Source of the DNA: Thermococcus paralvinellae
GTDB taxonomy: Archaea; Methanobacteriota_B; Thermococci; Thermococcales; Thermococcaceae
Length of the DNA: 64,000 nucleotides
Reading direction: 5' to 3'
Assembly (NCBI RefSeq): GCF_000517445.1
Contig: NZ_CP006965.1
Span: 1,278,681 to 1,342,680 of the forward strand
Within the stretch, counting starts at the first letter, position 1. Each line of letters opens with the position of its first letter. This document shows, one piece after another, positions 1 to 64,000 of the stretch. A program made the position numbers and the translations under genes. The notes beneath the pieces are model-generated. The model worked only from the letters and a program-made list of their open reading frames with translations. It was not told the DNA's origin and did no database searches.

Positions 1-1
1 G

Positions 2-913
2 ATATATTTCGGGGGCATAGGTGAGCCAACTGTCCACCCACGCTTCATGGACATGGTAAAAGAAGTTAAAAAGAGAGGATATGCTTTGGGGATGTCAACC
101 AACGGATTCCTCCTCACGGACAAGAAAATCAAAGAGCTTGTAAAGTTAGGTGTTGACTTAATTTATATCTCGCTAGATGCTATACCAACACAAGAAACTA
201 AAATAGGGCATATTATGCCAAGTGTCGCAGTTGATAGAATAAAAAAGATTGTTGAAGAAAAAAAGCGTCAAGGAAAGGATTTCCCCCACATAGGTGTTGA
301 AGTCGTTGTAACAAAAGAAAATTACTGGCAGATGTCCCATATAGCTGACTATCTTGGAGATTTAGGTATTGATGTGCTGCTTTTCTCAAATATAGTCCCA
401 ATAGAGAAGAAGCATGCAGACCAAATAGTCTATGATGGAAGTGTTGATCTGCAACCTTACATTAATGATCTCCATGCCAAAGCTTACAAGCATTTCCTTC
501 TTAAATTGCCAGAATTTGAATTAAGAACAGAGAGACACTGTGACTTTGTGGAAAAGAAAGCCGCAGTAGTGAGATGGGATGGGGAAGTTGCTCCATGCTA
601 TCGCTTCCTTCACACATATCCGGAGGTAATCTTCGGTAGAGAGAAAAAAGTATACGCCTACTCTTTTGGAAATGTTAAAGAAAAATCCCTTAAAGAAATC
701 TGGACAAGTAAGGACTACACATGGTTTAGATTTGTTGTAAAAAATGCCCTGTATCCATCATGTACGGATTGCCCGCTTGTTGATTCATGCAACTTTGTTG
801 AGGACACAAATGCAGATTGCTGGAGTAACACTCCAAGCTGCGGCGATTGTTTATGGGCCAGAAGAATTGTCATGTGTCCAATTCCAGAAAAAGGTGTCAA
901 AGGTTTCTGGTAA
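2..913 (+). CDS. cmo: Radical SAM/SPASM protein, AOR cofactor-modifying (Cmo-like), 5' partial
   Basis: The reading frame is open from base 2, so the N-terminus and the CxxxCxxC radical SAM cluster motif lie outside the window. The first visible residues contain GGIGEPTVHP, the 'GGE' SAM-binding strand of radical SAM enzymes. The C-terminal 80 residues carry a SPASM-like set of cysteines (CTDCPLVDSC, then CWSNTPSCGDC and a final MCP) that would bind auxiliary Fe-S clusters. It is followed, after 226 bases, by the aldehyde ferredoxin oxidoreductase gene. In Pyrococcus the equivalent gene next to aor is called cmo and is thought to act in tungsten-pterin cofactor modification. That role here is inferred from family and position. 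The ATG at 47 is internal, not the start. Confidence 0.88.
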   Translation: MYFGGIGEPTVHPRFMDMVKEVKKRGYALGMSTNGFLLTDKKIKELVKLGVDLIYISLDAIPTQETKIGHIMPSVAVDRIKKIVEEKKRQGKDFPHIGVEVVVTKENYWQMSHIADYLGDLGIDVLLFSNIVPIEKKHADQIVYDGSVDLQPYINDLHAKAYKHFLLKLPEFELRTERHCDFVEKKAAVVRWDGEVAPCYRFLHTYPEVIFGREKKVYAYSFGNVKEKSLKEIWTSKDYTWFRFVVKNALYPSCTDCPLVDSCNFVEDTNADCWSNTPSCGDCLWARRIVMCPIPEKGVKGFW

Positions 914-991
914 CTTATAATATGCCAAGCTTTATTTTGTTATATTTTTACTCTTTATCCTTGCTATTTATTATTCCCGAATTTTAATGAG

Positions 992-1020
992 TCTGGATAA
1001 TTTGTTTGTTATTGTCCAGA
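992..1020. repeat. Inverted repeat between cmo and aor
   Basis: TCTGGATAAT at 992-1001 pairs with ATTGTCCAGA at 1011-1020, giving a 10-bp stem as RNA (one G-U pair) around a 9-base loop. It lies 80 bases after the cmo stop and 120 bases before aor. It could be a transcript-end hairpin of cmo or an operator for aor. No U-tract follows it, so a simple terminator is less likely. Confidence 0.4.
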
Positions 1021-1051
1021 TATGATATGAAAACAAATCAATTTAACAATA

Positions 1052-1131
1052 CTTTCGTCCATAAACGGGTTTGCTTTCGTCAAGTTTATTAGCCATAAAA
1101 TACCTAAAATTATTCGACAATATCTAGGGGG
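1052..1131 (+). promoter_or_regulatory. aor promoter region with direct repeat CTTTCGTC
   Basis: CTTTCGTC occurs at 1052-1059 and again at 1074-1081. The 22-base spacing is two helical turns, so a bound protein would see both on one face. A TATA-like TTTATTA follows at 1086-1092, and a ribosome site GGGGG at 1127-1131 precedes the aor ATG by 8 bases. The element assignments are inference from spacing. Confidence 0.5.
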
Positions 1132-1139
1132 TTCCAAAT

Positions 1140-2957
1140 ATGTTCGGATACCATGGTAAAATTTTGAGGGTAAACTTGACAACAGGAAAGATTAGTGAAG
1201 AGAAGTTCGATGAGAAATTTGCCCAAAAATGGCTTGGAACTAGAGGTTTTGGTGTCTATTTCCTACTGAAGGAGATGGACCCAACAGTTGACCCATTTAG
1301 CCCAGAGAACAAGTTGATTTTTGCAACAGGTCCACTGACAGGAACAACTGCCCCAACAGGCGGTAGATACATGGTTATTACAAAAAGCCCGCTTACTGGC
1401 TATATAGCCATGGCAAACTCTGGTGGATTCTTCGGTGCAGAGCTTAAATTTGCTGGATGGGATGCCATAATCTTCGAAGGCAAAGCAGATCACCCTGTGT
1501 ACCTCTACATAAACGATGACCAAGTTGAGCTGAGAGATGCCTCACACGTATGGGGTAAAGTCGTCAGTGAAACTGAAAAGATCCTCACAGAAGAAGTTGG
1601 CGACAAGAGGGTACAGATTGCATCAATTGGACCAGCTGGTGAAAACTTAGTTAGATTCGCAGCTGTGATGAACAACGGACACAGAGCAGCAGGTAGAGGC
1701 GGTGTCGGTGCTGTAATGGGTTCAAAGAACCTTAAGGCCATAGTCGTTAGAGGCCACAAGAGAGTTGAGATTGCTGACAGGCAGAAGTTCACAAGTGTTG
1801 TCAAGGAGAAGATTGAGAAGCTCAAGAAAGACCCGGTTGCCGGTGGAGGACTGCCAACATATGGAACAGCTGTTCTGGTTAACATCATCAATTCAAATGG
1901 TCTCTATCCAACAAGAAACTTCCAAGATAGCCAGTTCGAGTATGCTGAGGAACAAAGCGGTGAGGCCATGAGAGCAAAGTACTTGGTCAGAAACAAGCCA
2001 TGTTTTGCATGTCCAATTGGATGTGGAAGAGTTAACGTTCTACCAACCCTCGGAGAGACTGAAGGACCAGAGTATGAAAGCATCTGGGCTCTCGGTGCAC
2101 ACCTTGGCATAAATGACCTTGCAAGCATCATTGAAGCAAATCACCTCTGTGATGAGTACGGACTGGATACAATCTCAACAGGTGGTACTTTAGCAACGGC
2201 AATGGAGCTCTATGAGAGAGGTCTCATAAAGCCCGAGGACATAGGAGATGCACCACCACTCAGGTTTGGAAATACAGAGGTTCTCCACTACTACATTGAA
2301 AAGCTTACATTTAGAAAAGGCTTTGGAGACATCCTAGCTGAAGGCGGTTACAGAGTTGCTGAGAAATTCAACGGCGTTGAGTACTTCATGGGTGTTAAGA
2401 AGCAAGAGCTACCAGCTTACGATCCAAGAGGTGCCGAAGGTCACGGGCTTGGTTATGCAACCAACAACAGAGGAGGATGTCACATCAAACAGTACATGAT
2501 CAGCCCAGAAATATTGGGATACCCATACAAGATGGATCCACACGACATAAGCGACGAGAAAGTGAAAATGGTCATACTATTCCAAGACTTGACAGCATTA
2601 ATTGATGCAGCAGGACTATGTCTCTTCACAACATTCGGACTTGGCGCAGATGATTACAGGGACATGCTTAACGCCGCTCTTGGCTGGGACTTCACAACTG
2701 AGGAATACCTCAAGATCGGTGAGAGAATCTGGAACGCAGAGAGACTCTTCAACCTCAAAGCAGGGCTTGATCCACTCAAGGAAGACACATTGCCGAAGAG
2801 ACTCCTTGAGGAGCCTGTTAAACAGGGACCAAACAAGGGACATGTCGTTAGACTCAAGGAAATGCTTCCGAGATATTATGCACTTAGAGGATGGACAGAA
2901 GACGGTAAGGTTCCAGAGGAGAAAATTAAAGAGCTTGGACTTGAAGAGGTTGCCTGA
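1140..2957 (+). CDS. aor: Tungsten-containing aldehyde ferredoxin oxidoreductase
   Basis: Oxidises aldehydes to carboxylic acids with ferredoxin as electron acceptor; a cytoplasmic enzyme of peptide fermentation. The 605-residue protein matches the length of the Pyrococcus furiosus enzyme and aligns with it without gaps as far as I can recall. The 4Fe-4S ligands are Cys288, Cys291 and Cys295 (CFACPIGC), with the fourth near residue 494 (AGLCLFTTFG). Tungstopterin-binding segments DPRGAEGHGLGY and NNRGGCH are present. A GGGGG ribosome site precedes the ATG. The upstream neighbour is the Cmo-like maturase, and the two small ferredoxins at 5.4-5.9 kb are possible electron partners. Identification is secure. 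Confidence 0.97.
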   Translation: MFGYHGKILRVNLTTGKISEEKFDEKFAQKWLGTRGFGVYFLLKEMDPTVDPFSPENKLIFATGPLTGTTAPTGGRYMVITKSPLTGYIAMANSGGFFGAELKFAGWDAIIFEGKADHPVYLYINDDQVELRDASHVWGKVVSETEKILTEEVGDKRVQIASIGPAGENLVRFAAVMNNGHRAAGRGGVGAVMGSKNLKAIVVRGHKRVEIADRQKFTSVVKEKIEKLKKDPVAGGGLPTYGTAVLVNIINSNGLYPTRNFQDSQFEYAEEQSGEAMRAKYLVRNKPCFACPIGCGRVNVLPTLGETEGPEYESIWALGAHLGINDLASIIEANHLCDEYGLDTISTGGTLATAMELYERGLIKPEDIGDAPPLRFGNTEVLHYYIEKLTFRKGFGDILAEGGYRVAEKFNGVEYFMGVKKQELPAYDPRGAEGHGLGYATNNRGGCHIKQYMISPEILGYPYKMDPHDISDEKVKMVILFQDLTALIDAAGLCLFTTFGLGADDYRDMLNAALGWDFTTEEYLKIGERIWNAERLFNLKAGLDPLKEDTLPKRLLEEPVKQGPNKGHVVRLKEMLPRYYALRGWTEDGKVPEEKIKELGLEEVA

Positions 2958-2995
2958 TTTCTTTCCTCTTCTACCGTTGCCTTTTTATTTTCCTC
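2958..2995 (+). terminator. Pyrimidine/T-rich terminator after aor
   Basis: Directly after the aor stop, 38 bases consist almost only of T and C with two T-runs, the usual signature of intrinsic archaeal termination. Confidence 0.55.
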
Positions 2996-3019
2996 TGCAG
3001 TTCTTTTCTTGGTGGTCTT

Positions 3020-3922
3020 ATGAAAATAATCCCCTTAGCATCTGAGAGCTTGGGTGTCAGGAGTTTAGCAACTTATGTTAAAATTGGCAAAACTGGAATT
3101 CTTATTGATCCTGGAGCGGCTTTAGGACCTAAGCGCTACTCTTTACCCCCAGCAAAAGCTGAGCTCGAAGCACTGATGAAAGCAAGGGAGAGAATACAAT
3201 CTTATGCCAAAAAAGCGGACATAGTAACAATTTCTCATTACCATTATGACCACCACACGCCTTTCTTTGAAGGAATTTATGAAAGCTCATCTCCAGAAAA
3301 GGCAAGAGAAGTTTATGAGGGAAAGATTTTGCTTATTAAGCATCCAAAGGAAAACATAAACTTCAGTCAGCGGAAAAGAGCCTGGAATTTCCTTAAAGAG
3401 GCGGAAAAGATTGCTAAAAAGATTGAATATGCAGATGGAAGGTTCTTTGACTTTGGAGAGTTTATAATGGAGTTCTCTCCAGCGGTTTCCCATGGGAGTG
3501 AGGGAACTAAACTTGGCTTTGTCATCATGGTCATGGTTGATGATGGAACGAAGAGATTGGTTCACGCAAGTGATATTCAGCTTTTAAATAGGAAAGCTGT
3601 GGAATGGATAATAAAGCAGATGCCGGATATCCTCATCACAGGAGGTCCTCCAACGTATTTGGAAGGTTATAGAGTTAAAGACGCCTGGAATACAGGCTTA
3701 AAGAACCTAAATGAGATTATAAAAGAGACCAACGCTCAGGTAATCCTTGACCATCATTTGATCAGAGACAAACGCTATCTGGAGTTCTTTGCCCAGCTTG
3801 AGAAAGATCCTTTAACTTTTGCAAGGTTCCTCAAAAGAGAAGATAAACCACTGGAAGCTTACAGAAAAGAGCTGCACAAGATTGAGAAAGGAGAGGATGC
3901 AGAGCTGCCTTTCAAGATTTGA
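3020..3922 (+). CDS. UPF0282-type metallo-beta-lactamase-fold hydrolase
   Basis: A 300-residue protein with the metallo-beta-lactamase signature SHYHYDHH at about residues 73-80, further metal-ligand candidates in SHGSEG and ASDIQ, and DHHLIRD near the C-terminus. It resembles the archaeal UPF0282 family, whose reaction is not established to my knowledge. A GGTGG ribosome site lies 5 bases before the ATG. It follows aor by 62 bases in the same direction, but a T-rich tract separates them, so it is probably transcribed on its own. Family assignment is good; substrate unknown. Confidence 0.85.
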   Translation: MKIIPLASESLGVRSLATYVKIGKTGILIDPGAALGPKRYSLPPAKAELEALMKARERIQSYAKKADIVTISHYHYDHHTPFFEGIYESSSPEKAREVYEGKILLIKHPKENINFSQRKRAWNFLKEAEKIAKKIEYADGRFFDFGEFIMEFSPAVSHGSEGTKLGFVIMVMVDDGTKRLVHASDIQLLNRKAVEWIIKQMPDILITGGPPTYLEGYRVKDAWNTGLKNLNEIIKETNAQVILDHHLIRDKRYLEFFAQLEKDPLTFARFLKREDKPLEAYRKELHKIEKGEDAELPFKI

Positions 3923-3925
3923 CTT

Positions 3926-4214
3926 CTAAATGTTTCTCACAATTTGGCTTCTAATGTGCCTCATTAAAGAGCCAACATAATGCGCTTTTTCAGCATAACT
4001 TTTGCCAACCAACTTTAGCTTTGTCTTTTTTTGCCTCTTCGTCCAGCTAGCTATCATTTCAGTTGAACTCTCTTTGTGCCATAGAGGATGCAAACTTTCA
4101 TTTTCTCTCCCTAATGTTGAAGTCGAACAGAGCAGCTACAATTCTTTTATCACAATCAAAACCAAAAACTCTAAATTTGCTTAATGTAAAAGTTAAAGCA
4201 TCGGAGGTGAGAAA
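3926..4214. other. Gene-poor stretch with possible remnant reading frame (minus strand)
   Basis: No convincing gene. On the minus strand a frame is open from 4135 to the stop at 3926-3928. From a TTG at 4093 it would encode about 55 basic residues, including TEMIASWTKRQKKTKLKL and SYAEKAHYVGSLMRH. An adjacent minus frame upstream reads FRVFGFDCDKRIVAALFDFN. Both look more protein-like than chance and may be parts of one frameshifted gene. The right end holds the ribosome site GGAGGTGAG (4203-4211) of the next gene. Confidence 0.3.
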
Positions 4215-5387
4215 ATGAAAGACTTTTACATTGCCCATGAAGATGATATAAAAGCTGGAAGAACTACTGATGTTTATTTCATCAGGACAAAGAAGATACT
4301 TGAAGCAAAAGGCATTCACAAAAAGGTTCTTGCAGATGTTTCAACAACTTCTCTTCCTAAGGGATGGAAGTGGGGAGTTTTGGCTGGAGTGGAAGAGGTT
4401 GCTAAACTTTTAGAAGGACTACCAGTGAATGTTTATTCTATGCCAGAGGGAACAATATTCCATCCGTACGAACCAGTTATGCAAATTGAGGGTTATTATG
4501 AGGAGTTTGGAATTTATGAGACTGCTTTATTAGGGATGCTCAGTCAAGCGAGCGGAATTGCAACAGCAGCCTTAAGAGTAAAAATAGCTGCAAAGTTTAA
4601 GCCCATCTATTCATTCGGGATAAGGCATATGCATCCGGCCATAGCTCCAATGATAGATAGGGCAGCTTTTATAGGAGGTTGTGACGGAGTAAGTGGTGTT
4701 TTAGGAGCTGAAATGATCGGTGAAAAACCCGTTGGAACAATGCCACATGCCCTGATTCTTACAGTTGGAGACCAGGTGAAGGCGTGGAAGTACTTTGACG
4801 AGGTTGTTGAACCAGAAGTTCCAAGAACAGCGTTAATTGACACCTTCTGTGACGAGAAGTTTGAAGCGTTGATGGCAGCTGAAGCCTTAGGTGAAAGATT
4901 ATTTGCTGTCCGCTTAGACACTCCAAGCTCAAGAAGAGGAAACTTTAGGAAAATAGTTGAAGAGGTCCGCTGGGAGCTTGACTTAAGGGGATACAGCCAT
5001 GTTAAGATTTTCCTCAGCGGCGGACTTGATGAAGAAAGCATAAAAGAGCTTGTGGATGTTGCTGATGCCTTTGGAGTTGGTGGTTCAATAGCCTCAGCAA
5101 AGCCCGTTGATTTCTCTCTTGACATTGTGGAAATAGAAGGGAGACCAATAACTAAACGCGGTAAGTTGAGCGGAAGGAAACAAGTGTATAGATGTGAAAA
5201 TGGCCATTATCATAGAGTTCCAGCTGATAAAAAGCTTGAACGCTGTCCAATATGTGGAACAAAAGTAGAACCCTTGCTAAAACCACTCATCAAAGATGGT
5301 GAAATAGTTGCAGAACTGCCTAAGGCAAGGGAAATCAGAGAATATGTCCTAGAGCAGGCCAAAAAATTCAACCTCAGCTTAGAGTAA
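4215..5387 (+). CDS. pncB: Nicotinate phosphoribosyltransferase, archaeal type with Zn ribbon
   Basis: Converts nicotinate and PRPP to nicotinate mononucleotide in NAD salvage; cytoplasmic. The 390-residue protein has the phosphoribosyltransferase barrel with YSFGIRHMHPA, RLDTPSSRRGN (phosphate binding) and KIFLSGGLDEESI. A C-terminal zinc ribbon is visible at about residues 317-352 (RCENGHYH ... ERCPICGTKV), as in Thermoplasma-type enzymes. Start chosen from a strong GGAGGTGAG at 4203-4211. It is monocistronic: a T-rich terminator and convergent ferredoxin genes follow. Confidence 0.93.
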   Translation: MKDFYIAHEDDIKAGRTTDVYFIRTKKILEAKGIHKKVLADVSTTSLPKGWKWGVLAGVEEVAKLLEGLPVNVYSMPEGTIFHPYEPVMQIEGYYEEFGIYETALLGMLSQASGIATAALRVKIAAKFKPIYSFGIRHMHPAIAPMIDRAAFIGGCDGVSGVLGAEMIGEKPVGTMPHALILTVGDQVKAWKYFDEVVEPEVPRTALIDTFCDEKFEALMAAEALGERLFAVRLDTPSSRRGNFRKIVEEVRWELDLRGYSHVKIFLSGGLDEESIKELVDVADAFGVGGSIASAKPVDFSLDIVEIEGRPITKRGKLSGRKQVYRCENGHYHRVPADKKLERCPICGTKVEPLLKPLIKDGEIVAELPKAREIREYVLEQAKKFNLSLE

Positions 5388-5404
5388 ACCTTTCTTTCTT
5401 TTTA
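5388..5404 (+). terminator. T-rich terminator after pncB
   Basis: The bases directly after the stop read as pyrimidine and T runs (CCTTTCTTTCTTTTT), facing the convergent ferredoxin gene. Confidence 0.5.
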
Positions 5405-5431
5405 ACAACATAAAAAGTGAGAAGAGAAAAA

Positions 5432-5662
<231 letters not shown>

Positions 5663-5727
5663 TTAAAAGAATTTCGATAACCAAAGGTGTATAATCGAGA
5701 AAATTAAAAAAGTTGAAAGCGAGCACA

Positions 5728-5961
<234 letters not shown>

Positions 5962-6039
5962 CTATGGATATAAACCTTTCGTTAAATACTCCTAGAAGTC
6001 AAAAACTTTAAGATAAAAGAAAGATAGTTGTGATTTTAT

Positions 6040-6372
6040 TTAAAGAAGACCCAGTTTTTTCTTATATTCTTCACTTATTCTCTCAGGTGTCCATGGTGGA
6101 TCAAAAGTTAGCTCAATCTCCGCATCTTTAACTCCAGGAATTTCGAGTATTTTCTCTTCAACAGCTTTTAAAAGCCACATAGTTAATGGACATCCTGGAG
6201 TTGTCATTGTCATCTTTACATAAACCGTGTTATCTGGTCTAATGTCAAGTTCGTAAATCAAACCTAAATTGACAACATCGATACCTATCTCAGGGTCAAC
6301 AACTTCTTTAAGCTTTTCTAATATAACCTCCTTGCTGAGCTTAACATCTTTAACTTTCTCCTCTTCACTCAT
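6040..6372 (-). CDS. DUF59/MIP18 family Fe-S cluster assembly protein
   Basis: A 110-residue protein of the DUF59 (MIP18, SufT/PaaD-like) family, which helps place Fe-S clusters in target proteins. Visible motifs are VVDPEIGIDVVNLGLIY and TTPGCPLTMW, with the conserved Cys in the loop, and FDPPWTPERIS at the end. Start at ATG 6372 rather than GTG 6381, because AGGTGA lies 5 bases upstream of the ATG. It lies beside two ferredoxin genes on the same strand but separated by about 100 bases from them. Function inferred from family. Confidence 0.9.
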   Translation of the reverse strand: MSEEEKVKDVKLSKEVILEKLKEVVDPEIGIDVVNLGLIYELDIRPDNTVYVKMTMTTPGCPLTMWLLKAVEEKILEIPGVKDAEIELTFDPPWTPERISEEYKKKLGLL

Positions 6373-6451
6373 TTCCTTCACCTAAACTTCCCTCTTGGAT
6401 AACAAATTTAAACCTTTTGGGTCATTTTTGGTTATTATTAAAATGCCGTGT

Positions 6452-7201
6452 TCATTTCCTCAATATGTCAAATATAAGTTTTCTTGCAATATCCTCATCT
6501 ATTGCCCCAGCTCTCAATTCTCTTAAAACTCGCTGAATAGCAAATCTCTTTAAAATTGGCGATTTATGAGCAGCTGATTTCCAAAGAGAACATCCGAATC
6601 CAAGAGCATATTTCCTCCCTAAGATGTTTATTGCTTCTCTCTTATCAATAGCAAGAAAAGCTGGAAAGTTTAACTTAACCACTTCTCCTTCCGAGTATAT
6701 TGAAATGCTTCCCACACTTAGCAGATCTCCAGAAGCTACTATTTTAATCCCCTCTTTCTTTGCATAATCTTTAACAGCTTCCATTATCATTGAGTGACAT
6801 TTACCACAGATTGGAGCACCTTTCTTGATTTGCTCACTTATTACTTCCATATAATTGGGAATCTCAACAAAAACAGCACCATAAGATTGAGCATTCAAGA
6901 GAACAGGTTCTCTTATTTGAGGTAGCCTCGCCATAACTGGAATTACTTCAAAGCCTGCCCATCTAAGAATTTTTACTGTTGCAGTGCTGTCGCTACCAGC
7001 GGAAAACGCAACCACTATTTTTTCGTCAATAGGAGTTCTATCAAATTCTTTGCCAAAAAGCCTATACTCAACTAATGCTTTCAATCTTTCATAGCTTTGC
7101 TCACTAATCTCTCCCCTAACTTTTTCAAGGGCTTCAATGGATTGCTCCAGTCTGTAACGCTTTATGAAATTATCCCCAACTATTTTAAGCAAAGTCACCA
7201 C
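6452..7201 (-). CDS. PP-loop (adenine nucleotide alpha-hydrolase) ATPase
   Basis: About 249 residues. The PP-loop VVAFSAGSDS near residues 64-73 is the ATP-pyrophosphatase motif of enzymes that adenylate a substrate, such as tRNA thiolases and QueC. A cysteine pair PICGKCHSM lies mid-protein and a further Cys in GFGCSLW, as in sulfur-handling members. The start is GTG at 7201 or 7198, overlapping the last codons of the upstream gene, so translation is probably coupled. Substrate cannot be read from sequence; tRNA or cofactor thiolation is a guess. Confidence 0.78.
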   Translation of the reverse strand: MVTLLKIVGDNFIKRYRLEQSIEALEKVRGEISEQSYERLKALVEYRLFGKEFDRTPIDEKIVVAFSAGSDSTATVKILRWAGFEVIPVMARLPQIREPVLLNAQSYGAVFVEIPNYMEVISEQIKKGAPICGKCHSMIMEAVKDYAKKEGIKIVASGDLLSVGSISIYSEGEVVKLNFPAFLAIDKREAINILGRKYALGFGCSLWKSAAHKSPILKRFAIQRVLRELRAGAIDEDIARKLIFDILRK

Positions 7202-8004
7202 CAGATTCTGTTACCCTTAATCTTAATGTATCCCAAGCTTTGTAGCTCTTTGAGGATATCCTCCAAAGCTTCTTCGTCAAAGTAAATGTTTATCTTTTCT
7301 CTCTTTCCATCTATTATGATAGGTTCCCTTTCAAGCAAGGTCTCAATGAGCTCATTTTTCTTATTTTTTTGTTTAACTAACTCAAGAATAATCTCTGCCA
7401 GAACTGATTTTGCCACTCCTGTAAACATCGCTTCCACTAAAGATTCCTCAGTTGCATACTGCTCCGCTATCTCAAGAGCCCCTTGAATTAAATCCCTTTC
7501 AACTTCAAGAACTTCAACATAATATTTTTTCATAAAAGTGAATTCAGTTATTAGCTTTGCGCCCATCTTTTCTTCGAGCTCATCTAAAAATTCCTCAACC
7601 TCATCTATTGGAAACCTCAGCTCAATAACCAAATCATCGAGCTTGGGTTTTTTCATAAGTTTCAGTTTCTCTTCCCCTACAACATATCCCCCCTCAATCA
7701 GCGCTGATAAAACCACGAGTCTGTTTATATCAACTTCATCAAATAATTCACTAATTTCTTTCTCTTCTCCAACCTGCCACTTTTCCAGAAGTCTCTCAAA
7801 AGTCTGCTGAATCTCGCCAAGCTTTTCGTCAATAACGTCAAAATCCTCACTTTTTGCAACTAACTCGGAGTATTTTCCCCTAATCATAATAAAGTGCTGG
7901 ATTTCCCAGCCAAGCTCCTCTTTTGTTTTGTTCATAATTCCAGCTTTGCTGAGTTCCTTTGAAAGCTCAATCATATCCTCCTTACTTAGAACTTCGAATC
8001 TCAT
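7195..8004 (-). CDS. Conserved-looking protein of unknown function, helical with C-terminal wHTH-like end
   Basis: A 269-residue acidic, charged, mostly helical protein that I do not recognise. Coiled-coil-prone segments occur at about residues 50-90 and 140-160. The C-terminus (YFDEEALEDILKELQSLGY followed by IKIKGNRIWW) looks like a small winged-helix wing. Start at ATG 8004 with GGGGAT about 5 bases upstream; an in-frame TTG at 8016 is less likely. It overlaps the PP-loop ATPase gene by 7 bases and is probably its partner. No enzymatic motif is visible. Confidence 0.7.
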   Translation of the reverse strand: MRFEVLSKEDMIELSKELSKAGIMNKTKEELGWEIQHFIMIRGKYSELVAKSEDFDVIDEKLGEIQQTFERLLEKWQVGEEKEISELFDEVDINRLVVLSALIEGGYVVGEEKLKLMKKPKLDDLVIELRFPIDEVEEFLDELEEKMGAKLITEFTFMKKYYVEVLEVERDLIQGALEIAEQYATEESLVEAMFTGVAKSVLAEIILELVKQKNKKNELIETLLEREPIIIDGKREKINIYFDEEALEDILKELQSLGYIKIKGNRIWW

Positions 8005-8047
8005 TTGTATCCCCAAAGATAGTTAAAAGAAGAAGTTATAAAGTTTC

Positions 8048-8704
8048 TCAATCCCTCTCAAGGAGAAAAGAAAGAAGAACTTTCAGCGGTTTGTTTCTTA
8101 GGATTTTTACTGTTTTCTCGATTTCATCTTTAATATCCTTATCCCTGTTCAAATATAGATAAAGGGCATACGCCATCACTTTTGGGTCTCCTTCATTAGT
8201 CTCCTCTATGGCTTTTGCCAATCTGGGGCTGGTTAGGAGGTTATCAGCAATATAACAAAGTTTTTCTTCGTCTCCCTTTTCCAATGCCTCTTTTAGTGGA
8301 CGATAAAATTCATTCAAAACAATCTGGGCATTTTTTTCTTTTTTGTTCAAATACTCTAGTGAGTTTTCAATTTCTTCTTTGTGCATGAAGTCCCAGAGCA
8401 TATAGATCAAAGGAAGGAAAATCAAAACCAATGCTAGGATCAGGTATGGAGTTAGAGGAGGTGTAATTCTCTGAACATATTTATTTTTAATATAAAGGAC
8501 AAGCATCAAGCCCATCATTATCCATATTACGGCGAATACTAAGTAATACTCCAAGTAACTCTCCCTTTTCTCCCAAATCTGGTATTTATAAGCAGCCCCG
8601 GTCTCTTCAAGCAATTTAAGTCTTTTTTCAGCTAGCTCAATTTCTGCTTCTAATCTTTTTATCCGCCTTTCTATCTCCTCAAATACTTTCTCCATACCCA
8701 CCAT
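8048..8704 (-). CDS. Membrane protein with N-terminal coiled coil, unknown function
   Basis: About 218 residues: an N-terminal coiled coil (residues 3-40, rich in Glu, Lys and Arg), two hydrophobic segments at roughly 52-72 and 86-106, and a long charged C-terminal helical domain ending LLSFLLERD. The topology suggests two membrane spans with both ends in the cytoplasm. Start at ATG 8704, 8 bases after GGAG within the end of the upstream creatininase gene; TTG 8710 would overlap that stop. I do not recognise a family. Confidence 0.65.
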   Translation of the reverse strand: MVGMEKVFEEIERRIKRLEAEIELAEKRLKLLEETGAAYKYQIWEKRESYLEYYLVFAVIWIMMGLMLVLYIKNKYVQRITPPLTPYLILALVLIFLPLIYMLWDFMHKEEIENSLEYLNKKEKNAQIVLNEFYRPLKEALEKGDEEKLCYIADNLLTSPRLAKAIEETNEGDPKVMAYALYLYLNRDKDIKDEIEKTVKILRNKPLKVLLSFLLERD

Positions 8705-8706
8705 GT

Positions 8707-9417
8707 TCAACGCTCCAATATAAGACGAGCAATCTTTTCACTAACAACATCTAAGATTGCCTCACCTTTTTCTTTTGTAGCTCCTTTGGGATTGTCATTT
8801 ACACCGTTTGGAAACAACTCGAGGGCAATATCCTTCCTAATTATTCTGACTTTTGAAGTTCTCTTCTTACCCTCAGCTTTTTCCATCTTAACCAGTTCAG
8901 GCTTTATTGCCAAAATAACAGAGGTCTCATCTTCCCCAGCATGCCCTTGAGAAGAGCATATGCTTAGAATGTCTTCCCTAAAGTCGATCCACCAATTTAT
9001 AAGCCAGATTTCAACATCGTATTTCTCAGCTACTTCTTCGCTAGCTTCAACAAGCGGATAATAGTTTCCACCATGTCCATTTAGCAAGATAATTCTTCTG
9101 AATCCCTCTTCTGCAAACTCTTCCATAACATCACGAACATATCTCCTCAAAGTATCAGCCTTAACATTTATAGTTCCCGGAAAAATATTGAGGACAAAAC
9201 TGTGTCCATACCAGATTGGAGGAGCAATTAAAATTTCTTTTCCCTTTTCTTTCAGCTTAGCTTCAACCCTTTTCGCTATCTCAACTGGAGCGAATACATC
9301 AGTTCCGAGAGGTAAATGTTTCCCATGAGCTTCAACACTGCCGATTGGAAGAATTACAGTGTCAACTTTCTTTCTAATTTCATTAAACTCATCCCATGTT
9401 AATTTTTCCATGCGCAT
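8707..9417 (-). CDS. Creatininase-family metal-dependent amidohydrolase
   Basis: A 236-residue protein with the family metal-site motifs PIGSVEAHGKHLPLGTD (residues 24-40), LLNGHGGN (about 112-119) and GHAGEDETS (about 158-166). Archaeal members include creatinine amidohydrolases and the formylaminopyrimidine deformylase ArfB of flavin/deazaflavin synthesis, so either type is possible here. Start at ATG 9417, with GAGGGGAT 5 bases upstream. It sits 12 bases downstream of the glycosyltransferase gene and overlaps or abuts the following membrane-protein gene. Confidence 0.88.
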   Translation of the reverse strand: MRMEKLTWDEFNEIRKKVDTVILPIGSVEAHGKHLPLGTDVFAPVEIAKRVEAKLKEKGKEILIAPPIWYGHSFVLNIFPGTINVKADTLRRYVRDVMEEFAEEGFRRIILLNGHGGNYYPLVEASEEVAEKYDVEIWLINWWIDFREDILSICSSQGHAGEDETSVILAIKPELVKMEKAEGKKRTSKVRIIRKDIALELFPNGVNDNPKGATKEKGEAILDVVSEKIARLILER

Positions 9418-9428
9418 TTTAATCCCCT

Positions 9429-10565
9429 CTAGATTTTTGAGAGAATTTCTTCATAAGTTTTTTCAATCCGTTTTGCAACCTTATCCCAGGAATATCTCTC
9501 TTCTACAGCCTTCCTACCATTGCTTCCGAACCATTCTCTAAGATCCTCATTAATGAGAAGCTTTTGAATTGCTTTTCTTAGCTCAAGTTCATTACCCGGA
9601 GGAACTAAAAGTCCACTTTCGCTCTCCCTTATAATTTCAGGAATTCCCCCAACATTTGTTGCAATAACAGGCAAACCTGATGCCATGGCTTCCAGTATAA
9701 CAATTCCAAATGCCTCAGCTGTTATTGAAGGGAGAACAAATATATCCGCCATCCCAAAAATCCTTGGTAGCATCTTATTGTCTACATACCCTAAGAATTT
9801 AACCTTATCTTCAATTCTCAAAAATTTTACCTGTGCTCTTAAAAATGGAAGCATTTCTCCAGAGCCCACCATAACCAAAGTTGCATCTTCAATTTCTGAG
9901 AAGGCATTGATAAGAATATGTGGTCCTTTTCGGTAACTCATCCTGCTTACATATAGGACAACCTTCCCTTCAATTCCAAACTCAGCTTTAATTTCTTCTT
10001 TATTCCAGTTTGGTGTGAAAAGTTTATCATCAACTCCATTTGGAATAATTTCTATCGGAGTATCCGTAAAATGTTCTATAAACGCTTTGGCAGCCTTGCT
10101 AACTGCAATTATCTTATGAGGGTACCTTAAGTAATTGCTGAACATGGGGAACGTCAAACCCAAAGCTTCCCAGAGCTTTGATTCATGAGCAAAAGAAATA
10201 CTGTGAGTTGTTAGTATTGTCGCTTTTCCCATCTCTCTTCCAGCTTTTGCCGCCTTTAAAGCTAAGGGCGTGAATGCATGATGGGAGTGAACGACATCAA
10301 AATCGCTTAAGAACTCATTGAGTTCTTTTGTCGATTTTAGGCTATAGGAAATATTCACTTCAAGGATTGGGCTCACAACACCTGGGATTTTTATGAGTTC
10401 AATCCCATTCTCTTCTAATTCTTTTTCCTTTCCAGTTTCTCTGTTGTTGGTAACGATAGCAACTTCATGCCCCATTTCTCTAAGTTTTAATGCTAAATGG
10501 TGCATATGACTTGCAACACCACCGATTTTTGGATAATACCAGTCGCTAACAAGAGCTATTCTCAT
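9429..10565 (-). CDS. Glycosyltransferase family 4
   Basis: A 378-residue GT-B fold enzyme that would transfer a sugar from a nucleotide or lipid donor at the membrane face. N-terminal RIALVSDWYYPKIGGVASH and HSHHAFTPLA belong to the acceptor domain; VLYVSRMSYRKGPHILI and AEAFGIVILEAMASGLPVIA form the donor site with the EX7E motif. It resembles archaeal phosphatidylinositol-mannosyltransferase-like enzymes. Start at 10565 from GGTGATAAAA upstream; it overlaps the upstream flippase-like gene by 20 bases. With that gene and the prenyltransferase it suggests a lipid-linked glycan or glycolipid role (inference). Confidence 0.9.
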   Translation of the reverse strand: MRIALVSDWYYPKIGGVASHMHHLALKLREMGHEVAIVTNNRETGKEKELEENGIELIKIPGVVSPILEVNISYSLKSTKELNEFLSDFDVVHSHHAFTPLALKAAKAGREMGKATILTTHSISFAHESKLWEALGLTFPMFSNYLRYPHKIIAVSKAAKAFIEHFTDTPIEIIPNGVDDKLFTPNWNKEEIKAEFGIEGKVVLYVSRMSYRKGPHILINAFSEIEDATLVMVGSGEMLPFLRAQVKFLRIEDKVKFLGYVDNKMLPRIFGMADIFVLPSITAEAFGIVILEAMASGLPVIATNVGGIPEIIRESESGLLVPPGNELELRKAIQKLLINEDLREWFGSNGRKAVEERYSWDKVAKRIEKTYEEILSKI

Positions 10566-11466
10566 TTTTATCACCTTCACCTAAAGCTTCGTAAAACATT
10601 ACCGCTCCTACTATCGAGTATATATACTGGAAAAGGAATTTATAAACAAAGGCTGTTACTGTGGCTTTTGTTGAAACACCAATTCCAAGAACAAGTCCAA
10701 ACTCATTTGCTCCAAACCCTGCAGGAATGCCGCTAACGGAAGCAAATAGTACACTCATTAAGAATCCATATAAAGCCCCTTTCATTGAAATTTCTAAATT
10801 GAACGCTTTTCCAACTATGATAATTCCAAAAACTTGAAGGAGAATTATAGTTACGGAAAGCAAGAAAGATAATAGAAAAATAACTTTATTCTCTTTTGCC
10901 TTGCTCCATCCTTCATAGGTTCGCCCTAAATAGCTCCTAATGGTGCAGATCAACCCTTTAAAGCCAAAACTCTCCCAAAGCTTCAGCAGAGAGTCAAGAG
11001 CTTTGTATACACCTTTCTCATATATAAGGGCAATTAAAATAAGAACTAACCCAAGTATTCCAAACTTTGTAAATCCAACAAAGATCAGAGCAAAAGAAAG
11101 AACAACCAAAAATTCCGTACTTAATCCAATTACAAGCGATGATAAAGCTTTGAAGTAATCTCCTCCAACGAGCTTAACCTTTGCTATATGCCCCACGCTT
11201 GGAGGAAGAATTGTCATCAAATAATATCCACTAATAAAAGCTTTGAAAGTTTTTTTGAAGCTTGTTTTTTGCACTTCTCTTAAAAACAAATACCATCTAA
11301 GAGATGACAAGAGTACTGTAAGAACAGAGAGCATAAAAGCTACAAGGAGATACTCATGGGAGGCTGTTTTTAGAGCTAATTTAAGCTCGCTAATATCAAT
11401 ATTTTTGTAAAGATAGGCAAGGGATATTAAGAGAGCAATTAAAGCAAACAATCTCTTTTTGTTCAT
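10546..11466 (-). CDS. Flippase-like membrane protein (lysylphosphatidylglycerol synthase TM/UPF0104 family)
   Basis: A 306-residue integral membrane protein with about eight hydrophobic segments, an RWYLFL motif after the second and PPSVGHIAKVKLVGG in the middle, typical of the AglD/LPG-synthase TM family. Such proteins are often found with glycosyltransferases in glycolipid and N-glycan pathways. The last 20 bases overlap the glycosyltransferase start, so the two are co-translated. It is 1-2 bases downstream of the UbiA gene. Substrate unknown. Confidence 0.85.
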   Translation of the reverse strand: MNKKRLFALIALLISLAYLYKNIDISELKLALKTASHEYLLVAFMLSVLTVLLSSLRWYLFLREVQKTSFKKTFKAFISGYYLMTILPPSVGHIAKVKLVGGDYFKALSSLVIGLSTEFLVVLSFALIFVGFTKFGILGLVLILIALIYEKGVYKALDSLLKLWESFGFKGLICTIRSYLGRTYEGWSKAKENKVIFLLSFLLSVTIILLQVFGIIIVGKAFNLEISMKGALYGFLMSVLFASVSGIPAGFGANEFGLVLGIGVSTKATVTAFVYKFLFQYIYSIVGAVMFYEALGEGDKNENSSC

Positions 11467-11467
11467 A

Positions 11468-12262
11468 CTATGCCCCCAGTAATGTCCTTAAAGCATGCAG
11501 AGCTAAAAGGAAAACAACAATTCCATCAAGAGTTCTGTAATTAACTTTGATTCCAGCCACCATAATTCCAAAGACACCAAGGGGGATGTTTAAAGTCACC
11601 AGGAGAAGAGCTATCGAAGCGCCTGAAAATATCATGACGAGCTTTTCTGATAGACTTTTGCCAATAACAATTGGAGTCGTCCTTAAATTTGCTTTCAAGT
11701 CACTTTCATAATCTTCAAGATGATTCCTAAGTTCCATCGAGAATGAATAAAACAAGAGAGCCAAACCTATTGCAATCTCGTATTTCGTTAAAACTCCATC
11801 GAAGTATGCACCATAGAGGAAGGGCATTGCTCCAAAAAATATTCCATGTGATATGACATCTAGGATAGGTTGTGCCTTAAGTCTCGGGGGTGCTGAGTAA
11901 AGAGTAGCTAGGAGTATCATTGAAACGTAGATTAAGAGCTCTTTATACCCAAGGAAAGCCGCAAATAATATCCCTAAAATTGCAATTGTAATCGAGGACA
12001 AAATCCCTATCCCAAAGCTGAGCTCTCCACTAGCTATTGGATTTTTATTTCTCTTCCTAGGGTTCACTAAATCAGTATCTACATCAAAGCAATTATTTAT
12101 AGCAAAAGCATATGCAACATACAATATTAGTGATATCACGACTATAACAGCACTTTTAAAATCAGAATTATATCTGAGATTCATTACCAAGCCAAGCAGT
12201 CCCATTCCTATAAACGATTTACCATCAAGTATTCTGGTGTTTTTTATCACAGCTCGTAACAT
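11468..12262 (-). CDS. UbiA-family prenyltransferase
   Basis: A 264-residue polytopic membrane enzyme that attaches an isoprenoid chain to an acceptor. The first Asp-rich motif is NNCFDVDTD (NxxxDxxxD); the second is in LEDYESDLKA. The conserved TLYSAPPRLK lies between them. About nine membrane spans. Family members make digeranylgeranylglyceryl phosphate, menaquinone or modified polyprenols; this one has a variant second motif and the product is uncertain. Start at 12262 with GGTGG a few bases upstream, discarding the in-frame start at 12310. Divergent from the regulator at 12355. Confidence 0.85.
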   Translation of the reverse strand: MLRAVIKNTRILDGKSFIGMGLLGLVMNLRYNSDFKSAVIVVISLILYVAYAFAINNCFDVDTDLVNPRKRNKNPIASGELSFGIGILSSITIAILGILFAAFLGYKELLIYVSMILLATLYSAPPRLKAQPILDVISHGIFFGAMPFLYGAYFDGVLTKYEIAIGLALLFYSFSMELRNHLEDYESDLKANLRTTPIVIGKSLSEKLVMIFSGASIALLLVTLNIPLGVFGIMVAGIKVNYRTLDGIVVFLLALHALRTLLGA

Positions 12263-12354
12263 ATTCCCACCACTGAACATCTTCTGAAAAAGGTTTATAA
12301 GTGTTTTCACTAAATTGTGAATAGGTATGAATAAAAATCTTCATAGGGATTAAA

Positions 12355-12678
12355 ATGGAAGAGTTGTTAAAAGCACTTACAAACACCCTTGAAAAATTTG
12401 AGCTTACAAGCTCGGAGATTAGAATATATTCCCTTCTCCTAAAAGAGCAATTAACCCCAAGGCAAATAGCAAAAAAACTCGATTTATCTGAGAGGATTGT
12501 CAGAGAGAAGCTTAAACACCTCCTCGAGCTTGGACTGGTTGAGAGGGAGCTAATAAATAGGGGATGGCTTGGCTACCTCTACAAAGCAAAAGCCCCAAAG
12601 GAGGCATTAAATGCCCTTTTGAGCAAAATGGAAGAATTTATAAAAAGCTTTGAAAAGGAAGCGAACAGAATGCTCTAA
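12355..12678 (+). CDS. TrmB-like winged-helix transcriptional regulator, DNA-binding domain only
   Basis: A 107-residue protein consisting of a winged helix: [36 protein letters not shown] (recognition helix) and [18 protein letters not shown] (wing), followed by a helical tail [19 protein letters not shown] suited to dimerisation. It corresponds to the N-terminal domain of TrmB regulators and lacks the sugar-binding domain. Divergent from the UbiA-glycosyltransferase operon, which it may control (inference from position). The last 4 bases overlap the end of the convergent speE gene. Confidence 0.82.
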
Positions 12679-13511
12679 AGCTTAAGCTTTCCTTCCAGCA
12701 GATCCCTAACATATTTTGGCATCTGGAACAGAGTTTCATGTCTTTCTGGGTCATAATAGATAAGCTCAAGCCCCTCTGCTCTTTTTAGGTCAATTTTTGT
12801 AAAGTCAATGTTTCCTTTAACTCCAACCAGGAAGCTCCATGGTGAAGCGTAGCCAATCACTGGGAAGCTGAAGTAGTAAACTTTGTCGAATACGCTATTC
12901 ATTGCTTTATGAGCATCCAACAGCTCGTTTGTAAACAAGTAAACACTACCAGCTTGTGTTATGAGAATCCCATCGTCATTTAATACATTATATGCAGTTC
13001 TGTAGAACTCCTCACTGAAAAGTTGCTTTGCAGGCCCAACGGGATCCGTTGAGTCAACAATTATTACGTCAAGCTTCTCTTTAGTGTTTTTCACGTATTC
13101 CATGCCATCTCCAATTATGACTTCTGCCCTCGGATCTTCAAATGCTCCTCTGTCAATGCCAAGATAAATCTTTGAGGTTTCAACAACCATCTCATCAATT
13201 TCGACCATAACAGCTTTTTCGACGGTTTTGTGCTTTAAAACTTCTCTAAGCGTGCCTCCATCACCGCCTCCAATTATGAGAACTCTCCTTGGATTTGGAT
13301 GAGCCAACAAAGCAGGATGGACTAAAGGTTCATGATAGCTTTCTTCTCCTTGCTCCACTAATTGGACAGTTCCTTCTAAAACTAAAAGCTTTCCAAAACC
13401 TTCCGTCTCGTAAATCTCAATCCTCTGATATTTGCTTTGAGTTTCAAATAATTTCTCTTTAATCTTGAACGCAACACCATAACCTCTTGGATACCACTCT
13501 ATGAAGTGCAT
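12675..13511 (-). CDS. speE: Polyamine aminopropyltransferase (spermidine/agmatine type)
   Basis: Transfers an aminopropyl group from decarboxylated AdoMet to agmatine or a diamine; cytoplasmic. The 278-residue protein has the family motifs [12 protein letters not shown] (dcAdoMet binding), [21 protein letters not shown] with the catalytic Asp, and a C-terminal gate. In Thermococcus this enzyme prefers agmatine, giving N1-aminopropylagmatine; I infer the same here because arginine decarboxylase is nearby. GGGGTGAG precedes the ATG. The promoter has a TATA box near 13570-13579 and a 12-bp palindrome in the leader. Confidence 0.94.
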
Positions 13512-13531
13512 AAACTCTCACCCCGATAACT

Positions 13532-13579
13532 TCTCAGCTGAGAGGTTTTAAACCTTAGTGAAAGGCTAGGGTTATAAAC
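13532..13579 (-). promoter_or_regulatory. speE promoter and leader palindrome
   Basis: Minus-strand TATA box AGTTTATAAC at 13570-13579 places the transcript start near 13550. The perfect 12-bp palindrome TCTCAGCTGAGA lies at 13532-13543, just inside the leader, where a repressor or RNA hairpin could act. Confidence 0.45.
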
Positions 13580-13705
13580 TCTCCTATCCAAAACTAGTAC
13601 TAGAAGGAAAACAATCGTTAGAATTCCATATAAAAACCTCCAAAGTTATCAGAAGACTGAAAAAGATTAGAAGATTGAAAGGCTAGAAAAGCAGAGGTAA
13701 AAGAG

Positions 13706-14080
13706 TTAATCCTTAAAAAGCAACCCCCTATCAAGCTTAACAATTGTTGGTCTTTTGCACTTGAGCTCCTTGATTATATACTCACTTGCCTTCAGCGGCA
13801 TTGTGTGATCGCCACAGGTATAAACATCAACTGCTGCATAGCCATGCTCTGGCCATGTGTGAATTGCGATATGACTTTCAGAAACGACAACAACACCAGA
13901 AACGCCTTGAGGTGAGAACTTATGAAATCTCTTGTCAATAATTGTAGAATTCGCTATTTCAGCCGCTTTAGTTAGAATTTCCTCTATCTTTTCTATATCG
14001 TCTAAAATCTGCGGATCGCAATCGTATAAGTCTAAGACAATATGCATCCCAAGTGGAGTGTCCACAGTTACTTGAACCAT
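13706..14080 (-). CDS. speH: S-adenosylmethionine decarboxylase proenzyme, pyruvoyl type
   Basis: Makes decarboxylated AdoMet, the aminopropyl donor. The 124-residue proenzyme belongs to the short prokaryotic class; self-cleavage before Ser in VVVSESHIAIHTWPE yields the pyruvoyl group, and the catalytic Cys is in VYTCGDHTMP. Start at 14080 rather than 14089, since GGAGGTGAGTGCG directly precedes that ATG. It lies 45 bases downstream of pdaD on the same strand and 195 bases upstream of speE, so the three form one pathway cluster and perhaps one transcript. Confidence 0.96.
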   Translation of the reverse strand: MVQVTVDTPLGMHIVLDLYDCDPQILDDIEKIEEILTKAAEIANSTIIDKRFHKFSPQGVSGVVVVSESHIAIHTWPEHGYAAVDVYTCGDHTMPLKASEYIIKELKCKRPTIVKLDRGLLFKD

Positions 14081-14125
14081 CGCACTCACCTCCCTCCATC
14101 ACTCTCACCTCCATAAAAATTTGAA

Positions 14126-14599
14126 TCAGTAGGGGAACATTACCACAGCAGCAACAGCTGCAGCAGGTTTATTCTTCACAGTTATCTCAGCGGCAGCGAC
14201 TCTGAATTCCTTGAGCTTCCATCCTCTAACTCTAAAGCCTTCTTCAACCATTCTCCTTACCATTTCTGTGGCTTCCTCTTTTGTGCAGTAGCCACTGTAT
14301 TCGTAAATCAATCCACCTTCGTTGCCCTCGCTTATTCCGACGCCTAAAGCTGCACTTATTGTTGTATCAGGCTCATCACTTTCAATATGTGCGTAAACTG
14401 TTGGGAGGAGCATTCCAATTGGAACTTCTGGAACCTTCTCAATCCATTCTATATGTGATGGAATAACACTGCTAAGCTTTACAAGGTTAACATTTCCTAT
14501 TCCCATCTTAAGCAGTGCATTGTCAAAGGCATTCAATTTAGTTCCACCTTCAGCGCTCGCAGCGAGCATAATTGCTTTTTTTGGGGTTATCCAACTCAT
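14126..14599 (-). CDS. pdaD: Pyruvoyl-dependent arginine decarboxylase
   Basis: Decarboxylates arginine to agmatine, the first step of archaeal polyamine synthesis. The 157-residue proenzyme carries the cleavage site KLSSVIPSHI (between the two serines) and the conserved GISEGNEGGLIYEYSG. GGAGGTAAAGAG precedes the ATG. It heads the pdaD-speH pair. Identification is secure from length and motifs. Confidence 0.96.
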   Translation of the reverse strand: MSWITPKKAIMLAASAEGGTKLNAFDNALLKMGIGNVNLVKLSSVIPSHIEWIEKVPEVPIGMLLPTVYAHIESDEPDTTISAALGVGISEGNEGGLIYEYSGYCTKEEATEMVRRMVEEGFRVRGWKLKEFRVAAAEITVKNKPAAAVAAVVMFPY

Positions 14600-14822
14600 C
14601 TCTCTTTACCTCCAATTTTGGCTATTCTTACCGGCTCGATTTTGATTTTAATAAAAATTATTGCAAAATTTTAAGTTCAATTAATCCATACTTGGTGGTT
14701 TGCTTATAAGTCTTTCGCTTTCAGTTAAAATTTAAAATAGCCAGCAAATATCCAGTAACTTTAAGAATAACTAAGAATAAACTAGTTAAAACAAAAACAA
14801 ACAGCTAAAAACAGTTTTTGTC

Positions 14823-15971
14823 TTATGTTTCTTTGTTATTGATGTGTGATATAACCCTACCAATCGTTGCTGAAACAAAGATTCCCATGATGCTTGTGAG
14901 AGAGGCTAGTGCATACATATGCTGGCTTAAAACCCCATAAGTATATCCGATTTCACCAACCAAAAGTCCTAGGACTCCAAAACTTGCCACTCCCGCCCCT
15001 CTAGCCAAAGAGGTTTTTAGATCATTTTCCCAAAGAAGAATTGTTGTTAAGAGAACCCTAACTAAATAAATTATAACAAAGAAATAAACAACTTCCAAAG
15101 AAAATTCAGTCTCAAAATTTATTCCTCTCCAAGCAAAGAAAATTGGAGCAAAAATTCCATAAGTAACACCGGAGATTATAGTATACACTCTTTCATATTG
15201 CTTTGTACCTACCAAGTCGCTGTGAAGTATCAGCCCTACTAAAAACGCTCCAATGCTAAAGTGAAGACCAATCTGCTCACTTATTAAAGCCAAGGACGTT
15301 GCAAGGATCATTACTAATCCAAATACCGCTTCATCGCTCTTTAATCTTCTCAACGTTCTCATAATCCACACTTTGTGCTGAATACCGATGAAGTAATTTA
15401 ATCCAAGCACTGTACCCAAAAATACAATGTCTTTAACAAGCTCCAAAAAGAGTTCCATATAGCTTAGATGATGAAGCTCAAAATTTATTAGCAAATAGAG
15501 GATCACTAAACTTCCCACTTCACTAATAACAGCATATGAAAGAGCAACATGAAGAAATTCCTGACCAAAAAATCTGGTGAATCGGATAACAATCGGGGCT
15601 GAAGCGACAGCTAGAATCGATGCCACTATCAGATTATCCATTGAGATTTCGTAGTTCGTGAAGGGAAGTGTTAGAAAGAGCATTGTTATATATGTGACGA
15701 TATATATTGGTAGGCTTTTCTTGCCTCCGAGGTGAATTTCTTCCGGTGTTAACTCAAGACCGGCATAGATCATTAAGAAAAATATCCCAAGCTCAGCTAA
15801 TAGACTCATATCATCTCTTGGGAGGTCTGTTAAAACCACACCAAGGAAAAGGCCAGCAGTGATTTCTCCAAGAAATCCAGGATATCCTAGTCTTTCAAAT
15901 ATTTCTGCCAAAATTCTCGCCACTGCAATGATGATAAAAACGTAGCCTATAACTTCCACGTGAATCCCCAT
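14823..15971 (-). CDS. CPA2-family cation/proton antiporter (Na+/H+ exchanger domain)
   Basis: A 382-residue polytopic membrane protein with about 12 spans. Family features are LGYPGFLGEITAGLFLGVVL near the N-terminus, FLMIYAGLELTPEE, and GAFLVGLILHSD late. It resembles NapA/KefB-type exchangers without the C-terminal TrkA nucleotide domain. No ribosome site precedes the ATG; an A/T-rich TATA-like stretch lies about 27 bases upstream, so the message is probably leaderless. Ion specificity is not determinable from sequence. Confidence 0.87.
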   Translation of the reverse strand: MGIHVEVIGYVFIIIAVARILAEIFERLGYPGFLGEITAGLFLGVVLTDLPRDDMSLLAELGIFFLMIYAGLELTPEEIHLGGKKSLPIYIVTYITMLFLTLPFTNYEISMDNLIVASILAVASAPIVIRFTRFFGQEFLHVALSYAVISEVGSLVILYLLINFELHHLSYMELFLELVKDIVFLGTVLGLNYFIGIQHKVWIMRTLRRLKSDEAVFGLVMILATSLALISEQIGLHFSIGAFLVGLILHSDLVGTKQYERVYTIISGVTYGIFAPIFFAWRGINFETEFSLEVVYFFVIIYLVRVLLTTILLWENDLKTSLARGAGVASFGVLGLLVGEIGYTYGVLSQHMYALASLTSIMGIFVSATIGRVISHINNKET

Positions 15972-16108
15972 TTATTTATGAAAAACATTATTAAAAATTT
16001 TTCGGGAAAGTTTTTGACTTATGGATAAATTTTGAACTCTATAGCAAAATTTCGAACTTTGATTCATAAAGTTTATTATTGAGGGACGCTAATTAACTTC
16101 GATGTACT

Positions 16109-16516
16109 ATGAGGCACTATGAAATTGTAAGGATAAAGGAAAATGGAAAAATTGAAATTCCTCTCGAATTTGCATATGAGATAGGATTGGTCAAGGATTC
16201 CTATTTCTTAATTGAAATTGACACCGACTTGAAGGAGATACACATAGAAAGAGTCGCTCTACCGGGCAAAAAACTTGTTGAAATTGAACTAGTAGTTGAA
16301 GACAAGCCTGGTGTCCTTGCAAAAATTAGTGGAACATTAGGGCGAAATAAAGCGAATATCTTATTCAGTGAAGCTGAAGAACTCGAAGGCCTTGGACTTG
16401 CTGCAATTGTAGCTGTTGTTGATGTAAGTGGAATGAAAATTGACCTTGAAGAACTAAAAAGGGAATTGAGTGAAATAGAAGAGGTCAAAGAGATTACTTT
16501 AAAAGTTTTGGAGTAA
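16109..16516 (+). CDS. AbrB-like plus ACT domain protein
   Basis: A 135-residue two-domain protein. Residues 1-48 resemble a SpoVT/AbrB swapped-hairpin (IVRIKENGKIEIPLEFAYEI), and residues 53-135 form an ACT domain (VEIELVVEDKPGVLAKISGT), a small-ligand sensor. This pairing suggests a ligand-responsive regulator, but no DNA-binding evidence is available. A TATA-like TTTATTATT lies about 30 bases upstream of the ATG, so the leader is very short. Its 3' end overlaps the convergent mnhD gene by 18 bases. Confidence 0.8.
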   Translation: MRHYEIVRIKENGKIEIPLEFAYEIGLVKDSYFLIEIDTDLKEIHIERVALPGKKLVEIELVVEDKPGVLAKISGTLGRNKANILFSEAEELEGLGLAAIVAVVDVSGMKIDLEELKRELSEIEEVKEITLKVLE

Positions 16517-18025
16517 CAAAATCAACAAAAACAGTGAAAAGACAATCATGTATATATTTACTTCTTTTCCTGCTTCTTTCATGCTTTCTCCAAAATGTTT
16601 CTTTGGAGCCATACTGAAAAATCCAACTCTCTGCAGTAGCCAAAAAGTCAAAATTGCAGCCAAAATTATCAATAAATCTTTGTAGGACATTGTCAAACCA
16701 AAATACACTCCAAAAGCTAAGGTTAATACTGCAATAGTAAATGAAAGCATCCGCTGTGTTAAATTACTTTTAATCGACTCTTCTGGCTTCATTAGATAAT
16801 AATTTAGCTTGGTAAATGATACAAGCGTTCCAATTCCAGCTATGTAGAACAGATACAACTGAACTCCACTGAGATTAGACAAAAGAAGCTTCTTTCCAAA
16901 AGCCCCTACAAAGGGGGATATCCCCCCAATTGCCAAGCTGAGCATTATTATACTTATCATTAAAATTTTATCGTGTCTATATGTGAGCCTTTCTAAGTCT
17001 TTTGTTTTTTGGGAGTTTATCAATGTCCCAACACTTAAAAAGAGTCCGCCTTTAAAGAGAGTGTGGGCAAAAGCATAATAGATTGTTCCAATGGGATTTA
17101 ATGTTGAAATTCCCAAAAGCACATAGCCCATTTGAGAAACTGTATGATATGCTAATAGGCGCTTTGCATTCTTCTGGAGAATGGCAAAAATAACTCCAAT
17201 CAGCATTGATGAGAACGCTATAAGTGTGAGTATGTTTAAGAGCGATTTTCTAATTGGCAGAGCAAGATATAAAAGTAGCATCCCATAGATCGGAGCTTTA
17301 ACAACAATTCCAGATAGCAAAGCACTTATCGGATTTGGGGCCTTTGAGTGAGCATCTGGCAGCCAGAAGTGAAGTGGAAAAATTCCAGACTTCAAAATTA
17401 AAGCAGAGAAAGCAACTGCCAAAGCAACATTAATTTCTCTTGACACAGTAATCTTACTCCTTATCAGTTCAACATTTAGATAACCTGTTTTTAAATAAAT
17501 TATGCCAATTGCAAAGATGAAAAGATAAGATGCTACAAGGGAAAATGCCAAGTATTTATATGCAGCTTTTTTCGCTCCTTTTTCATCTGATAGGGCTACT
17601 AAGGCAAAAGAGGATACCGAGGCAACTTCCATGTAAATATAGTAGTTGAACAAATCTCTGCTGATAAAAGCTCCCAATAGTCCAGCATGCATTAAAAGTA
17701 AAAGTGCATAAATCTTCCCATTTTTTGCGCGTTGTTTAAAGTAGCCCACTGAATAAACAGCAACAATAGAGAAGAGAATTAACTCAGCCAATATGAAGTA
17801 GAAATTGTAAATGTCGAGAGAAACCTGTATCCCAGCTTCTTTTACATGATTCCCAACAATCTCACTCAGGGGTATCTTTGTAGCAGTATGAATGAAAATT
17901 GCCCATGGTGAGAAAATTCCAGCTAGAAACACCACCCTGATATTTTTTTCTTTAACCCTTAAAGTTTCAAGAAGTGAAACAAAAAATGCAGCAAATAGGG
18001 GAAGAGCAACTAAAGTAGGAATCAC
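16499..18025 (-). CDS. mnhD: Mrp-type Na+/H+ antiporter subunit D (proton-conducting, NuoN/M-like)
   Basis: A 508-residue antiporter-like membrane subunit with about 14 spans. Conserved features are the Glu in YIYMEVASVSSFALVAL, the Lys in ALILKSGIFPLHFWLPDAHS, SALLSGIVVKAPIYGM and LLAYHTVSQMGY. It couples ion movement in Mrp antiporters and in the membrane-bound hydrogenase. The start is GTG 18025, preceded by GGAGGGAGGAG and overlapping the mnhC stop. Last gene of an eight-gene operon. Confidence 0.92.
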   Translation of the reverse strand: MIPTLVALPLFAAFFVSLLETLRVKEKNIRVVFLAGIFSPWAIFIHTATKIPLSEIVGNHVKEAGIQVSLDIYNFYFILAELILFSIVAVYSVGYFKQRAKNGKIYALLLLMHAGLLGAFISRDLFNYYIYMEVASVSSFALVALSDEKGAKKAAYKYLAFSLVASYLFIFAIGIIYLKTGYLNVELIRSKITVSREINVALAVAFSALILKSGIFPLHFWLPDAHSKAPNPISALLSGIVVKAPIYGMLLLYLALPIRKSLLNILTLIAFSSMLIGVIFAILQKNAKRLLAYHTVSQMGYVLLGISTLNPIGTIYYAFAHTLFKGGLFLSVGTLINSQKTKDLERLTYRHDKILMISIIMLSLAIGGISPFVGAFGKKLLLSNLSGVQLYLFYIAGIGTLVSFTKLNYYLMKPEESIKSNLTQRMLSFTIAVLTLAFGVYFGLTMSYKDLLIILAAILTFWLLQRVGFFSMAPKKHFGESMKEAGKEVNIYMIVFSLFLLILLLQNF

Positions 18026-18315
18026 ATCTCCTCCCTCCTCATTCTCAAAATCAACGCTAAGGCTAGAGAAGTAATTGCAACATCAACAACTAGAGTTGTT
18101 AGCATCAAAGTTGCAGGTAAAGGGTCAACAACTGCTTGTTGAGGCAGAATTGGCACTTCTGCTCCCTTGATGTATCCAGTCCCTACAAAAAATAAAACTA
18201 GTCCAGTTGAGATTACATTAATAGCTAGAACTTGCTTGATTAAATTCTTCTTTGTTATTAAACCATAAAGTCCAATCAGCATGATAACTATTCCAGCTGT
18301 TTCAGCATTAATCAC
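18022..18315 (-). CDS. mnhC: Mrp antiporter subunit C (NuoK-like)
   Basis: About 97 residues with three membrane spans; GLYGLITKKNLIKQVLAINV and PLPATLMLTTLVVDVAITSL match MrpC/NuoK proteins. I place the start at GTG 18315, 6 bases after GAGGTGGG; TTG 18321 would leave no spacing. It overlaps mnhB upstream and mnhD downstream by a few bases, so translation is coupled. Confidence 0.9.
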   Translation of the reverse strand: MINAETAGIVIMLIGLYGLITKKNLIKQVLAINVISTGLVLFFVGTGYIKGAEVPILPQQAVVDPLPATLMLTTLVVDVAITSLALALILRMRREEM

Positions 18316-18730
18316 TTTCAACCCACCTCAGCAGGATGTAAAATAGGAATGTAAAAGCTGCTCCAACCTTCAGCCCAACTGCTATATTGAAAAGAGGTAC
18401 TATTCCTCCACTCACCAGTGATCCAAACTTCCCCCCATTCAAGAAGTTGTAGAAAAATCCACCAAACAACACTCCTACCAAACCAAGACTCACAAGAAAG
18501 ATCGCTGAAGAGCTCTCTATAATACCAACTTCCTTGAATTTGAATTTCTTCCTAACTTTCTTGTATCCATGTGAGGTAATGAGAAGTATGACGCTAACTG
18601 CCAGTATAACCCCTGCTTGAAAGCCTCCTCCGGGACTTAAATGTCCATATACCATCAAATAAGCTGCATAGGTCACAAGGAAAGGACTAACTAGCTTTGT
18701 AGTTGTTCGCACAACTGTGCTCATCTTCAT
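18308..18730 (-). CDS. mnhB: Mrp antiporter subunit B
   Basis: A 140-residue membrane protein with four spans; GHLSPGGGFQAGVILA is the diagnostic MnhB signature and FNIAVGLKVGAAFTF follows. It starts at ATG 18730, 8 bases after AGGAGGT, within an ATGA overlap with the preceding gene. Corresponds to MbhF in the membrane-bound hydrogenase numbering. Confidence 0.92.
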   Translation of the reverse strand: MKMSTVVRTTTKLVSPFLVTYAAYLMVYGHLSPGGGFQAGVILAVSVILLITSHGYKKVRKKFKFKEVGIIESSSAIFLVSLGLVGVLFGGFFYNFLNGGKFGSLVSGGIVPLFNIAVGLKVGAAFTFLFYILLRWVESD

Positions 18731-18972
18731 TTTTTCTTACCTCCTAACAACAAATAAAACCCAGTAACGGCAGTAAAAAGCAGAGTTGCCTCTCCAAGGC
18801 TATCGTAGGCACGCCAGTCAGCTAAGATTGCTGTTACAAGATTTGGAATGTTCACGTCTTGCCAATGTGAGATATAATATTCATAACTTCCCCCTTCCAC
18901 TTTTGAGTAATCTAGCTGCAAAAAGATTAAAGCCAATGAGATAATAATCAAAATCCCAACAATTCTCTTCAC
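18727..18972 (-). CDS. MbhE-like subunit (fragment equivalent to part of MrpA)
   Basis: An 81-residue protein with a membrane span at each end and the motif DWRAYDSLGEATLLFTA, which matches the MbhE/MrpA C-terminal region of membrane-bound hydrogenases and Mrp antiporters. It overlaps both neighbours by 4 bases. In bacteria this segment is part of a large MrpA; here it is a separate gene. Confidence 0.87.
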   Translation of the reverse strand: MKRIVGILIIISLALIFLQLDYSKVEGGSYEYYISHWQDVNIPNLVTAILADWRAYDSLGEATLLFTAVTGFYLLLGGKKK

Positions 18973-19217
18973 TTTTTTGTCCCCTCCGATTTTTCTATTT
19001 CTTCTATTGTGAACAAGAATATTCCAATGACAATCGCCCCAACAACTATTGCAGATAAAGCAACATCTGGAGCTTTAAGCTGGAAGAGAACTAGGACAAA
19101 TACTAAGCTAAGCAGAGCATACTTAACTACTGCACTGATTAGGTCATCCTCCTCAATTACCGCTATTGCTATGATTATCATAACAAACAACAAAAATTCA
19201 TGGATTATCCCAAGCAT
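18969..19217 (-). CDS. MbhD-like subunit (DUF4040)
   Basis: An 82-residue membrane protein with three spans; LFQLKAPDVALSAIVVGA is typical of the DUF4040 segment of MrpA and of MbhD. Start at ATG 19217, inside the 3' end of mnhG by 20 bases, with GGTGG 6 bases upstream. Supplies the second of two small pieces that together replace the C-terminal part of MrpA. Confidence 0.88.
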   Translation of the reverse strand: MLGIIHEFLLFVMIIIAIAVIEEDDLISAVVKYALLSLVFVLVLFQLKAPDVALSAIVVGAIVIGIFLFTIEEIEKSEGTKK

Positions 19218-19512
19218 ACATGTCCACCACGACTTCTGGTTTTATCCCATATTTATAAGCTCCTTTAGCTATTGCATGAGAAATCATTGGGTTTATCAAG
19301 GCTATGAGGAACGCTAAGACAAGCAGCTTAAGTTTGATGAAAATGGAGGCATCAGTGTAGAGCGCCAAAGCCAAGAGAATTGTCATTGCACCACCGGTAT
19401 CACACTTTGTAGCCGCATGCAGTCGAGTATAGACATCAGGAAAGCGAATTATCCCTAGAGCCCCAAATATCATTACAACCTCTCCAAAGGCTAAAAGAAA
19501 ATATTCAATCAC
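19198..19512 (-). CDS. mnhG: Mrp antiporter subunit G
   Basis: A 104-residue protein with three spans; GALGIIRFPDVYTRLHAATK and CDTGGAMTILLALALY are the MnhG signatures. ATGA overlap with mnhF upstream and a 20-base overlap with the DUF4040 gene downstream. Confidence 0.93.
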   Translation of the reverse strand: MIEYFLLAFGEVVMIFGALGIIRFPDVYTRLHAATKCDTGGAMTILLALALYTDASIFIKLKLLVLAFLIALINPMISHAIAKGAYKYGIKPEVVVDMYAWDNP

Positions 19513-19790
19513 CTCTTGCCCCTCCTCTCCAGATATTTTGCTAGAATCAGTCCACCAACTGCATTGACCATCAGGAGAACCACCGCTAAGTCTATCAGAA
19601 AATACTGTTTGCTAATTACTGAGAGAATTGCTATCATTATAACGACCTTTGTGGTTATAGTGTTCAGCCCAACTATTCTATCGGGCAAAGTGGGGCCAAA
19701 GAGCACTCTATAGGTTAGTAGGATGCTTGTAAATATCAAAATCAAAACTCCCCAGCCAAAAGGTGTTACCAGAAGATTTTCTTTAACCAT
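19509..19790 (-). CDS. mnhF: Mrp antiporter subunit F
   Basis: A 93-residue protein with three spans; RVLFGPTLPDRIVGLNTI and the acidic residue in YFLIDLAVVLLMVNAVG match MnhF. It overlaps the end of mnhE by 25 bases and mnhG by 4. Confidence 0.93.
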   Translation of the reverse strand: MVKENLLVTPFGWGVLILIFTSILLTYRVLFGPTLPDRIVGLNTITTKVVIMIAILSVISKQYFLIDLAVVLLMVNAVGGLILAKYLERRGKR

Positions 19791-20371
19791 TCCTCGATGT
19801 CCCCCTTGATTTTTTCTCCAGCCTTCTCCCTATTGAGGGTCTCAACATAAATCCAGTGCACATACAAATAGGTCTCCCCAAGCTTCTTTGAAACATCCAG
19901 AGTTAATGTACCGGGAGTTAAGGTTATTGAGTTTGCTAGTATTGTAATCCCCGTATCTGAGTGCAAATCTGTCTTTATTTTTACAATACCCGGTTTAATA
20001 TCCATGAAAATGACATTCTTAGCAACTTTTATGTTGCTTTCAATCAGACGAAAAGCCATTATTATGAGATATTGAGGAGCGTACAGTAACAGAAAATAGA
20101 TAATTTTCTCAATTAGGTGTCCTTTATGCCTAACATCCTCCATAAGCATGTCTCTCATAAATGACGCAATAATGAGCGTTGCAATGCTACCTATGACAAG
20201 ATTATCCAAAGAGGTATTTGCAGTTATGACGATCCAAAAAGAAAATAATACTATCCAGGTTAACACTATCCGTTCCCATACTGGGAGTTTTTGGGCATCA
20301 TAACTTTCATATAGCACCCTTCTATGAACTTCTTCCAGCCTCTCCTTGAGGTAAAAGGGGACTCTACTCAT
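19766..20371 (-). CDS. mnhE: Mrp antiporter subunit E
   Basis: First gene of the antiporter operon; 201 residues. Two N-terminal spans are followed by the MnhE domain, with TDLHSDTGITILANSITLTP and TLDVSKKLGETYLYVHWI. The ATG has no ribosome site, and a TATA box centred 27 bases upstream (20393-20402) implies a leaderless transcript. Gene order E-F-G-DUF4040-MbhE-like-B-C-D equals MbhA to MbhH. Confidence 0.9.
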   Translation of the reverse strand: MSRVPFYLKERLEEVHRRVLYESYDAQKLPVWERIVLTWIVLFSFWIVITANTSLDNLVIGSIATLIIASFMRDMLMEDVRHKGHLIEKIIYFLLLYAPQYLIIMAFRLIESNIKVAKNVIFMDIKPGIVKIKTDLHSDTGITILANSITLTPGTLTLDVSKKLGETYLYVHWIYVETLNREKAGEKIKGDIEEWLKKIFW

Positions 20372-20392
20372 GGTTTAATATTCGTTTTTTGA

Positions 20393-20402
20393 GGTTATAA
20401 CC
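20393..20402 (-). promoter_or_regulatory. TATA box of the Mrp operon
   Basis: GGTTATAACC, itself a perfect 10-bp palindrome, is centred 27 bases upstream of the mnhE ATG. Transcription would begin at or next to the start codon. Confidence 0.5.
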
Positions 20403-20480
20403 CTTTTTGCAGATTTTAACAAAGACTATCTAGACAGGGAACTGCCTAAAAATTATGTTTTGTCAAATTTACTCCTTTAA

Positions 20481-20545
20481 TTTTAACCCTTTGGTTAAAA
20501 ACTCCTCTTTAGTTTTCAACTTTAGGTTTTGGAAAGATATAAATT
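20481..20545 (+). promoter_or_regulatory. hypF promoter with inverted repeat and SurR-like core
   Basis: TTTTAACC (20481-20488) and GGTTAAAA (20493-20500) form a perfect 8-bp inverted repeat with a 4-base spacer. Overlapping it, GTTAAAAAC at 20494-20502 fits the GTTn3AAC core of the SurR redox regulator, with a weak third half-site. A TATA-like GATATAAAT lies at 20537-20545, about 40 bases before the ATG. Confidence 0.5.
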
Positions 20546-20578
20546 AGTTTTTTTCAAAGTTAAAACATAGGTGAGAAG

Positions 20579-22891
20579 ATGAAGGCTTATCACATTCACG
20601 TCGAAGGTATAGTTCAAGGAGTTGGATTTCGACCTTTTGTTTACAGAATAGCTCATGAGCACAATTTAAGGGGCTACGTAAAAAATCTTGGAGATGCAGG
20701 AGTTGAGATAGTTGTCGAAGGAAACGAAAGCGACATTAAAGCTTTTTTAAATGATTTAAAACATAAAGCCCCGCCACTTGCTAAAGTCGAAAAAGTTAAG
20801 AAAAAGGAGATACCACCTCAAGGATTCGATAGCTTTTACATAGAAAAAAGCTCCCAAGGCGGTTCTGGCGGAGATTCAATAATTCCTCCCGACGTTTCAA
20901 TCTGTGAAGACTGTGTTAGAGAGCTTTTTGATCCAACCAACAAGAGATACATGTATCCTTTCATTGTGTGTACAAACTGCGGACCAAGATTCACTATAAT
21001 TGAAGACTTACCCTATGACCGCATCAATACGACAATGAGAGAGTTTGAGATGTGTGAATTCTGTGAGAGCGAGTATAAAGACCCACTAAACAGAAGATAC
21101 CATGCTGAACCAGTCTGTTGTCCTGTTTGTGGGCCATCTTACAGACTCTACACAAGAGATGGGAAGGAAATCATCGGAGATCCAATAAAAAAGACGGCAG
21201 AGCTAATTGATAAGGGATACATCGTGGCAATTAAAGGTATCGGCGGAATACACATTGCTTGCGACGCAACGAACGAAGATGTTGTTGAAGAACTGAGGAA
21301 GAGAATCCTAAGACCCCAGCAGCCTTTTGCTTTAATGGCAAAAGACTTAGAAACCATTGAGAGCTTTGCTATAATTAGTGACGCTGAAAAAGAGGAGCTT
21401 TTGAGCTATAGGAAACCAATAATTGCTCTTCGCAAGAAAGAGCCTTTCCCGCTTCCAGAGGCTTTAGCTCCGGGTCTGCACACGATAGGTGTCATGCTCC
21501 CATATTCTGGCATTCATTATTTGCTATTCCACTACTCAAAGAGCCCCGTTTATGTCATGACCTCTGCAAACTATCCCGGCTTGCCGATGGTCAAAGATAA
21601 TGATAAAGCATTCAAAGAGCTCAAAGATTTGGCTGATTACTTCCTTCTGCATAACAGAAAAATCCTGAACAGAGCAGATGACAGCGTTATAAGGTTTGTA
21701 GATGGAAAAAGAGCAGTCATTAGGAGAAGCAGAGGTTTTGTGCCTCTGCCGATAGATATTCCATTTGAGTTTACTGGTCTAGCTGTTGGTGCAGAGCTCT
21801 TAAATGCCTTCGGCTTTGCCAAGAACGGAAGGATTTACCCAAGTCAATACATAGGAAACACTTCAAAAGTCGAAGTCCTTGAGTTCATGCGCGAAGCTAT
21901 AGCACATTTCCGCAAAATTTTGAGGATTAAAAACCTCGACTTGGTCATATCAGACTTACATCCCCTCTACAACACAACAAAACTTGCTATGGAAATAGCT
22001 GAAAATGAGGGAGTTGAGTTTCTGCAAGTGCAGCATCATTATGCTCACATAGCATCAGTGATGGCAGAGAACAAGCTGGATGAGATAATCGGAATAGCCG
22101 TTGATGGTGTTGGATATGGAGTTGACGGCAACACTTGGGGAGGAGAAGTTATTTACATGAGCTATGAAGACGTGGAAAGATTAGCACATATTGAGTACTA
22201 CCCGCTCCCCGGAGGAGACCTGGCAAGCTACTACCCCCTTAGAGCCTTGATGGGTATTCTAAGCAAAATATACGCCATAGAAGAACTCAAGGAAATTATT
22301 CAAAGATGCTGTCCAAAAGCCATTGATAGCCTAAAATATGGCAAAGTCGAGTTTAATGTAATCCTAAACCAGCTCGCTAGAGACATAAACGTCAGCTATG
22401 CATCTTCAACAGGAAGAGTCCTTGATGCTTTTTCTGTTATGCTGAATGTAGCCTACAGGAGAACATACGAGGGAGAACCAGCAATGAAGCTTGAGAGCTT
22501 TGCATTCAGAGGTAAAAACGATTTAGGATTTAGTATCCCGATTGATTGTGAGAAGATTAAAGTTGAAGAACTGTTCAGACAGGCACTTGAAGTGAGCGCA
22601 AATCCTGCAGACATTGCTTACTCCGTCCACTTAGCCCTTGGAAGAGCTTTTGGAGAGATAGCAGTTGAAAAAGCAAAGGAATTTGGAGTAAAGAACGTCG
22701 GAATAAGCGGTGGTGTTGCATACAACGAGCTGATAGTCAAAACCATAAGGAAAATCGTTGAGCGCAACGGACTAAAATTCTACGTCACTCAGGAAGTTCC
22801 CAGAGGGGACAACGGCATAAACGTTGGACAAGCATTTTTGGGCGGGCTTTACTTGGAAGGATACTTAAGCAAGGAAGATTTAACACTTTAG
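20579..22891 (+). CDS. hypF: Hydrogenase maturation carbamoyltransferase HypF
   Basis: Activates carbamoyl phosphate and loads a carbamoyl group on HypE for the CN ligands of NiFe-hydrogenase. The 770-residue protein shows the acylphosphatase domain (IVQGVGFRPFVYR, residues 10-22), two zinc-finger pairs (CEDCVREL with CTNCGPR, and CEFCESEY with CCPVCGP), a YrdC domain (about 200-380) and a Kae1-like domain with VQHHYAHIASV. GGTGAG precedes the ATG. HypE follows in the same direction after 85 bases, with a T-rich tract between. Full length and intact. Confidence 0.97.
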   Translation: MKAYHIHVEGIVQGVGFRPFVYRIAHEHNLRGYVKNLGDAGVEIVVEGNESDIKAFLNDLKHKAPPLAKVEKVKKKEIPPQGFDSFYIEKSSQGGSGGDSIIPPDVSICEDCVRELFDPTNKRYMYPFIVCTNCGPRFTIIEDLPYDRINTTMREFEMCEFCESEYKDPLNRRYHAEPVCCPVCGPSYRLYTRDGKEIIGDPIKKTAELIDKGYIVAIKGIGGIHIACDATNEDVVEELRKRILRPQQPFALMAKDLETIESFAIISDAEKEELLSYRKPIIALRKKEPFPLPEALAPGLHTIGVMLPYSGIHYLLFHYSKSPVYVMTSANYPGLPMVKDNDKAFKELKDLADYFLLHNRKILNRADDSVIRFVDGKRAVIRRSRGFVPLPIDIPFEFTGLAVGAELLNAFGFAKNGRIYPSQYIGNTSKVEVLEFMREAIAHFRKILRIKNLDLVISDLHPLYNTTKLAMEIAENEGVEFLQVQHHYAHIASVMAENKLDEIIGIAVDGVGYGVDGNTWGGEVIYMSYEDVERLAHIEYYPLPGGDLASYYPLRALMGILSKIYAIEELKEIIQRCCPKAIDSLKYGKVEFNVILNQLARDINVSYASSTGRVLDAFSVMLNVAYRRTYEGEPAMKLESFAFRGKNDLGFSIPIDCEKIKVEELFRQALEVSANPADIAYSVHLALGRAFGEIAVEKAKEFGVKNVGISGGVAYNELIVKTIRKIVERNGLKFYVTQEVPRGDNGINVGQAFLGGLYLEGYLSKEDLTL

Positions 22892-22913
22892 CTCTTTTTT
22901 CTCAATTTTTATT
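22892..22913 (+). terminator. T-rich terminator after hypF
   Basis: Two T runs (six and five T) follow the hypF stop at once, before the hypE leader. Confidence 0.45.
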
Positions 22914-22976
22914 ACTCAAAAATGACCCAAAACAGCTTAAAATACCAATTCCATTAAAGTTTCAGGGGTGACCAAA

Positions 22977-23987
22977 ATGAAAATTAAACTCGAACATGGA
23001 GCCGGTGGAGAGCTAATGGAAGAGTTCATCAAAGACTTCATCTTAAAGAACTTAAGCTTAAAATCGGCGGGAGGAATTGGATTAGAAGCTTTGGATGATG
23101 GTGCAACAATTCCTTTTGGAGACAAGCACATAGTTTTCACAATTGACGGGCACACAGTTAAGCCTCTCTTTTTTCCGGGAGGGGATATAGGGCGTTTAGC
23201 AGTCAGCGGGACAGTTAATGACTTGGCAGTGATGGGTGCGGAACCATTAGCTTTGGCGAATTCCATGATAATTCAGGAAGGATTTGATAGCGGAGACTTT
23301 GAGAAGATTTTAAGGTCGATGGATGAAACCGCCAAAGAAGTTCCAGTCCCAATAGTGACTGGAGACACAAAGGTAGTTGAAGACAAGATTGGAATCTTTG
23401 TGATTACAGCTGGACTTGGGATAGCTGAGAGAGTCATCACGGATTCTGGAGCAAAGATTGGAGATGTTGTTTTAGTTAGCGGAACGGTTGGAGATCATGG
23501 GATAGCCATAATGAGCCATCGTGAGGGGATAGCGTTTGAAACTGAGCTCAAAAGCGATGTTGCACCAATTTGGGAAGTTGTCAAAGCGGTTGCCGATGCA
23601 ATTGGATGGGAAAATATTCACGCAATGAAGGATCCCACGAGAGGTGGACTGAGCAACGCCTTAAATGAAATAGCGAGAAAAAGCAACGTTGGGATTCTCG
23701 TGAGAGAAAGTGATATTCCCGTGAAGCCAGAAGTTAGAGCAGCAAGTGACATGCTTGGAATAAGCCCCTATGAAGTGGCAAATGAAGGCAAGGTTGTTAT
23801 GATCGTTGCAAGAGAGTATGCCGAAGAAGCACTTGAAGCCATGAGAAAGACAAAGAGAGGAAAAGATGCCGCAATAATTGGAGAAGTTATCGCTGAATAT
23901 AAAGGCAAAGTTATCTTAGAGACTGGAATTGGTGGCAAAAGGTTCATGGAGCCCCCAGTTGGAGATCCTGTGCCAAGGGTGTGTTGA
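22977..23987 (+). CDS. hypE: Hydrogenase maturation protein HypE
   Basis: Dehydrates the carbamoyl group on its C-terminal Cys to a cyanide for the NiFe centre. The 336-residue protein begins KIKLEHGAGGELMEEFI and ends DPVPRVC, so the essential last-residue Cys is present. ATP-binding motifs GTVNDLAVMGAEP and MKDPTRGGL are visible. Start at ATG 22977 with GGGGTGA at 22965-22971; the GTG inside that site is not the start. Confidence 0.97.
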   Translation: MKIKLEHGAGGELMEEFIKDFILKNLSLKSAGGIGLEALDDGATIPFGDKHIVFTIDGHTVKPLFFPGGDIGRLAVSGTVNDLAVMGAEPLALANSMIIQEGFDSGDFEKILRSMDETAKEVPVPIVTGDTKVVEDKIGIFVITAGLGIAERVITDSGAKIGDVVLVSGTVGDHGIAIMSHREGIAFETELKSDVAPIWEVVKAVADAIGWENIHAMKDPTRGGLSNALNEIARKSNVGILVRESDIPVKPEVRAASDMLGISPYEVANEGKVVMIVAREYAEEALEAMRKTKRGKDAAIIGEVIAEYKGKVILETGIGGKRFMEPPVGDPVPRVC

Positions 23988-24022
23988 TTTTTTCAAAACA
24001 TTAAAAGGGAGGTCTACCATCC

Positions 24023-24736
24023 CTAACTGTTTCTATATTTTATAATTTCCCAGAGCTCTTCTATTTGAGGAAGAACTTCAACTTCCTTGCCATCCAAACT
24101 GTCGTAAATGAACTTCTGATTGAATGGAATGACCACATCGGGCTTAACATTAATTTTGTCCAAAACTTCTGGTAAAGCCTTATTTAGAACAAAGACATGC
24201 TTTAAGTCAGCTTTTTCAGCCAAGCCTTCAATCTTCTTTGAAAGCTCAATTGATTCCAAGTTGGGCTCTGCAACATTTACTATAACATCAACTTCTAAGT
24301 CTATTCCTCTTCCAAAGTGCTCTATTCCAGCTTCAGTATCAACCAAAACAATCTCTTCTTTCTTTGGTTGTAGACTCTTTAAAAATTTCTTTGCTAGAGC
24401 TCCATATGGGCAGGCACATCCTTCGCCAGGTTCTTCAATCTTACCAATGCTCATCACACTTAAGTTTTCTCTTTTTGAGAGAATTTCCTCTGGAATTTCC
24501 TCAAAGGTCTTAGGCAGTTCTGGATTATTTAGAATCGCTTTTACCTGCTTCTTTCCACCTAAATATTCCGCCAAAGTTTTTGTCTTGGACAAGCCTAACA
24601 TTCTGTATAAGCCAGGATTAGACTCATCCGCATCCACTATTAAGACTCTATAGCCTCTATTCGCTAAGTACTTTCCGAGCATTGCTGTAATTGTACTCTT
24701 TCCACAACCACCTTTTCCACATATTAAAATCTTCAT
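24023..24736 (-). CDS. CooC-like MinD-family ATPase (nickel insertion type)
   Basis: A 237-residue P-loop ATPase. The deviant Walker A KGGCGKST is at residues 8-15 and the switch DTEAGIEHFGRG follows. The segment GEGCACPYGALAKKFL holds the CxC pair that binds nickel in CooC, the CO dehydrogenase maturation factor. No CO dehydrogenase gene lies in this window; the neighbours are hypE and a NifX-like gene, so a role in nickel handling for hydrogenase or a distant CODH is inferred. Divergent from the NifX-like gene. Confidence 0.88.
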   Translation of the reverse strand: MKILICGKGGCGKSTITAMLGKYLANRGYRVLIVDADESNPGLYRMLGLSKTKTLAEYLGGKKQVKAILNNPELPKTFEEIPEEILSKRENLSVMSIGKIEEPGEGCACPYGALAKKFLKSLQPKKEEIVLVDTEAGIEHFGRGIDLEVDVIVNVAEPNLESIELSKKIEGLAEKADLKHVFVLNKALPEVLDKINVKPDVVIPFNQKFIYDSLDGKEVEVLPQIEELWEIIKYRNS

Positions 24737-24811
24737 TATTATATCACCACACCCAAAACCAGTAACCTTATTTATAACACTTTCTTGATATTTAGTATTA
24801 CAAACAATTTA

Positions 24812-24836
24812 TGTGCATATGCACAAACTTTATATG
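24812..24836 (+). promoter_or_regulatory. 14-bp perfect palindrome at the NifX-like gene promoter
   Basis: TGTGCATATGCACA at 24812-24825 is a perfect palindrome. It abuts a TATA-like CTTTATATG at 24828-24836. It lies in the 134-base space between the divergent CooC-like and NifX-like genes, in operator position. Confidence 0.55.
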
Positions 24837-24870
24837 AAAGATAGTTCAACAATTTGGTCGGTGATTGATA

Positions 24871-25245
24871 ATGAGAATTGCAATTCCCGCAAAAGATGAC
24901 AAAGGATTAGAAAGTGAGGTTTGCGAGCATTTTGGAAGGGCAAAATATTTTGTTTTTGTAGATATTCAAAATAAGAAAATTGAAAATGTAGAAGTTGTTA
25001 AGGTTCCATTTGACGAACACAACCCAGGAGATCTCCCAAACTTCATTAAAGAGCATGGAGGAGAAGTTGTTCTGGCTTACGGTATGGGAAGGAGAGCAAC
25101 GGCATACTTCCAGAGCTTAGGAATACAGGTAGTTACTGGAACACATGGGGAAATAAAGGATGTTGTTGAGGCATTTATAAATCAAGCTCTTAAAGTAGAT
25201 GAAAATTGGAAGGAGAAGATTGAACAAGAGAAACACAGACACTAA
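24871..25245 (+). CDS. NifX/NifB-like dinitrogenase Fe-Mo cofactor-binding family protein
   Basis: A 124-residue single-domain protein of the family that binds Fe-S or Mo-Fe-S cofactors: MRIAIPAKDDKG, CEHFGRAKYFVFVDI with a Cys/His pair, and VVLAYGMGRRATAYF. The tail EQEKHRH could bind metal. No nitrogenase genes are visible, so it probably carries a metal cluster for another enzyme. Start at 24871, with GGTGAT 6 bases upstream. Located between the CooC-like gene and the TehA-like gene. Confidence 0.88.
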   Translation: MRIAIPAKDDKGLESEVCEHFGRAKYFVFVDIQNKKIENVEVVKVPFDEHNPGDLPNFIKEHGGEVVLAYGMGRRATAYFQSLGIQVVTGTHGEIKDVVEAFINQALKVDENWKEKIEQEKHRH

Positions 25246-25387
25246 CATTTATTCCATCTCCTGAACACTTTTCATTAGTTTTTTATTTTAACATGTTTTC
25301 TTAGACATGGACTTCTGGTTTAGTAAAATATTTAAAAATTTTCATAACAAAATTTTCTCATGTGAAGAAAAAGACAGGTGAATAAAA

Positions 25388-26389
25388 ATGAAGATAAGTG
25401 TGAAAGAGTTCGCACCTTCTTGGTTTGCAAGTGTTATGGGCACAGGTGCATTAGCTCTGGTTAGTTTGGCATATTCGAGCAAAGTGTCAATACTAAAAAG
25501 CGTTGCAGTTGGATTGACGTATCTAAATACAGCGTTGTTCTTCATTCTCCTAGTGCCATGGGTTTTGAGGTGGTTCAAATACAAGGAGAATGCACTGAAG
25601 GACCTATATCACCCTGTAATCTGCCATTTTTATGGAACAATAGCAATAGCTTTGCTCGTTCTTTCAGCTGATTATCTACTGATATTAAAGAATCTCACAC
25701 TTGCAAAGGCGTTCTGGCTGATAGGAATGCCTCTAACGATATTCTTCGCCTTTCTGATCCCATACCTAATGTTCATACAAGAGAGAATTGACATCAAGAA
25801 CGTTACTCCGGCTTGGTTCATTCCCCCCGTTGGTCTCATCGTAATCCCCTTGAGCGGAGGAGCTTTAATGAACACGTTCTCTGGGATCTGGAAAGAGGTT
25901 ATGGTATTCGTAAATTACTTCGCATGGGGGGCTGGGTTCTTCCTTTATCTAGCTCTTTTTGCAATAGTCATGCATCGCTTCATAGCTCACGAGCCTCTAC
26001 CATGTGGAATTGCTCCAGCAATTTGGATCAATCTTGGTCCAATTGGCGCTGGAACTTCAACACTCTATATGCTCGTGAAGAATTCAGAATTCATAACAAT
26101 GAAAGAACCTTTTTTAGCCTTTGGACTGATATTTTGGGGCTTTGGCATCTGGTGGTTTGTTATGGCAGTAATAATGACACTCCACTACATCAGAAAACTC
26201 AATCTGCCATACAGCCTAGCTTGGTGGGCATTCATATTTCCGCTTGGAGCCTATGTAAGTGCAACTCACAACGTCGCTTTAGCCTTTGGTATAGACATAA
26301 TAGACAGCTTCGGATTTGTGCTTTACTGGTTACTCTTTGGTCTATGGTTGGTAACCGGAATCAAAACTCTAAAACATATTGCCTTTTAG
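25388..26389 (+). CDS. TehA/SLAC1-family anion channel or dicarboxylate exporter
   Basis: A 333-residue membrane protein with ten predicted spans, beginning FAPSWFASVMGTGALALVS, the family N-terminal motif. Family members include tellurite-resistance TehA, malate exporters and plant SLAC1 anion channels. AGGTG precedes the ATG by 7 bases. It sits inside the hydrogenase maturation region, between the NifX-like gene and hypA, but nothing in the sequence ties it to hydrogenase. Substrate unknown. Confidence 0.87.
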   Translation: MKISVKEFAPSWFASVMGTGALALVSLAYSSKVSILKSVAVGLTYLNTALFFILLVPWVLRWFKYKENALKDLYHPVICHFYGTIAIALLVLSADYLLILKNLTLAKAFWLIGMPLTIFFAFLIPYLMFIQERIDIKNVTPAWFIPPVGLIVIPLSGGALMNTFSGIWKEVMVFVNYFAWGAGFFLYLALFAIVMHRFIAHEPLPCGIAPAIWINLGPIGAGTSTLYMLVKNSEFITMKEPFLAFGLIFWGFGIWWFVMAVIMTLHYIRKLNLPYSLAWWAFIFPLGAYVSATHNVALAFGIDIIDSFGFVLYWLLFGLWLVTGIKTLKHIAF

Positions 26390-26390
26390 A

Positions 26391-26413
26391 TGATTTCTTT
26401 TTCTCTTTTAATT
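26391..26413 (+). terminator. T-rich terminator after the TehA-like gene
   Basis: Directly after the stop: T and C runs including TTTCTTTTTCTCTTTT. Confidence 0.45.
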
Positions 26414-26415
26414 AA

Positions 26416-26450
26416 GCAGTTGACAGTTGAAAACTGCATATTTTATAAAC
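26416..26450 (+). promoter_or_regulatory. hypA promoter with SurR-like core
   Basis: GTTGAAAAC at 26426-26434 fits GTTn3AAC within the inverted repeat CAGTT-gaa-AACTG. An outer GCAGTT/AACTGC pair spans 26416-26438. A TATA-like ATTTTATAAA lies at 26440-26449. The arrangement resembles the hypF promoter. Confidence 0.5.
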
Positions 26451-26483
26451 CTCGGTCACGCTAATTCTTTGGGAGGTGTAAAA

Positions 26484-26900
26484 ATGCACGAATGGGCTTT
26501 AGCTGATGGAATTGTAAGAACTGCTATCGAATTCGCTAGACAGCATGGAAAAGACAAGATTCTTGGTATTAGAGTTGTTCTTGGTGAATTGCAGGACGTT
26601 AATGAAGAAATTCTAAAGTTCGCAATTGATGAAATTAAAAAAGGAACAATAGCTGAGGAAGCGGAGATCGAGTTTGTGGTCGAAGAGGCCGAGTTCAAAT
26701 GCAGAAACTGCGATCATGTATGGAAACTTAAGGAAATTAAAGACAGATTTGATGAAAGGATAAAGGAAGACATTCACTTTATTCCAGAAGTCGTTCATGT
26801 ATTTGTAAGCTGTCCTAAATGTGGAAGCAGAGACTTTGAAGTTGTGAAGGGAAGGGGAGTTTACGTTGAGGCTATAAAGGTCGAAGGTGAGGAACAATGA
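26484..26900 (+). CDS. hypA: Hydrogenase nickel incorporation protein HypA
   Basis: Nickel metallochaperone for NiFe-hydrogenase. The 138-residue protein starts MHEWALADGIV, with His2 and Glu3 as nickel ligands, and holds a zinc site FKCRNCDHVW ... SCPKCGSRDF separated by an archaeal insertion. The start at 26484 follows GGGAGGTG; an upstream in-frame ATG at 26427 overlaps the promoter and is rejected. ATGA overlap with hypB. Confidence 0.97.
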   Translation: MHEWALADGIVRTAIEFARQHGKDKILGIRVVLGELQDVNEEILKFAIDEIKKGTIAEEAEIEFVVEEAEFKCRNCDHVWKLKEIKDRFDERIKEDIHFIPEVVHVFVSCPKCGSRDFEVVKGRGVYVEAIKVEGEEQ

Positions 26901-27622
26901 TTGACCCAAGAATAAAGGCCATTGAAGCGAGGCTTGAGAAGGTTAAAAGAGTAATCCCAGTCGTAAGTGGCAAGGGAGGAGTGGGAAAGTCATTGACATC
27001 AACAACTTTAGCATTAGTCCTAGCTGAAAAAGGATATAAAGTTGGTCTTCTTGATTTGGACTTTCATGGAGCAAGCGACCACGTGATTTTAGGATTTGAG
27101 GCAAAAGAGTTTCCAGAGGAGGATAGAGGAATAGTTCCCCCAGAAGTTCATGGGATAAAGTTCATGAGCATCGTTTTTTATTCAGAGGATAAACCAACAC
27201 CTTTAAGGGGACACGAGATTAGCGATGCTTTAATAGAGCTTCTGGCAATCACAAGATGGGAAGATTTGGATTTCCTAATCATAGACATGCCCCCTGGAAT
27301 GGGCGACCAATTCTTAGATGTCCTTAGGTTCCTAAAAAGAGGAGAATTTCTGGTTGTTGCTACACCCTCAAAGCTTGCTGTGAATGTTGTCAGAAAGCTA
27401 CTTGAACTTCTCAAAGAACAGAATCTTAAGATAATTGGCATCGTTGAAAATATGAAGCTAGACGACGAAAAAGACATCCAAAATCTTGCCGAAGAGTTTG
27501 GAGTTCCATACCTGGTTGGCATTCCGCTTTACAGGGATTTAGATGGAAAAATTGGCAATGTTGGAGAGCTTTTAAATAGTGAATTTGCAGAAAAGATAAG
27601 AGAAGTCGCTGGAAAGCTCTGA
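26897..27622 (+). CDS. hypB: HypB of the Mrp/MinD ATPase type
   Basis: A 241-residue ATPase that partners HypA in nickel delivery. Walker A is SGKGGVGKSLTST at residues 24-36, with DLDFHGASDH and IIDMPPGMGDQF. This is the Thermococcus type of HypB: a Mrp/MinD ATPase, unrelated to the bacterial GTPase HypB and shown in T. kodakarensis to form a complex with HypA. The start overlaps the hypA stop. Alternative label: Mrp/Nbp35 Fe-S carrier, but the position favours HypB. Confidence 0.92.
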   Translation: MIDPRIKAIEARLEKVKRVIPVVSGKGGVGKSLTSTTLALVLAEKGYKVGLLDLDFHGASDHVILGFEAKEFPEEDRGIVPPEVHGIKFMSIVFYSEDKPTPLRGHEISDALIELLAITRWEDLDFLIIDMPPGMGDQFLDVLRFLKRGEFLVVATPSKLAVNVVRKLLELLKEQNLKIIGIVENMKLDDEKDIQNLAEEFGVPYLVGIPLYRDLDGKIGNVGELLNSEFAEKIREVAGKL

Positions 27623-27647
27623 CTTCATTTTATTTTTGGTGATAAAA

Positions 27648-28115
27648 ATGCTTGAGGACTTCCTTAAAGGTGCAGAAAAAGTTGTAGTCTGTGGCATCGG
27701 CAACGATGTCAGAGGAGATGACGCTTTTGGGGTTATAGTTGTCGAGGAGCTGAAAAACAGAATAAAAAGCGATAAAGTTATCATCCTTAACTGTGGAGAA
27801 GTCCCAGAGAGCTATCTCGGCAAAATAATCAACGAAAACCCTACACACGTTATCTTTATAGATGCTGTTGACTTTGGAGGCAAACCTGGAGAGATTGTAA
27901 TTGCAGACCCAGAGGGGACTTTGGGAGAAAGTTTTTCAACTCATAGACTTCCGCTCAAGCTTTTAGTTGGCTACTTAAAGCAAAACATAAACGCAAAGTT
28001 CATCTTAATTGGATGTCAGCCAAAGCAGCTGGGTCTTTTTGTAGAGATGAGTGAGGAAGTAAGGAAGAGTGCAGAAAAATTGGTTGAAATTCTGGCTCAA
28101 GAGTTGAAGTTTTAA
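27648..28115 (+). CDS. hycI: Hydrogenase maturation endopeptidase (HycI type)
   Basis: Cleaves the C-terminal extension of the hydrogenase large subunit after nickel insertion. The 155-residue protein shows the M52 metal-site motifs GIGNDVRGDDAFG, DAVDFGGKPGE and STHRLPLKLL. Start at 27648, with GGTGAT at 27639-27644. Third gene of the hypA-hypB-hycI operon. The substrate hydrogenase is not in the window. Confidence 0.93.
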   Translation: MLEDFLKGAEKVVVCGIGNDVRGDDAFGVIVVEELKNRIKSDKVIILNCGEVPESYLGKIINENPTHVIFIDAVDFGGKPGEIVIADPEGTLGESFSTHRLPLKLLVGYLKQNINAKFILIGCQPKQLGLFVEMSEEVRKSAEKLVEILAQELKF

Positions 28116-28216
28116 CTTCTTTTCTCCAAAATTTTATCCAAAAAACTTTAAAATAGGCATACTCAACTTTCTTTACGAGCTTTTTAAGAGCCTTAAAAAC
28201 TTAGGAGGTGCTTAAA

Positions 28217-29266
28217 GTGAGAGAGATTATAGGCAAAGTAAAGGAGAAAACAAATATCCCTGTTTATGAGAGAACGATAGAGAACGTTGTGAGCGCAGTT
28301 CAAGCGAGCAGTGACATATGGAGAATTGTAGATTTAAGTGAGGAGCCTTTACCTTTAGTCGTTACAGTTCTTGAGACGCTGAAGGAGTTTGGCTATGTGG
28401 AGTTCAGAGATGGAGTATTTTTGACAGAGAAAGGCAAGAAATTTGCTGATGAGTATGGAATCGGTAAAAGAGAGGACTACACATGCCCTCACTGTGAAGG
28501 AAAAACTGTTAATATTGATGCCTTTAGCGAGCTTCTTGAGCAGTTTAAGGAGATAGTTAAAGACAGACCACAGCCAAAACATGAATTTGATCAGGCATAT
28601 GTGACTCCCGAAACTACGGTAGCGAGAATCATTCTCATGCACACGAGAGGAGATTTAGAGAACAAGGAAGTTTTCGTTCTCGGAGATGATGATTTAACTA
28701 GCATTGCTCTAATGCTTTCAGGCTTGCCAAAGAGAATAGCCGTTTTAGACATTGACGACAGGTTAACCAAGTTCATCGAGAAAACTGCGGATGAACTTGG
28801 CTACAGCAATATTGAGATTTTCACATTCGATTTAAGAAAGCCCCTACCAGATTATGCACTTAGAAAGTTTGATACATTCATAACAGACCCACCAGAGACA
28901 GTTGATGCCATAAGAGCTTTCGTTGGTAGAGGAATTGCAACGCTCAAAGGTCCAGGCTGTGCTGGCTACTTTGGAATAACAAGAAGAGAAAGCTCTCTTG
29001 ATAAGTGGAGAGAGATTCAAAAGCTCCTCTTAAATGAGTTCAACGTTGTCATAACCGACATAATCAGAAACTTTAATGAATATGTAAACTGGGGCTATGA
29101 AGAGGAGACAAGGGCTTGGAAATTGCTTCCAATGAAGGTTAAACCTACATACAACTGGTACAAGAGCTACATGTTTAGAATTCAGACTCTTGAGGGTTCA
29201 AAAGGGTACGAAGAAGAAATTAAAGATGAAGACATTTACAATGACGAAGAGGCTTCAACTACTTGA
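28217..29266 (+). CDS. bpsA: N4-bis(aminopropyl)spermidine synthase (branched-chain polyamine synthase)
   Basis: Adds aminopropyl groups from decarboxylated AdoMet to make branched polyamines important at high temperature. The 349-residue DUF43-family protein has an N-terminal winged-helix-like domain, a zinc-type CPHCEGK segment, and a methyltransferase-like catalytic domain with VFVLGDDDLTSIAL, VLDIDDRL and FITDPPET. The GTG start at 28217 follows AGGAGGTG at 28203-28210. Matches the T. kodakarensis enzyme in length and features; the other polyamine genes are 14 kb upstream. Confidence 0.95.
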   Translation: MREIIGKVKEKTNIPVYERTIENVVSAVQASSDIWRIVDLSEEPLPLVVTVLETLKEFGYVEFRDGVFLTEKGKKFADEYGIGKREDYTCPHCEGKTVNIDAFSELLEQFKEIVKDRPQPKHEFDQAYVTPETTVARIILMHTRGDLENKEVFVLGDDDLTSIALMLSGLPKRIAVLDIDDRLTKFIEKTADELGYSNIEIFTFDLRKPLPDYALRKFDTFITDPPETVDAIRAFVGRGIATLKGPGCAGYFGITRRESSLDKWREIQKLLLNEFNVVITDIIRNFNEYVNWGYEEETRAWKLLPMKVKPTYNWYKSYMFRIQTLEGSKGYEEEIKDEDIYNDEEASTT

Positions 29267-29296
29267 CCTTTCCATTTTTGCTTTTCTTTGCTTTAC
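29267..29296 (+). terminator. T-rich terminator after bpsA
   Basis: Thirty pyrimidine-rich bases with TTTTT and TTTT runs directly after the stop. Confidence 0.5.
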
Positions 29297-29362
29297 TTCC
29301 TATTTGACTCTTCTTAGGCAATTGCCGAAACATTTATAATCACAAAAGGAGAAAAACATACC

Positions 29363-30094
29363 ATGCTTGAGAAGGAAAAGGAAGCTTTGGCTAAGAGAAT
29401 TGCAGGGGAGATTACACTTTCTTCAGACCCCGGAAAAACCATGCGCAAGTGGAGAGAGATTTTCGGAATTAGCCAGACAGAACTAGCCGAGTATTTAGGA
29501 GTTTCTTCTTCGGTTATTAGCGATTATGAGGGCGGTAGAAGAAAAAGTCCCGGTGCTTCCACAATAAGAAAGTTCGTCGAGGCTTTACTTGAAATCGACG
29601 AAAAAAGAGGAGGAAACGTAATCAAGGCTTTCAGCAAAACACTTGGAAGTGAGTTTCCAACAAGCGCCATTCTTGACATTAGGGAATTTGCTCTCCCTGT
29701 GACCGTAAAAGACATAGTTGACGCTGTTAAAGGAGAAGTTGCTGCCAACATTGACCTACTTGATAGACGGATTTATGGATACACTGTTGTGGACAGCATC
29801 CAGGCAATTCTCGAAATGAGCAGTGAAGAATTCCTCAAGCTGTATGGCTGGACAACGGAGAGGGCTTTGGTTTTCACAAAGGTAACAACTGGGAGAAGTC
29901 CTATGATTGCTATTAGAGTCCAGGGACTAAAGCCAGCTGTTGTAGTGCTACATGGAGTTAAGAGACTTGATGAGCTGGCAGTTAAAATAGCTGAGAAGGA
30001 GAGGGTTCCATTAGTGGTCTCAAAAGTGGAAAGTGAAAGTGAGCTAATAATGAACCTCAGAAAGCTTGTAGAAAAGAGGGAAAAAGAACTCTGA
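29363..30094 (+). CDS. HTH (XRE-type) transcriptional regulator with C-terminal sensor-like domain
   Basis: A 243-residue protein. The Cro/C1-type helix-turn-helix is at about residues 30-65 (ISQTELAEYLGVSSSVISDY). The remaining 170 residues form a domain typical of archaeal regulators (COG1709-like), with GWTTERALVFTKVTTGRSPM and GLKPAVVVLHGVK. A TATA box CATTTATAAT at 29331-29340 lies about 27 bases before the ATG, so the message is leaderless. Target genes unknown. Convergent with the phosphopantothenate synthetase gene, with stops about 2 bases apart. Confidence 0.87.
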   Translation: MLEKEKEALAKRIAGEITLSSDPGKTMRKWREIFGISQTELAEYLGVSSSVISDYEGGRRKSPGASTIRKFVEALLEIDEKRGGNVIKAFSKTLGSEFPTSAILDIREFALPVTVKDIVDAVKGEVAANIDLLDRRIYGYTVVDSIQAILEMSSEEFLKLYGWTTERALVFTKVTTGRSPMIAIRVQGLKPAVVVLHGVKRLDELAVKIAEKERVPLVVSKVESESELIMNLRKLVEKREKEL

Positions 30095-30095
30095 A

Positions 30096-30890
30096 TCAAA
30101 AAGGTAGCTCCTTCATTCTCCATATGTTTTGGTTAGCCAACCTTTCTAATCTGTTCTTCATATGAAGCAGAACTTCGCTGAGGATTTTCCCGTTGTCATA
30201 ATTGTCCACAATCGCTTTAAGCTCTTCCTTTGGTTTTTTCTTCAGCTCTTTTGCTATTTCAATCATTCGTGGATATGCTCTTATTATGTTGTCTACAATT
30301 GTGATATCGGCCATTCTGGCGCTCCTCGAAAGGGGATTTAGGTCAATCGTGATGACGAACTTGCCCATTGCAACCAATGCCTCAGTTCTGTCACCATCCT
30401 CCAATGGTACAACAACAACGTCAGCTTTCCATATACCATTCTCATCAACTTTTCCTCTCTCGCTTTCAAGATTTGGAATTCTCTTGGTTGGATTTATGCC
30501 CAAAAGCTCAACCTCTGGGTCAACTTCTCTCAACGCTTCTGCTATCGCTTTAACTCTCCCTTCTGTGCGGTAGAAGAGATTTATCTCAATCTTTGCATTG
30601 AGAACCTTTGCCAATTCAATAGTTTCTTTAGGAACTAACGCAGCCACATTACCGTTTACAGAGAGAACAGGATACTTAGCTAGTAAAAGCTTAGCAACCG
30701 CTGCTCTCATGGCTTTTTCTGCTGGTTCAATGGTTTTTTCGCCAATGAGATAGTCAAAAGCCTCTCCTCTACCATGAGCTATTAATCCAGCTGTTGCTAA
30801 AATCCCTTTTTCCAAAGCTTCTTCAAGCTTGTGCCGATAATAAAGGCTCCAATATCTGGGATGGGATTTGGGCACTTTGAATTCAGCCAT
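30096..30890 (-). CDS. 4-phosphopantoate-beta-alanine ligase (phosphopantothenate synthetase)
   Basis: Joins phosphopantoate and beta-alanine in the archaeal CoA pathway, replacing bacterial PanC and PanK order. The 264-residue protein has the DUF137-family features SHPRYWSLYYRHKL at the N-terminus, LSVNGNVAALVP, GRGEAFDYLIGE and VVVPLEDGDRTEALVAMGK. Matches the characterised Thermococcus enzyme in length. A weak AGGTGATAC site precedes the ATG. Confidence 0.94.
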   Translation of the reverse strand: MAEFKVPKSHPRYWSLYYRHKLEEALEKGILATAGLIAHGRGEAFDYLIGEKTIEPAEKAMRAAVAKLLLAKYPVLSVNGNVAALVPKETIELAKVLNAKIEINLFYRTEGRVKAIAEALREVDPEVELLGINPTKRIPNLESERGKVDENGIWKADVVVVPLEDGDRTEALVAMGKFVITIDLNPLSRSARMADITIVDNIIRAYPRMIEIAKELKKKPKEELKAIVDNYDNGKILSEVLLHMKNRLERLANQNIWRMKELPF

Positions 30891-30934
30891 TGTATCACCT
30901 AGTAGAAAGTGACCAGTAAGAAGTTAATAAGGAT

Positions 30935-31399
30935 TTACCACTCTCTCCTCCTATCACCGAAGAAAAATTTCATAAAGCCTGAGAACTCCTCTCCTCTAAA
31001 GTCTTCATAGAGCTGGTTTGTCTCTTCGGAGGTTAACCATTCAATGTCTTCAGGTATTCCCTCTGTAAATATATATTCAATTTCATCTCCTTTTCTAGCA
31101 ATGTTGAGCGTGTATATTTTCTTCCCAAGCTCCTGAGCAATTTTAATTTCGTTTACAACCAAAGAGGTGAATTTACCAATTATTGCAACTGCAACAAAAA
31201 GTTCTGCATCTTTTATCATGTGGCTTGTTCCTTTAAGCCCATAGTCTGAAGGAAGAATAACATTATTTGAACCAAGCTTTTCTTCAAGAATTTCAAGAAT
31301 GACCTTTTCTGTCTGGGTATGATAAATTATAGTGGGCTCGCTTAGATAGATTAAGGGCCCAAATTTTTCTTTTTTCTTTCTTTTCAGAAATCCAAACAT
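30935..31399 (-). CDS. Rossmann-type TIR/nucleoside deoxyribosyltransferase-like protein
   Basis: A 154-residue protein I do not recognise by name. After a basic N-terminus (KRKKKEK) it shows alternating strands and helices; IYLSEPTIIYHTQTEKVI, then KDAELFVAVAIIGKFTSLVV and EIKIAQELGKKIYTLNIA follow the pattern of the TIR and nucleoside-deoxyribosyltransferase superfamily. No signal peptide. Start at ATG 31399 after AGGTGATCAA. The leader carries the element at 31409-31469. Function not inferred. Confidence 0.65.
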   Translation of the reverse strand: MFGFLKRKKKEKFGPLIYLSEPTIIYHTQTEKVILEILEEKLGSNNVILPSDYGLKGTSHMIKDAELFVAVAIIGKFTSLVVNEIKIAQELGKKIYTLNIARKGDEIEYIFTEGIPEDIEWLTSEETNQLYEDFRGEEFSGFMKFFFGDRRREW

Positions 31400-31404
31400 T
31401 TGAT

Positions 31405-31475
31405 CACCTCAGGTGGGGATAAAACGTCGTCATGGCTCTTTGAGGCTCGGCTGGGATGACACTCATCATCGGATA
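31405..31475 (-). ncRNA. Candidate box C/D sRNA or leader micro-ORF
   Basis: On the minus strand a C box ATGATGA (31469-31463), a C'-like ATGACGA (31433-31427) and a D box CTGA (31412-31409) occur in order over 61 bases, a usual size for archaeal box C/D sRNAs. Internal spacing is not ideal and a D' box is unclear. The same bases also encode a 21-codon frame beginning ATGATGAGT that ends inside the ribosome site of the next gene. A TATA box at 31481-31488 lies rather close to the C box. Confidence 0.28.
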
Positions 31476-31540
31476 TTCTTGTATATAACTCTGATTGCTC
31501 TTAAAACTTTTCCATAGAACTAAAGCCCAAGAAGTTTTAA

Positions 31541-31852
31541 CTAACTTTCAATAATATCCTTCAAAATATTCTCAACATCTTCTCTCCTTCTCACCAGATT
31601 CTGCCTTGTGATTTCATTTCCTTCTTTGAGATAAATCAGTGTGGGCACATTCATGACATCGAACTTTTCCGCAAGCCAGAGATGTTTTCCCACGTCGACC
31701 TCCCAGAACTCCACTTCCTTATACTCCTCGCTCAGCTCGTGCATAAACGGTTCAATCATCCTACACGGCGGACAGCCAGGAGAAGAAAACCAAAGGAGGG
31801 CATATTTTGCCCTCTCAACTTTTCCAAAGTCTCCATCAAACTCTCTAATCAT
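31541..31852 (-). CDS. Thioredoxin-fold protein with CPPC active site
   Basis: A 103-residue thioredoxin-like protein: ALLWFSSPGCPPCRMIEPF holds the CPPC redox pair, and MNVPTLIYL the conserved cis-Pro. Start at ATG 31852 with GAGGTGG upstream, 8 bases away; GTG 31861 would overlap that site. It lies only about 10 bases downstream of copA and is likely co-transcribed, so it may reduce thiols or handle copper-oxidised proteins (inference). Confidence 0.9.
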   Translation of the reverse strand: MIREFDGDFGKVERAKYALLWFSSPGCPPCRMIEPFMHELSEEYKEVEFWEVDVGKHLWLAEKFDVMNVPTLIYLKEGNEITRQNLVRRREDVENILKDIIES

Positions 31853-31862
31853 CTTAACCACC

Positions 31863-34265
31863 TCAAATCTTAGCTTTTTTCAAAAGCAAGGAGTTTGTAA
31901 CGACACTTACGCTGCTCAATGACATAGCTCCAGCAGCCCATTCTGGTCTGAACTGGATTCCAAAGAGAACATAGGCCAGTCCAGCGGCGAAGGGTATTAG
32001 GATGGTGTTGTAGAACATCGCCCAGAAGATGTTCTGCTTAATCTTTGAGAGCGTCTTTTGGCTGAGCTTTATTGCCCTAACCACATCTCTTAAGTCGTTT
32101 TTAATCAAGACGATGTCTCCGCTCTCCATTGCTATGTCGGTTCCAGAGCTTACTGCTATGCCTATGTCAGCTTGAGCCAAAGCGGGAGCATCGTTTATAC
32201 CATCCCCGACAAAAATGACCACTTCTCCCTTCTCCTGAAGCTTTTTCACTTCATTTGCTTTATCCTGGGGCAAAACTTCCGCTAAAACGTAATCTATGTT
32301 GAGCTGTCTAGCTATTGCTTCTGCAGTTCTTCTATTGTCGCCGGTAATCATTCCAACTTTCTTGCCCATTTTGTGAAGCTCTTCTATTGCTTCTCTCGCA
32401 CCTTCTTTGATTGTGTCCGCTATTCCAATAACTCCTACTATTTTTCCGTCAATTGCCACTATTATTGCCGTTTTAGCTTCATCTTCAAGCTTAAGGAGAG
32501 CTTTTTCAACCTCTCCTTCTATTGAATAACCATTCTCTTTGAACAGCTTTCTATTTCCGGCCAAGATTTCCTTCCCATCCACTACGGCTTTTACTCCCTT
32601 GCCGGTTATTGCCTCAAAGCTTTGGGGCTCTTTACCCTCTAATCCGAGCTCTTGAGCTTTCCTAACTATGGCCTCTCCTAGTGGGTGCTCTGAGCGCTTT
32701 TCAGCTGAAGCTACTAAGCTCAAAAGCTCTTTCTCATCCATGCCAAAAGTCACTACATCTGTAACTTCAGGCGTCCCCTTTGTTAGCGTCCCCGTCTTAT
32801 CGAAGAGAACTATTGTGGCTTTCCTCGCTATTTCCAGTACTTCACCATTCTTGATTAAAATCCCCATTTCGGCACCTTTACCCATTCCAACGGTTAAAGC
32901 CGTTGGAGTTGCCAAGCCAAAGGCACATGGGCAGGCAATCACCAAAACGCTGAGCAGTGTTGTGAAGGCGAAGAGCAGAGGCTGGTCAGCTATGAAGTAC
33001 CAGTATCCAAAGGAGATTAGTGCTATTGTCAAAACGGTTGGAATGAAGTATGTAACGACTTTGTCTGCTAATCTCTGAATCGGTGGTCTTGTATTTTGTG
33101 CCTCCTCAACGAGCTTAATTATTTGTGCCAAAACTGTGTCTCTTCCGACCCTCTTTGCCTCAATTTTAAGCACGGAGTTCTTGTTAATCGTTCCGCCGAT
33201 AACCTCGTCGCCCTTCTTCTTCAAATTTGGAATTGGTTCTCCAGTGATCATCGATTCATCGACGTAGCTTTCTCCCTCAATTACAATTCCATCGACTGGA
33301 ATCCTCTCTCCAGGTTTGACTATGACAATATCGCCAACTTTAACTTCGCTTATTGGAACTTCAATCTCTTTTCCATCCCTAATTACGGTTGCCTTTTTAG
33401 CTTGAAGGCCCATGAGCTTTTTAATTGCCTCACTCGTTCTTCCTTTGGCCAAGGTCTCTAAGTAGCGTCCAAGCAGGAGAAAGGCCATTAGCAAAACGCT
33501 TGCCTCATAAAAGTTGAACTCCCTTGGAATAATTCCTATTGTAGCTAAAACGCTTGCAAAATAAGCAGAACCAATTCCCATGGAGTACATGACTTCCATG
33601 TTTAAGCTTTTGTGCTTTAATGAATTGAGAGCCTTTCCAAAGATATCCCTTCCAGCGTAGATTATTGCCAGAGTTGCCAGCAGGAATTGAATGTAAATTA
33701 AGTTGGGAATTTCAATCCCGAATCTGTGAAGCTGCATTGAGGCGAAGAGAGGTATTCCTATTCCCCAAGCAACGGCAAGTTTTTTCTTCATTTCCCTTAT
33801 GTGCTTCTCTCGAACTTCTTTTTCTACGTCATGGCTTTCTTCACCTTCAACTCCCAAGAATTGGTAGCCAACCTCTTCAATTGCTCTCTTAATGTCTTCC
33901 ATGCTTACTAAACTTGGATCATAGCTTACTTTAGCCTTCTCAGTTGCTAAATTGACTTGGGCATCTAAAACCCCAGGGAGCTCTTTAAGAGCTACTTCAA
34001 TGGTTTTAACACACATTGCACAGGTCATTCCACCGATTTTTATTATCGCGTCTCTCTTTTCCCTGACCACCTGGTAACCAAGCTCTTCAATCGTCTTTAT
34101 AATCTGATTTAGGCTGACCTTTGACTCATCGAAGTCAACGTAAACATTTTCAGAGTTTAAATTGACTCTGGCGTCTTTAACGCCATCAAGCTCTTTTAGA
34201 GCTGTTTCTATAGTTTTAACGCACATGGCACAGGTCATACCGTTGACTTTAAGCGTGAGCTTCAT
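31863..34265 (-). CDS. copA: Copper-exporting P1B-1 ATPase
   Basis: Pumps Cu+ out of the cell. The 800-residue protein has two N-terminal heavy-metal domains (each GMTCAMC), an A domain with TGEP, the membrane CPC motif in IACPCAFGLATPT, the phosphorylation site FDKTGTLTKGT, SEHPLG and GDGINDAPAL. The C-terminal AMSLSSVSVVTN is the P1B-1 signature for Cu+/Ag+. Start at 34265, after GGTGGTAGTT. Divergent from copR, with inverted repeats in the shared promoter. Confidence 0.96.
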   Translation of the reverse strand: MKLTLKVNGMTCAMCVKTIETALKELDGVKDARVNLNSENVYVDFDESKVSLNQIIKTIEELGYQVVREKRDAIIKIGGMTCAMCVKTIEVALKELPGVLDAQVNLATEKAKVSYDPSLVSMEDIKRAIEEVGYQFLGVEGEESHDVEKEVREKHIREMKKKLAVAWGIGIPLFASMQLHRFGIEIPNLIYIQFLLATLAIIYAGRDIFGKALNSLKHKSLNMEVMYSMGIGSAYFASVLATIGIIPREFNFYEASVLLMAFLLLGRYLETLAKGRTSEAIKKLMGLQAKKATVIRDGKEIEVPISEVKVGDIVIVKPGERIPVDGIVIEGESYVDESMITGEPIPNLKKKGDEVIGGTINKNSVLKIEAKRVGRDTVLAQIIKLVEEAQNTRPPIQRLADKVVTYFIPTVLTIALISFGYWYFIADQPLLFAFTTLLSVLVIACPCAFGLATPTALTVGMGKGAEMGILIKNGEVLEIARKATIVLFDKTGTLTKGTPEVTDVVTFGMDEKELLSLVASAEKRSEHPLGEAIVRKAQELGLEGKEPQSFEAITGKGVKAVVDGKEILAGNRKLFKENGYSIEGEVEKALLKLEDEAKTAIIVAIDGKIVGVIGIADTIKEGAREAIEELHKMGKKVGMITGDNRRTAEAIARQLNIDYVLAEVLPQDKANEVKKLQEKGEVVIFVGDGINDAPALAQADIGIAVSSGTDIAMESGDIVLIKNDLRDVVRAIKLSQKTLSKIKQNIFWAMFYNTILIPFAAGLAYVLFGIQFRPEWAAGAMSLSSVSVVTNSLLLKKAKI

Positions 34266-34275
34266 AACTACCACC

Positions 34276-34353
34276 AATATTTACTCAACAGTAGGTCTTA
34301 AGGAGATTATTTTTATCAAAGTGTAAATATTAACCGAAGAATTTTTATATTTT
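34276..34353. promoter_or_regulatory. Divergent copA/copR promoter with 9-bp inverted repeats
   Basis: AATATTTAC (34276-34284) and GTAAATATT (34323-34331) are a perfect inverted pair 47 bases centre to centre. The first overlaps the expected copA start, the second sits just before the copR TATA box (TTTTTATATT, about 34341-34350). Likely sites for CopR (inference). Confidence 0.5.
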
Positions 34354-34380
34354 GAAAACAAATAACTGTCGGTGTTTATC

Positions 34381-34989
34381 ATGGTAAAGTTGGACGAACT
34401 GGATTTGAAGTTAATATACCTTCTTATGGACAACTCCAGATTAAGCATCTCTGAGCTTGCAGAGAGACTAGGCGTTAGCAGACCGACGGTAAAAGCTAGA
34501 CTGGAACGTCTTGAGAAGGAGGGGGTTATTCAGCGTTATACAATCAAACTTAACCCTGAACTCCAGAGGGCTCACAACGTCGTTGCCCTGATAATCAAAA
34601 CGGACGAGCCCGAGAAGTTACAGGAGTTTGAGGAAATCATCGAGATCAACCGCTTCACGAGCAAAAAGTACCTCATAAAAGTAGCTGTCGAGGACATGGA
34701 AGGACTGAGAAACGTCATAGAAGGAGCAAATTTTGAGGTGCTCGAGATAATGCCTATTCTCGAGAGTATCGAGAAAGAGCACCCTCCCAAGGTTAAGGTG
34801 CCATTCAAGTGCGACTACTGTGGAAAAGAAATTGTCGGAGAGCCGATAGTTTACAAGTACCACAATAGAGTTTACTTCTTCTGCTGTCCTACCTGTTTGA
34901 GAGAATTCAAGAGAACGAGGGAAAACATAGAGAAGTTCAAGCTAAAAGAGCACGAGGTAGAGCATACTCATGAACACCATGAACATTAG
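34381..34989 (+). CDS. copR: Lrp-type HTH plus TRASH-domain copper regulator CopR
   Basis: A 202-residue regulator. The N-terminal Lrp/AsnC-like HTH (LSISELAERLGVSRPTVKAR) and a short dimerisation/effector domain are followed by a TRASH metal-binding domain at about 140-180 (KCDYCGKEIVGEP ... YFFCCPTC) and a His-rich tail (HTHEHHEH). This is the architecture of Thermococcus CopR, which controls copA. Start at 34381 with GGTG upstream. Located back to back with copA. Confidence 0.94.
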   Translation: MVKLDELDLKLIYLLMDNSRLSISELAERLGVSRPTVKARLERLEKEGVIQRYTIKLNPELQRAHNVVALIIKTDEPEKLQEFEEIIEINRFTSKKYLIKVAVEDMEGLRNVIEGANFEVLEIMPILESIEKEHPPKVKVPFKCDYCGKEIVGEPIVYKYHNRVYFFCCPTCLREFKRTRENIEKFKLKEHEVEHTHEHHEH

Positions 34990-35020
34990 CAAAAAAGAAA
35001 TGATTTAGAGCGAGGTTCAT

Positions 35021-35356
35021 TCACTCTTCATCTTCTTCAATGCCCATCGCTCTTTCGCAGAATTCGTGCATTTCCTTCCAGCCTTCGCCCATGTACTTCT
35101 CCATTATTGGCTCCATTTCTTTTTCCATTTCTTCATGCACCTCCGTGAAGTTCCCGCTTTCCATGAACTTCTCCATCTCTTCGTGCTGTTCATACATCAT
35201 TCCATAGCCCATCATTCCACCATGCATTCCCCAGCCCCATGTTGGGCCTCTGAAAACTTTCTCATCGTTAAAGTCAGCCCCTGAATGAGCCAAACCGATA
35301 GGAATTGCTATGAGCGCTCCTAGTATAAACCCAACTAATATTGATTTCCACTCCAT
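35021..35356 (-). CDS. Exported or membrane-anchored Met/His-rich protein
   Basis: A 111-residue protein with an N-terminal hydrophobic segment (ILVGFILGALIAIPIGLA) that may be a signal or anchor. The following region is very rich in Met, His and Gly (GWGMHGGMMGYGMMYEQ) and the C-terminus is acidic. Such Met/His runs bind Cu+ or Ag+ in periplasmic copper proteins. Start at 35356 after GAGGTGG. It follows the copR gene convergently and faces a methyltransferase gene on the other side. I know no named family. Confidence 0.75.
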   Translation of the reverse strand: MEWKSILVGFILGALIAIPIGLAHSGADFNDEKVFRGPTWGWGMHGGMMGYGMMYEQHEEMEKFMESGNFTEVHEEMEKEMEPIMEKYMGEGWKEMHEFCERAMGIEEDEE

Positions 35357-35426
35357 TTCAACCACCTCTTTTTGTTGTTTCGAATATACCTATGAGCTAA
35401 ACGCTAATAGGCTTATCATTTTCAAT

Positions 35427-35490
35427 GTGTAAATTGCAACTGACAAGATTTCACAAGATGAAAGAATAAAATTAATTCAAAGTTTACACA
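35427..35490. promoter_or_regulatory. TGTGTAAA motifs in a divergent promoter
   Basis: GTGTAAAT at 35427-35434 and its inverted form TTTACAC at 35483-35489 lie between the Met/His-rich gene and the methyltransferase gene. The same GTGTAAAT occurs at 34321 beside copR. Confidence 0.4.
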
Positions 35491-35509
35491 ATTATAAATT
35501 GTGATAGAA

Positions 35510-36115
35510 ATGGCTGAGACTGCCAAAAAGTATGATAGGTTTTCGAAGATTTATGATTCCTTTGAGAGTTTAATGGAAAGGAGAGCTTTCTCAAAATACA
35601 GAAAGAAAGCTTTAAGATTAGCTAAAGGCAAAGTTCTTGAAGTAGGTGTTGGAACAGGCAAAAATTTGCCCTACTACCCAAAAGGTGTTGAAGTTATTGG
35701 GATAGACTTCAGCAAAGGAATGCTTGAGAAAGCAGATAGAAGGAGAAAAGAGCTTGGTCTGGAGAACGTTAAGCTAATGCTCATGGACGCCCAAAATTTA
35801 GAGTTTGAAGACAACACTTTTGACACGGTTGTGAGCACTTTCGTGTTTTGTACGGTGCCTGATCCTATCAAAGGATTAAAGGAAGTTTATAGAGTCCTAA
35901 AACCTGGAGGAAAAGCAATATTTTTGGAGCACATGAAAAGCGAATCAAAGCTTTTGAATATCCCGCTTTACTTAATGGATCCAATAACAAAAGCATTAGT
36001 AGGAACTTCAATGGTGAGAGAAACGCAGAAGAATATTGAAAAGGCTGGTTTTAAGATAGAGAAAGTTGAAAATCTATTCTTTGACATCGTGAGGCTTATC
36101 ATTGCAACAAAATAA
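35510..36115 (+). CDS. Class I SAM-dependent methyltransferase (UbiE-like)
   Basis: A 201-residue methyltransferase with motif I VLEVGVGTGKNLPYYP, motif II VIGIDFSKGML, LMLMDAQNLEFEDNTFD and EVYRVLKPGGKAIFLEH. UbiE-type folds act on small lipids, quinones or metalloids. Placement in a metal island allows a metalloid or metal-resistance role but does not prove it. Start at ATG 35510; ribosome site weak, in-frame GTG at 35501 possible. Confidence 0.87.
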   Translation: MAETAKKYDRFSKIYDSFESLMERRAFSKYRKKALRLAKGKVLEVGVGTGKNLPYYPKGVEVIGIDFSKGMLEKADRRRKELGLENVKLMLMDAQNLEFEDNTFDTVVSTFVFCTVPDPIKGLKEVYRVLKPGGKAIFLEHMKSESKLLNIPLYLMDPITKALVGTSMVRETQKNIEKAGFKIEKVENLFFDIVRLIIATK

Positions 36116-36248
36116 GCTTGAGGACAAAAGTGTGTAAAGGCAATGAAAGGTTGGAAATTCTTTATTCTAAACTTTTTGTTAAAATAGAACCAAATTATTT
36201 TCGATTTTCTAAAAAGCAAGCTTGAGAATATTGCCTTAATCAAAAATC

Positions 36249-36284
36249 TTATATACATTCTTACTTATCCTTGGGTAGGTGAGG
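36249..36284 (+). promoter_or_regulatory. Promoter of the transsulfuration operon
   Basis: TATA box TTATATAC at 36249-36256 and ribosome site AGGTGAG at 36278-36284, before the ATG at 36290. Confidence 0.5.
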
Positions 36285-36289
36285 GCTAA

Positions 36290-37459
36290 ATGGTAGAAAA
36301 TTATACAAAATTGGGTATTTATGATGACATAAGTCAAACTATAGGGAGAACACCGATAGTTAGACTCAAAAGGATTGAGGAGTACTTCAACGTTCAAAAC
36401 GAGCTCTATGCTAAAATAGAGTTCTTCAACCCAGGAGGGAGCATAAAGGATAGGATTGGAAAGTATATGATCGAAGGGGCCAAAAGAGAAGAGAAAATAA
36501 CTGAGGGAGCAGTAATAATCGAGCCCACATCAGGGAACACGGGAGTTGGCTTAGCCTTAGTTGCAGCAGTTGAGGGATACAAGACAGTGTTTACAATGCC
36601 AACAAAAATGAGCTTAGAGAAGGAGCTTCTCCTTAAAGCTTTAGGTGCTTTTGTAATTAGAACCCCTACTGCAGTAGCTCCAAGCGATCCAAACTCCTAC
36701 TACAAAGTAGCTGAAGCCGTGAGGAATCTCATTTGGAAAAAGAAGAAGCCAGTGAGCAGAGATGAACTTAAAGAAATAGTCGATTATGTGCAAAAGCTCG
36801 TTGATGAGAACAGGTTAGACGAACTAAAAGCTATTCTTGAGGAGGAAGTTGAGGAAACTCCTTACGCATATATTCCGAATCAGTACTTCAACAAGTACAA
36901 CCCAATAGCACATTATGAAACAACTGCCAAAGAAATTTGGAAGCAGACTAAGGGAGAAATAGATTATCTTTTCGCAGGGATTGGCACTGGAGGAACTATA
37001 ACTGGAATCGGGCGCTATCTAAAAGAGAGAAAAGACGTCAAGATAATAGGCATTGATCCAGTGGGCTCAATCTACAATCTCGTAAAGAAGGGAATGAGCT
37101 TAGAAGAAGCTGTGAAAAAAGCCCATCCTTATTTAGTTGAAGGAATTGGGGAGGATTTGCTCCCAGAGACTGTTGATTTGAGCCTAGTTGATGATATAGT
37201 TGTTGTCAATGACCAAGAGGCCTTTTCAATGACGCGCTTCTTGGCAAGAAGAGAGGGCATCTTAGCCGGTGGCTCTTCGGGGGCAGCCCTCTATGGAACA
37301 ATAAAATATCTCAAGGAAAACGGAGTAAAGGGAAAGAAAGTTGTTGTAATCTTCCCAGACACTGGAAGGAACTACATGACAAAGATTTTCAACGATAAAT
37401 GGCTTCTCGAAAACGGCTTTGAGATTTATGATGAAAAAGTTCTGGAGGGATTGAGATGA
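36290..37459 (+). CDS. Cysteine synthase / cystathionine beta-synthase family PLP enzyme with insertion
   Basis: A 389-residue fold-type II PLP enzyme that makes cysteine or cystathionine. GGSIKDR holds the PLP lysine near residue 53, PTSGNTGVGLA binds substrate and AGIGTGGTITGIGR binds phosphate. Between residues about 150 and 190 lies a charged helical insertion (KPVSRDELKEIVDYVQKL) that usual family members lack. ATGA overlap with the cystathionine gamma-lyase gene suggests a joint transsulfuration role. Confidence 0.92.
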   Translation: MVENYTKLGIYDDISQTIGRTPIVRLKRIEEYFNVQNELYAKIEFFNPGGSIKDRIGKYMIEGAKREEKITEGAVIIEPTSGNTGVGLALVAAVEGYKTVFTMPTKMSLEKELLLKALGAFVIRTPTAVAPSDPNSYYKVAEAVRNLIWKKKKPVSRDELKEIVDYVQKLVDENRLDELKAILEEEVEETPYAYIPNQYFNKYNPIAHYETTAKEIWKQTKGEIDYLFAGIGTGGTITGIGRYLKERKDVKIIGIDPVGSIYNLVKKGMSLEEAVKKAHPYLVEGIGEDLLPETVDLSLVDDIVVVNDQEAFSMTRFLARREGILAGGSSGAALYGTIKYLKENGVKGKKVVVIFPDTGRNYMTKIFNDKWLLENGFEIYDEKVLEGLR

Positions 37460-38616
37460 GGGGTTTTTCAACTAAGGCTATCCACGTTGGTGAAGACCCA
37501 AGAGAGATGCAGCATGGAGATGTCGTCTCTCCAATTCACCTCACAACAACTTTCGCAAAGAAAAGCGTGAGAGAAGTTGAGGAAGGCTATGTTTACTCAA
37601 GAAGCGGCAATCCAACAAGAGATAGGCTTGAGAGAAAGCTAGCTGCCCTTGAAAATGCAAAGTACGGGTTGGCCTTTTCCTCCGGATTGGCTGCTGAGTC
37701 AACAATACTCCTAGCCCTGCTCAAGAAGGGCGACCATGTAATTGCTTTTGATGACCTCTACGGAGGGACTAAAAGACTGTTCAACCAAGTTATGGAGCGC
37801 TTTGGGATTGAGTTTACTTATGTGGATGCAAGAGAGCCCGAGAACGTTAGAAGTGTGATAAAAGAAAACACAAAGATGATTTGGCTCGAAACTCCTACAA
37901 ACCCTCTCCTAAAGCTAGCTGATATTAAAGCAATTTCTGAGATTGCTCATGAGAGAGATTTAATCGTGGTGGTGGACAACACATTTGCGAGTCCATATTT
38001 CCAAAATCCGCTGGATTTGGGTGCTGACATAGTCCTCCACAGCGTTACTAAATACATTGGAGGACACTCCGATGTTGTCGGAGGAGCCGTGATGGTAAAT
38101 GACGATGAGATCTATGAGAAGTTAAAGTTCCATCAAAATGCAGTCGGTGCAATTTTATCACCCTTTGACTCCTGGCTCGTTATGAGGGGCATTAAAACGC
38201 TTGCTGTTAGGATGGAGAGGCACGAGAAGAACGCCATAAGGATTGCAAAGTATCTGGAAGAGCACCCATTGGTTGAAAGAGTTTATTATCCAGGCTTGCC
38301 TTCACATCCGCAGCACGAGCTCGCAAGGAGGCAAATGCGCGGCTTCGGAGGGATGCTCTCATTCGAGCTTAAAGGAGGATTGAAAGAAGCGATAAAGTTC
38401 GTAGAGAGCTTAGAAATTTTTGCATTAGCGGAGAGCTTAGGAGGCGTGGAGTCGTTAATCGAGCTCCCAGCTTTAATGACCCACGCCTCTCTTCCAAAAG
38501 AGGAAAGGGAGAAAGTTGGCATAAAAGACTCCCTTATCAGAGTTTCAGTTGGAATAGAAGACGTTGAGGACTTGATTGAAGACTTGGAGAGAGGCTTTGA
38601 GGCGGTGAGAAGATGA
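37456..38616 (+). CDS. Cystathionine gamma-synthase/lyase family PLP enzyme
   Basis: A 386-residue fold-type I PLP enzyme of the MetB/MetC family. Motifs are YSRSGNPTRDRLE near residue 50, the PLP lysine in LHSVTKYIGGHSD and GGVESLIELPALMTH near the end. Acts in interconversion of cysteine and homocysteine or in methionine synthesis; lyase and synthase cannot be told apart by sequence. Coupled to both neighbours by 4-base overlaps. Confidence 0.93.
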   Translation: MRGFSTKAIHVGEDPREMQHGDVVSPIHLTTTFAKKSVREVEEGYVYSRSGNPTRDRLERKLAALENAKYGLAFSSGLAAESTILLALLKKGDHVIAFDDLYGGTKRLFNQVMERFGIEFTYVDAREPENVRSVIKENTKMIWLETPTNPLLKLADIKAISEIAHERDLIVVVDNTFASPYFQNPLDLGADIVLHSVTKYIGGHSDVVGGAVMVNDDEIYEKLKFHQNAVGAILSPFDSWLVMRGIKTLAVRMERHEKNAIRIAKYLEEHPLVERVYYPGLPSHPQHELARRQMRGFGGMLSFELKGGLKEAIKFVESLEIFALAESLGGVESLIELPALMTHASLPKEEREKVGIKDSLIRVSVGIEDVEDLIEDLERGFEAVRR

Positions 38617-39350
38617 TACCAAGCATCAGTGAGATTAAAGAATTCTTGAAAAAGCTCGGCTTTGATGAAAGCTCAGTTAATGAGCTTATAGAGCAGATAG
38701 AGTACTTTGAAGGAGAAGCACCCCAGAGGGATGATATCGTGAGGGACTACTTTAGGGAGGAGTGCATAGAAACGATAGTTAACGACATCGTTGAAGAAAT
38801 CCTAAAGCTAAACAAGGAAAACATTAAGCTCTTAGACGTTGCAGCTGGCTCAGGGTTTTTCACAGAGAGAATCAAGAGGAAGCTCGAAGAGAGGGGAGTC
38901 AAAGCAGACGTATATGGTTTGGATATAACACCAAGCATGCTGAAAAGGCTTAATGAAAAGGGAGTAACACCCATTTGGGGAGTTGCCGAGAAAATTAGGG
39001 AATCCATTGAGATTGCCAACGAGCACTACGGCATAAATGCTCCAAAAGAATTCGACGTCGTGCTCTCCACCCTGGCGTTCCACCACTTCCTGAAGCCTGA
39101 GAGAGTGCTAAAGAGCATGAAGAGTGTTTTAAAAGAAAGCGGTAAGGTGATAATAGTTGACGTCCTCAAGCACGAACACGAGGAGTTCAAAGAAACTCTA
39201 AAAGACATTCACCTTGGGTTTTCACTGGAAGAAATAGGCGGGCTCGCCTCAAGGATATTTCCAAAAGTGAAAGCAAAGTACATAGATGCCTACTGTGAAG
39301 TTGATGGCATCATTGTAGGGCTCTACAAAGCCGTGCTCTATAAAAAGTAA
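38613..39350 (+). CDS. Class I SAM-dependent methyltransferase
   Basis: A 245-residue methyltransferase; motif I LLDVAAGSGFFTERI, then VYGLDITPSMLKRL and VVLSTLAFHHF, and VLKESGKVIIVDVL. An N-terminal 50-residue helical extension precedes the fold. Third gene of the transsulfuration operon by a 4-base overlap, so it might act on a sulfur amino acid or thiol (inference). The 3' end faces the SHOCT gene. Confidence 0.87.
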   Translation: MIPSISEIKEFLKKLGFDESSVNELIEQIEYFEGEAPQRDDIVRDYFREECIETIVNDIVEEILKLNKENIKLLDVAAGSGFFTERIKRKLEERGVKADVYGLDITPSMLKRLNEKGVTPIWGVAEKIRESIEIANEHYGINAPKEFDVVLSTLAFHHFLKPERVLKSMKSVLKESGKVIIVDVLKHEHEEFKETLKDIHLGFSLEEIGGLASRIFPKVKAKYIDAYCEVDGIIVGLYKAVLYKK

Positions 39351-39358
39351 AAAAGATA

Positions 39359-39655
39359 TCAGCTTTCCAACAGCTTTCTCTTCCTTCTTTCGTACTCTTC
39401 GTCATCTATTTCTCCCCTTGCATACTTCTCGTCCAGAATTTCAAGTGCTCTCTTTTTTGATGTGCCACTTGGGCTCTGCTCGATTATCCACTTAATGAAC
39501 CACACTACTGCAACTATTATTGCAACCCAAAACAGGAGCATGAATATTGCTCCAAAGATTCCAAAGTAACCAAATCCCATCATATCGTGCCACCCCCATT
39601 CACCTTCTCCAACGTGAACTAAAAATCTCCCAGCATTAATACTTTCAAACATCAT
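39359..39655 (-). CDS. Single-span membrane protein with SHOCT domain
   Basis: A 98-residue protein. A hydrophobic span (GIFGAIFMLLFWVAIIVAVV) is followed by a C-terminal SHOCT motif (RALEILDEKYARGEIDDEEY), a short domain often found in proteins that oligomerise at the membrane. The N-terminal part is Trp/Gly/His rich (GEGEWGWHDMMGFG). Common beside copper and metal genes; role unknown. Confidence 0.85.
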   Translation of the reverse strand: MMFESINAGRFLVHVGEGEWGWHDMMGFGYFGIFGAIFMLLFWVAIIVAVVWFIKWIIEQSPSGTSKKRALEILDEKYARGEIDDEEYERRKRKLLES

Positions 39656-39762
39656 TTTGCTCGCCTCATATGTTATTCAGCTGAAAGAGTTATATCCCTT
39701 ATTCTTTGCAAAATGCGAAATATAATACCTAAAAATTTCGAAAAAGAAAAAGAAGAGTTGCC

Positions 39763-41835
39763 TCAAACCTTTAAAAACCTCGCGTTTATGGCAACTATAA
39801 CCGTGCTCAGGCTCATCAGAAGAGCACCCACTGCGGGGCTTAATAGTATTCCGTAATTATAGAGTACCCCAGCTGCCAAAGGAATTGCAAATGTGTTATA
39901 ACCAGTTGCCCACGCTAAGTTTTGCACCATCTTCCGATAGGTTGCTCTTGCAAGGTGTATCGCTGTTATAACGTCTCTTGGATCATTCTTGACAAGGATT
40001 ATGTCCGCGCTTTCTATTGCCACATCGGTTCCAGCTCCAATTGCTATTCCAACGTCCGATTGAATCAAGGCTGGAGCATCGTTTATCCCATCTCCAACCA
40101 TTGCCACGACAAAGCCTTTTTCTTGGAGCTCCTTAATCTTCTCTGACTTCTGATGGGGCAAAACCTCTGCAAAGTAGCCATCTAAGCCAAGCTCCTCAGC
40201 AACCCACTTGGCAACTTTTTCATTGTCTCCTGTGAGCATATAAGCCCTAATTCCCATCTCGTGCAGTTTTTTTATCGCCTCTTTTGACTCAGGTCTTATC
40301 TTATCGGCTAAAGCTAAGGCACCGACCAGCTTTCCACCAATGACTAAGAACACCACAGTTTTGCCCTGCTCCAGGACTTTATTAACGCGCTCGTCCTCCC
40401 TCCACAGATTTCTCTCTTTGAGAAATCCTGGACTGACCACGAGAACTTCTTTTCCGTTGATGACACCCTGTACACCTTTACCCGGTAGAACCCTTGATTC
40501 TCTAACCTCGTAAATCTCAAGGCCGAGCTCCTCCGCCTTCTCGACTATCCCCTGTGCTATCGGGTGTGATGAGTGGCTTTCTAATGTTGCTACATACCTT
40601 AAGATTTCCTCCTCGCTGAGATCATCCAATGGAATTACATCCGTTACCTCAAACTTTCCTTTCGTTAGTGTTCCTGTCTTGTCAAAGACAACCACCTGAA
40701 CATCCTTTGCCCTCTCAAAGGCTTCTCTGTTCCTAATGAGTATTCCTTTCCTCGCTGATATTGATGTTGAAACTGAGACCACTAAAGGAACAGCCAATCC
40801 CAAAGCGTGGGGGCATGTAATCACCATCACGGTGACCATTCTCTCCAAAGCGAACACAAACGGCTTTCCTAAGTAGAGCCAAGCTCCCAGAGTTGCGCTT
40901 CCCGCAGTTATTGCAATGAGTGTGAGCCAAAACGCTGCTCTATTAGCTAAGTCTTGAGTTCTTGACCTCGTCTCTTGGGCCTGTTTTACAAGCTCAACCA
41001 CCTGCATCAAGTAGGTCTCTTTCCCAGTCTTCTCAATCCTTACTTTAATTGAGCCTTCCAAGTTTATTGAACCACCAATAACAATGTCACCAGGTTTCTT
41101 ATAGACAGGCTTTGACTCACCGGTGAGCATTGCTTCGTTTATACTCGTCTCGCCTTCGATTATGATGCCATCTGAGGGTATCTTCTCGCCGGGCTTGACT
41201 AAAACTATATCCCCCTTCTTGAGCTCGCTCACTGGAACGTCTTTTATTCCCTCAGGAGTTATTAAGTGGGCATCAGTTGGCATGAGCTTTATCAGTTCTT
41301 CCAAAGCCCTCGAAGCGCCGAGAACAGAACGCATCTCTATGTAGTGCCCCAAAAGCATGATGTCAATAAGCGTCGCAAGCTCCCAGTAGAAGGTCTTTCC
41401 AGGCAAACCAAAGGTTACTGCAGCGCTGTAGAAAAAGGCAACCGTGATTGCCAAAGCTATTAGTGTCATCATTCCCGGCGTTCTCTTTTTGAGCTCGTCC
41501 CTCATCCCTGTCAGAAACGGTTTCCCACCGTAGAAGTAGACCACTGTCGATAGCGCAAAGAGAACATATCTATCGCCCGTGAACGTGAATGTAAAGCCAA
41601 AGAACTTTTGAATCAGCGGAGATAGGAGCAGTATCGGAATCGTAAGTATAGTGGAGATTATAAATCTCTTCTTAAAGTCCTCCATCATCATTCTATGGTG
41701 ATCCGCATGCGAATGCTTGTGTTCTTCATGCTCATGATTTATGTGTTCATGCTTTTCTTCCTCCATCTTGTGTCTATGCATTTCATGCTCCTCATGCATG
41801 TGCTCTTTATGCATTTCTTTTTCATCATTATTCAT
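39763..41835 (-). CDS. copB: CopB-type P1B ATPase with His-rich N-terminus
   Basis: A 690-residue metal-transporting ATPase. In place of a heavy-metal domain it has an N-terminal His/Met/Glu-rich stretch of about 45 residues. The membrane motif is CPH (ITCPHALGLAVPL), with TGESKPVYKK, DKTGTLTKGKFEV, SSHPIA and GDGINDAPAL, and a C-terminal LLMSLSTVIVAINA. CPH plus the MSxST end marks the P1B-3 (CopB) group for Cu2+ or Cu+/Ag+ export. It has its own promoter in the 160 bases upstream. Confidence 0.94.
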   Translation of the reverse strand: MNNDEKEMHKEHMHEEHEMHRHKMEEEKHEHINHEHEEHKHSHADHHRMMMEDFKKRFIISTILTIPILLLSPLIQKFFGFTFTFTGDRYVLFALSTVVYFYGGKPFLTGMRDELKKRTPGMMTLIALAITVAFFYSAAVTFGLPGKTFYWELATLIDIMLLGHYIEMRSVLGASRALEELIKLMPTDAHLITPEGIKDVPVSELKKGDIVLVKPGEKIPSDGIIIEGETSINEAMLTGESKPVYKKPGDIVIGGSINLEGSIKVRIEKTGKETYLMQVVELVKQAQETRSRTQDLANRAAFWLTLIAITAGSATLGAWLYLGKPFVFALERMVTVMVITCPHALGLAVPLVVSVSTSISARKGILIRNREAFERAKDVQVVVFDKTGTLTKGKFEVTDVIPLDDLSEEEILRYVATLESHSSHPIAQGIVEKAEELGLEIYEVRESRVLPGKGVQGVINGKEVLVVSPGFLKERNLWREDERVNKVLEQGKTVVFLVIGGKLVGALALADKIRPESKEAIKKLHEMGIRAYMLTGDNEKVAKWVAEELGLDGYFAEVLPHQKSEKIKELQEKGFVVAMVGDGINDAPALIQSDVGIAIGAGTDVAIESADIILVKNDPRDVITAIHLARATYRKMVQNLAWATGYNTFAIPLAAGVLYNYGILLSPAVGALLMSLSTVIVAINARFLKV

Positions 41836-41997
41836 TAAACTCCCTCATAGATATAACACAATGGAAGTTAATATAATTAATCTCTGCCAAGTTGAAAATA
41901 TAATAAGATTAGATTTTCAGAAATGTAGCTTAGAAGAACTTCCTTTAACGTTCCAAAAATATCACAGCTGAAACGTTGACAGGTAGGTTTTCCCTTT

Positions 41998-42072
41998 TCA
42001 TAAGCCCTCTCTATCCCAAACCATGAGTAGAGATAGAAGGAGAACGAAAAGAACGCTAAGCGCATAGAACAT
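41998..42072 (-). CDS. Tiny single-span membrane peptide (24 residues)
   Basis: ATG at 42072 is followed by 24 codons: MFYALSVLFVLLLSLLMVWD then REGL. One membrane span with a short charged tail. GAGGTGATGTAA directly before the ATG is a strong ribosome site and overlaps the stop of the upstream Zn/Cd ATPase gene, so translation would be coupled. A second 18-codon frame begins in an ATGA overlap at 42001 (MKRENLPVNV...). It may be a regulatory subunit of the ATPase, or a remnant; small membrane peptides of this kind are known for other P-type ATPases. Confidence 0.55.
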   Translation of the reverse strand: MFYALSVLFVLLLSLLMVWDREGL

Positions 42073-42077
42073 TTACA

Positions 42078-44141
42078 TCACCTCAGAATCCTCATCGCAT
42101 TAAACACCGCTATGAGAGCAACACCAACATCCGCAAAGACAGCCTCCCACATTGTAGCCTCTCCAAGGATTCCAAGGCTTATAAAGGCCAGCTTGACCCC
42201 AAGGGCAAAGATTATGTTCTCCCACACTATCCTCTGTGTTCTCCTTGCAATTTTAATTCCTATGGGCAATTTTGAGGGTTTATCATCCATTATAACTACA
42301 TCTGCTGTCTCTATAGCGGCATCACTTCCCAAAGCACCCATTGCCACTCCTATATCTGCCCTTGCGATAACTGGAGCATCATTTATTCCGTCGCCTACAA
42401 AGACTATCTTTTCATCATCTTTCTTCTCTTTTTCGAGTTTTTCAATGATTTCCACTTTATCCTCTGGCAGAAGCTCAGCATAGAACTCATCCAAGCCAAT
42501 TTGTTTTGCTATTGCTTCTGCAACATCTTTGCTGTCTCCAGTCACCATTACAACCTTTTTAACTCCCAAACGCTTTAGCTCTCTCACGGCTTTTGGAGCA
42601 TCTTCCTTTATTTCATCCGAAATCACTATATAGCCCGCGTATTTCCCATTAACGACCACATGAGCAACAGTCCCTTTTACATGGCATGTATCGTGATCTA
42701 TATTGAATTTGTGCAGCAACCTATCATTTCCAACCATTACTTCAATGCTATCTATTCTTGCTCTAACGCCATGTCCAGCTATTTCTTCATGCTCTTTAAT
42801 CTCAGCTTCATTGATTTCTTTCCCATAGGCCTCCTTTATCGCCTTTGCAATCGGGTGGTTTGAGTGTGCCTCTGCCAAAGCGGCGAACTTAATGATTTCT
42901 TCCTTGCTGAAGCCGTTTCTCGTCTCTATCTTCGTGACCTTGAAGACACCCTTCGTCAGTGTACCCGTCTTGTCAAAAGCTACGATTGTGGCTTTGCTGA
43001 GGGCATCGAGAAAGTTCGAGCCCTTGACGAGTATGCCCTCCCTCGCTGCTCTTCCAATCCCTCCGAAGTAGCCGAGCGGTATTGAAAGCACTAAAGCGCA
43101 AGGGCATGAGATTACCAAAAGCACTAAAGCCCTATAAACCCATTTAGAAAAGGGTTCTCCAAAAGCTAATGGGGGAATTAAGGCAACGAGTGCAGCTAGT
43201 CCGACCACTGCCGGAGTATAGTAGTGAGCGAACTTCGTGATGAACTTTTCTGTTTTAGCTTTCCTTGCACTTGCATTTTCAACAAGCTCTAGAATCCTCG
43301 AAATAGTTGACTCTCTAAGCTCTTTCGTAACTTTGACCGTCAAAAGACCGGTTAAGTTCACCATTCCAGAAAGGATCTCATCCCCTTCCTTAATGGTCCT
43401 TGGCACACTTTCACCGGTCAAAGCTGAAGTATCGACGCTCGAGCTTCCCTCAATAACAACGCCATCAACTGGAACTCTCTCACCGGGCTTGACAATTATA
43501 ATGTCCCCTACCTTGAGCTCCTCCGGCTTGACTTTAATTAGATTATCCCCAACTTTCAAGTTTGCATATTCGGCTTTTAATGATAACAAAGCCTTAATTG
43601 AGCGCCTTGACTTATTAACGGCCAAATCTTGGAAGAACTCACCAATAATGTAAAACAGCATAACACCCACAGCTTCTGGATATTCCTGGATTGCAAATGC
43701 TCCCAGTGTGGCTATAGCTATGAGAAAGTTCTCATCAAAGACGTTCCCATGGACTGAGTTGATAAAAGCGTTCCTCAGCACTTTCCAGCCCACAAGAAGG
43801 TAGCTCGCGACAAATATTCCAAGCACAAAAGCATTGTCGTAGTTGTAATAATATCTCAATAGCATTCCTGCTGTGAAGAGCACAAGCGAAGGTATTATAA
43901 AGTAAAGCCTTTTCCTTAGATCCTCGTCGTGATCGTGGTGCTCTTTCTTCTCAATTATCTTAACACCTGGCTCGACCTTTTTCACTATCTCTTTGGCCTT
44001 CTCAGTATCTCCTTCAATAACTAGCTCGCTTGTTGTGAAATTAACCAACGCAAACTCAAAGCCTTCTTTTTTCAATGCTTCCTCAATTTCATAGGCACAG
44101 CTAGCACAGTCAAGGCCCTCAAGCTTAAGCTTCTTTGGCAT
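42078..44141 (-). CDS. zntA: Zn2+/Cd2+-exporting P1B-2 ATPase (ZntA/CadA type)
   Basis: A 687-residue ATPase with one N-terminal heavy-metal domain (GLDCASCAYEIE), a His/Asp segment (EHHDHDED), CPC in ISCPCALVLSIPLGY, FDKTGTLTKGVF, SNHPIA and GDGINDAP. The C-terminal span with DVGVALIAVFNAMRIL, with its Asp, is the P1B-2 feature for Zn2+/Cd2+/Pb2+. Start at ATG 44141 after GGGTGA; the ArsR stop overlaps the ribosome site. It forms an operon with the ArsR-type regulator upstream. Confidence 0.94.
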   Translation of the reverse strand: MPKKLKLEGLDCASCAYEIEEALKKEGFEFALVNFTTSELVIEGDTEKAKEIVKKVEPGVKIIEKKEHHDHDEDLRKRLYFIIPSLVLFTAGMLLRYYYNYDNAFVLGIFVASYLLVGWKVLRNAFINSVHGNVFDENFLIAIATLGAFAIQEYPEAVGVMLFYIIGEFFQDLAVNKSRRSIKALLSLKAEYANLKVGDNLIKVKPEELKVGDIIIVKPGERVPVDGVVIEGSSSVDTSALTGESVPRTIKEGDEILSGMVNLTGLLTVKVTKELRESTISRILELVENASARKAKTEKFITKFAHYYTPAVVGLAALVALIPPLAFGEPFSKWVYRALVLLVISCPCALVLSIPLGYFGGIGRAAREGILVKGSNFLDALSKATIVAFDKTGTLTKGVFKVTKIETRNGFSKEEIIKFAALAEAHSNHPIAKAIKEAYGKEINEAEIKEHEEIAGHGVRARIDSIEVMVGNDRLLHKFNIDHDTCHVKGTVAHVVVNGKYAGYIVISDEIKEDAPKAVRELKRLGVKKVVMVTGDSKDVAEAIAKQIGLDEFYAELLPEDKVEIIEKLEKEKKDDEKIVFVGDGINDAPVIARADIGVAMGALGSDAAIETADVVIMDDKPSKLPIGIKIARRTQRIVWENIIFALGVKLAFISLGILGEATMWEAVFADVGVALIAVFNAMRILR

Positions 44142-44142
44142 T

Positions 44143-44490
44143 TTATTCACCCAAGTGCTTGAGTGCGATCTTCAAAATCTCCCTTATATGCTCGTCATCC
44201 AAACGGTAGAAGACATTCTTTCCTTCTCTTCTATAACTAACAATTCTCCTATCCTTTAAAACTCTAAGCTGATGGGAAATCGCTGAAACTGATAGACCAG
44301 TAATGTTTGATAAATCGCAGGTGCAGAGTTCTTCTTCCATTAGGGCTAACAAAATCTTAAGCCTCGTTGCATCGCCAAATGAATCAAAGAAGTTTGCCAT
44401 TTCTACTATCAACTCATCATTTGGAAGCTTTTCTTTAACTTTAGCAATCTTTTCTTCATGTTCCTCATAAACCTTACACACTTCTACCAT
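44143..44490 (-). CDS. ArsR/SmtB family metal-responsive repressor (CadC-like)
   Basis: A 115-residue winged-helix repressor. ELCTCDLSNITGL holds the alpha-3 metal-binding pair (CxC) typical of CadC and ZiaR, followed by the recognition helix SVSAISHQLRVLK and wing YRREGKNVFYRLDDEHI. An N-terminal Cys (EVCKVYEEHEEK) may complete the site. The start at 44490 follows AGGTGATGAA. A 20-bp palindrome lies over the promoter. Regulates its operon with zntA (inference). Confidence 0.93.
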   Translation of the reverse strand: MVEVCKVYEEHEEKIAKVKEKLPNDELIVEMANFFDSFGDATRLKILLALMEEELCTCDLSNITGLSVSAISHQLRVLKDRRIVSYRREGKNVFYRLDDEHIREILKIALKHLGE

Positions 44491-44505
44491 TTTCATCACC
44501 TTCTC

Positions 44506-44537
44506 ATTTGAGCAATTGTGCAAATATTCTTATAAAT
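44506..44537 (-). promoter_or_regulatory. arsR-zntA promoter with ArsR-type operator palindrome
   Basis: ATTTGAGCAATTGTGCAAAT (44506-44525) is palindromic at 16 of 20 positions and has the A/T-rich TTTG...CAAA form of SmtB/CadC operators. It lies just downstream of a TATA box (44529-44537, minus strand TTTATAAG) and covers the transcript start. Confidence 0.7.
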
Positions 44538-44565
44538 GTTTTTGGACAAAAGTGTATAGGGGGAA

Positions 44566-45468
44566 TCACTCCAAAGAGAGAAGGTACACTCCAAAAAACA
44601 TCAAAATGCCAAATAATGCTTTAATAACTGTAAAATTTTCCCCCAAGATCAAGAAAGCAAAGATAGCTCCAATTAAAGAGGAGGTCGAGAAGATTGCTCC
44701 TGTTTTCATGGCTCCGATTTCCCTCAATGCAAAGAGAAACAAGATAATGGAAAAGCCTATGCTAAAAGCTCCAACCGTTAAAATGTATGGGAGGCTTTGA
44801 AGCGGAATGTAGAAGGGAATCCCAATTAGAGAAGCCAAAATTAATAGCGCACTCCCTCCAAACAGTCCTTTTAGTGAAGTTACCAAGAGCAGATCCCGCT
44901 TAACGCTTAGCAACTTGCTCAAATTATTGTCTATTGCCCATGAAAGACCTGCCAAGATTATTAAAATATTCCCAAGGATGCCTTTGCTCAGCTCTACTTC
45001 CCTAAAGTTTTCCGTCGAGATAACAACGGCTCCAATCAAGATTAGGAGAATTCCGAGAATGCTTCTTCTTGAGGCTTTTTCTTTAAAGATTAAGAGAGCG
45101 ATTAAAACTGTGAACAATGTTTCAGTATTGAGTAGAAGGGATGCATTGACCGCTGTTGTTTTATCAAGTCCAAACATAAAGGAGAGTGGTGCCAAAAAAG
45201 AGCCAAATAGCACTATAAAAGCTAATAGCAGGAGGTCTCGCCTTGAGAAGTGTTCTTGGGTTTTAACTTTAAATTCAAACCTTTCGAGGATTTTATCCTT
45301 AAGTGGTGTGAAACGGAGAAGCATTAGAACTATTCCAGCCGTTAGATAAATGCTCCCTGCTACAATCATTGGATGGGCATCTCTAAGGGCGATTTTGTTC
45401 AGCGTTGAGCTTATTCCAAAGAGCAGTGCTGCTAAGAGAGCGCTCACATAGCCATAATGGTGAGTCAT
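44566..45468 (-). CDS. EamA/DMT-family transporter
   Basis: A 300-residue membrane protein with ten spans in two repeats of five, ending LFALREIGAMKTGAIFSTSS and LILGENFTVIKALFGILMFF, the EamA family pattern. It exports or imports a small metabolite; substrate not predictable. No ribosome site; a TATA box near 45491-45500 lies 28 bases upstream, so the message is leaderless. The 3' end lies about 30 bases from the arsR promoter. Confidence 0.88.
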   Translation of the reverse strand: MTHHYGYVSALLAALLFGISSTLNKIALRDAHPMIVAGSIYLTAGIVLMLLRFTPLKDKILERFEFKVKTQEHFSRRDLLLLAFIVLFGSFLAPLSFMFGLDKTTAVNASLLLNTETLFTVLIALLIFKEKASRRSILGILLILIGAVVISTENFREVELSKGILGNILIILAGLSWAIDNNLSKLLSVKRDLLLVTSLKGLFGGSALLILASLIGIPFYIPLQSLPYILTVGAFSIGFSIILFLFALREIGAMKTGAIFSTSSLIGAIFAFLILGENFTVIKALFGILMFFGVYLLSLE

Positions 45469-45557
45469 GGTAGTAACTCTAAAATAAAGCCCTTATAAGT
45501 TTAGTTCACACGAAAAAGAGGAAGGTAATACAAAATTGCACTCTTTCAGCCAAAGTG

Positions 45558-45573
45558 TCACGCTAATGCGTGA
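45558..45573. repeat. Hairpin TCACGC-TAAT-GCGTGA
   Basis: A perfect 6-bp inverted repeat with a 4-base loop in the 205-base gap between the YHS protein gene and the DMT transporter. It may be an operator or transcript-end hairpin. Otherwise this gap is A/T-rich and I see no gene in it. Confidence 0.35.
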
Positions 45574-45673
45574 AGAACTCCATACAAACTAGAGTCGGCA
45601 GAAAGAAAAAGCATTAATATTAAAATGCATGCTCATTCATCGGCAGTAATCCATAAAGGAAAAGTAAAGAAGA

Positions 45674-45892
45674 TTAATGGCAGCAACAGCCGTGCCCTCT
45701 GCCATGTTTATGAGTATGAGAATGCATGCCGTGCTCGTGCTTCATTCCCTCTTCCTTGACGTATTTCTCAGGATTTGCTTCAAATTGAGCTTTGCAGTGT
45801 GGAGAGCAGAAGTAGTAAGTCTTTTCACCGTACTCCACTTTGAACTCGGTTTCTTCACTAACTTCCATTCCGCAGACTGGGTCTATGGGCAT
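45674..45892 (-). CDS. YHS-domain metal-binding protein with His/Cys tail
   Basis: A 72-residue protein. The YHS domain (MPIDPVCGMEVSEETE, then YYFCSPHCKAQFEANPEKY) binds copper or other soft metals. The tail is His-rich and ends GCCCH. Start at 45892 after GGAGGTGG. Directly downstream of copZ, so both are likely part of one copper-handling operon. Confidence 0.9.
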   Translation of the reverse strand: MPIDPVCGMEVSEETEFKVEYGEKTYYFCSPHCKAQFEANPEKYVKEEGMKHEHGMHSHTHKHGRGHGCCCH

Positions 45893-45893
45893 T

Positions 45894-46100
45894 TCAAGCC
45901 ACCTCCGCTTCGTATCCAAACTTTGCAACCGCGCTGATTAGATCCTCGATCTTGAGCTTTGACTCATCGTACTCGACGACCGCGGTCTTGTTCTCGAGGC
46001 TAACCTCTGCTTTGGCACCAATTTTTTCCAAAGCCCTCTTAATTGTCATTACACAGTGCTGACAACTCATATTGTTGATCTTCAAAACAACCTTTGCCAT
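45894..46100 (-). CDS. copZ: CopZ-like copper chaperone (HMA domain)
   Basis: A 68-residue heavy-metal-associated domain with MSCQHC as the metal-binding motif near residues 10-15. Cytoplasmic carrier delivering Cu+ to a CopA-type ATPase. The YHS gene starts within 2 bases of its stop. Confidence 0.92.
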   Translation of the reverse strand: MAKVVLKINNMSCQHCVMTIKRALEKIGAKAEVSLENKTAVVEYDESKLKIEDLISAVAKFGYEAEVA

Positions 46101-46196
46101 TCAAATCACCAATATGGACTAATCGTGAAAGCTTATTGCTCTTATTCTTTACAAAGTGGGAACAGAAAAAGATTGAAACTTTAAAAACTGGCAAAT

Positions 46197-46580
46197 TTAT
46201 AATGAGTCGATTATCTCCTTGAGTTTCTCCTCCATCGGTCGCATAAGCTCGACAACCTCTTCACCAGCTATTCTCCAAGCGACACTTGGAAGCCCAATGC
46301 CGATGTAAACTCCATCCTCTCTGACATAGCCGAAAGCCGTGCAAGGCATTAAAGCACCAATGTTGGGATCAAGCTTAACGAGCTCTGCAACCACTTCACG
46401 GTCGCATATGAAAAGCACATGATAGTCCGCAACGATTCCATCTTCCCTCTCCACTATGCTTACTGGAATTCTCTCTCCTACTATGAGGAAGCCCTCCTCT
46501 TCGATTTTCCTTTTAAGCTCTTCCCAGAGCTCCTCCAAATCCCTCTCAAATCTCCTGACGTAGTAGAACTCCACCACCAT
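46197..46580 (-). CDS. DUF302-family protein
   Basis: A 127-residue protein resembling DUF302: YVRRFERDLEELWEELKRKI, then an LFICDREVVAELVKLDPNIG segment and ALMPCTAFGYVREDG. DUF302 proteins are often encoded next to heavy-metal genes; function unknown. Start at ATG 46580, in the context GGACGGGGTGATG; an upstream in-frame start at 46604 is possible. No signal peptide. Confidence 0.8.
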   Translation of the reverse strand: MVVEFYYVRRFERDLEELWEELKRKIEEEGFLIVGERIPVSIVEREDGIVADYHVLFICDREVVAELVKLDPNIGALMPCTAFGYVREDGVYIGIGLPSVAWRIAGEEVVELMRPMEEKLKEIIDSL

Positions 46581-46799
46581 CACCCCGTCCCCACCATTAT
46601 GCATCTGTAAAAACTATATTCAACACCTTGACTTTCCAAAATATTCACTTAATTTGAACTCAGGCTCATCCTTTTTATACGTTGTTGAACAAAAATGGGT
46701 AAAAGGATACCAAAGCTTCTTCAAAACCCTGGAGAAGCATGCAAAAGTATTAAAGCCAATAAGACGCTTGTGCAGAGAGCTAAGTACTTAGGGCAATGT

Positions 46800-46823
46800 A
46801 ACACGGAACAAGAGAAGAAAAAG
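46800..46823 (-). terminator. Pyrimidine-rich terminator after sufD
   Basis: On the minus strand, the bases after the sufD stop read CTTTTTCTTCTCTTG, consistent with an archaeal T-rich terminator. The remaining space to 46580 has a possible plus-strand TATA (46671-46680) but no gene I can support. Confidence 0.4.
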
Positions 46824-47969
46824 TCAAAGCAGGCCCTCGATGAGCTCCAATATGTTGCCCCTGGCCTTGCCCCTGAGGCGCTTCAGGTGGCCGCTCAAGG
46901 CCTCACCGATGCCGTGAATGAAGAGGTTCAATGCCTCCTCACTCTCAAGTCCGCGCGAGCGGAGGTAGAAGAGGGCATCCTCATCGAACTGCCTCACCGC
47001 GGATGAATGGGCAGCGGCTTCGATTTCTCCGGTGTCGACCTCAAGCATCGGCACGCTCACACCGAGGGAGCCCTCGTCCATAATGGTTATCTGCGAAATT
47101 ACCTCGCTCACCGAGTTTCTCGCACTCTCGAAGACCTTCGCAACGCCCCTGTGGATAGCCCAGCCGTTCTGGTAAGAGAACCCATGAACCCTAGTCTCGC
47201 TAATGGTTCTCTCGCCATACTGTAGGACGTTAGTGAGATAGTCAACGGAAGAGCCCACCGCTATAGGCATGCCCCTCAGGATAAGCTCGCTCTTTGCTCC
47301 TTCGAGAGAGTAGTCCTCGCGGTGGTGGCTCATCTTGCCGCCACTGATAACGGTGAAGGCTTTGACTCTGGTTCCTTCTCCGAGGCTCGCCCTCAGGAGG
47401 TAGTGCGACAAGCTTTTGTGCTTTCCGACAGTGAGTATCTCAAGCTCGGCGTTTTTGGCTTTAAGCTCGATCACCAGGGATTTTGCTCCTTCTTCGCTCA
47501 AATCGTGGATGATTATTGGCGCCTTCACGCCCTCAGCCTCTATGCTGATGTGGTGGCTGATGAAGGCCTTCTCCGATAGATGCGATACTACCACAAGCGG
47601 CTCGAGAAGGTCTTCAGTTATCCTCAGCGTGTAGGACTTCTTGAGTGCATAAAAGTGGAAGCCAAGGATTCTTGACTCCTCTGGACTTGAGAGGCCGAGC
47701 GTCCCTTCTTCAAGCACAATGCCCTTTGGAAGGTTAAAGCTCGCCTCACTTCCTGAGAGAAGGACGTGTGCCTTAATCTTTACTTCTCCGGCCTTTGTCT
47801 CCGTCGGGAGCCTAAGTGGTGAGTTTTCCTCAAAGAGCCTCCACTTGGTGTAGCTCTTTATGGTCGGACTGTCGCCGTACTTCTGGTACTCAAGCTTTTG
47901 CAGCTTTTCTAGGGTAATCCCGTTAGAGAGTCCTTTAGGACGCTCTTTAGAGAGCCTGTTAAGGCGCAT
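46824..47969 (-). CDS. sufD: SUF Fe-S assembly protein SufD
   Basis: Scaffold-associated subunit of the SufBCD complex. The 381-residue protein is a SufB/SufD-type beta-helix, with SRGLESEEALNLFIHGIGEAL near the C-terminus and SHHISIEAEGVKAPII in the middle. It starts at the sufB stop (TGATG-type overlap). Last gene of sufC-sufB-sufD. Base composition is more GC-rich than the neighbouring metal genes, in line with high expression. Confidence 0.94.
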   Translation of the reverse strand: MRLNRLSKERPKGLSNGITLEKLQKLEYQKYGDSPTIKSYTKWRLFEENSPLRLPTETKAGEVKIKAHVLLSGSEASFNLPKGIVLEEGTLGLSSPEESRILGFHFYALKKSYTLRITEDLLEPLVVVSHLSEKAFISHHISIEAEGVKAPIIIHDLSEEGAKSLVIELKAKNAELEILTVGKHKSLSHYLLRASLGEGTRVKAFTVISGGKMSHHREDYSLEGAKSELILRGMPIAVGSSVDYLTNVLQYGERTISETRVHGFSYQNGWAIHRGVAKVFESARNSVSEVISQITIMDEGSLGVSVPMLEVDTGEIEAAAHSSAVRQFDEDALFYLRSRGLESEEALNLFIHGIGEALSGHLKRLRGKARGNILELIEGLL

Positions 47970-49393
47970 CAGCCAACACCTCCGACCTCGCTAAATTCAA
48001 GCTCTATGACCTTCTTGAGTACCTCAACGTACTCAAAGGGCAGACCTTCGAGAATTTCACTTATGAAACCAAGCACTATAAGGCTCTTCGCTTCCTCCTC
48101 ACTTATTCCGCGCGAGTTCATATAGAAGAGCTTGTCTTCACTAAGCTTTCCAGTGGTGGCTTCGTGGATTATGCTTGCGCTCGGCTCGTCGTTCTGGTTG
48201 TGTGGATATGTGTAGGCCTTGCTCTCCTCGTCGAGTATGAGTGAGTCACAAGATACCGTCGCCGTCGAATTTTTAGCTCCCTTCAAGATCCTCACAAGAC
48301 CGCGGTAGATGTTTATTCCACCGTTGGCGCTTATGCTCTTCGAGACTATCTTTGAGCTGGTGTTCGGAGCTAAATGTATTGTCTTTGCTCCGGTATCCTT
48401 AAGGAACGGCCCATTGCTGAGGGAGACGACATACTGGGCTGTTCTGGCACCTTCTCCTTTGAGAATGCTCGAGGGGTAGGTGTAGGTTATCCTACTCCCT
48501 ATGCTGCCCTCAATCCACTCTACGTAGGCGTTCTCCTCGATAATAGCTCGCTTGTTATTGAAGTTTATTACATTGCGGCTCCAATTCTGTATCGTAGTGA
48601 ACTTGACGGTCGCTCCCTTGTGGGCGTATATCTCGACCATTCCGTCGTGGAAGGAGAAGCCCTTGTACATTGGAGCTGAACAGCCCTCTATAAAGTGTAT
48701 GTAGCTCCCCTCGTCGGCAACCAAAAGAGTGTGCTCGAACTGTCCCTCCAATGCAGAGCCTATGACGAAGAAAGCCTCAACGGGGAAGGGAATTCTCACT
48801 CCCTTAGGCACATAAACAAAAACTCCCCCGCTCCAGAGGGCGTGATGTAAAGCAGAAAACTTGTGCTCTCCAGCTGGAAAGACTCTGCCGAAGTACTTCT
48901 TCACTAAATCCGGGTATCTCTTTACTGCCTCCTCCATTGGAATCATAATTATGCCCTTCTTCTCAAACTCCTCCTTGAGCTTCGAATATACGCTCTCGCT
49001 GTCGAATACAGCAGTTAAGCCTGAGAGGAACTTCTTTTCAATCTCTGGAATGTTAAGTCTCTCGAATGTTCTCCTGATGTTCTCTGGCAAATCATCCCAG
49101 TCCTTTACCTCGTTCCCTATCTCTGGCTTGGAATAAAGGACTAAACTCTCAAGATCAAGCTCTTCTACTCCAACAATCCATTTAGGCATCGGCAGCTTGT
49201 AGAAGAGCTCTAAAGCCTTGAGCCTGTGTCTGAGCATCCACTCCGGCTCGCCTTTTATCCTTGAGAGCTCCTCAACCATGTCTTTTGTCAGCTCTCCCTT
49301 GAGCTCTATCTCTTTTGGATAGGGCACTGCAGTCCCAAGTATTTCCTCGAGTGAACCAGCCTTGAGGATTTCTTGAAGTTTAGACTGTTCCAT
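47969..49393 (-). CDS. sufB: SUF Fe-S assembly scaffold SufB
   Basis: Core scaffold on which the Fe-S cluster forms. The 474-residue protein holds the beta-helix with HTLLVADEGSYIHFIEGCSA, ENAYVEWIEGSIGSRI and NSRGISEEEAKSLIVLGFI, diagnostic of SufB. Overlaps the end of sufC by 14 bases, so translation is coupled. Confidence 0.96.
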   Translation of the reverse strand: MEQSKLQEILKAGSLEEILGTAVPYPKEIELKGELTKDMVEELSRIKGEPEWMLRHRLKALELFYKLPMPKWIVGVEELDLESLVLYSKPEIGNEVKDWDDLPENIRRTFERLNIPEIEKKFLSGLTAVFDSESVYSKLKEEFEKKGIIMIPMEEAVKRYPDLVKKYFGRVFPAGEHKFSALHHALWSGGVFVYVPKGVRIPFPVEAFFVIGSALEGQFEHTLLVADEGSYIHFIEGCSAPMYKGFSFHDGMVEIYAHKGATVKFTTIQNWSRNVINFNNKRAIIEENAYVEWIEGSIGSRITYTYPSSILKGEGARTAQYVVSLSNGPFLKDTGAKTIHLAPNTSSKIVSKSISANGGINIYRGLVRILKGAKNSTATVSCDSLILDEESKAYTYPHNQNDEPSASIIHEATTGKLSEDKLFYMNSRGISEEEAKSLIVLGFISEILEGLPFEYVEVLKKVIELEFSEVGGVG

Positions 49394-50114
49394 ATTCTTC
49401 CACCGCCGTGAAGCCCTTTTCTTCGATGATTTTTACCAGCTCCACACCGCCAGAAGCCACGAGCTTGCCGTCCTTGAGAACGTGAACTCTCTGGGCGTTG
49501 AGGTATTCTAGAATCCTGCCATAGTGAGTTATGAGCAGAATTGAAGTCCCTTCTCTGTGGAGCCTGTCAATTATGCCTGCTATAACCTTGAGCGAATCAA
49601 CATCAACACCGCTATCAGGCTCGTCAAGGATTAAGAGCTTAGGCTTCACGAGGTAAGCTTGGAGCATTTCAAGCTTCTTCCTTTCTCCACCAGAGAAGCC
49701 AACGTTGAGCTCCCTTGACAGTACTGAGCTGTCTAAGCCAAGTTCCTCAACAGCATTGAAAATTATCTCATACGCCTCAACCTCATCTATGTCTCTCAGA
49801 TTCTTCAGCATCCTCTGGAGGAACTGGATAACTTTAACACCCTCGACCTCTACCGGATGCTGGAAGCTGAGAAATATCCCCTTCTTTGCTCTCTTCTCTG
49901 GCTTCATCTCAGTTATATCCTCGCCTTCAAAGAGTATTCTACCTTTCACAACCTTGTATCTTGGATGGCCCGCTATAGTTAAAGCCAGCGTTGATTTTCC
50001 GCTTCCATTAGGTCCCATGACGACGTGAAGCTCGCCCTCACCAATGCTAAGCGTAATCCCTCTAAGTATTTCCTTATCCATAACTTTGACGTGTAAATCT
50101 TCCACTTTCATCAT
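49380..50114 (-). CDS. sufC: SUF Fe-S assembly ATPase SufC
   Basis: ABC-type ATPase of the SufBCD complex; 244 residues. Walker A GPNGSGKSTLALTIAG, signature FSGGERKKLE, Walker B LLILDEPDSGVDVD and the H-loop ILLITHYGRI are all present. Start at 50114 (or the adjacent ATG 50111), after GGTGATGAAC. First gene of the operon; its promoter carries the shared element at 50177-50193. Confidence 0.96.
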   Translation of the reverse strand: MMKVEDLHVKVMDKEILRGITLSIGEGELHVVMGPNGSGKSTLALTIAGHPRYKVVKGRILFEGEDITEMKPEKRAKKGIFLSFQHPVEVEGVKVIQFLQRMLKNLRDIDEVEAYEIIFNAVEELGLDSSVLSRELNVGFSGGERKKLEMLQAYLVKPKLLILDEPDSGVDVDSLKVIAGIIDRLHREGTSILLITHYGRILEYLNAQRVHVLKDGKLVASGGVELVKIIEEKGFTAVEEYGTV

Positions 50115-50159
50115 GTTCATCACCGTCCTCTATATACACGAAATTGGGTAGAAAAGTTC

Positions 50160-50193
50160 ACTTTTAAAACCTTTCTTCACAAATGTGTGTAAT
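50160..50193 (-). promoter_or_regulatory. sufC promoter with shared sulfur-regulon element
   Basis: The element TACACACATTTGTGAAG (minus strand, 50193-50177 plus an A/T flank) ends five bases before a TATA-like GGTTTTAAAAG. The same element lies upstream of the thiF-like gene (52376-52392) and sufS (59909-59925). Confidence 0.55.
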
Positions 50194-50269
50194 GAAAATG
50201 CAGAAATTAGTCGAGTCAAGTAAAGAAACCGAAAAAGAGAAGAGTTAGTGGGAGTTTGTTAACGCTTCC

Positions 50270-51367
50270 TCAGAGGTTTGAGCTGTCCATTTTCTCCAGC
50301 TCCTCGAGTATTCTCTGGAACTCCTCAGCCTTCCCTTGCGTTACAACCCTCTCAGGTCTGAAGGGGCAGTCGCAGTAGGGATATTCCAAAAAAGCTTGAT
50401 ACGTCCCGATTTCCCTCGCTATCTTAACTATCTCCTCCTTATCCATTCCCAAAAGCGGTCTGTGTATTGGAAAGCGAACACTCATGGTCTCAAAGTAAAG
50501 GTTAGCCAACGTCTGGGAAGCCACTTGGCCAAGAGAATCACCCGTCACAATACCCAATGCACCTTTTTCTTTCGCTATCTCCGCTGCTCTCCTCAGCATT
50601 GCTATCTTACACACGACACACGTCCATTCTCTCATATTGAGTCTGTTTAATGCCACAACATATGCCTTCAAAACTTCAAAGTGGTTCTCCACGATGAGCT
50701 CAATGTCCCTTGGGGAGTAATCATTGAGTATTTCAACGGTCTTCTCAACAACTTTCCTCGCATTTTTTCCTTGGTCGAAGTGAACCGCTATAATCTCTGC
50801 TCCCCTTTTCATCATAAGAAATGCTGCCACTGGAGAATCAATGCCGCCGCTTAAAAGGGCAACAACTTTTCCTTGGGTGCTTACAGGAAGGCCGCCAACA
50901 CCTTTGATCTTTTCAAAGAAAACGTAGGCCTTTTTCTTTATAATTTCAATGCCTATTGTGAGCTCTGGATTTTCCAGATCAACTTTCCAGCCGAATTCTT
51001 TCACAACAAATGCTCCAATTTCCCTGTTAACTTCAACAGAAGTTTTGAGAAAAGTCTTATCTAATCGCTGGGTTTCCACTTTGAAGCTCTTTGGATTCAG
51101 ACCTTTCAAGGCTTCTCTTAAATAGTTCGGCACTTCCTCGTAGCTCATCCCTCTCGCTGGTGAAACCGAAACAACACCCGGAACTTTTGCAATGATTTTA
51201 GCAGCTTCATCAGGAGCATCAACTAAAATCCTTCCTCGAATTAGCTCTGCTTTTGCTTCAATCCCTTTTCTTCTTAAAGCAGCTAAAATGTTCTCCATGA
51301 GCTTCTTCTCAAATTCTCTCCTTCTCCCCCTTTTTACTGCTATCTCACCATAGCGAACTAGTATCAT
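50270..51367 (-). CDS. thiI: tRNA 4-thiouridine synthetase ThiI
   Basis: A 365-residue sulfurtransferase that thiolates U8 in tRNA. N-terminal ferredoxin-like and THUMP domain (about 1-165) are followed by a PP-loop ATPase, VVALLSGGIDSPVAAFLMM. Cysteines occur in TCVVCKIAML and YPYCDCPF; there is no C-terminal rhodanese domain, as in archaeal forms. Start at 51367, after GGTGGTTGAG and overlapping nothing. Downstream of the E1-like gene in the same transcript. Confidence 0.94.
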   Translation of the reverse strand: MILVRYGEIAVKRGRRREFEKKLMENILAALRRKGIEAKAELIRGRILVDAPDEAAKIIAKVPGVVSVSPARGMSYEEVPNYLREALKGLNPKSFKVETQRLDKTFLKTSVEVNREIGAFVVKEFGWKVDLENPELTIGIEIIKKKAYVFFEKIKGVGGLPVSTQGKVVALLSGGIDSPVAAFLMMKRGAEIIAVHFDQGKNARKVVEKTVEILNDYSPRDIELIVENHFEVLKAYVVALNRLNMREWTCVVCKIAMLRRAAEIAKEKGALGIVTGDSLGQVASQTLANLYFETMSVRFPIHRPLLGMDKEEIVKIAREIGTYQAFLEYPYCDCPFRPERVVTQGKAEEFQRILEELEKMDSSNL

Positions 51368-51368
51368 C

Positions 51369-52328
51369 TCAACCACCTAAATAACGTGCAAAGAAGTTTT
51401 TAGCTTCTTTTTCGTCTTCTGCTCCTCTAACTACCATCCTTCCGCTCTTAAAGATTAGAATTTCAGCATAGTCATCCTCAAACTGTATGAACTGCGAAGT
51501 CTTGAGGTATTCCTTACCCAGAGCTTCAAGCCTCTTAGCCAGCTCATCAAGGTTTACAGACATCTTCTCAGGTGGTGTTACTTGGATTGAGCCGTCGCAC
51601 ATCCTCTCAATTTTCATCTGCTTTTCCAAGAACGTGAAGTTGTGCCTAACGCAGACTTCACAGTCATCTCTTCTTGGAATCTCTATCTTCTCAAAATCTA
51701 AGGTCTTTGTATCAAAGAATATCATCTCACTCTTCACTTTCTCTCCCAAGAGAATTTTCACAGCTAAGGCAACAGCTAGTGATGCAGCCAAAGGAGGAAC
51801 ATAGCTCATTATTCCAGCGACTGCACAAGTAGGCATAGGTCTTGAGGGCAGTTTGGGCATCAGACAGCGGAAGCAGGCAGTCTTCCCTGGGATTATTGGC
51901 ATTATATTGCCATAAGTGCTTAAGACTCCAACATAAATCCACGGTTTGCCGTTCTTAACGCAGTAGTCGTTTATGACTTGGCGCGTGTAGATGTTGTCTG
52001 TTCCGTCAATAATCAAGTCAGCTTCATCCAAGAGGCTTACAGTTGATGGATTTAAGTCCTCAAAATAACCCTTAACGCCGAATTTTTCCTTTAGAACTTC
52101 AACCTTTGGTTTTTCCACATCTTCTTCGTCATAGATAGTTCTCGGTAGGTCATTGTAATCCACAAAGTCCCTATCAACGACTATAATCTCACCAACGCCC
52201 ACTTTTTTCAGAAAATAAACCTCCCAGCTCCCAAGAGCACCAGCACCTACTACTGCAACTTTAGATTTCATGAGCTTCTTTTGACCTTCTAAACCGATGA
52301 TTGGGAAGTGCCTCGAAAATATCTCCAT
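51369..52328 (-). CDS. E1-like adenylyltransferase (ThiF/MoeB family) with extra C-terminal domain
   Basis: Adenylates the C-terminus of a ubiquitin-like sulfur carrier such as MoaD, ThiS or SAMP. The 319-residue protein has VAVVGAGALGSWEVYFL (ATP), IDGTDNIYTRQV, a Zn site CFRC/CEVC and the catalytic-type Cys in MPTCAVAGIMS. Beyond residue 255 comes an extra domain of about 64 residues (FKSGRMVVRGAEDEKEA) also seen in the small protein after sufS. Start at 52328 after AGGTGATGAG. Promoter element at 52376-52392. Confidence 0.92.
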   Translation of the reverse strand: MEIFSRHFPIIGLEGQKKLMKSKVAVVGAGALGSWEVYFLKKVGVGEIIVVDRDFVDYNDLPRTIYDEEDVEKPKVEVLKEKFGVKGYFEDLNPSTVSLLDEADLIIDGTDNIYTRQVINDYCVKNGKPWIYVGVLSTYGNIMPIIPGKTACFRCLMPKLPSRPMPTCAVAGIMSYVPPLAASLAVALAVKILLGEKVKSEMIFFDTKTLDFEKIEIPRRDDCEVCVRHNFTFLEKQMKIERMCDGSIQVTPPEKMSVNLDELAKRLEALGKEYLKTSQFIQFEDDYAEILIFKSGRMVVRGAEDEKEAKNFFARYLGG

Positions 52329-52357
52329 TCTCATCACCTGAAGTCCACTCGTTTCTT

Positions 52358-52392
52358 TTATTTATGAAGTTATCCTCACAAATTTGTGTAAT
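52358..52392 (-). promoter_or_regulatory. Promoter of the E1-like gene with shared sulfur-regulon element
   Basis: TACACAAATTTGTGAGG (minus strand within 52376-52392) contains the perfect palindrome CACAAATTTGTG and lies a few bases upstream of the TATA-like TTCATAAATAAA. Confidence 0.6.
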
Positions 52393-52528
52393 CAACTTAG
52401 ATCTTAGATTCCACATTTTGGCAACTTTTATTTGAGTCAGCTTTTCAATTTATCAAAATAGGAATACTGTAATTTAGTCCATGCACAACTCATATAATCT
52501 AAAGATTAACCAAAAGAAAAGAAAAAAT

Positions 52529-53053
52529 TCAGCCTCCCGCTTGAAGGAGAAGATTTGGAAGCTGCGGCTGTCTCTGGCCGAGCTCCTGGTCAAGCATGAA
52601 AAGCACTTGCGGACTGTCCTTTGCAAACTTGAGCTTATCAACAATCTTCTTGACGTTAGCCTCTTCTTCGACCTGTTCGTTTATGAACCACTCAAGGAAT
52701 GCCCTCGTTGAGTAGTCCTTTTCCTCCTCTGCTAAAGCTGCTAACTCGTTTATGCACTTACTTATGAACTGCTCATGCTTGTATGCAGCCTCAAATGCTG
52801 CCAGCGGGGATTCCCACTCCTTTGGCGGCTGCTCTATCACTTTCAGCTCTACCCTACCATTTCTGTCATAGATGTAATTGTAGAATCTGAGTGCATGTCC
52901 AAGCTCTTCCTCAGCTTGTGCCTTCATCCAGTTAGCGAAGCCTTCTAAGTTAAGATCCTCAAAATAGGCTGCCATTGCAAAGTATAGATATGCAGAATAC
53001 AGCTCCCTGTTGAGCTGCTCATTTAGGGCTTTCAACATTCTTTCGCTCAGCAT
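52529..53053 (-). CDS. ftn: Ferritin
   Basis: A 174-residue non-haem ferritin that oxidises and stores iron as 24-mers. Ferroxidase ligands are visible in [39 protein letters not shown] and [15 protein letters not shown]. Matches the length of Pyrococcus and Archaeoglobus ferritins. Start at 53053, after GGTGATGAAA; the GTG-like start at 53065 is rejected. Strong promoter at 53087-53097. Confidence 0.96.
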
Positions 53054-53086
53054 TTTCATCACCATTTATAACTAAAACGCGTGGGG

Positions 53087-53097
53087 GGTATATAACG
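53087..53097 (-). promoter_or_regulatory. Ferritin TATA box
   Basis: Minus-strand CGTTATATACC; the expected start is near 53070, giving a leader of about 15-20 bases that holds the GGTGAT site. Confidence 0.5.
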
Positions 53098-53227
53098 TTA
53101 TCCCTAGCAATTGAAGATATTGAATTGTGGATTAAATGGAAGACTGTTGAGTTTTAAGACGTTTCACAATGAATTAAATCATATCCCAACTTTTAGAGAA
53201 GTAGAGAATTGGACAAGTAAAGCATTA

Positions 53228-53237
53228 TTTATATAAG
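53228..53237 (+). promoter_or_regulatory. TATA box of the YgjP-like gene
   Basis: TTTATATAAG is centred about 27 bases before the ATG at 53260; with no ribosome site, a leaderless message is likely. Confidence 0.5.
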
Positions 53238-53259
53238 CCACTCTACTCAAACCAATAAT

Positions 53260-53922
53260 ATGCATGAAATTGAAATTAACGGCAGAAAAATTAAATACGA
53301 GCTCATTTTACGGCCTGTTCGCTATGTAAGGATTTACATTCAGCCTGAGGGTTATCTGAGGATAGTTTCCCCAACTCAGAATGTAAAGCCCCTTCTAAAA
53401 TCAAGGGAAGGATGGATTTTAAAAAATCTTGAAAAAGTTGAGAAGGGTAAAATATTAGCATCTCAGGGGTTTCCCCTTTTTGGAAAATTTTATGAGATCT
53501 GGGAATGTCAAAAAACTAAAATTTTCACTGATGTCATTTGTGTTTCAAATCTTGAAAGTCTGAAAAGAATTATCAAGAAAGAGCTTAAGAAAAAGGTCGA
53601 GGAAATAATTGAGAAAAGGGCAGAACAAATTGGGGGAAAACCAAATAAAGTGTTTATTAGAGTCCAGCGAAATAAATGGGGAAGCTGTTCATCAAAAAGA
53701 AACCTAAGCTTGAACATAACACTCGCAGCCCTCCCAGAAGAGCTTTTGGATTATGTGATAACCCATGAGCTTGCCCATCTAGTGGAGCTGAACCACTCCA
53801 AACGCTTCTGGAAGCTTGTAGCAAAAGCTCATCCCGACTATAAGAAGAAGAGGGAAGAGCTAAAGCTGTGGTGGGTAATCGTTAATAATAACGAGCTGTG
53901 GAAAAAGATTTTGGGTGAGTAA
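53260..53922 (+). CDS. YgjP-like (DUF45) zinc metallopeptidase
   Basis: A 220-residue protein of the DUF45/M48-like family: the zinc site THELAHLVELNHSKRFW has HExxH-like HELAH plus a third His. WGSCSSKRNLSLNITLAALP precedes it, as in YgjP/SprT-like enzymes. The substrate is unknown. The last 8 bases are close to the start of the following MBL hydrolase gene, so the two are likely co-expressed. Confidence 0.9.
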   Translation: MHEIEINGRKIKYELILRPVRYVRIYIQPEGYLRIVSPTQNVKPLLKSREGWILKNLEKVEKGKILASQGFPLFGKFYEIWECQKTKIFTDVICVSNLESLKRIIKKELKKKVEEIIEKRAEQIGGKPNKVFIRVQRNKWGSCSSKRNLSLNITLAALPEELLDYVITHELAHLVELNHSKRFWKLVAKAHPDYKKKREELKLWWVIVNNNELWKKILGE

Positions 53923-53923
53923 A

Positions 53924-54679
53924 ATGAGGGTAATAATCCTGGGCTCTGGCTCATACAGCGGTACCCCCAAACCTTTATGCAACTGTGAAAACTGCGTTAG
54001 AGCAAGGAAATATCCGCAATACAAAAGGACTAGATTTTCAGTCTTCATTCCGGAAATAAAGGCACTAATTGATCCCTCACCAGATTTGCACTATCACCTA
54101 GAGCATTTGAATATGGAAGTGAAGAAGGTCTTCATAACCCATGCCCACTTTGATCACATAGCTGGGCTCCCAGAGCTACAGATTTTCAAGGAGATCAAGT
54201 TTTATTCCCACGAATACGCAGTAAATGTTGCAAAGCATCTGCAAGAGCTTTTCTTAGGTGAGAGAGACTGGAGGTACATATCCTTAGAATTCAACCGCTG
54301 GTATGACTTTGGATTCAAAGTTTATCATTTTCCAACAGTGCATCAACCAATAGAGGTTGCTGGGGGATTTGTGATTGAAATCGGAAAGAAAAGAATTGCA
54401 GTTACTGGAGACACAGGACCAGAGATTCTAAGCGATAAAAATGCCATAGAAGTCATGAAAGGAGTGGATCTACTCATAGCAGAGATGACCCATAAACAAT
54501 CAATTCCCAAGACTCACTTAGGCGTTGAAGATGCAATAACGCTGGCCCAAAAAGTTGAGGCTAAAAAGACAGTTTTTGCTCACATAAGCCACAGCAACTA
54601 CACTCAAGAAAAGCTTGAAGAGTTAGTTAGAGAGCATGGCTACATAATTGCAAGGGACTTTATGTATGTGGAGATTTAA
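53924..54679 (+). CDS. Metallo-beta-lactamase-fold hydrolase (PhnP-like)
   Basis: A 251-residue MBL-fold protein. VIILGSGSYSGTPKPLCNCE with two Cys (CNCENC) resembles PhnP, a cyclic phosphodiesterase; the metal site is THAHFDHIAGLPEL, and later ligands are AVTGDTGP and FAHISHSNY. Start at 53924, after GGGTGAG, overlapping the upstream stop. Likely a phosphodiesterase or nuclease-like hydrolase; substrate unknown. Confidence 0.88.
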   Translation: MRVIILGSGSYSGTPKPLCNCENCVRARKYPQYKRTRFSVFIPEIKALIDPSPDLHYHLEHLNMEVKKVFITHAHFDHIAGLPELQIFKEIKFYSHEYAVNVAKHLQELFLGERDWRYISLEFNRWYDFGFKVYHFPTVHQPIEVAGGFVIEIGKKRIAVTGDTGPEILSDKNAIEVMKGVDLLIAEMTHKQSIPKTHLGVEDAITLAQKVEAKKTVFAHISHSNYTQEKLEELVREHGYIIARDFMYVEI

Positions 54680-54689
54680 AAAGAAAAAA

Positions 54690-55103
54690 TCACTCCCCAA
54701 TAGCTTGTAGAATTACTCTCCTCCTTCTCGGTCTTACATCAAGCTCAACGAAGAATATCTGCTGCCAGATGCCCCTCATCAGTTCACCATCAATGATTGG
54801 CAGGACTAATGATGGTCCGAGCAGAGAAGCCCTCAGATGAGAGTGAGCATTGTTATCAATCAAATCATGCTTGTATCCTTGTCCTCTTGGGACGAGCTCT
54901 CTAAGTATTCTCTTGAAATCCTCAAGGAGTCCACTTTCATGTTCAATCGTTACAACTGCTCCCGTTGCTCCCGGGACAAATATTAAAACTTGTCCATTGG
55001 TTATTCCGCTTTCTTCAACGAATCTTTCAACTTCATGGGTTATGTCAACGAGGTCAATTTCTCCTCTTGTAGAAAACTGAAGCTCCTTTCTTACCACTCT
55101 CAT
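54690..55103 (-). CDS. YjbQ/UPF0047 protein (secondary thiamine-phosphate synthase family)
   Basis: A 137-residue single-domain protein. VFVPGATGAVVTIEHE, LIDNNAHSHLRASLLGPS (conserved Asp/His) and GIWQQIFFVELDVRPR identify UPF0047, some members of which have weak thiamine phosphate synthase activity. Start at 55103 with GGGGTGGTGGT upstream. It is the third gene in the run ThiR-like, VanZ, YjbQ, so a thiamine link is plausible. Confidence 0.9.
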   Translation of the reverse strand: MRVVRKELQFSTRGEIDLVDITHEVERFVEESGITNGQVLIFVPGATGAVVTIEHESGLLEDFKRILRELVPRGQGYKHDLIDNNAHSHLRASLLGPSLVLPIIDGELMRGIWQQIFFVELDVRPRRRRVILQAIGE

Positions 55104-55380
55104 ACCACCACCCCACAATAACTCCAACTCCAAAGCCTATTAGGTTTGCGACCATATCATAGTACGAGAAGCATCTCCCGGGAACAAAGAGCTGGAGATA
55201 TTCAAGGACAATAGGCAACGCGAGAAGAAAAGCCCTATCATACCCCAAAATTCCCAAAATTAGAAACTCTAAAAAATGTGCAATTTTATCTCCTCCGCTT
55301 ATGGGGGATGTTGGCACGCTAGGAGTTAAGTTAGCATAGATGAGAAAAAGCAAGTAGGTAATGAGAAGCTTTTTCCTCAT
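55054..55380 (-). CDS. VanZ-family membrane protein
   Basis: A 108-residue membrane protein with three to four spans; GDKIAHFLEFLILGILGY and LEYLQLFVPGRCFSYYDMVA are VanZ-like (conserved His and Glu). Function unknown. It starts 4 bases into the end of the ThiR-like gene and overlaps the start of the YjbQ gene by about 50 bases. Confidence 0.85.
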   Translation of the reverse strand: MRKKLLITYLLFLIYANLTPSVPTSPISGGDKIAHFLEFLILGILGYDRAFLLALPIVLEYLQLFVPGRCFSYYDMVANLIGFGVGVIVGWWYESGKKGASVFYKRRN

Positions 55381-56270
55381 AAATAACTCTCCAGCTTTTT
55401 CACTTTTTCAACAACCTCAATTGGATCTCTTCCAAAGATGTAAACGCACGGCTCAATTCCAAAGGCTCCTTTGTCTATCACCGCATCTAAGATACCTTTT
55501 TCTTTAAAAAGCTGGACTATTAGCTCAACAGTTTTGTCCTCATCCCTCTTCTTTTCTTCTATGCTCTCCACTTTAAACCCTGCTTTTCTGAGCGCTTTAT
55601 CAATGTTTTCATCGAATTTTATATTAATGACACTTCTTATTTCTGGAGCAACCTTTGAGAGTTCAAGAAGAATCTTTGCGGTATGCCTGCTCACACCAAA
55701 TTCTGGTGGCAAAGCAAAAGCCTTTCCCTTTACAACTGTTATTCTCCCCGGAACTGCTGCCACATCACTAAAATCTTTAGATTCTGGTAAAGCGTAAGCT
55801 ATATTGCTCCTAATTTCGGGAATTAGCTGAAGGAACTTATCATCTTGCAAAAGCTCGCTCAAAGCCAAATTCAGCCTTTCTAAAACTTCACTCCTTGAGG
55901 GTATTGCCATAAAAATTTCCTTGCAGATTGATTCGTCAATTCCAGCATACTCTGCATAATATTTGCAGAGAAATCCGCTCTGAAAAAGCTCAAAAAACTT
56001 TCTTGCTGTGAATTTTATAATTTCCTCTTTTTTGGCACCATAAATTATGAGCTTTGCAATTTCCTCAGCAATTTCTTCAATTTTTTCATCTAATTCATTT
56101 TCTAACTTTTTATATTTGCCAGCTAAATACTTACTGACCATCGCTTGAGTTATTCCTAAATAGTCAGCTATTTTTGCTTGGGTAAATCCTTCCCTATAGA
56201 GCCTTTGGGCAACTTTAGCCCTTAAGTTGGGCATTATTTCCTCAACCCAGAATACACATGGTGTTTTCAT
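55377..56270 (-). CDS. thiR: ThiR-like regulator: HTH plus ThiN-type sensor domain
   Basis: A 297-residue protein. The N-terminal XRE-type HTH (LYREGFTQAKIADYLGITQA, MVSKYLAGKYKK) is followed by a linker of about 80 residues and a C-terminal ThiN-like domain (FALPPEFGVSRHTAKILLEL ... GIEPCVYIFGRDP), which binds thiamine monophosphate. This is the architecture proposed for archaeal ThiR. Start at 56270 with GGGAGGG upstream. Neighbours YjbQ and the ECF S-component fit a thiamine regulon (inference). Confidence 0.87.
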   Translation of the reverse strand: MKTPCVFWVEEIMPNLRAKVAQRLYREGFTQAKIADYLGITQAMVSKYLAGKYKKLENELDEKIEEIAEEIAKLIIYGAKKEEIIKFTARKFFELFQSGFLCKYYAEYAGIDESICKEIFMAIPSRSEVLERLNLALSELLQDDKFLQLIPEIRSNIAYALPESKDFSDVAAVPGRITVVKGKAFALPPEFGVSRHTAKILLELSKVAPEIRSVINIKFDENIDKALRKAGFKVESIEEKKRDEDKTVELIVQLFKEKGILDAVIDKGAFGIEPCVYIFGRDPIEVVEKVKKLESYL

Positions 56271-56628
56271 TTTCCCTCCCATTCTTGATTTTTAAAACCC
56301 GGTTATAAAATTATCTCTCCCATAGTTATAAACAGATTTATGTCAAAGATGCTTTTGATTATGAACGTCACAGCAAAAAGCTTGGGAGAAACGATATTGT
56401 AAAAGTTAAAGGTTGGCAAAAACGTCACAGCAAAAAGCTTGGGAGAAACGATATTGTAAAAGTTAAAGGTTGGCAAAAACGTCACAGCAAAAAGCTTGGG
56501 AGAAACGATATTGTAAAAGTTAAAGGTTGGCAAATCTTTGAATTTTTCAATTTTTGCCTGTGATATGGAATCATCAGTGTACCAAAAGCTTTATATTGCC
56601 CCCAGCTCTTTTTCCTATGGGGAGTAGT
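56271..56628. promoter_or_regulatory. Divergent intergenic region (358 bases)
   Basis: Between the ThiR-like gene and the lipoprotein gene. It holds a minus-strand TATA box TTTATAAC near 56325-56332, the 3 x 57 bp tandem repeat at 56364-56534, and a plus-strand TATA-like CTTTATATTG at 56589-56598. The frame on the minus strand through the repeats has no ribosome site and is judged non-coding. Confidence 0.7.
56364..56534. repeat. Perfect tandem repeat, 3 copies of 57 bp
   Basis: Three identical 57-base units begin at 56364, 56421 and 56478; no mismatch was found. Each contains CACAGCAAAAAGCTTGGGAG and the near-palindrome ACGATATTGT. Because 57 is a multiple of three, a minus-strand frame reads the same 19 residues three times, but this does not look like a gene. 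Exact identity implies recent expansion or homogenisation. Confidence 0.95.
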
Positions 56629-58164
56629 ATGAGACTGACAAGGATTTTCATCATATCGATAATTCTCATGCTGTCCCTAGGCTGCATCTCTGTCGAGACA
56701 TCCTTTCATTTCCATAATCACAACTATCCAATCAAAGTTTTTGTTCAAATCGAGGAAGAAGATGCCATTTTTGAGTTTGCAAAATTTGAGCTGACGGTTG
56801 GTAATGTAACTATTGATAAGCTGAACACCCCAGTCTTTGTTGGAAGAGTAAGCGAAAATAATGGAGAAGTTCCAATAATTTTCACTGTGAAAGGAAGTCT
56901 CACAAACTGGTACGGAAAGAAAATCAAAATAAGAGAGCTCCTATCATCATCCTTCAATGCAACAGGAAATGATAAAATTTTGATAACCTTAAAAATCTAT
57001 AGGGAAGAGGGCACATTTAGGGTTAAAATTGATGAAAAGAAGTCCGGAATCATTGGAAGAGACGTTCCAGAAGAAGTCTTTTTAAATCCAGAGGAAGTTC
57101 TTCTGCAGAGAGCTAAAGGAACAAAGTTCTATGAGGAGCTGATAAAAGAAATCGAGAAGAACAAAGCGATAAGAGATGAACTGCTGGAAAAATACGAAAG
57201 AACGGAAAATCTGACGTATTTAAAGAGTTACAGAGACTCTTTTTATGCTATCAGAGTTTTTGGAGAGCTCGCAAAATGGAGAGAACTAAATGAGGTTGAA
57301 TACAAAATTCTCTTGACAGAGTTAAAGGCAAACAACGCTTACTATTCCTATTACCCCTCTCCCCCCAAAGATTTCTCTGCACTTGTTTTTTCTGATGACT
57401 CCCCATATTATTCAACACTCAAGATCAAGGATTCATTCAATTCCTCCTTACCTTTTATATATTACACGGGCAGAGGCTTCAACCTCTATCCAGTAACAGC
57501 CATCCATTGGGCTGAAATGTACTTTCAAAGAGAACAGAATAAAAAAGCTCTCCAAATCTTAAAAGAGCTCAGCCAATATGCCCAATACGGGGAATACATG
57601 AGAGAAGAATATGTACTCTTCAAGAATTATTTTCACTTTGAAAATGCTTCAGTCCCCTGGGTTTCTGGATATGCTCAAGGCATGGGCGCTGGGGTTTATG
57701 CAATAGCTTATAACTTAACAGGCAATGAAACCTACTTGAGAATAGCTAAGAGCCTAGTGAACTCCTTTGACTTGCCGTTGAACATGAATGGCTTTGTTTC
57801 ACACACAAAATATGGAGACTGGTATCTTGAATACAACTACAACTCAAATGAGCTCGTTCTAAATGGGCACATCATAGCTCTGCAGGGACTTTACTATTAC
57901 TGGCAGATAACTCATGATGAAAAAGCTTGGCAGCTTTTCCAAAACGGAGTTCATGCTGTAAGAAATGCACTCCCGATATTTGATACCGGCTCGTGGTCGA
58001 AATATTCAAATATTCATGGAGATGCCAGCGAGTTCTACCACCGTTTACATATTAGACTCTTGAAGTGGCTCTATGATGTTACTGGGGATAAATATTTCCT
58101 TGAATATGCAAGAAAATGGAACGACTACCTCATGATTAGAGGTCTGAAACCAGAAAAGATTTAG
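56629..58164 (+). CDS. Lipoprotein with glucuronyl C5-epimerase-like C-terminal domain
   Basis: A 511-residue exported protein. The signal RIFIISIILMLSLGC ends in a lipobox Cys, so it is anchored outside the membrane. Residues about 25-170 form an unassigned beta-rich region; residues about 230-511 resemble the D-glucuronyl C5-epimerase C-terminal domain: YPVTAIHWAEMYFQ, SGYAQGMGAGVYAIAY, YNSNELVLNGHIIALQGLYY and YSNIHGDASEFYHRLHI. Start at 56629, after GGGGAG. Followed after 8 bases by a shorter paralog. Presumably modifies or binds an extracellular polysaccharide. Confidence 0.87.
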   Translation: MRLTRIFIISIILMLSLGCISVETSFHFHNHNYPIKVFVQIEEEDAIFEFAKFELTVGNVTIDKLNTPVFVGRVSENNGEVPIIFTVKGSLTNWYGKKIKIRELLSSSFNATGNDKILITLKIYREEGTFRVKIDEKKSGIIGRDVPEEVFLNPEEVLLQRAKGTKFYEELIKEIEKNKAIRDELLEKYERTENLTYLKSYRDSFYAIRVFGELAKWRELNEVEYKILLTELKANNAYYSYYPSPPKDFSALVFSDDSPYYSTLKIKDSFNSSLPFIYYTGRGFNLYPVTAIHWAEMYFQREQNKKALQILKELSQYAQYGEYMREEYVLFKNYFHFENASVPWVSGYAQGMGAGVYAIAYNLTGNETYLRIAKSLVNSFDLPLNMNGFVSHTKYGDWYLEYNYNSNELVLNGHIIALQGLYYYWQITHDEKAWQLFQNGVHAVRNALPIFDTGSWSKYSNIHGDASEFYHRLHIRLLKWLYDVTGDKYFLEYARKWNDYLMIRGLKPEKI

Positions 58165-58172
58165 GTGAGCAG

Positions 58173-59276
58173 ATGAGGGAGAAAGCTTTAATCTTGGTCT
58201 TTATGTTACTGACTTCTTCTCTCTTTGCTATATATGAAAATTCAGAAAACCGAATTTTGGCTCAAACCGAGGATACAGAACTTATCACTCTTCTCCAAGA
58301 AAACGAGAATGTTATGATTGATAACTTCATAGCATTTCTCAGCACTATGAATCCTCTCCATCTAATCTCAAGCTTTGAGGTTTCTTATCCCCTTTTAGTG
58401 TTTTCAAAGGTAGAGTTAACCCCAGAGAGAAATAAAATCTTAAAAACAACACTAAGAGCAAACAATGAGTTCTATTCCCACTATTTATCGCCACTCAAAA
58501 GCTTCTATGCAGTCTCATTTGTAGATTCCGCACCATATAATAGCGTATTTCTTGCAAACTCAAGCTTTAAAAGTGCCCTGCCCTATGTACACTACAACTT
58601 TAGAGGATTAGTTCTTTATCCAGTTACAGCACTCCACTGGGCTGATGTTTATTTTCAGATAGGTAAAGAAGAGAAAGCTCTAGAAATATTAAGGGAACTT
58701 CAGTCATATTTAGTCACAAAGAATTACCAGGGATTAGAATATGCAGTTTTTGAAAACTATTTTCACTTCGAGAACTCTTCAATTCCCTGGATTTCAGGCT
58801 ATGCTCAGGGACTAGGTGCTGGCTTGTATGCAAGAGCTTACAACATTACAAAAAACGAGAGCTACCTAAAAACTGCTCAGCTCTTAATGAACTCATTCAG
58901 AGTTCCCTACAGTAAAGGAGGATTTGTTGTAAATTCAACTTATGGACTTTGGATTTTGGAATATGCCTACAACTCAAATGAGCTTGTGTTGAATGGACAT
59001 ATAATAGCCCTCCAAGGTGTTTACTACTATTGGGAAATTACAAACGATACCTATGCAAAATGGGTTTTTGATGAAGGAGTAAAAGCTGTTGAAAAAGCTC
59101 TTCCAGACTTTGATAAAAACGGATGGAGCTTGTACTCAAACATTCATGGCAGAGCGATGAAAAATTATCACGAACTCCATATTCAGCTTTTGGAATGGCT
59201 ATATGAAAAAACAAAAGATGAAAAATTCAAAGAATACGCAGAAAGATGGAGGAGATCACTCCAAAATGTGAGGTAG
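58173..59276 (+). CDS. Exported glucuronyl C5-epimerase-like protein, paralog
   Basis: A 367-residue paralog of the preceding protein, lacking its N-terminal beta-rich region. A Sec signal or anchor (KALILVFMLLTSSLFAIYE) without a lipobox Cys is followed directly by the epimerase-like domain: YPVTALHWADVYFQ, SGYAQGLGAGLYARAY, YNSNELVLNGHIIALQGVYY and YSNIHGRAMKNYHELHI. The GTGAG ribosome site overlaps the gap to the upstream gene, so both are co-translated. The 3' end overlaps the convergent ECF gene by about 20 bases. Confidence 0.87.
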   Translation: MREKALILVFMLLTSSLFAIYENSENRILAQTEDTELITLLQENENVMIDNFIAFLSTMNPLHLISSFEVSYPLLVFSKVELTPERNKILKTTLRANNEFYSHYLSPLKSFYAVSFVDSAPYNSVFLANSSFKSALPYVHYNFRGLVLYPVTALHWADVYFQIGKEEKALEILRELQSYLVTKNYQGLEYAVFENYFHFENSSIPWISGYAQGLGAGLYARAYNITKNESYLKTAQLLMNSFRVPYSKGGFVVNSTYGLWILEYAYNSNELVLNGHIIALQGVYYYWEITNDTYAKWVFDEGVKAVEKALPDFDKNGWSLYSNIHGRAMKNYHELHIQLLEWLYEKTKDEKFKEYAERWRRSLQNVR

Positions 59277-59840
59277 CGCTCTAATCACGGGCAGACTTAT
59301 TAGGATTCCTCCAATTACATCCACGGCACTTTGAATTGCATTTGGAATTGCTATCACAAGCCAAAATGGAATGTGGAACCACTCTTCAATCTTTGGGATA
59401 ACTTGCTCCCTTGGAATGCCGAGCCATATTGGAAGTGCATAATAATAGTTCAGTCCAACCATGAGGGGTATTCTAATCGTAATGCTAATCAGATAGGCAG
59501 AAACGATAAATACAATGAGCTGCTTTTCTGTGTAGCTCTCTGGATTGAATTTTGTAAGTTTTTTCGCTATCTCAAGACCTAAGATTACACTGAGCGTTGC
59601 AAAGAACTTCATGCTGGCACCGAGCCATGAAGATGGAGCCACTATGCTAAGTCCAACAAAGAGTAATGCCAAAGATATCAAGGAACTTGCAAAGCCTAGT
59701 AAGAGGTAAACAACAACTATTGGGATTGCAACTAAATCTATCGTCATCCCCCACTGAGTAGGCACCTTGAGTGGAGAAACATTTAGCATTAAACTAAGAG
59801 CCAGCATTATTCCTATTAGAGCTATCTCCCTTGATTTCAT
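59256..59840 (-). CDS. ECF transporter S-component-like membrane protein
   Basis: A 194-residue membrane protein with about six spans; IALIGIMLALSLMLNVSPL at the N-terminus has the AxxxA-like helix that binds EcfT, and the later DVIGGILISLPVI closes the fold. S-components capture vitamins. No EcfA or EcfT genes lie here, so a shared module elsewhere would be used. The nearby ThiR-like and YjbQ genes make thiamine or its precursor a candidate substrate (inference). GGTGGTGTGA precedes the ATG. Confidence 0.82.
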   Translation of the reverse strand: MKSREIALIGIMLALSLMLNVSPLKVPTQWGMTIDLVAIPIVVVYLLLGFASSLISLALLFVGLSIVAPSSWLGASMKFFATLSVILGLEIAKKLTKFNPESYTEKQLIVFIVSAYLISITIRIPLMVGLNYYYALPIWLGIPREQVIPKIEEWFHIPFWLVIAIPNAIQSAVDVIGGILISLPVIRALPHILE

Positions 59841-59908
59841 TCACACCACCATTTCCAAGTTTGTTCCATAATTTATAAAATTTTGTTCCATAAATAAAAC
59901 AATTGAAT

Positions 59909-59938
59909 GGAACACATTTGAGAAGCAAATCCTTTATA
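59909..59938 (+). promoter_or_regulatory. sufS promoter with shared sulfur-regulon element
   Basis: GGAACACATTTGAGAAG (59909-59925) matches the sufC element in 13 of 14 core bases and ends about six bases before the TATA-like CTTTATAG (59932-59938). Confidence 0.55.
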
Positions 59939-59971
59939 GTTCCTTGAACGAGTTTTCATAGGTGGTTTGAG

Positions 59972-61162
59972 ATGAGAATTCCAGAGGATGTTAGAAAGGA
60001 CATCCCTCTTACACAGGAGGTCATTTACTTTGACAACACAGCTACAAGTTTAACCCCAATTCCAGTTGTTGAAGCCATGAACGAGTACTACCTCAAATAC
60101 AGAGCAAACGTTCACAGAGGTGTTCACAGGCTTTCTCAAATGGCAACACACAAATACGAGGAATCAAGAAAAATTGTTGCAGATTTCATTGGTGCAAAGT
60201 TTGAGGAGATAGTTTTCACAAAAAACACAAGCGAGAGCTTAAACCTAGTTGCCCTTGGATTGGAGTGGAAGAAAGGCGACAAAATAGTAACAACACCTTA
60301 TGAACATCACTCTGATTTGCTTCCTTGGCAGAGGGTTGCAAAGAAGTATGGAGCAAAGCTTGAAATTATTGAAGGGGATGATGAGGGAAACCTTGATCTA
60401 GCAGATGCCGAGAAAAAGATTAAAGGTGCAAAGCTTGTTGCAGTTCAGCACGTTTCTAATGCTTTAGGAGTCATCCATGAGGTTGAAGAGATTGGAAAGA
60501 TGGCAAAAGAGGAAGGAGCTATATTTGTCGTAGATGCAGCCCAAAGCGTAGGGCACATGGAAGTTGATGTTAGGAAGCTTCATGCTGACTTTTTAGCTTT
60601 CTCCGGCCATAAAGGACCACTAGGACCAACAGGAATTGGAGTTCTGTATATTAACGAAGAAATGTTCGACATCTTTGAACCCCCATTAATAGGCGGAGGA
60701 ACCATTGAAGATGTTGATCTCTGCTGTTACAAGCTTACAGCTCCTCCAGAGAGATACGAAGCTGGTACTCCAAACATTGGTGGAGCAATAGGATTAGCGG
60801 CTGGAATTAAGTACATTGAAAAGATTGGGCTAGATAAAATCGAAAAGCAAGAACACAAACTTGTCAAAAGAACAACTGAAGGTCTAACAGAGCTTGAAAT
60901 CCCATGGTACGGACCAAGAAGCTTGAAAAAACATGCTGGAGTTGTCAGCTTTAACGTGCCACCGTTGCATCCACATGATGTTGCCGCTATATTGGATGAG
61001 CACAACATAATGGTCCGCTCTGGACACCACTGTGCTCTACCAGTAATGAAGCGTTTGGGCATTAACGGAACAGTAAGAGCTTCATTCCACGTCTATAACA
61101 GCATTGAAGAGGTCGAGACGTTTTTAGGTGTCTTGGAGGAGCTCGTTAAAAGCTTGCGTTAG
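59972..61162 (+). CDS. sufS: Cysteine desulfurase SufS
   Basis: Removes sulfur from cysteine for the SUF pathway; PLP enzyme, 396 residues. Motifs: FDNTATSLTPIPVVEAM, FTKNTSESLNLVALGL, the PLP lysine in AFSGHKGPLGPTGIGVLY and the catalytic Cys in MVRSGHHCALPVMKRL. GGTGG precedes the ATG. It lies 10 kb from sufCBD but shares a promoter element with it. A T-rich terminator follows. Confidence 0.96.
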   Translation: MRIPEDVRKDIPLTQEVIYFDNTATSLTPIPVVEAMNEYYLKYRANVHRGVHRLSQMATHKYEESRKIVADFIGAKFEEIVFTKNTSESLNLVALGLEWKKGDKIVTTPYEHHSDLLPWQRVAKKYGAKLEIIEGDDEGNLDLADAEKKIKGAKLVAVQHVSNALGVIHEVEEIGKMAKEEGAIFVVDAAQSVGHMEVDVRKLHADFLAFSGHKGPLGPTGIGVLYINEEMFDIFEPPLIGGGTIEDVDLCCYKLTAPPERYEAGTPNIGGAIGLAAGIKYIEKIGLDKIEKQEHKLVKRTTEGLTELEIPWYGPRSLKKHAGVVSFNVPPLHPHDVAAILDEHNIMVRSGHHCALPVMKRLGINGTVRASFHVYNSIEEVETFLGVLEELVKSLR

Positions 61163-61176
61163 CCTTTTCTCTTTTA
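61163..61176 (+). terminator. T-rich terminator after sufS
   Basis: CCTTTTCTCTTTTA directly after the stop. Confidence 0.45.
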
Positions 61177-61237
61177 ACGGCTAGTTCATGATAATCTTTT
61201 TATCTTCCTCCCCTAAATTTTTGTCTGGGTGATTCTC

Positions 61238-61513
61238 ATGCTCATTGCAAAACCATGCACAAGTATGAAAGCCATAAACATAACTCCAGAGGAGAAATAT
61301 GACATTGATATGGAAGAACTCTGTGAGTGCTTAGCTGAGAAAGGATTTCAAATAAAAAGAGTTACTCGATTCTTGGCTTTAGTTAAGAAAAAATATGATA
61401 TAAGTGTGTTTCCGAGCGGGAAAATTATTGTAAAAGACACTGATGACAAAGATGAAGCATTAAAAATAGCAAAGGAAATTTATGAATGTATGGAACCGTA
61501 TAGGGTGATTTAA
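61238..61513 (+). CDS. Small protein, stand-alone copy of the E1-like C-terminal domain
   Basis: A 91-residue protein with four Cys (KPCTSM, ELCECL, YECMEP). Its second half, FPSGKIIVKDTDDKDEA, aligns with FKSGRMVVRGAEDEKEA at the C-terminus of the ThiF/MoeB-like protein. The FxSGKI pattern also recalls the TBP half-repeat, but I would not call it a TBP. Start at ATG 61238, after GGGTGATTCTC; TTT TATC upstream is a TATA-like tract. Its stop overlaps the start of the following gene (TAATG). Role near sufS unknown; sulfur transfer is inferred. Confidence 0.75.
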   Translation: MLIAKPCTSMKAINITPEEKYDIDMEELCECLAEKGFQIKRVTRFLALVKKKYDISVFPSGKIIVKDTDDKDEALKIAKEIYECMEPYRVI

Positions 61514-62313
61514 TGTTTACAAAGGAATTTATTGCAGAAAAAGTTAGAGAAATTCGAAAAAGGTATGGCTTTGAGGATGTCCCCTTTTTTATTGATGAAG
61601 TTATCTATGACAGCGAAGGGGATAAGCTGTTCATCATAGCAAGAGACAGAAGCGACAAGAGCGCAATTATAGGCAACAGCTTCGTGATTGGGAAGCTCAG
61701 AGAAGAAATTGGGGTGAAACAAGTTACTGTATATTCCAAGCTTGATTTGTTGATTAAGAAAAAAAGAATTAAAGAGAACATTAAAAGAATTGAAGGCACG
61801 CATTTGGAGTTTCTAAAACCTATACTTGAAGCAGAGCTTAAATTTCCCCCAAGAAAATGGCCAGAACTTAAGGATAATGGGAAAGCCCTAGTCTTCCTGA
61901 GCTTCAACGCTAAGGTGATGATCGGCTTTGCAGAAAAAGTTGGGTTGACCCCCGTGAAAGTTGGAATTAAATATGCTTTTCCGAAATGGGAATACGAAAC
62001 AATTGAAGGCTCACCAAAAGAAGTTCTATTTCCAGATGACGAAAAATTAGTAGAAATTGCAAAAGAAAAAAGTTTGAAAATCATAATCTCTGACTTTCCT
62101 TTTGATTTGAAGCTTAAAGAAGATATTGCACTTTTAAATCCCCTCCGATTTTTGCACATGGGTTTCTTTGAGGCGAAGTATTTCCTTGGCTTTGAAAAAC
62201 CTGTGATCTTTGACAAAAATGCTTTAGTTGATTTTGTAATCAGCTATGTTTATGATGGTCTCATGGAGTCAACCGATGGTGCGAACTTGATCTGGAGAGG
62301 CTGGAGAAAGTAA
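61513..62313 (+). CDS. Conserved-looking protein of unknown function
   Basis: A 266-residue soluble protein I do not recognise. Alternating alpha/beta character, with FLSFNAKVMIGFAEKVGL and VKVGIKYAFPKWEYETIEGS in the middle and FLHMGFFEAKYFLGFEKPVI near the C-terminus. The middle has few motifs; Asp/Glu/Lys rich. It starts within the stop of the preceding small gene, so the pair is co-translated and probably functions together with it. Confidence 0.75.
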   Translation: MFTKEFIAEKVREIRKRYGFEDVPFFIDEVIYDSEGDKLFIIARDRSDKSAIIGNSFVIGKLREEIGVKQVTVYSKLDLLIKKKRIKENIKRIEGTHLEFLKPILEAELKFPPRKWPELKDNGKALVFLSFNAKVMIGFAEKVGLTPVKVGIKYAFPKWEYETIEGSPKEVLFPDDEKLVEIAKEKSLKIIISDFPFDLKLKEDIALLNPLRFLHMGFFEAKYFLGFEKPVIFDKNALVDFVISYVYDGLMESTDGANLIWRGWRK

Positions 62314-62446
62314 AACATCTGCAAAGAGTTTAAAAGCCCATAATTAGCCCTCTTCGTTTTTCAAAACTAGTAAAATTTATATCCATGCAGTGGCAATACA
62401 GCTTTATAGCAAAAATATAACGCAAAATTTTATTGGGAGGGTTGTT

Positions 62447-63185
62447 ATGAAGAAATACATCCTCTTTAGTATCATTGTGTGGGTTGTAGGTTTAAATATT
62501 TATGTAAGCGCAACGAATGTATACACTGATTATGATCCCACTTTTGATAACTCTACAAGCATATTATTTGGAGTATGAGATAACTCCAAGCATAAGTTCT
62601 GAAGATTTAGTAGAGTGGGTTCATAATCAAAGCAGTGATCATTCTTGGGCATATCATGTTTATCAACTTCCTAGCTTTAGGTATGAAATAGGGTATTGGA
62701 TATGGAAAGATAACACTTCAAAGTTTTCGGTTAGTCTTTATGGAGATACTTCAAAATGTGACGTAAGTAGGGTTAATGTATTCTTCCCAAATCTCAAAAT
62801 GCAGGCACATAAAACTTACAATATTAGGATAGAAATAAACATGTCCCGATTGAGCTTGTATGTCAACGGCATGTTGTACAATGGAACTGCATATATGCAA
62901 ATATGGTATGCAAATGGGACTTTTGATGGTTGGGAACCTTTTAATAACGGTGGAGAACTACCCGGGAACTTTTTGCTAAGACCGGGAACCCATGGCATAT
63001 TCTGGAACATTACAGGATGGGATTCAGAACATTTGGGTAGTCATCCTTTTAATGACTTTGTTATTATCCAGCCCTCATGGCAACATTCAGACGCTCCTAT
63101 GAGAGCACCAATACCCAATGGTGCAATTGCCTTATCTTTGATAATTATTATAACAGCAATAACATTAATGGGGGATAAAAAATGA
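62447..63185 (+). pseudogene. Exported protein gene, apparently frameshifted
   Basis: GGGAGGG precedes an ATG at 62447 that reads a clear signal peptide (KYILFSIIVWVVGLNIYVSA) but stops after 43 codons (stop at 62576-62578). The rest of a plausible protein continues in another frame open from 62517 to 63185: EYEITPSISSEDLVEWVH, then a beta-rich extracellular domain, and a C-terminal membrane span (IALSLIIIITAITLM). Joining the frames near 62560-62575 gives about 240 residues. Could be a sequence error, real inactivation or a programmed shift. The downstream gene overlaps its stop by 4 bases. Confidence 0.6.
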
Positions 63186-63592
63186 GTAAGAAAGTATTGA
63201 TAGGAGTTGGGATTTTGACAATAATTTCAATTGCCATTTTCCTATCATTTTTCAATGAAACATCGGACATCGGATCAAAGAATAATCCAAAAACTAATTA
63301 TGATGATACAACATGGCTGGAAATCATTGTTCAAGGAGAAAGTGGAGAAGGTGTAAAATTAACCGACAAAAAACTCAATATTTTAGTTGGCATCTCCTCC
63401 TACGACCCATCAAAGATAGGAAAATGCCCCTATGCAGAGATTGAAATTAAAGGGTGTGGGGTTGATTATAGGGGACACACTGATGAGAACGGGTATGCAG
63501 CTATCCCTGTCAACTTCACTCAGAAGGGGATTCTAACAATCACCGTAAAATGTGACAGGTATGAAAAGACCATAAAAGTGCGTGTTGAATGA
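63182..63592 (+). CDS. Membrane-anchored protein with Ig-like/carboxypeptidase-regulatory-like domain
   Basis: A 136-residue protein with an N-terminal span (VLIGVGILTIISIAIFLSFF) and an extracellular beta domain; GYAAIPVNFTQKGILTITVK resembles bacterial Ig-like or CarboxypepD-regulatory repeats. Cysteine pairs (GKCPYAE, IKGCGVDY) may form a disulfide. ATGA overlap with the frameshifted gene. Function unknown. Confidence 0.75.
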   Translation: MSKKVLIGVGILTIISIAIFLSFFNETSDIGSKNNPKTNYDDTTWLEIIVQGESGEGVKLTDKKLNILVGISSYDPSKIGKCPYAEIEIKGCGVDYRGHTDENGYAAIPVNFTQKGILTITVKCDRYEKTIKVRVE

Positions 63593-63734
63593 GGGAAATA
63601 TATCACACACGCTGAACTAAATAGATTATTAGGACCAAATAAAAAATTAAGATGAAGACAAATCTATGTATCGTCTTGTCCAATGAAACAAAACTCTTTT
63701 AAGCCGTTATTAATAAAGTTATTAGGTGCCATAA

Positions 63735-64000
63735 ATGATTGGCATATACGATAAGGTGACATTTATCTCGGATATCGTAAATTTCATTTTTGTACTGGCA
63801 GTTTTTGCAGTTACATTTAAGTATCGACATGGTTTTGTAAATAAATTTCCATCCCTAAAGGGATTTTATTACACAATCCTAGTAAGCCTTGGAATAGCAG
63901 TTGTGGGGAATGTAATTGATGTCCTAGATAATTTAGTAATCCAAGGACATTACCTAGGAAGTCAATTCACAGATCAGTTAACGAGTTGGATATATGCAAT
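63735..64000 (+). CDS. Membrane protein, 3' partial
   Basis: The frame from ATG 63735 is open to the window end (88 codons). AGGTG at 63724-63728 precedes it. Two or three spans are visible: SDIVNFIFVLAVFAVTF and YYTILVSLGIAVVGNVIDVL. It may be the N-terminal membrane part of a Thermococcales sensor-like protein, but too little is present to say. Confidence 0.6.
   Translation, partial: MIGIYDKVTFISDIVNFIFVLAVFAVTFKYRHGFVNKFPSLKGFYYTILVSLGIAVVGNVIDVLDNLVIQGHYLGSQFTDQLTSWIYA

Follow-up and report, generated by a model that had tools for sequence, protein, structure and literature searches.

A perfect three-copy tandem repeat lies between a thiR-like regulator gene and a lipoprotein-like gene of Thermococcus paralvinellae. 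We consider it highly probable that this array is a scar of gene loss, left by pyrI and triplicated after the gene had decayed, in a genome that seems to have lost de novo UMP synthesis and is predicted to salvage uracil through a nucleobase permease and the uracil phosphoribosyltransferase Upp.

In the window (the whole 64,000-nucleotide stretch of DNA analyzed here), TRF reports the array with a period of 57, 3.0 copies, a 100% match and a score of 342, which is far beyond chance. A script comparison found the three 57-mers to be letter-identical, and the flanking bases (G vs. A at 56363, T vs. A at 56535) fix the boundaries, permitting no one-base shift in either direction. A first-pass annotation of this DNA had described three identical 171-base copies between thiR-like and lipoprotein-like genes; TRF and domain matches bear out the perfect intergenic triplication, with the size corrected to 57 bases per copy and 171 in total. 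The same annotation had called for a search for the unit elsewhere. In the T. paralvinellae genome (hereafter G000; a single contig of 1,957,742 bases, 99.87% complete) the unit occupies one locus, all remaining matches being 14-20 bases long with E values of at least 0.675. The near-palindrome ACGATATTGT, singled out in that annotation, is found exactly in the window only within the three copies, and its three one-mismatch matches elsewhere are at chance level (2.08 expected in all). A search for inverted repeats near the array yielded 19 pairs, all weak and mostly duplicates produced by the array's own repetition; the strongest span 11-20 nt at 75-83%, or 8 nt without a mismatch. Coordinates are collected in Table 1. 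In the surrounding DNA, two neighboring genes in 56629-59276 both encode C5-epimerase C-terminal domains, the first with a lipoprotein-like signal (by eye), and 59256-59840, near thiR, encodes a putative ECF-transporter permease subunit (weak NCBIfam match to the MPN527 family, 33.9 bits against a cut-off of 80).

Table 1. Features of the array region (window positions) and of related loci in the T. paralvinellae genome.
Feature	Position	Strand	Basis
thiR-like regulator (HTH + ThiN), intact; ATG at 56270 taken as start, in-frame ATG also at 56282	55377..56270	-	ORF and domain matches
pyrI-derived bases left of array; deletion junction of old pyrB upstream region with pyrI (GCTTT common to both)	56350..56363	+	Alignment to G003
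Repeat copy 1, a pyrI remnant in which 49 bp of internal codons are joined to 8 bp close to the end of pyrI (TTGGCAAA)	56364..56420	+	56350-56412 vs. G003 L010 3559-3622, 90.6%
Repeat copy 2, identical to copy 1	56421..56477	+	TRF, script comparison
Repeat copy 3, identical; continues straight into last 7 bases of pyrI	56478..56534	+	56527-56548 = L010 3882-3903, 100%
Last 7 pyrI bases including stop codon (TCTTTGA), followed by conserved downstream region	56535..56541	+	Alignment
Lipoprotein-like gene; product has a D-glucuronyl C5-epimerase C-terminal domain; by eye, TATA-like box TTTATATT at 56590; follows pyrI in relatives	56629..58164	+	ORF, domains, synteny
pyrC-pyrK scar	G000:C1:1605000-1609500 (L115)
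pyrD scar	G000:C1:1428500-1433500 (L116)
pyrE scar	G000:C1:1828500-1832500 (L122)
pyrF scar	G000:C1:1247000-1252000 (L114)
NCS2 permease gene overlapping upp	L124 1442-2725 and 738-1445	-

The origin of the unit is evident from related genomes. Among seven genomes of the genus, it is found once each in G003, G001, G006 and G004 (E = 1.1e-14, 2.3e-13, 3.3e-11 and 2.6e-9, respectively), about 1.2 kb upstream of thiR, where it matches pyrI at 94, 96, 95 and 89%, in the same order, over 39-50 bp. The site is that of a functional gene: in all four relatives it is flanked by thiR and by the lipoprotein gene, and between these two genes G003 and G006 have two ORFs, encoding PyrB (the catalytic subunit of aspartate carbamoyltransferase) and PyrI (its regulatory subunit). 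The G003 pair scores above the NCBIfam cut-offs of TIGR00670 (PyrB) and TIGR00240 (PyrI), and PyrB and PyrI of the four relatives match the G003 proteins at no less than 95%. Intact pyrB and pyrI are present in four of the seven genomes, and G000 has neither. Aligned with G003, the T. paralvinellae sequence is collinear without a break as far as 56355, which lies upstream of pyrB; it then continues within pyrI, and finally picks up at the 3′ end of pyrI with its stop codon and the first bases beyond (intervals in Table 1). A one-copy version of the array keeps positions 119-182 and 442-456 of the pyrI coding sequence, with ACGATATTGT spanning K-D-I-V codons of pyrI, one base changed. Relative to pyrI of the four relatives, all three copies carry one deleted C and two substitutions (AAAGAT, or AAGGAT in G004, to AACGAT, and GTTGA to GTTAA). 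Judged by these alignments, the repeat unit is a remnant of pyrI coding sequence, composed of two fused scraps of the gene. No functional copy was detected elsewhere in G000: there is no PyrI match at E ≤ 0.001, and a PyrB query finds only one protein, 30% identical to G003 PyrB, which scores as ornithine carbamoyltransferase.

The junctions suggest how this scar may have formed. At the left junction, GCTTT belongs to both of the joined sequences, pyrI (GTGCTTTTAGCTATG) and the former upstream region (AAGCTTTAAATAGG in G003); at the second, GTTGAAGG is joined to TTGGCAAATC with no common base and a loss of 259 bp; the tandem junction of the array likewise has no common base. The sequence itself shows the deletions and the descent from pyrI. 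In the order of events that we infer, an ancestor carrying pyrB-pyrI between thiR and the lipoprotein gene would first have lost ∼1.1 kb, with GCTTT at both ends of the deletion; the whole of pyrB went with it, as did the initial quarter of pyrI and the greater part of the presumed pyrB promoter. Another deletion, of 259 bp and between ends without shared bases, would then have removed most of the remaining pyrI, and the remnant would have been altered at the three positions noted above. A 57-bp stretch over the second junction would next have been tandemly duplicated, again with ends lacking shared bases, and slippage or unequal recombination would have brought the number of identical copies to three, so recently that they have not diverged. 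As the three changes are absent from the relatives and present in every copy, deletion and mutation should precede triplication, and the triplication should be young, which supports the earlier proposal that identity implies recent expansion; the copies presumably either have not diverged since triplication or have been homogenized. Both the age of the array and its polymorphism are inferred from one genome of the species.

Loss of the pyrBI operon is accompanied by truncation of the other de novo pyrimidine genes. Relative to G003, G000 retains 0 of 933 bp of pyrB and 79 of 456 bp of pyrI (counting the array once), and, at syntenic sites, 537/1224 bp of pyrC, 89/747 bp of pyrK (which adjoins pyrC in G003), 331/900 bp of pyrD, 47/549 bp of pyrE and 344/630 bp of pyrF, such that 9-55% of the coding sequence is left in the scars of these last five genes. 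These counts exclude two non-collinear matches of 28 bp (pyrF) and 15 bp (pyrE); by the same measure, control sequences are fully retained (thiR, 906/906 bp; the flank downstream of pyrK, 719/719 bp). Genome-wide family searches of G000, which covered pyrC, pyrD, pyrE and pyrF, returned no match above cut-off, the weaker matches including the remnants themselves. Above-cut-off pyrC, pyrD and pyrF are present in five of the seven genus genomes (G001 and G003-G006, with pyrC of G005 interrupted by a contig end), and above-cut-off pyrE in four (G001, G003, G004 and G006). T. paralvinellae thus seems, on this genomic evidence, to be without the whole de novo UMP pathway. Tandem-repeat searches of the other four pyr scar regions gave three weak rows (scores 40-41), none of them at a deletion junction, so triplication is peculiar to the pyrI scar. 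The pyrE deletion also took most of a neighboring P-loop ATPase gene (ParA/MinD-like by eye), which G003 keeps (L084 2022-3038).

A family-wide search detected pyrI in 87 of 94 genomes; of the 74 genomes that are ≥90% complete and ≤5% contaminated, 72 have it. G000 and G065 are the good-quality genomes that lack a match, the latter being 90% complete in 150 contigs; the lack of a match in G065 may reflect either incompleteness or a further loss.

A salvage route is in place. All seven genus genomes encode an above-cut-off upp, and in G000 an open gene for a 427-aa NCS2 nucleobase permease lies directly upstream of upp, overlapping its start by 4 bases. Two of the seven genomes, G000 and G002, have this permease beside upp (94% amino acid identity); in the other five (G001, G003, G004, G005 and G006) no such gene was found within the 1.5 kb flanks of upp. 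Among family models, the G000 permease scores highest with pbuX (xanthine), at 385.8 bits, below the cut-off of 414, and reaches 204 bits with uracil permease; its linkage to upp argues for uracil as the substrate. Given the loss of the pyr pathway and the intact permease-upp operon, T. paralvinellae is predicted to be a natural uracil auxotroph, which presumably must import uracil-type nucleotides. Decay of the whole de novo pathway, together with the possibility of uracil salvage through the permease-Upp operon, would explain why the pyrBI operon could be lost. Between G000 and G003, identity at this locus (L124) is 82% on the upp side and 90% on the other.

The second permease-bearing genome, G002, is 75% complete. 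There, thiR directly adjoins the lipoprotein gene, with no pyrBI remnant found between them and with breakpoints that differ from those of G000; its pyrC contains stop codons and frame breaks, and no above-cut-off match to pyrD, pyrE or pyrF was found, for which incompleteness of the genome may account in part. Both genomes with the permease beside upp lack pyrBI at an otherwise intact locus, and four of the five genomes without a permease within 1.5 kb of upp have intact pyrBI; in the fifth, G005 (80% complete), neither pyrB nor pyrI is detectable. A tentative extension, to which we give slightly less than even credence, is that possession of a permease-upp operon acts as a switch that makes de novo pyrimidine synthesis dispensable in the genus, and that the seven-gene pathway was then lost more than once, one of these losses leaving the triplicated pyrI scar as a by-product. 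A tree based on thiR and upp was set aside, as the two genes give conflicting kinship of G000, G002 and G003 (thiR of G000 is 91.9% identical to that of G003 and 84.6% to that of G002; for upp, the values are 79.1% and 88.8%). Because of this disagreement, we make no claim of shared versus independent losses in G000 and G002 beyond the differing pyrBI breakpoints.

Location between divergent genes, and three perfect copies, would also be expected of operator or activator sites (e.g. for ThiR, or of the TFB/TATA type) that were expanded by selection and control how strongly thiR or the lipoprotein gene is expressed, and the first-pass annotation had suggested that copy number may vary between strains and alter either promoter. 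A regulatory reading is not supported: relatives have the unit as part of the pyrI coding sequence, in G000 it occurs at one locus, and ACGATATTGT beyond the array is at chance level within the window. The core promoters, placed by eye, lie more than 50 bp from the array: the likely thiR promoter block (∼56291-56310) before it, and the TATA-like box of the lipoprotein gene 56 bp past it. Relatives keep both without repeats, the thiR-side sequence in all four with intact pyrBI, and the lipoprotein-side box in G003, G004 and G006, the three of these four that were inspected. Given this distance and conservation, we expect no effect of the array on the core promoters, and consider a regulatory role very unlikely. 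The repeat is, on present sequence evidence, most likely a functionless, recently triplicated pyrI fossil, although so perfect an array could instead reflect maintained function or an error of assembly. Assemblies are well known to go wrong at short, perfect tandem copies, and the real chromosome might carry only one or two copies of the scar; as the 57-bp unit is below usual read length and the genome is a single contig, we regard this, too, as improbable to a similar degree, and the deletion of pyrBI would hold whatever the copy number.

Two further origins appear less probable still. Since 57 is a multiple of three, a 76-codon minus-strand ORF (56303-56533) stays open through the array, and triplication might in principle have created a new small gene; this ORF begins with TTG, has no Pfam match and runs antisense to the pyrI remnant, making a coding function highly improbable. 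Least probable of all, to the point of being negligible, is insertion of a mobile or multi-copy element (a MITE, a CRISPR-like array or a member of an intergenic repeat family). Such elements could present as tandem direct repeats within intergenic DNA, but the array has neither a second copy in the genome nor spacers between its copies, 55300-57000 matches no Rfam family at gathering score, and pyrI already accounts for the origin of the unit.

Among the open-access titles and abstract starts listed, none reports this pyrimidine-gene loss, and none of the papers listed deals with a ThiR regulator in archaea. Section 2.5 of one study describes the genes of pyrimidine biosynthesis as conserved throughout Thermococcales, with 42 species surveyed in KEGG (PMC13260591); as worded there, this statement runs against the loss in T. 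paralvinellae, unless the species is missing from the survey table or is an exception in it. According to the same study, Thermococcus kodakarensis strains with disrupted pyrF are uracil auxotrophs that grow on uracil through Upp (PMC13260591). T. paralvinellae resembles these strains, as described there, in the loss of UMP synthesis and in the predicted rescue by uracil through the same enzyme; unlike the laboratory strains, its loss is natural and affects pyrB, I, C, K, D, E and F, and its auxotrophy is a prediction. T. paralvinellae has been cultured on maltose or tryptone with 0.01% yeast extract (PMC4762990), a medium that could serve as a source of pyrimidines. The strain, predicted to be a natural uracil auxotroph within an order described as conserving its genes for pyrimidine biosynthesis (PMC13260591), would be of direct use in uracil-based genetics, and would offer a way to study the evolution of metabolic dependence in free-living hyperthermophiles.

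An odd intergenic repeat thus becomes a legible record of gene loss; its worth lies in drawing attention to a lost route of de novo UMP synthesis, and it cautions that intergenic repeats are not always regulatory. Where prokaryotes have discarded dispensable biosynthetic operons, deletion scars and pseudogene remnants are known to stay behind, and the T. paralvinellae locus resembles these in its intact syntenic flanks, the coding fragments at its junctions, the joint decay of the pathway and the presence of a salvage route; it differs in that one scar is tandemly triplicated, and in that the host belongs to a family that nearly always keeps pyrI. Prokaryotic minisatellites, or VNTR loci, consist of perfect tandem direct repeats with units of tens of bases. 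The array, as called by TRF, shares these properties and is likewise apparently recent; in contrast to such loci, its unit is a recognizable gene fossil confined to a single locus and is known here from one genome.
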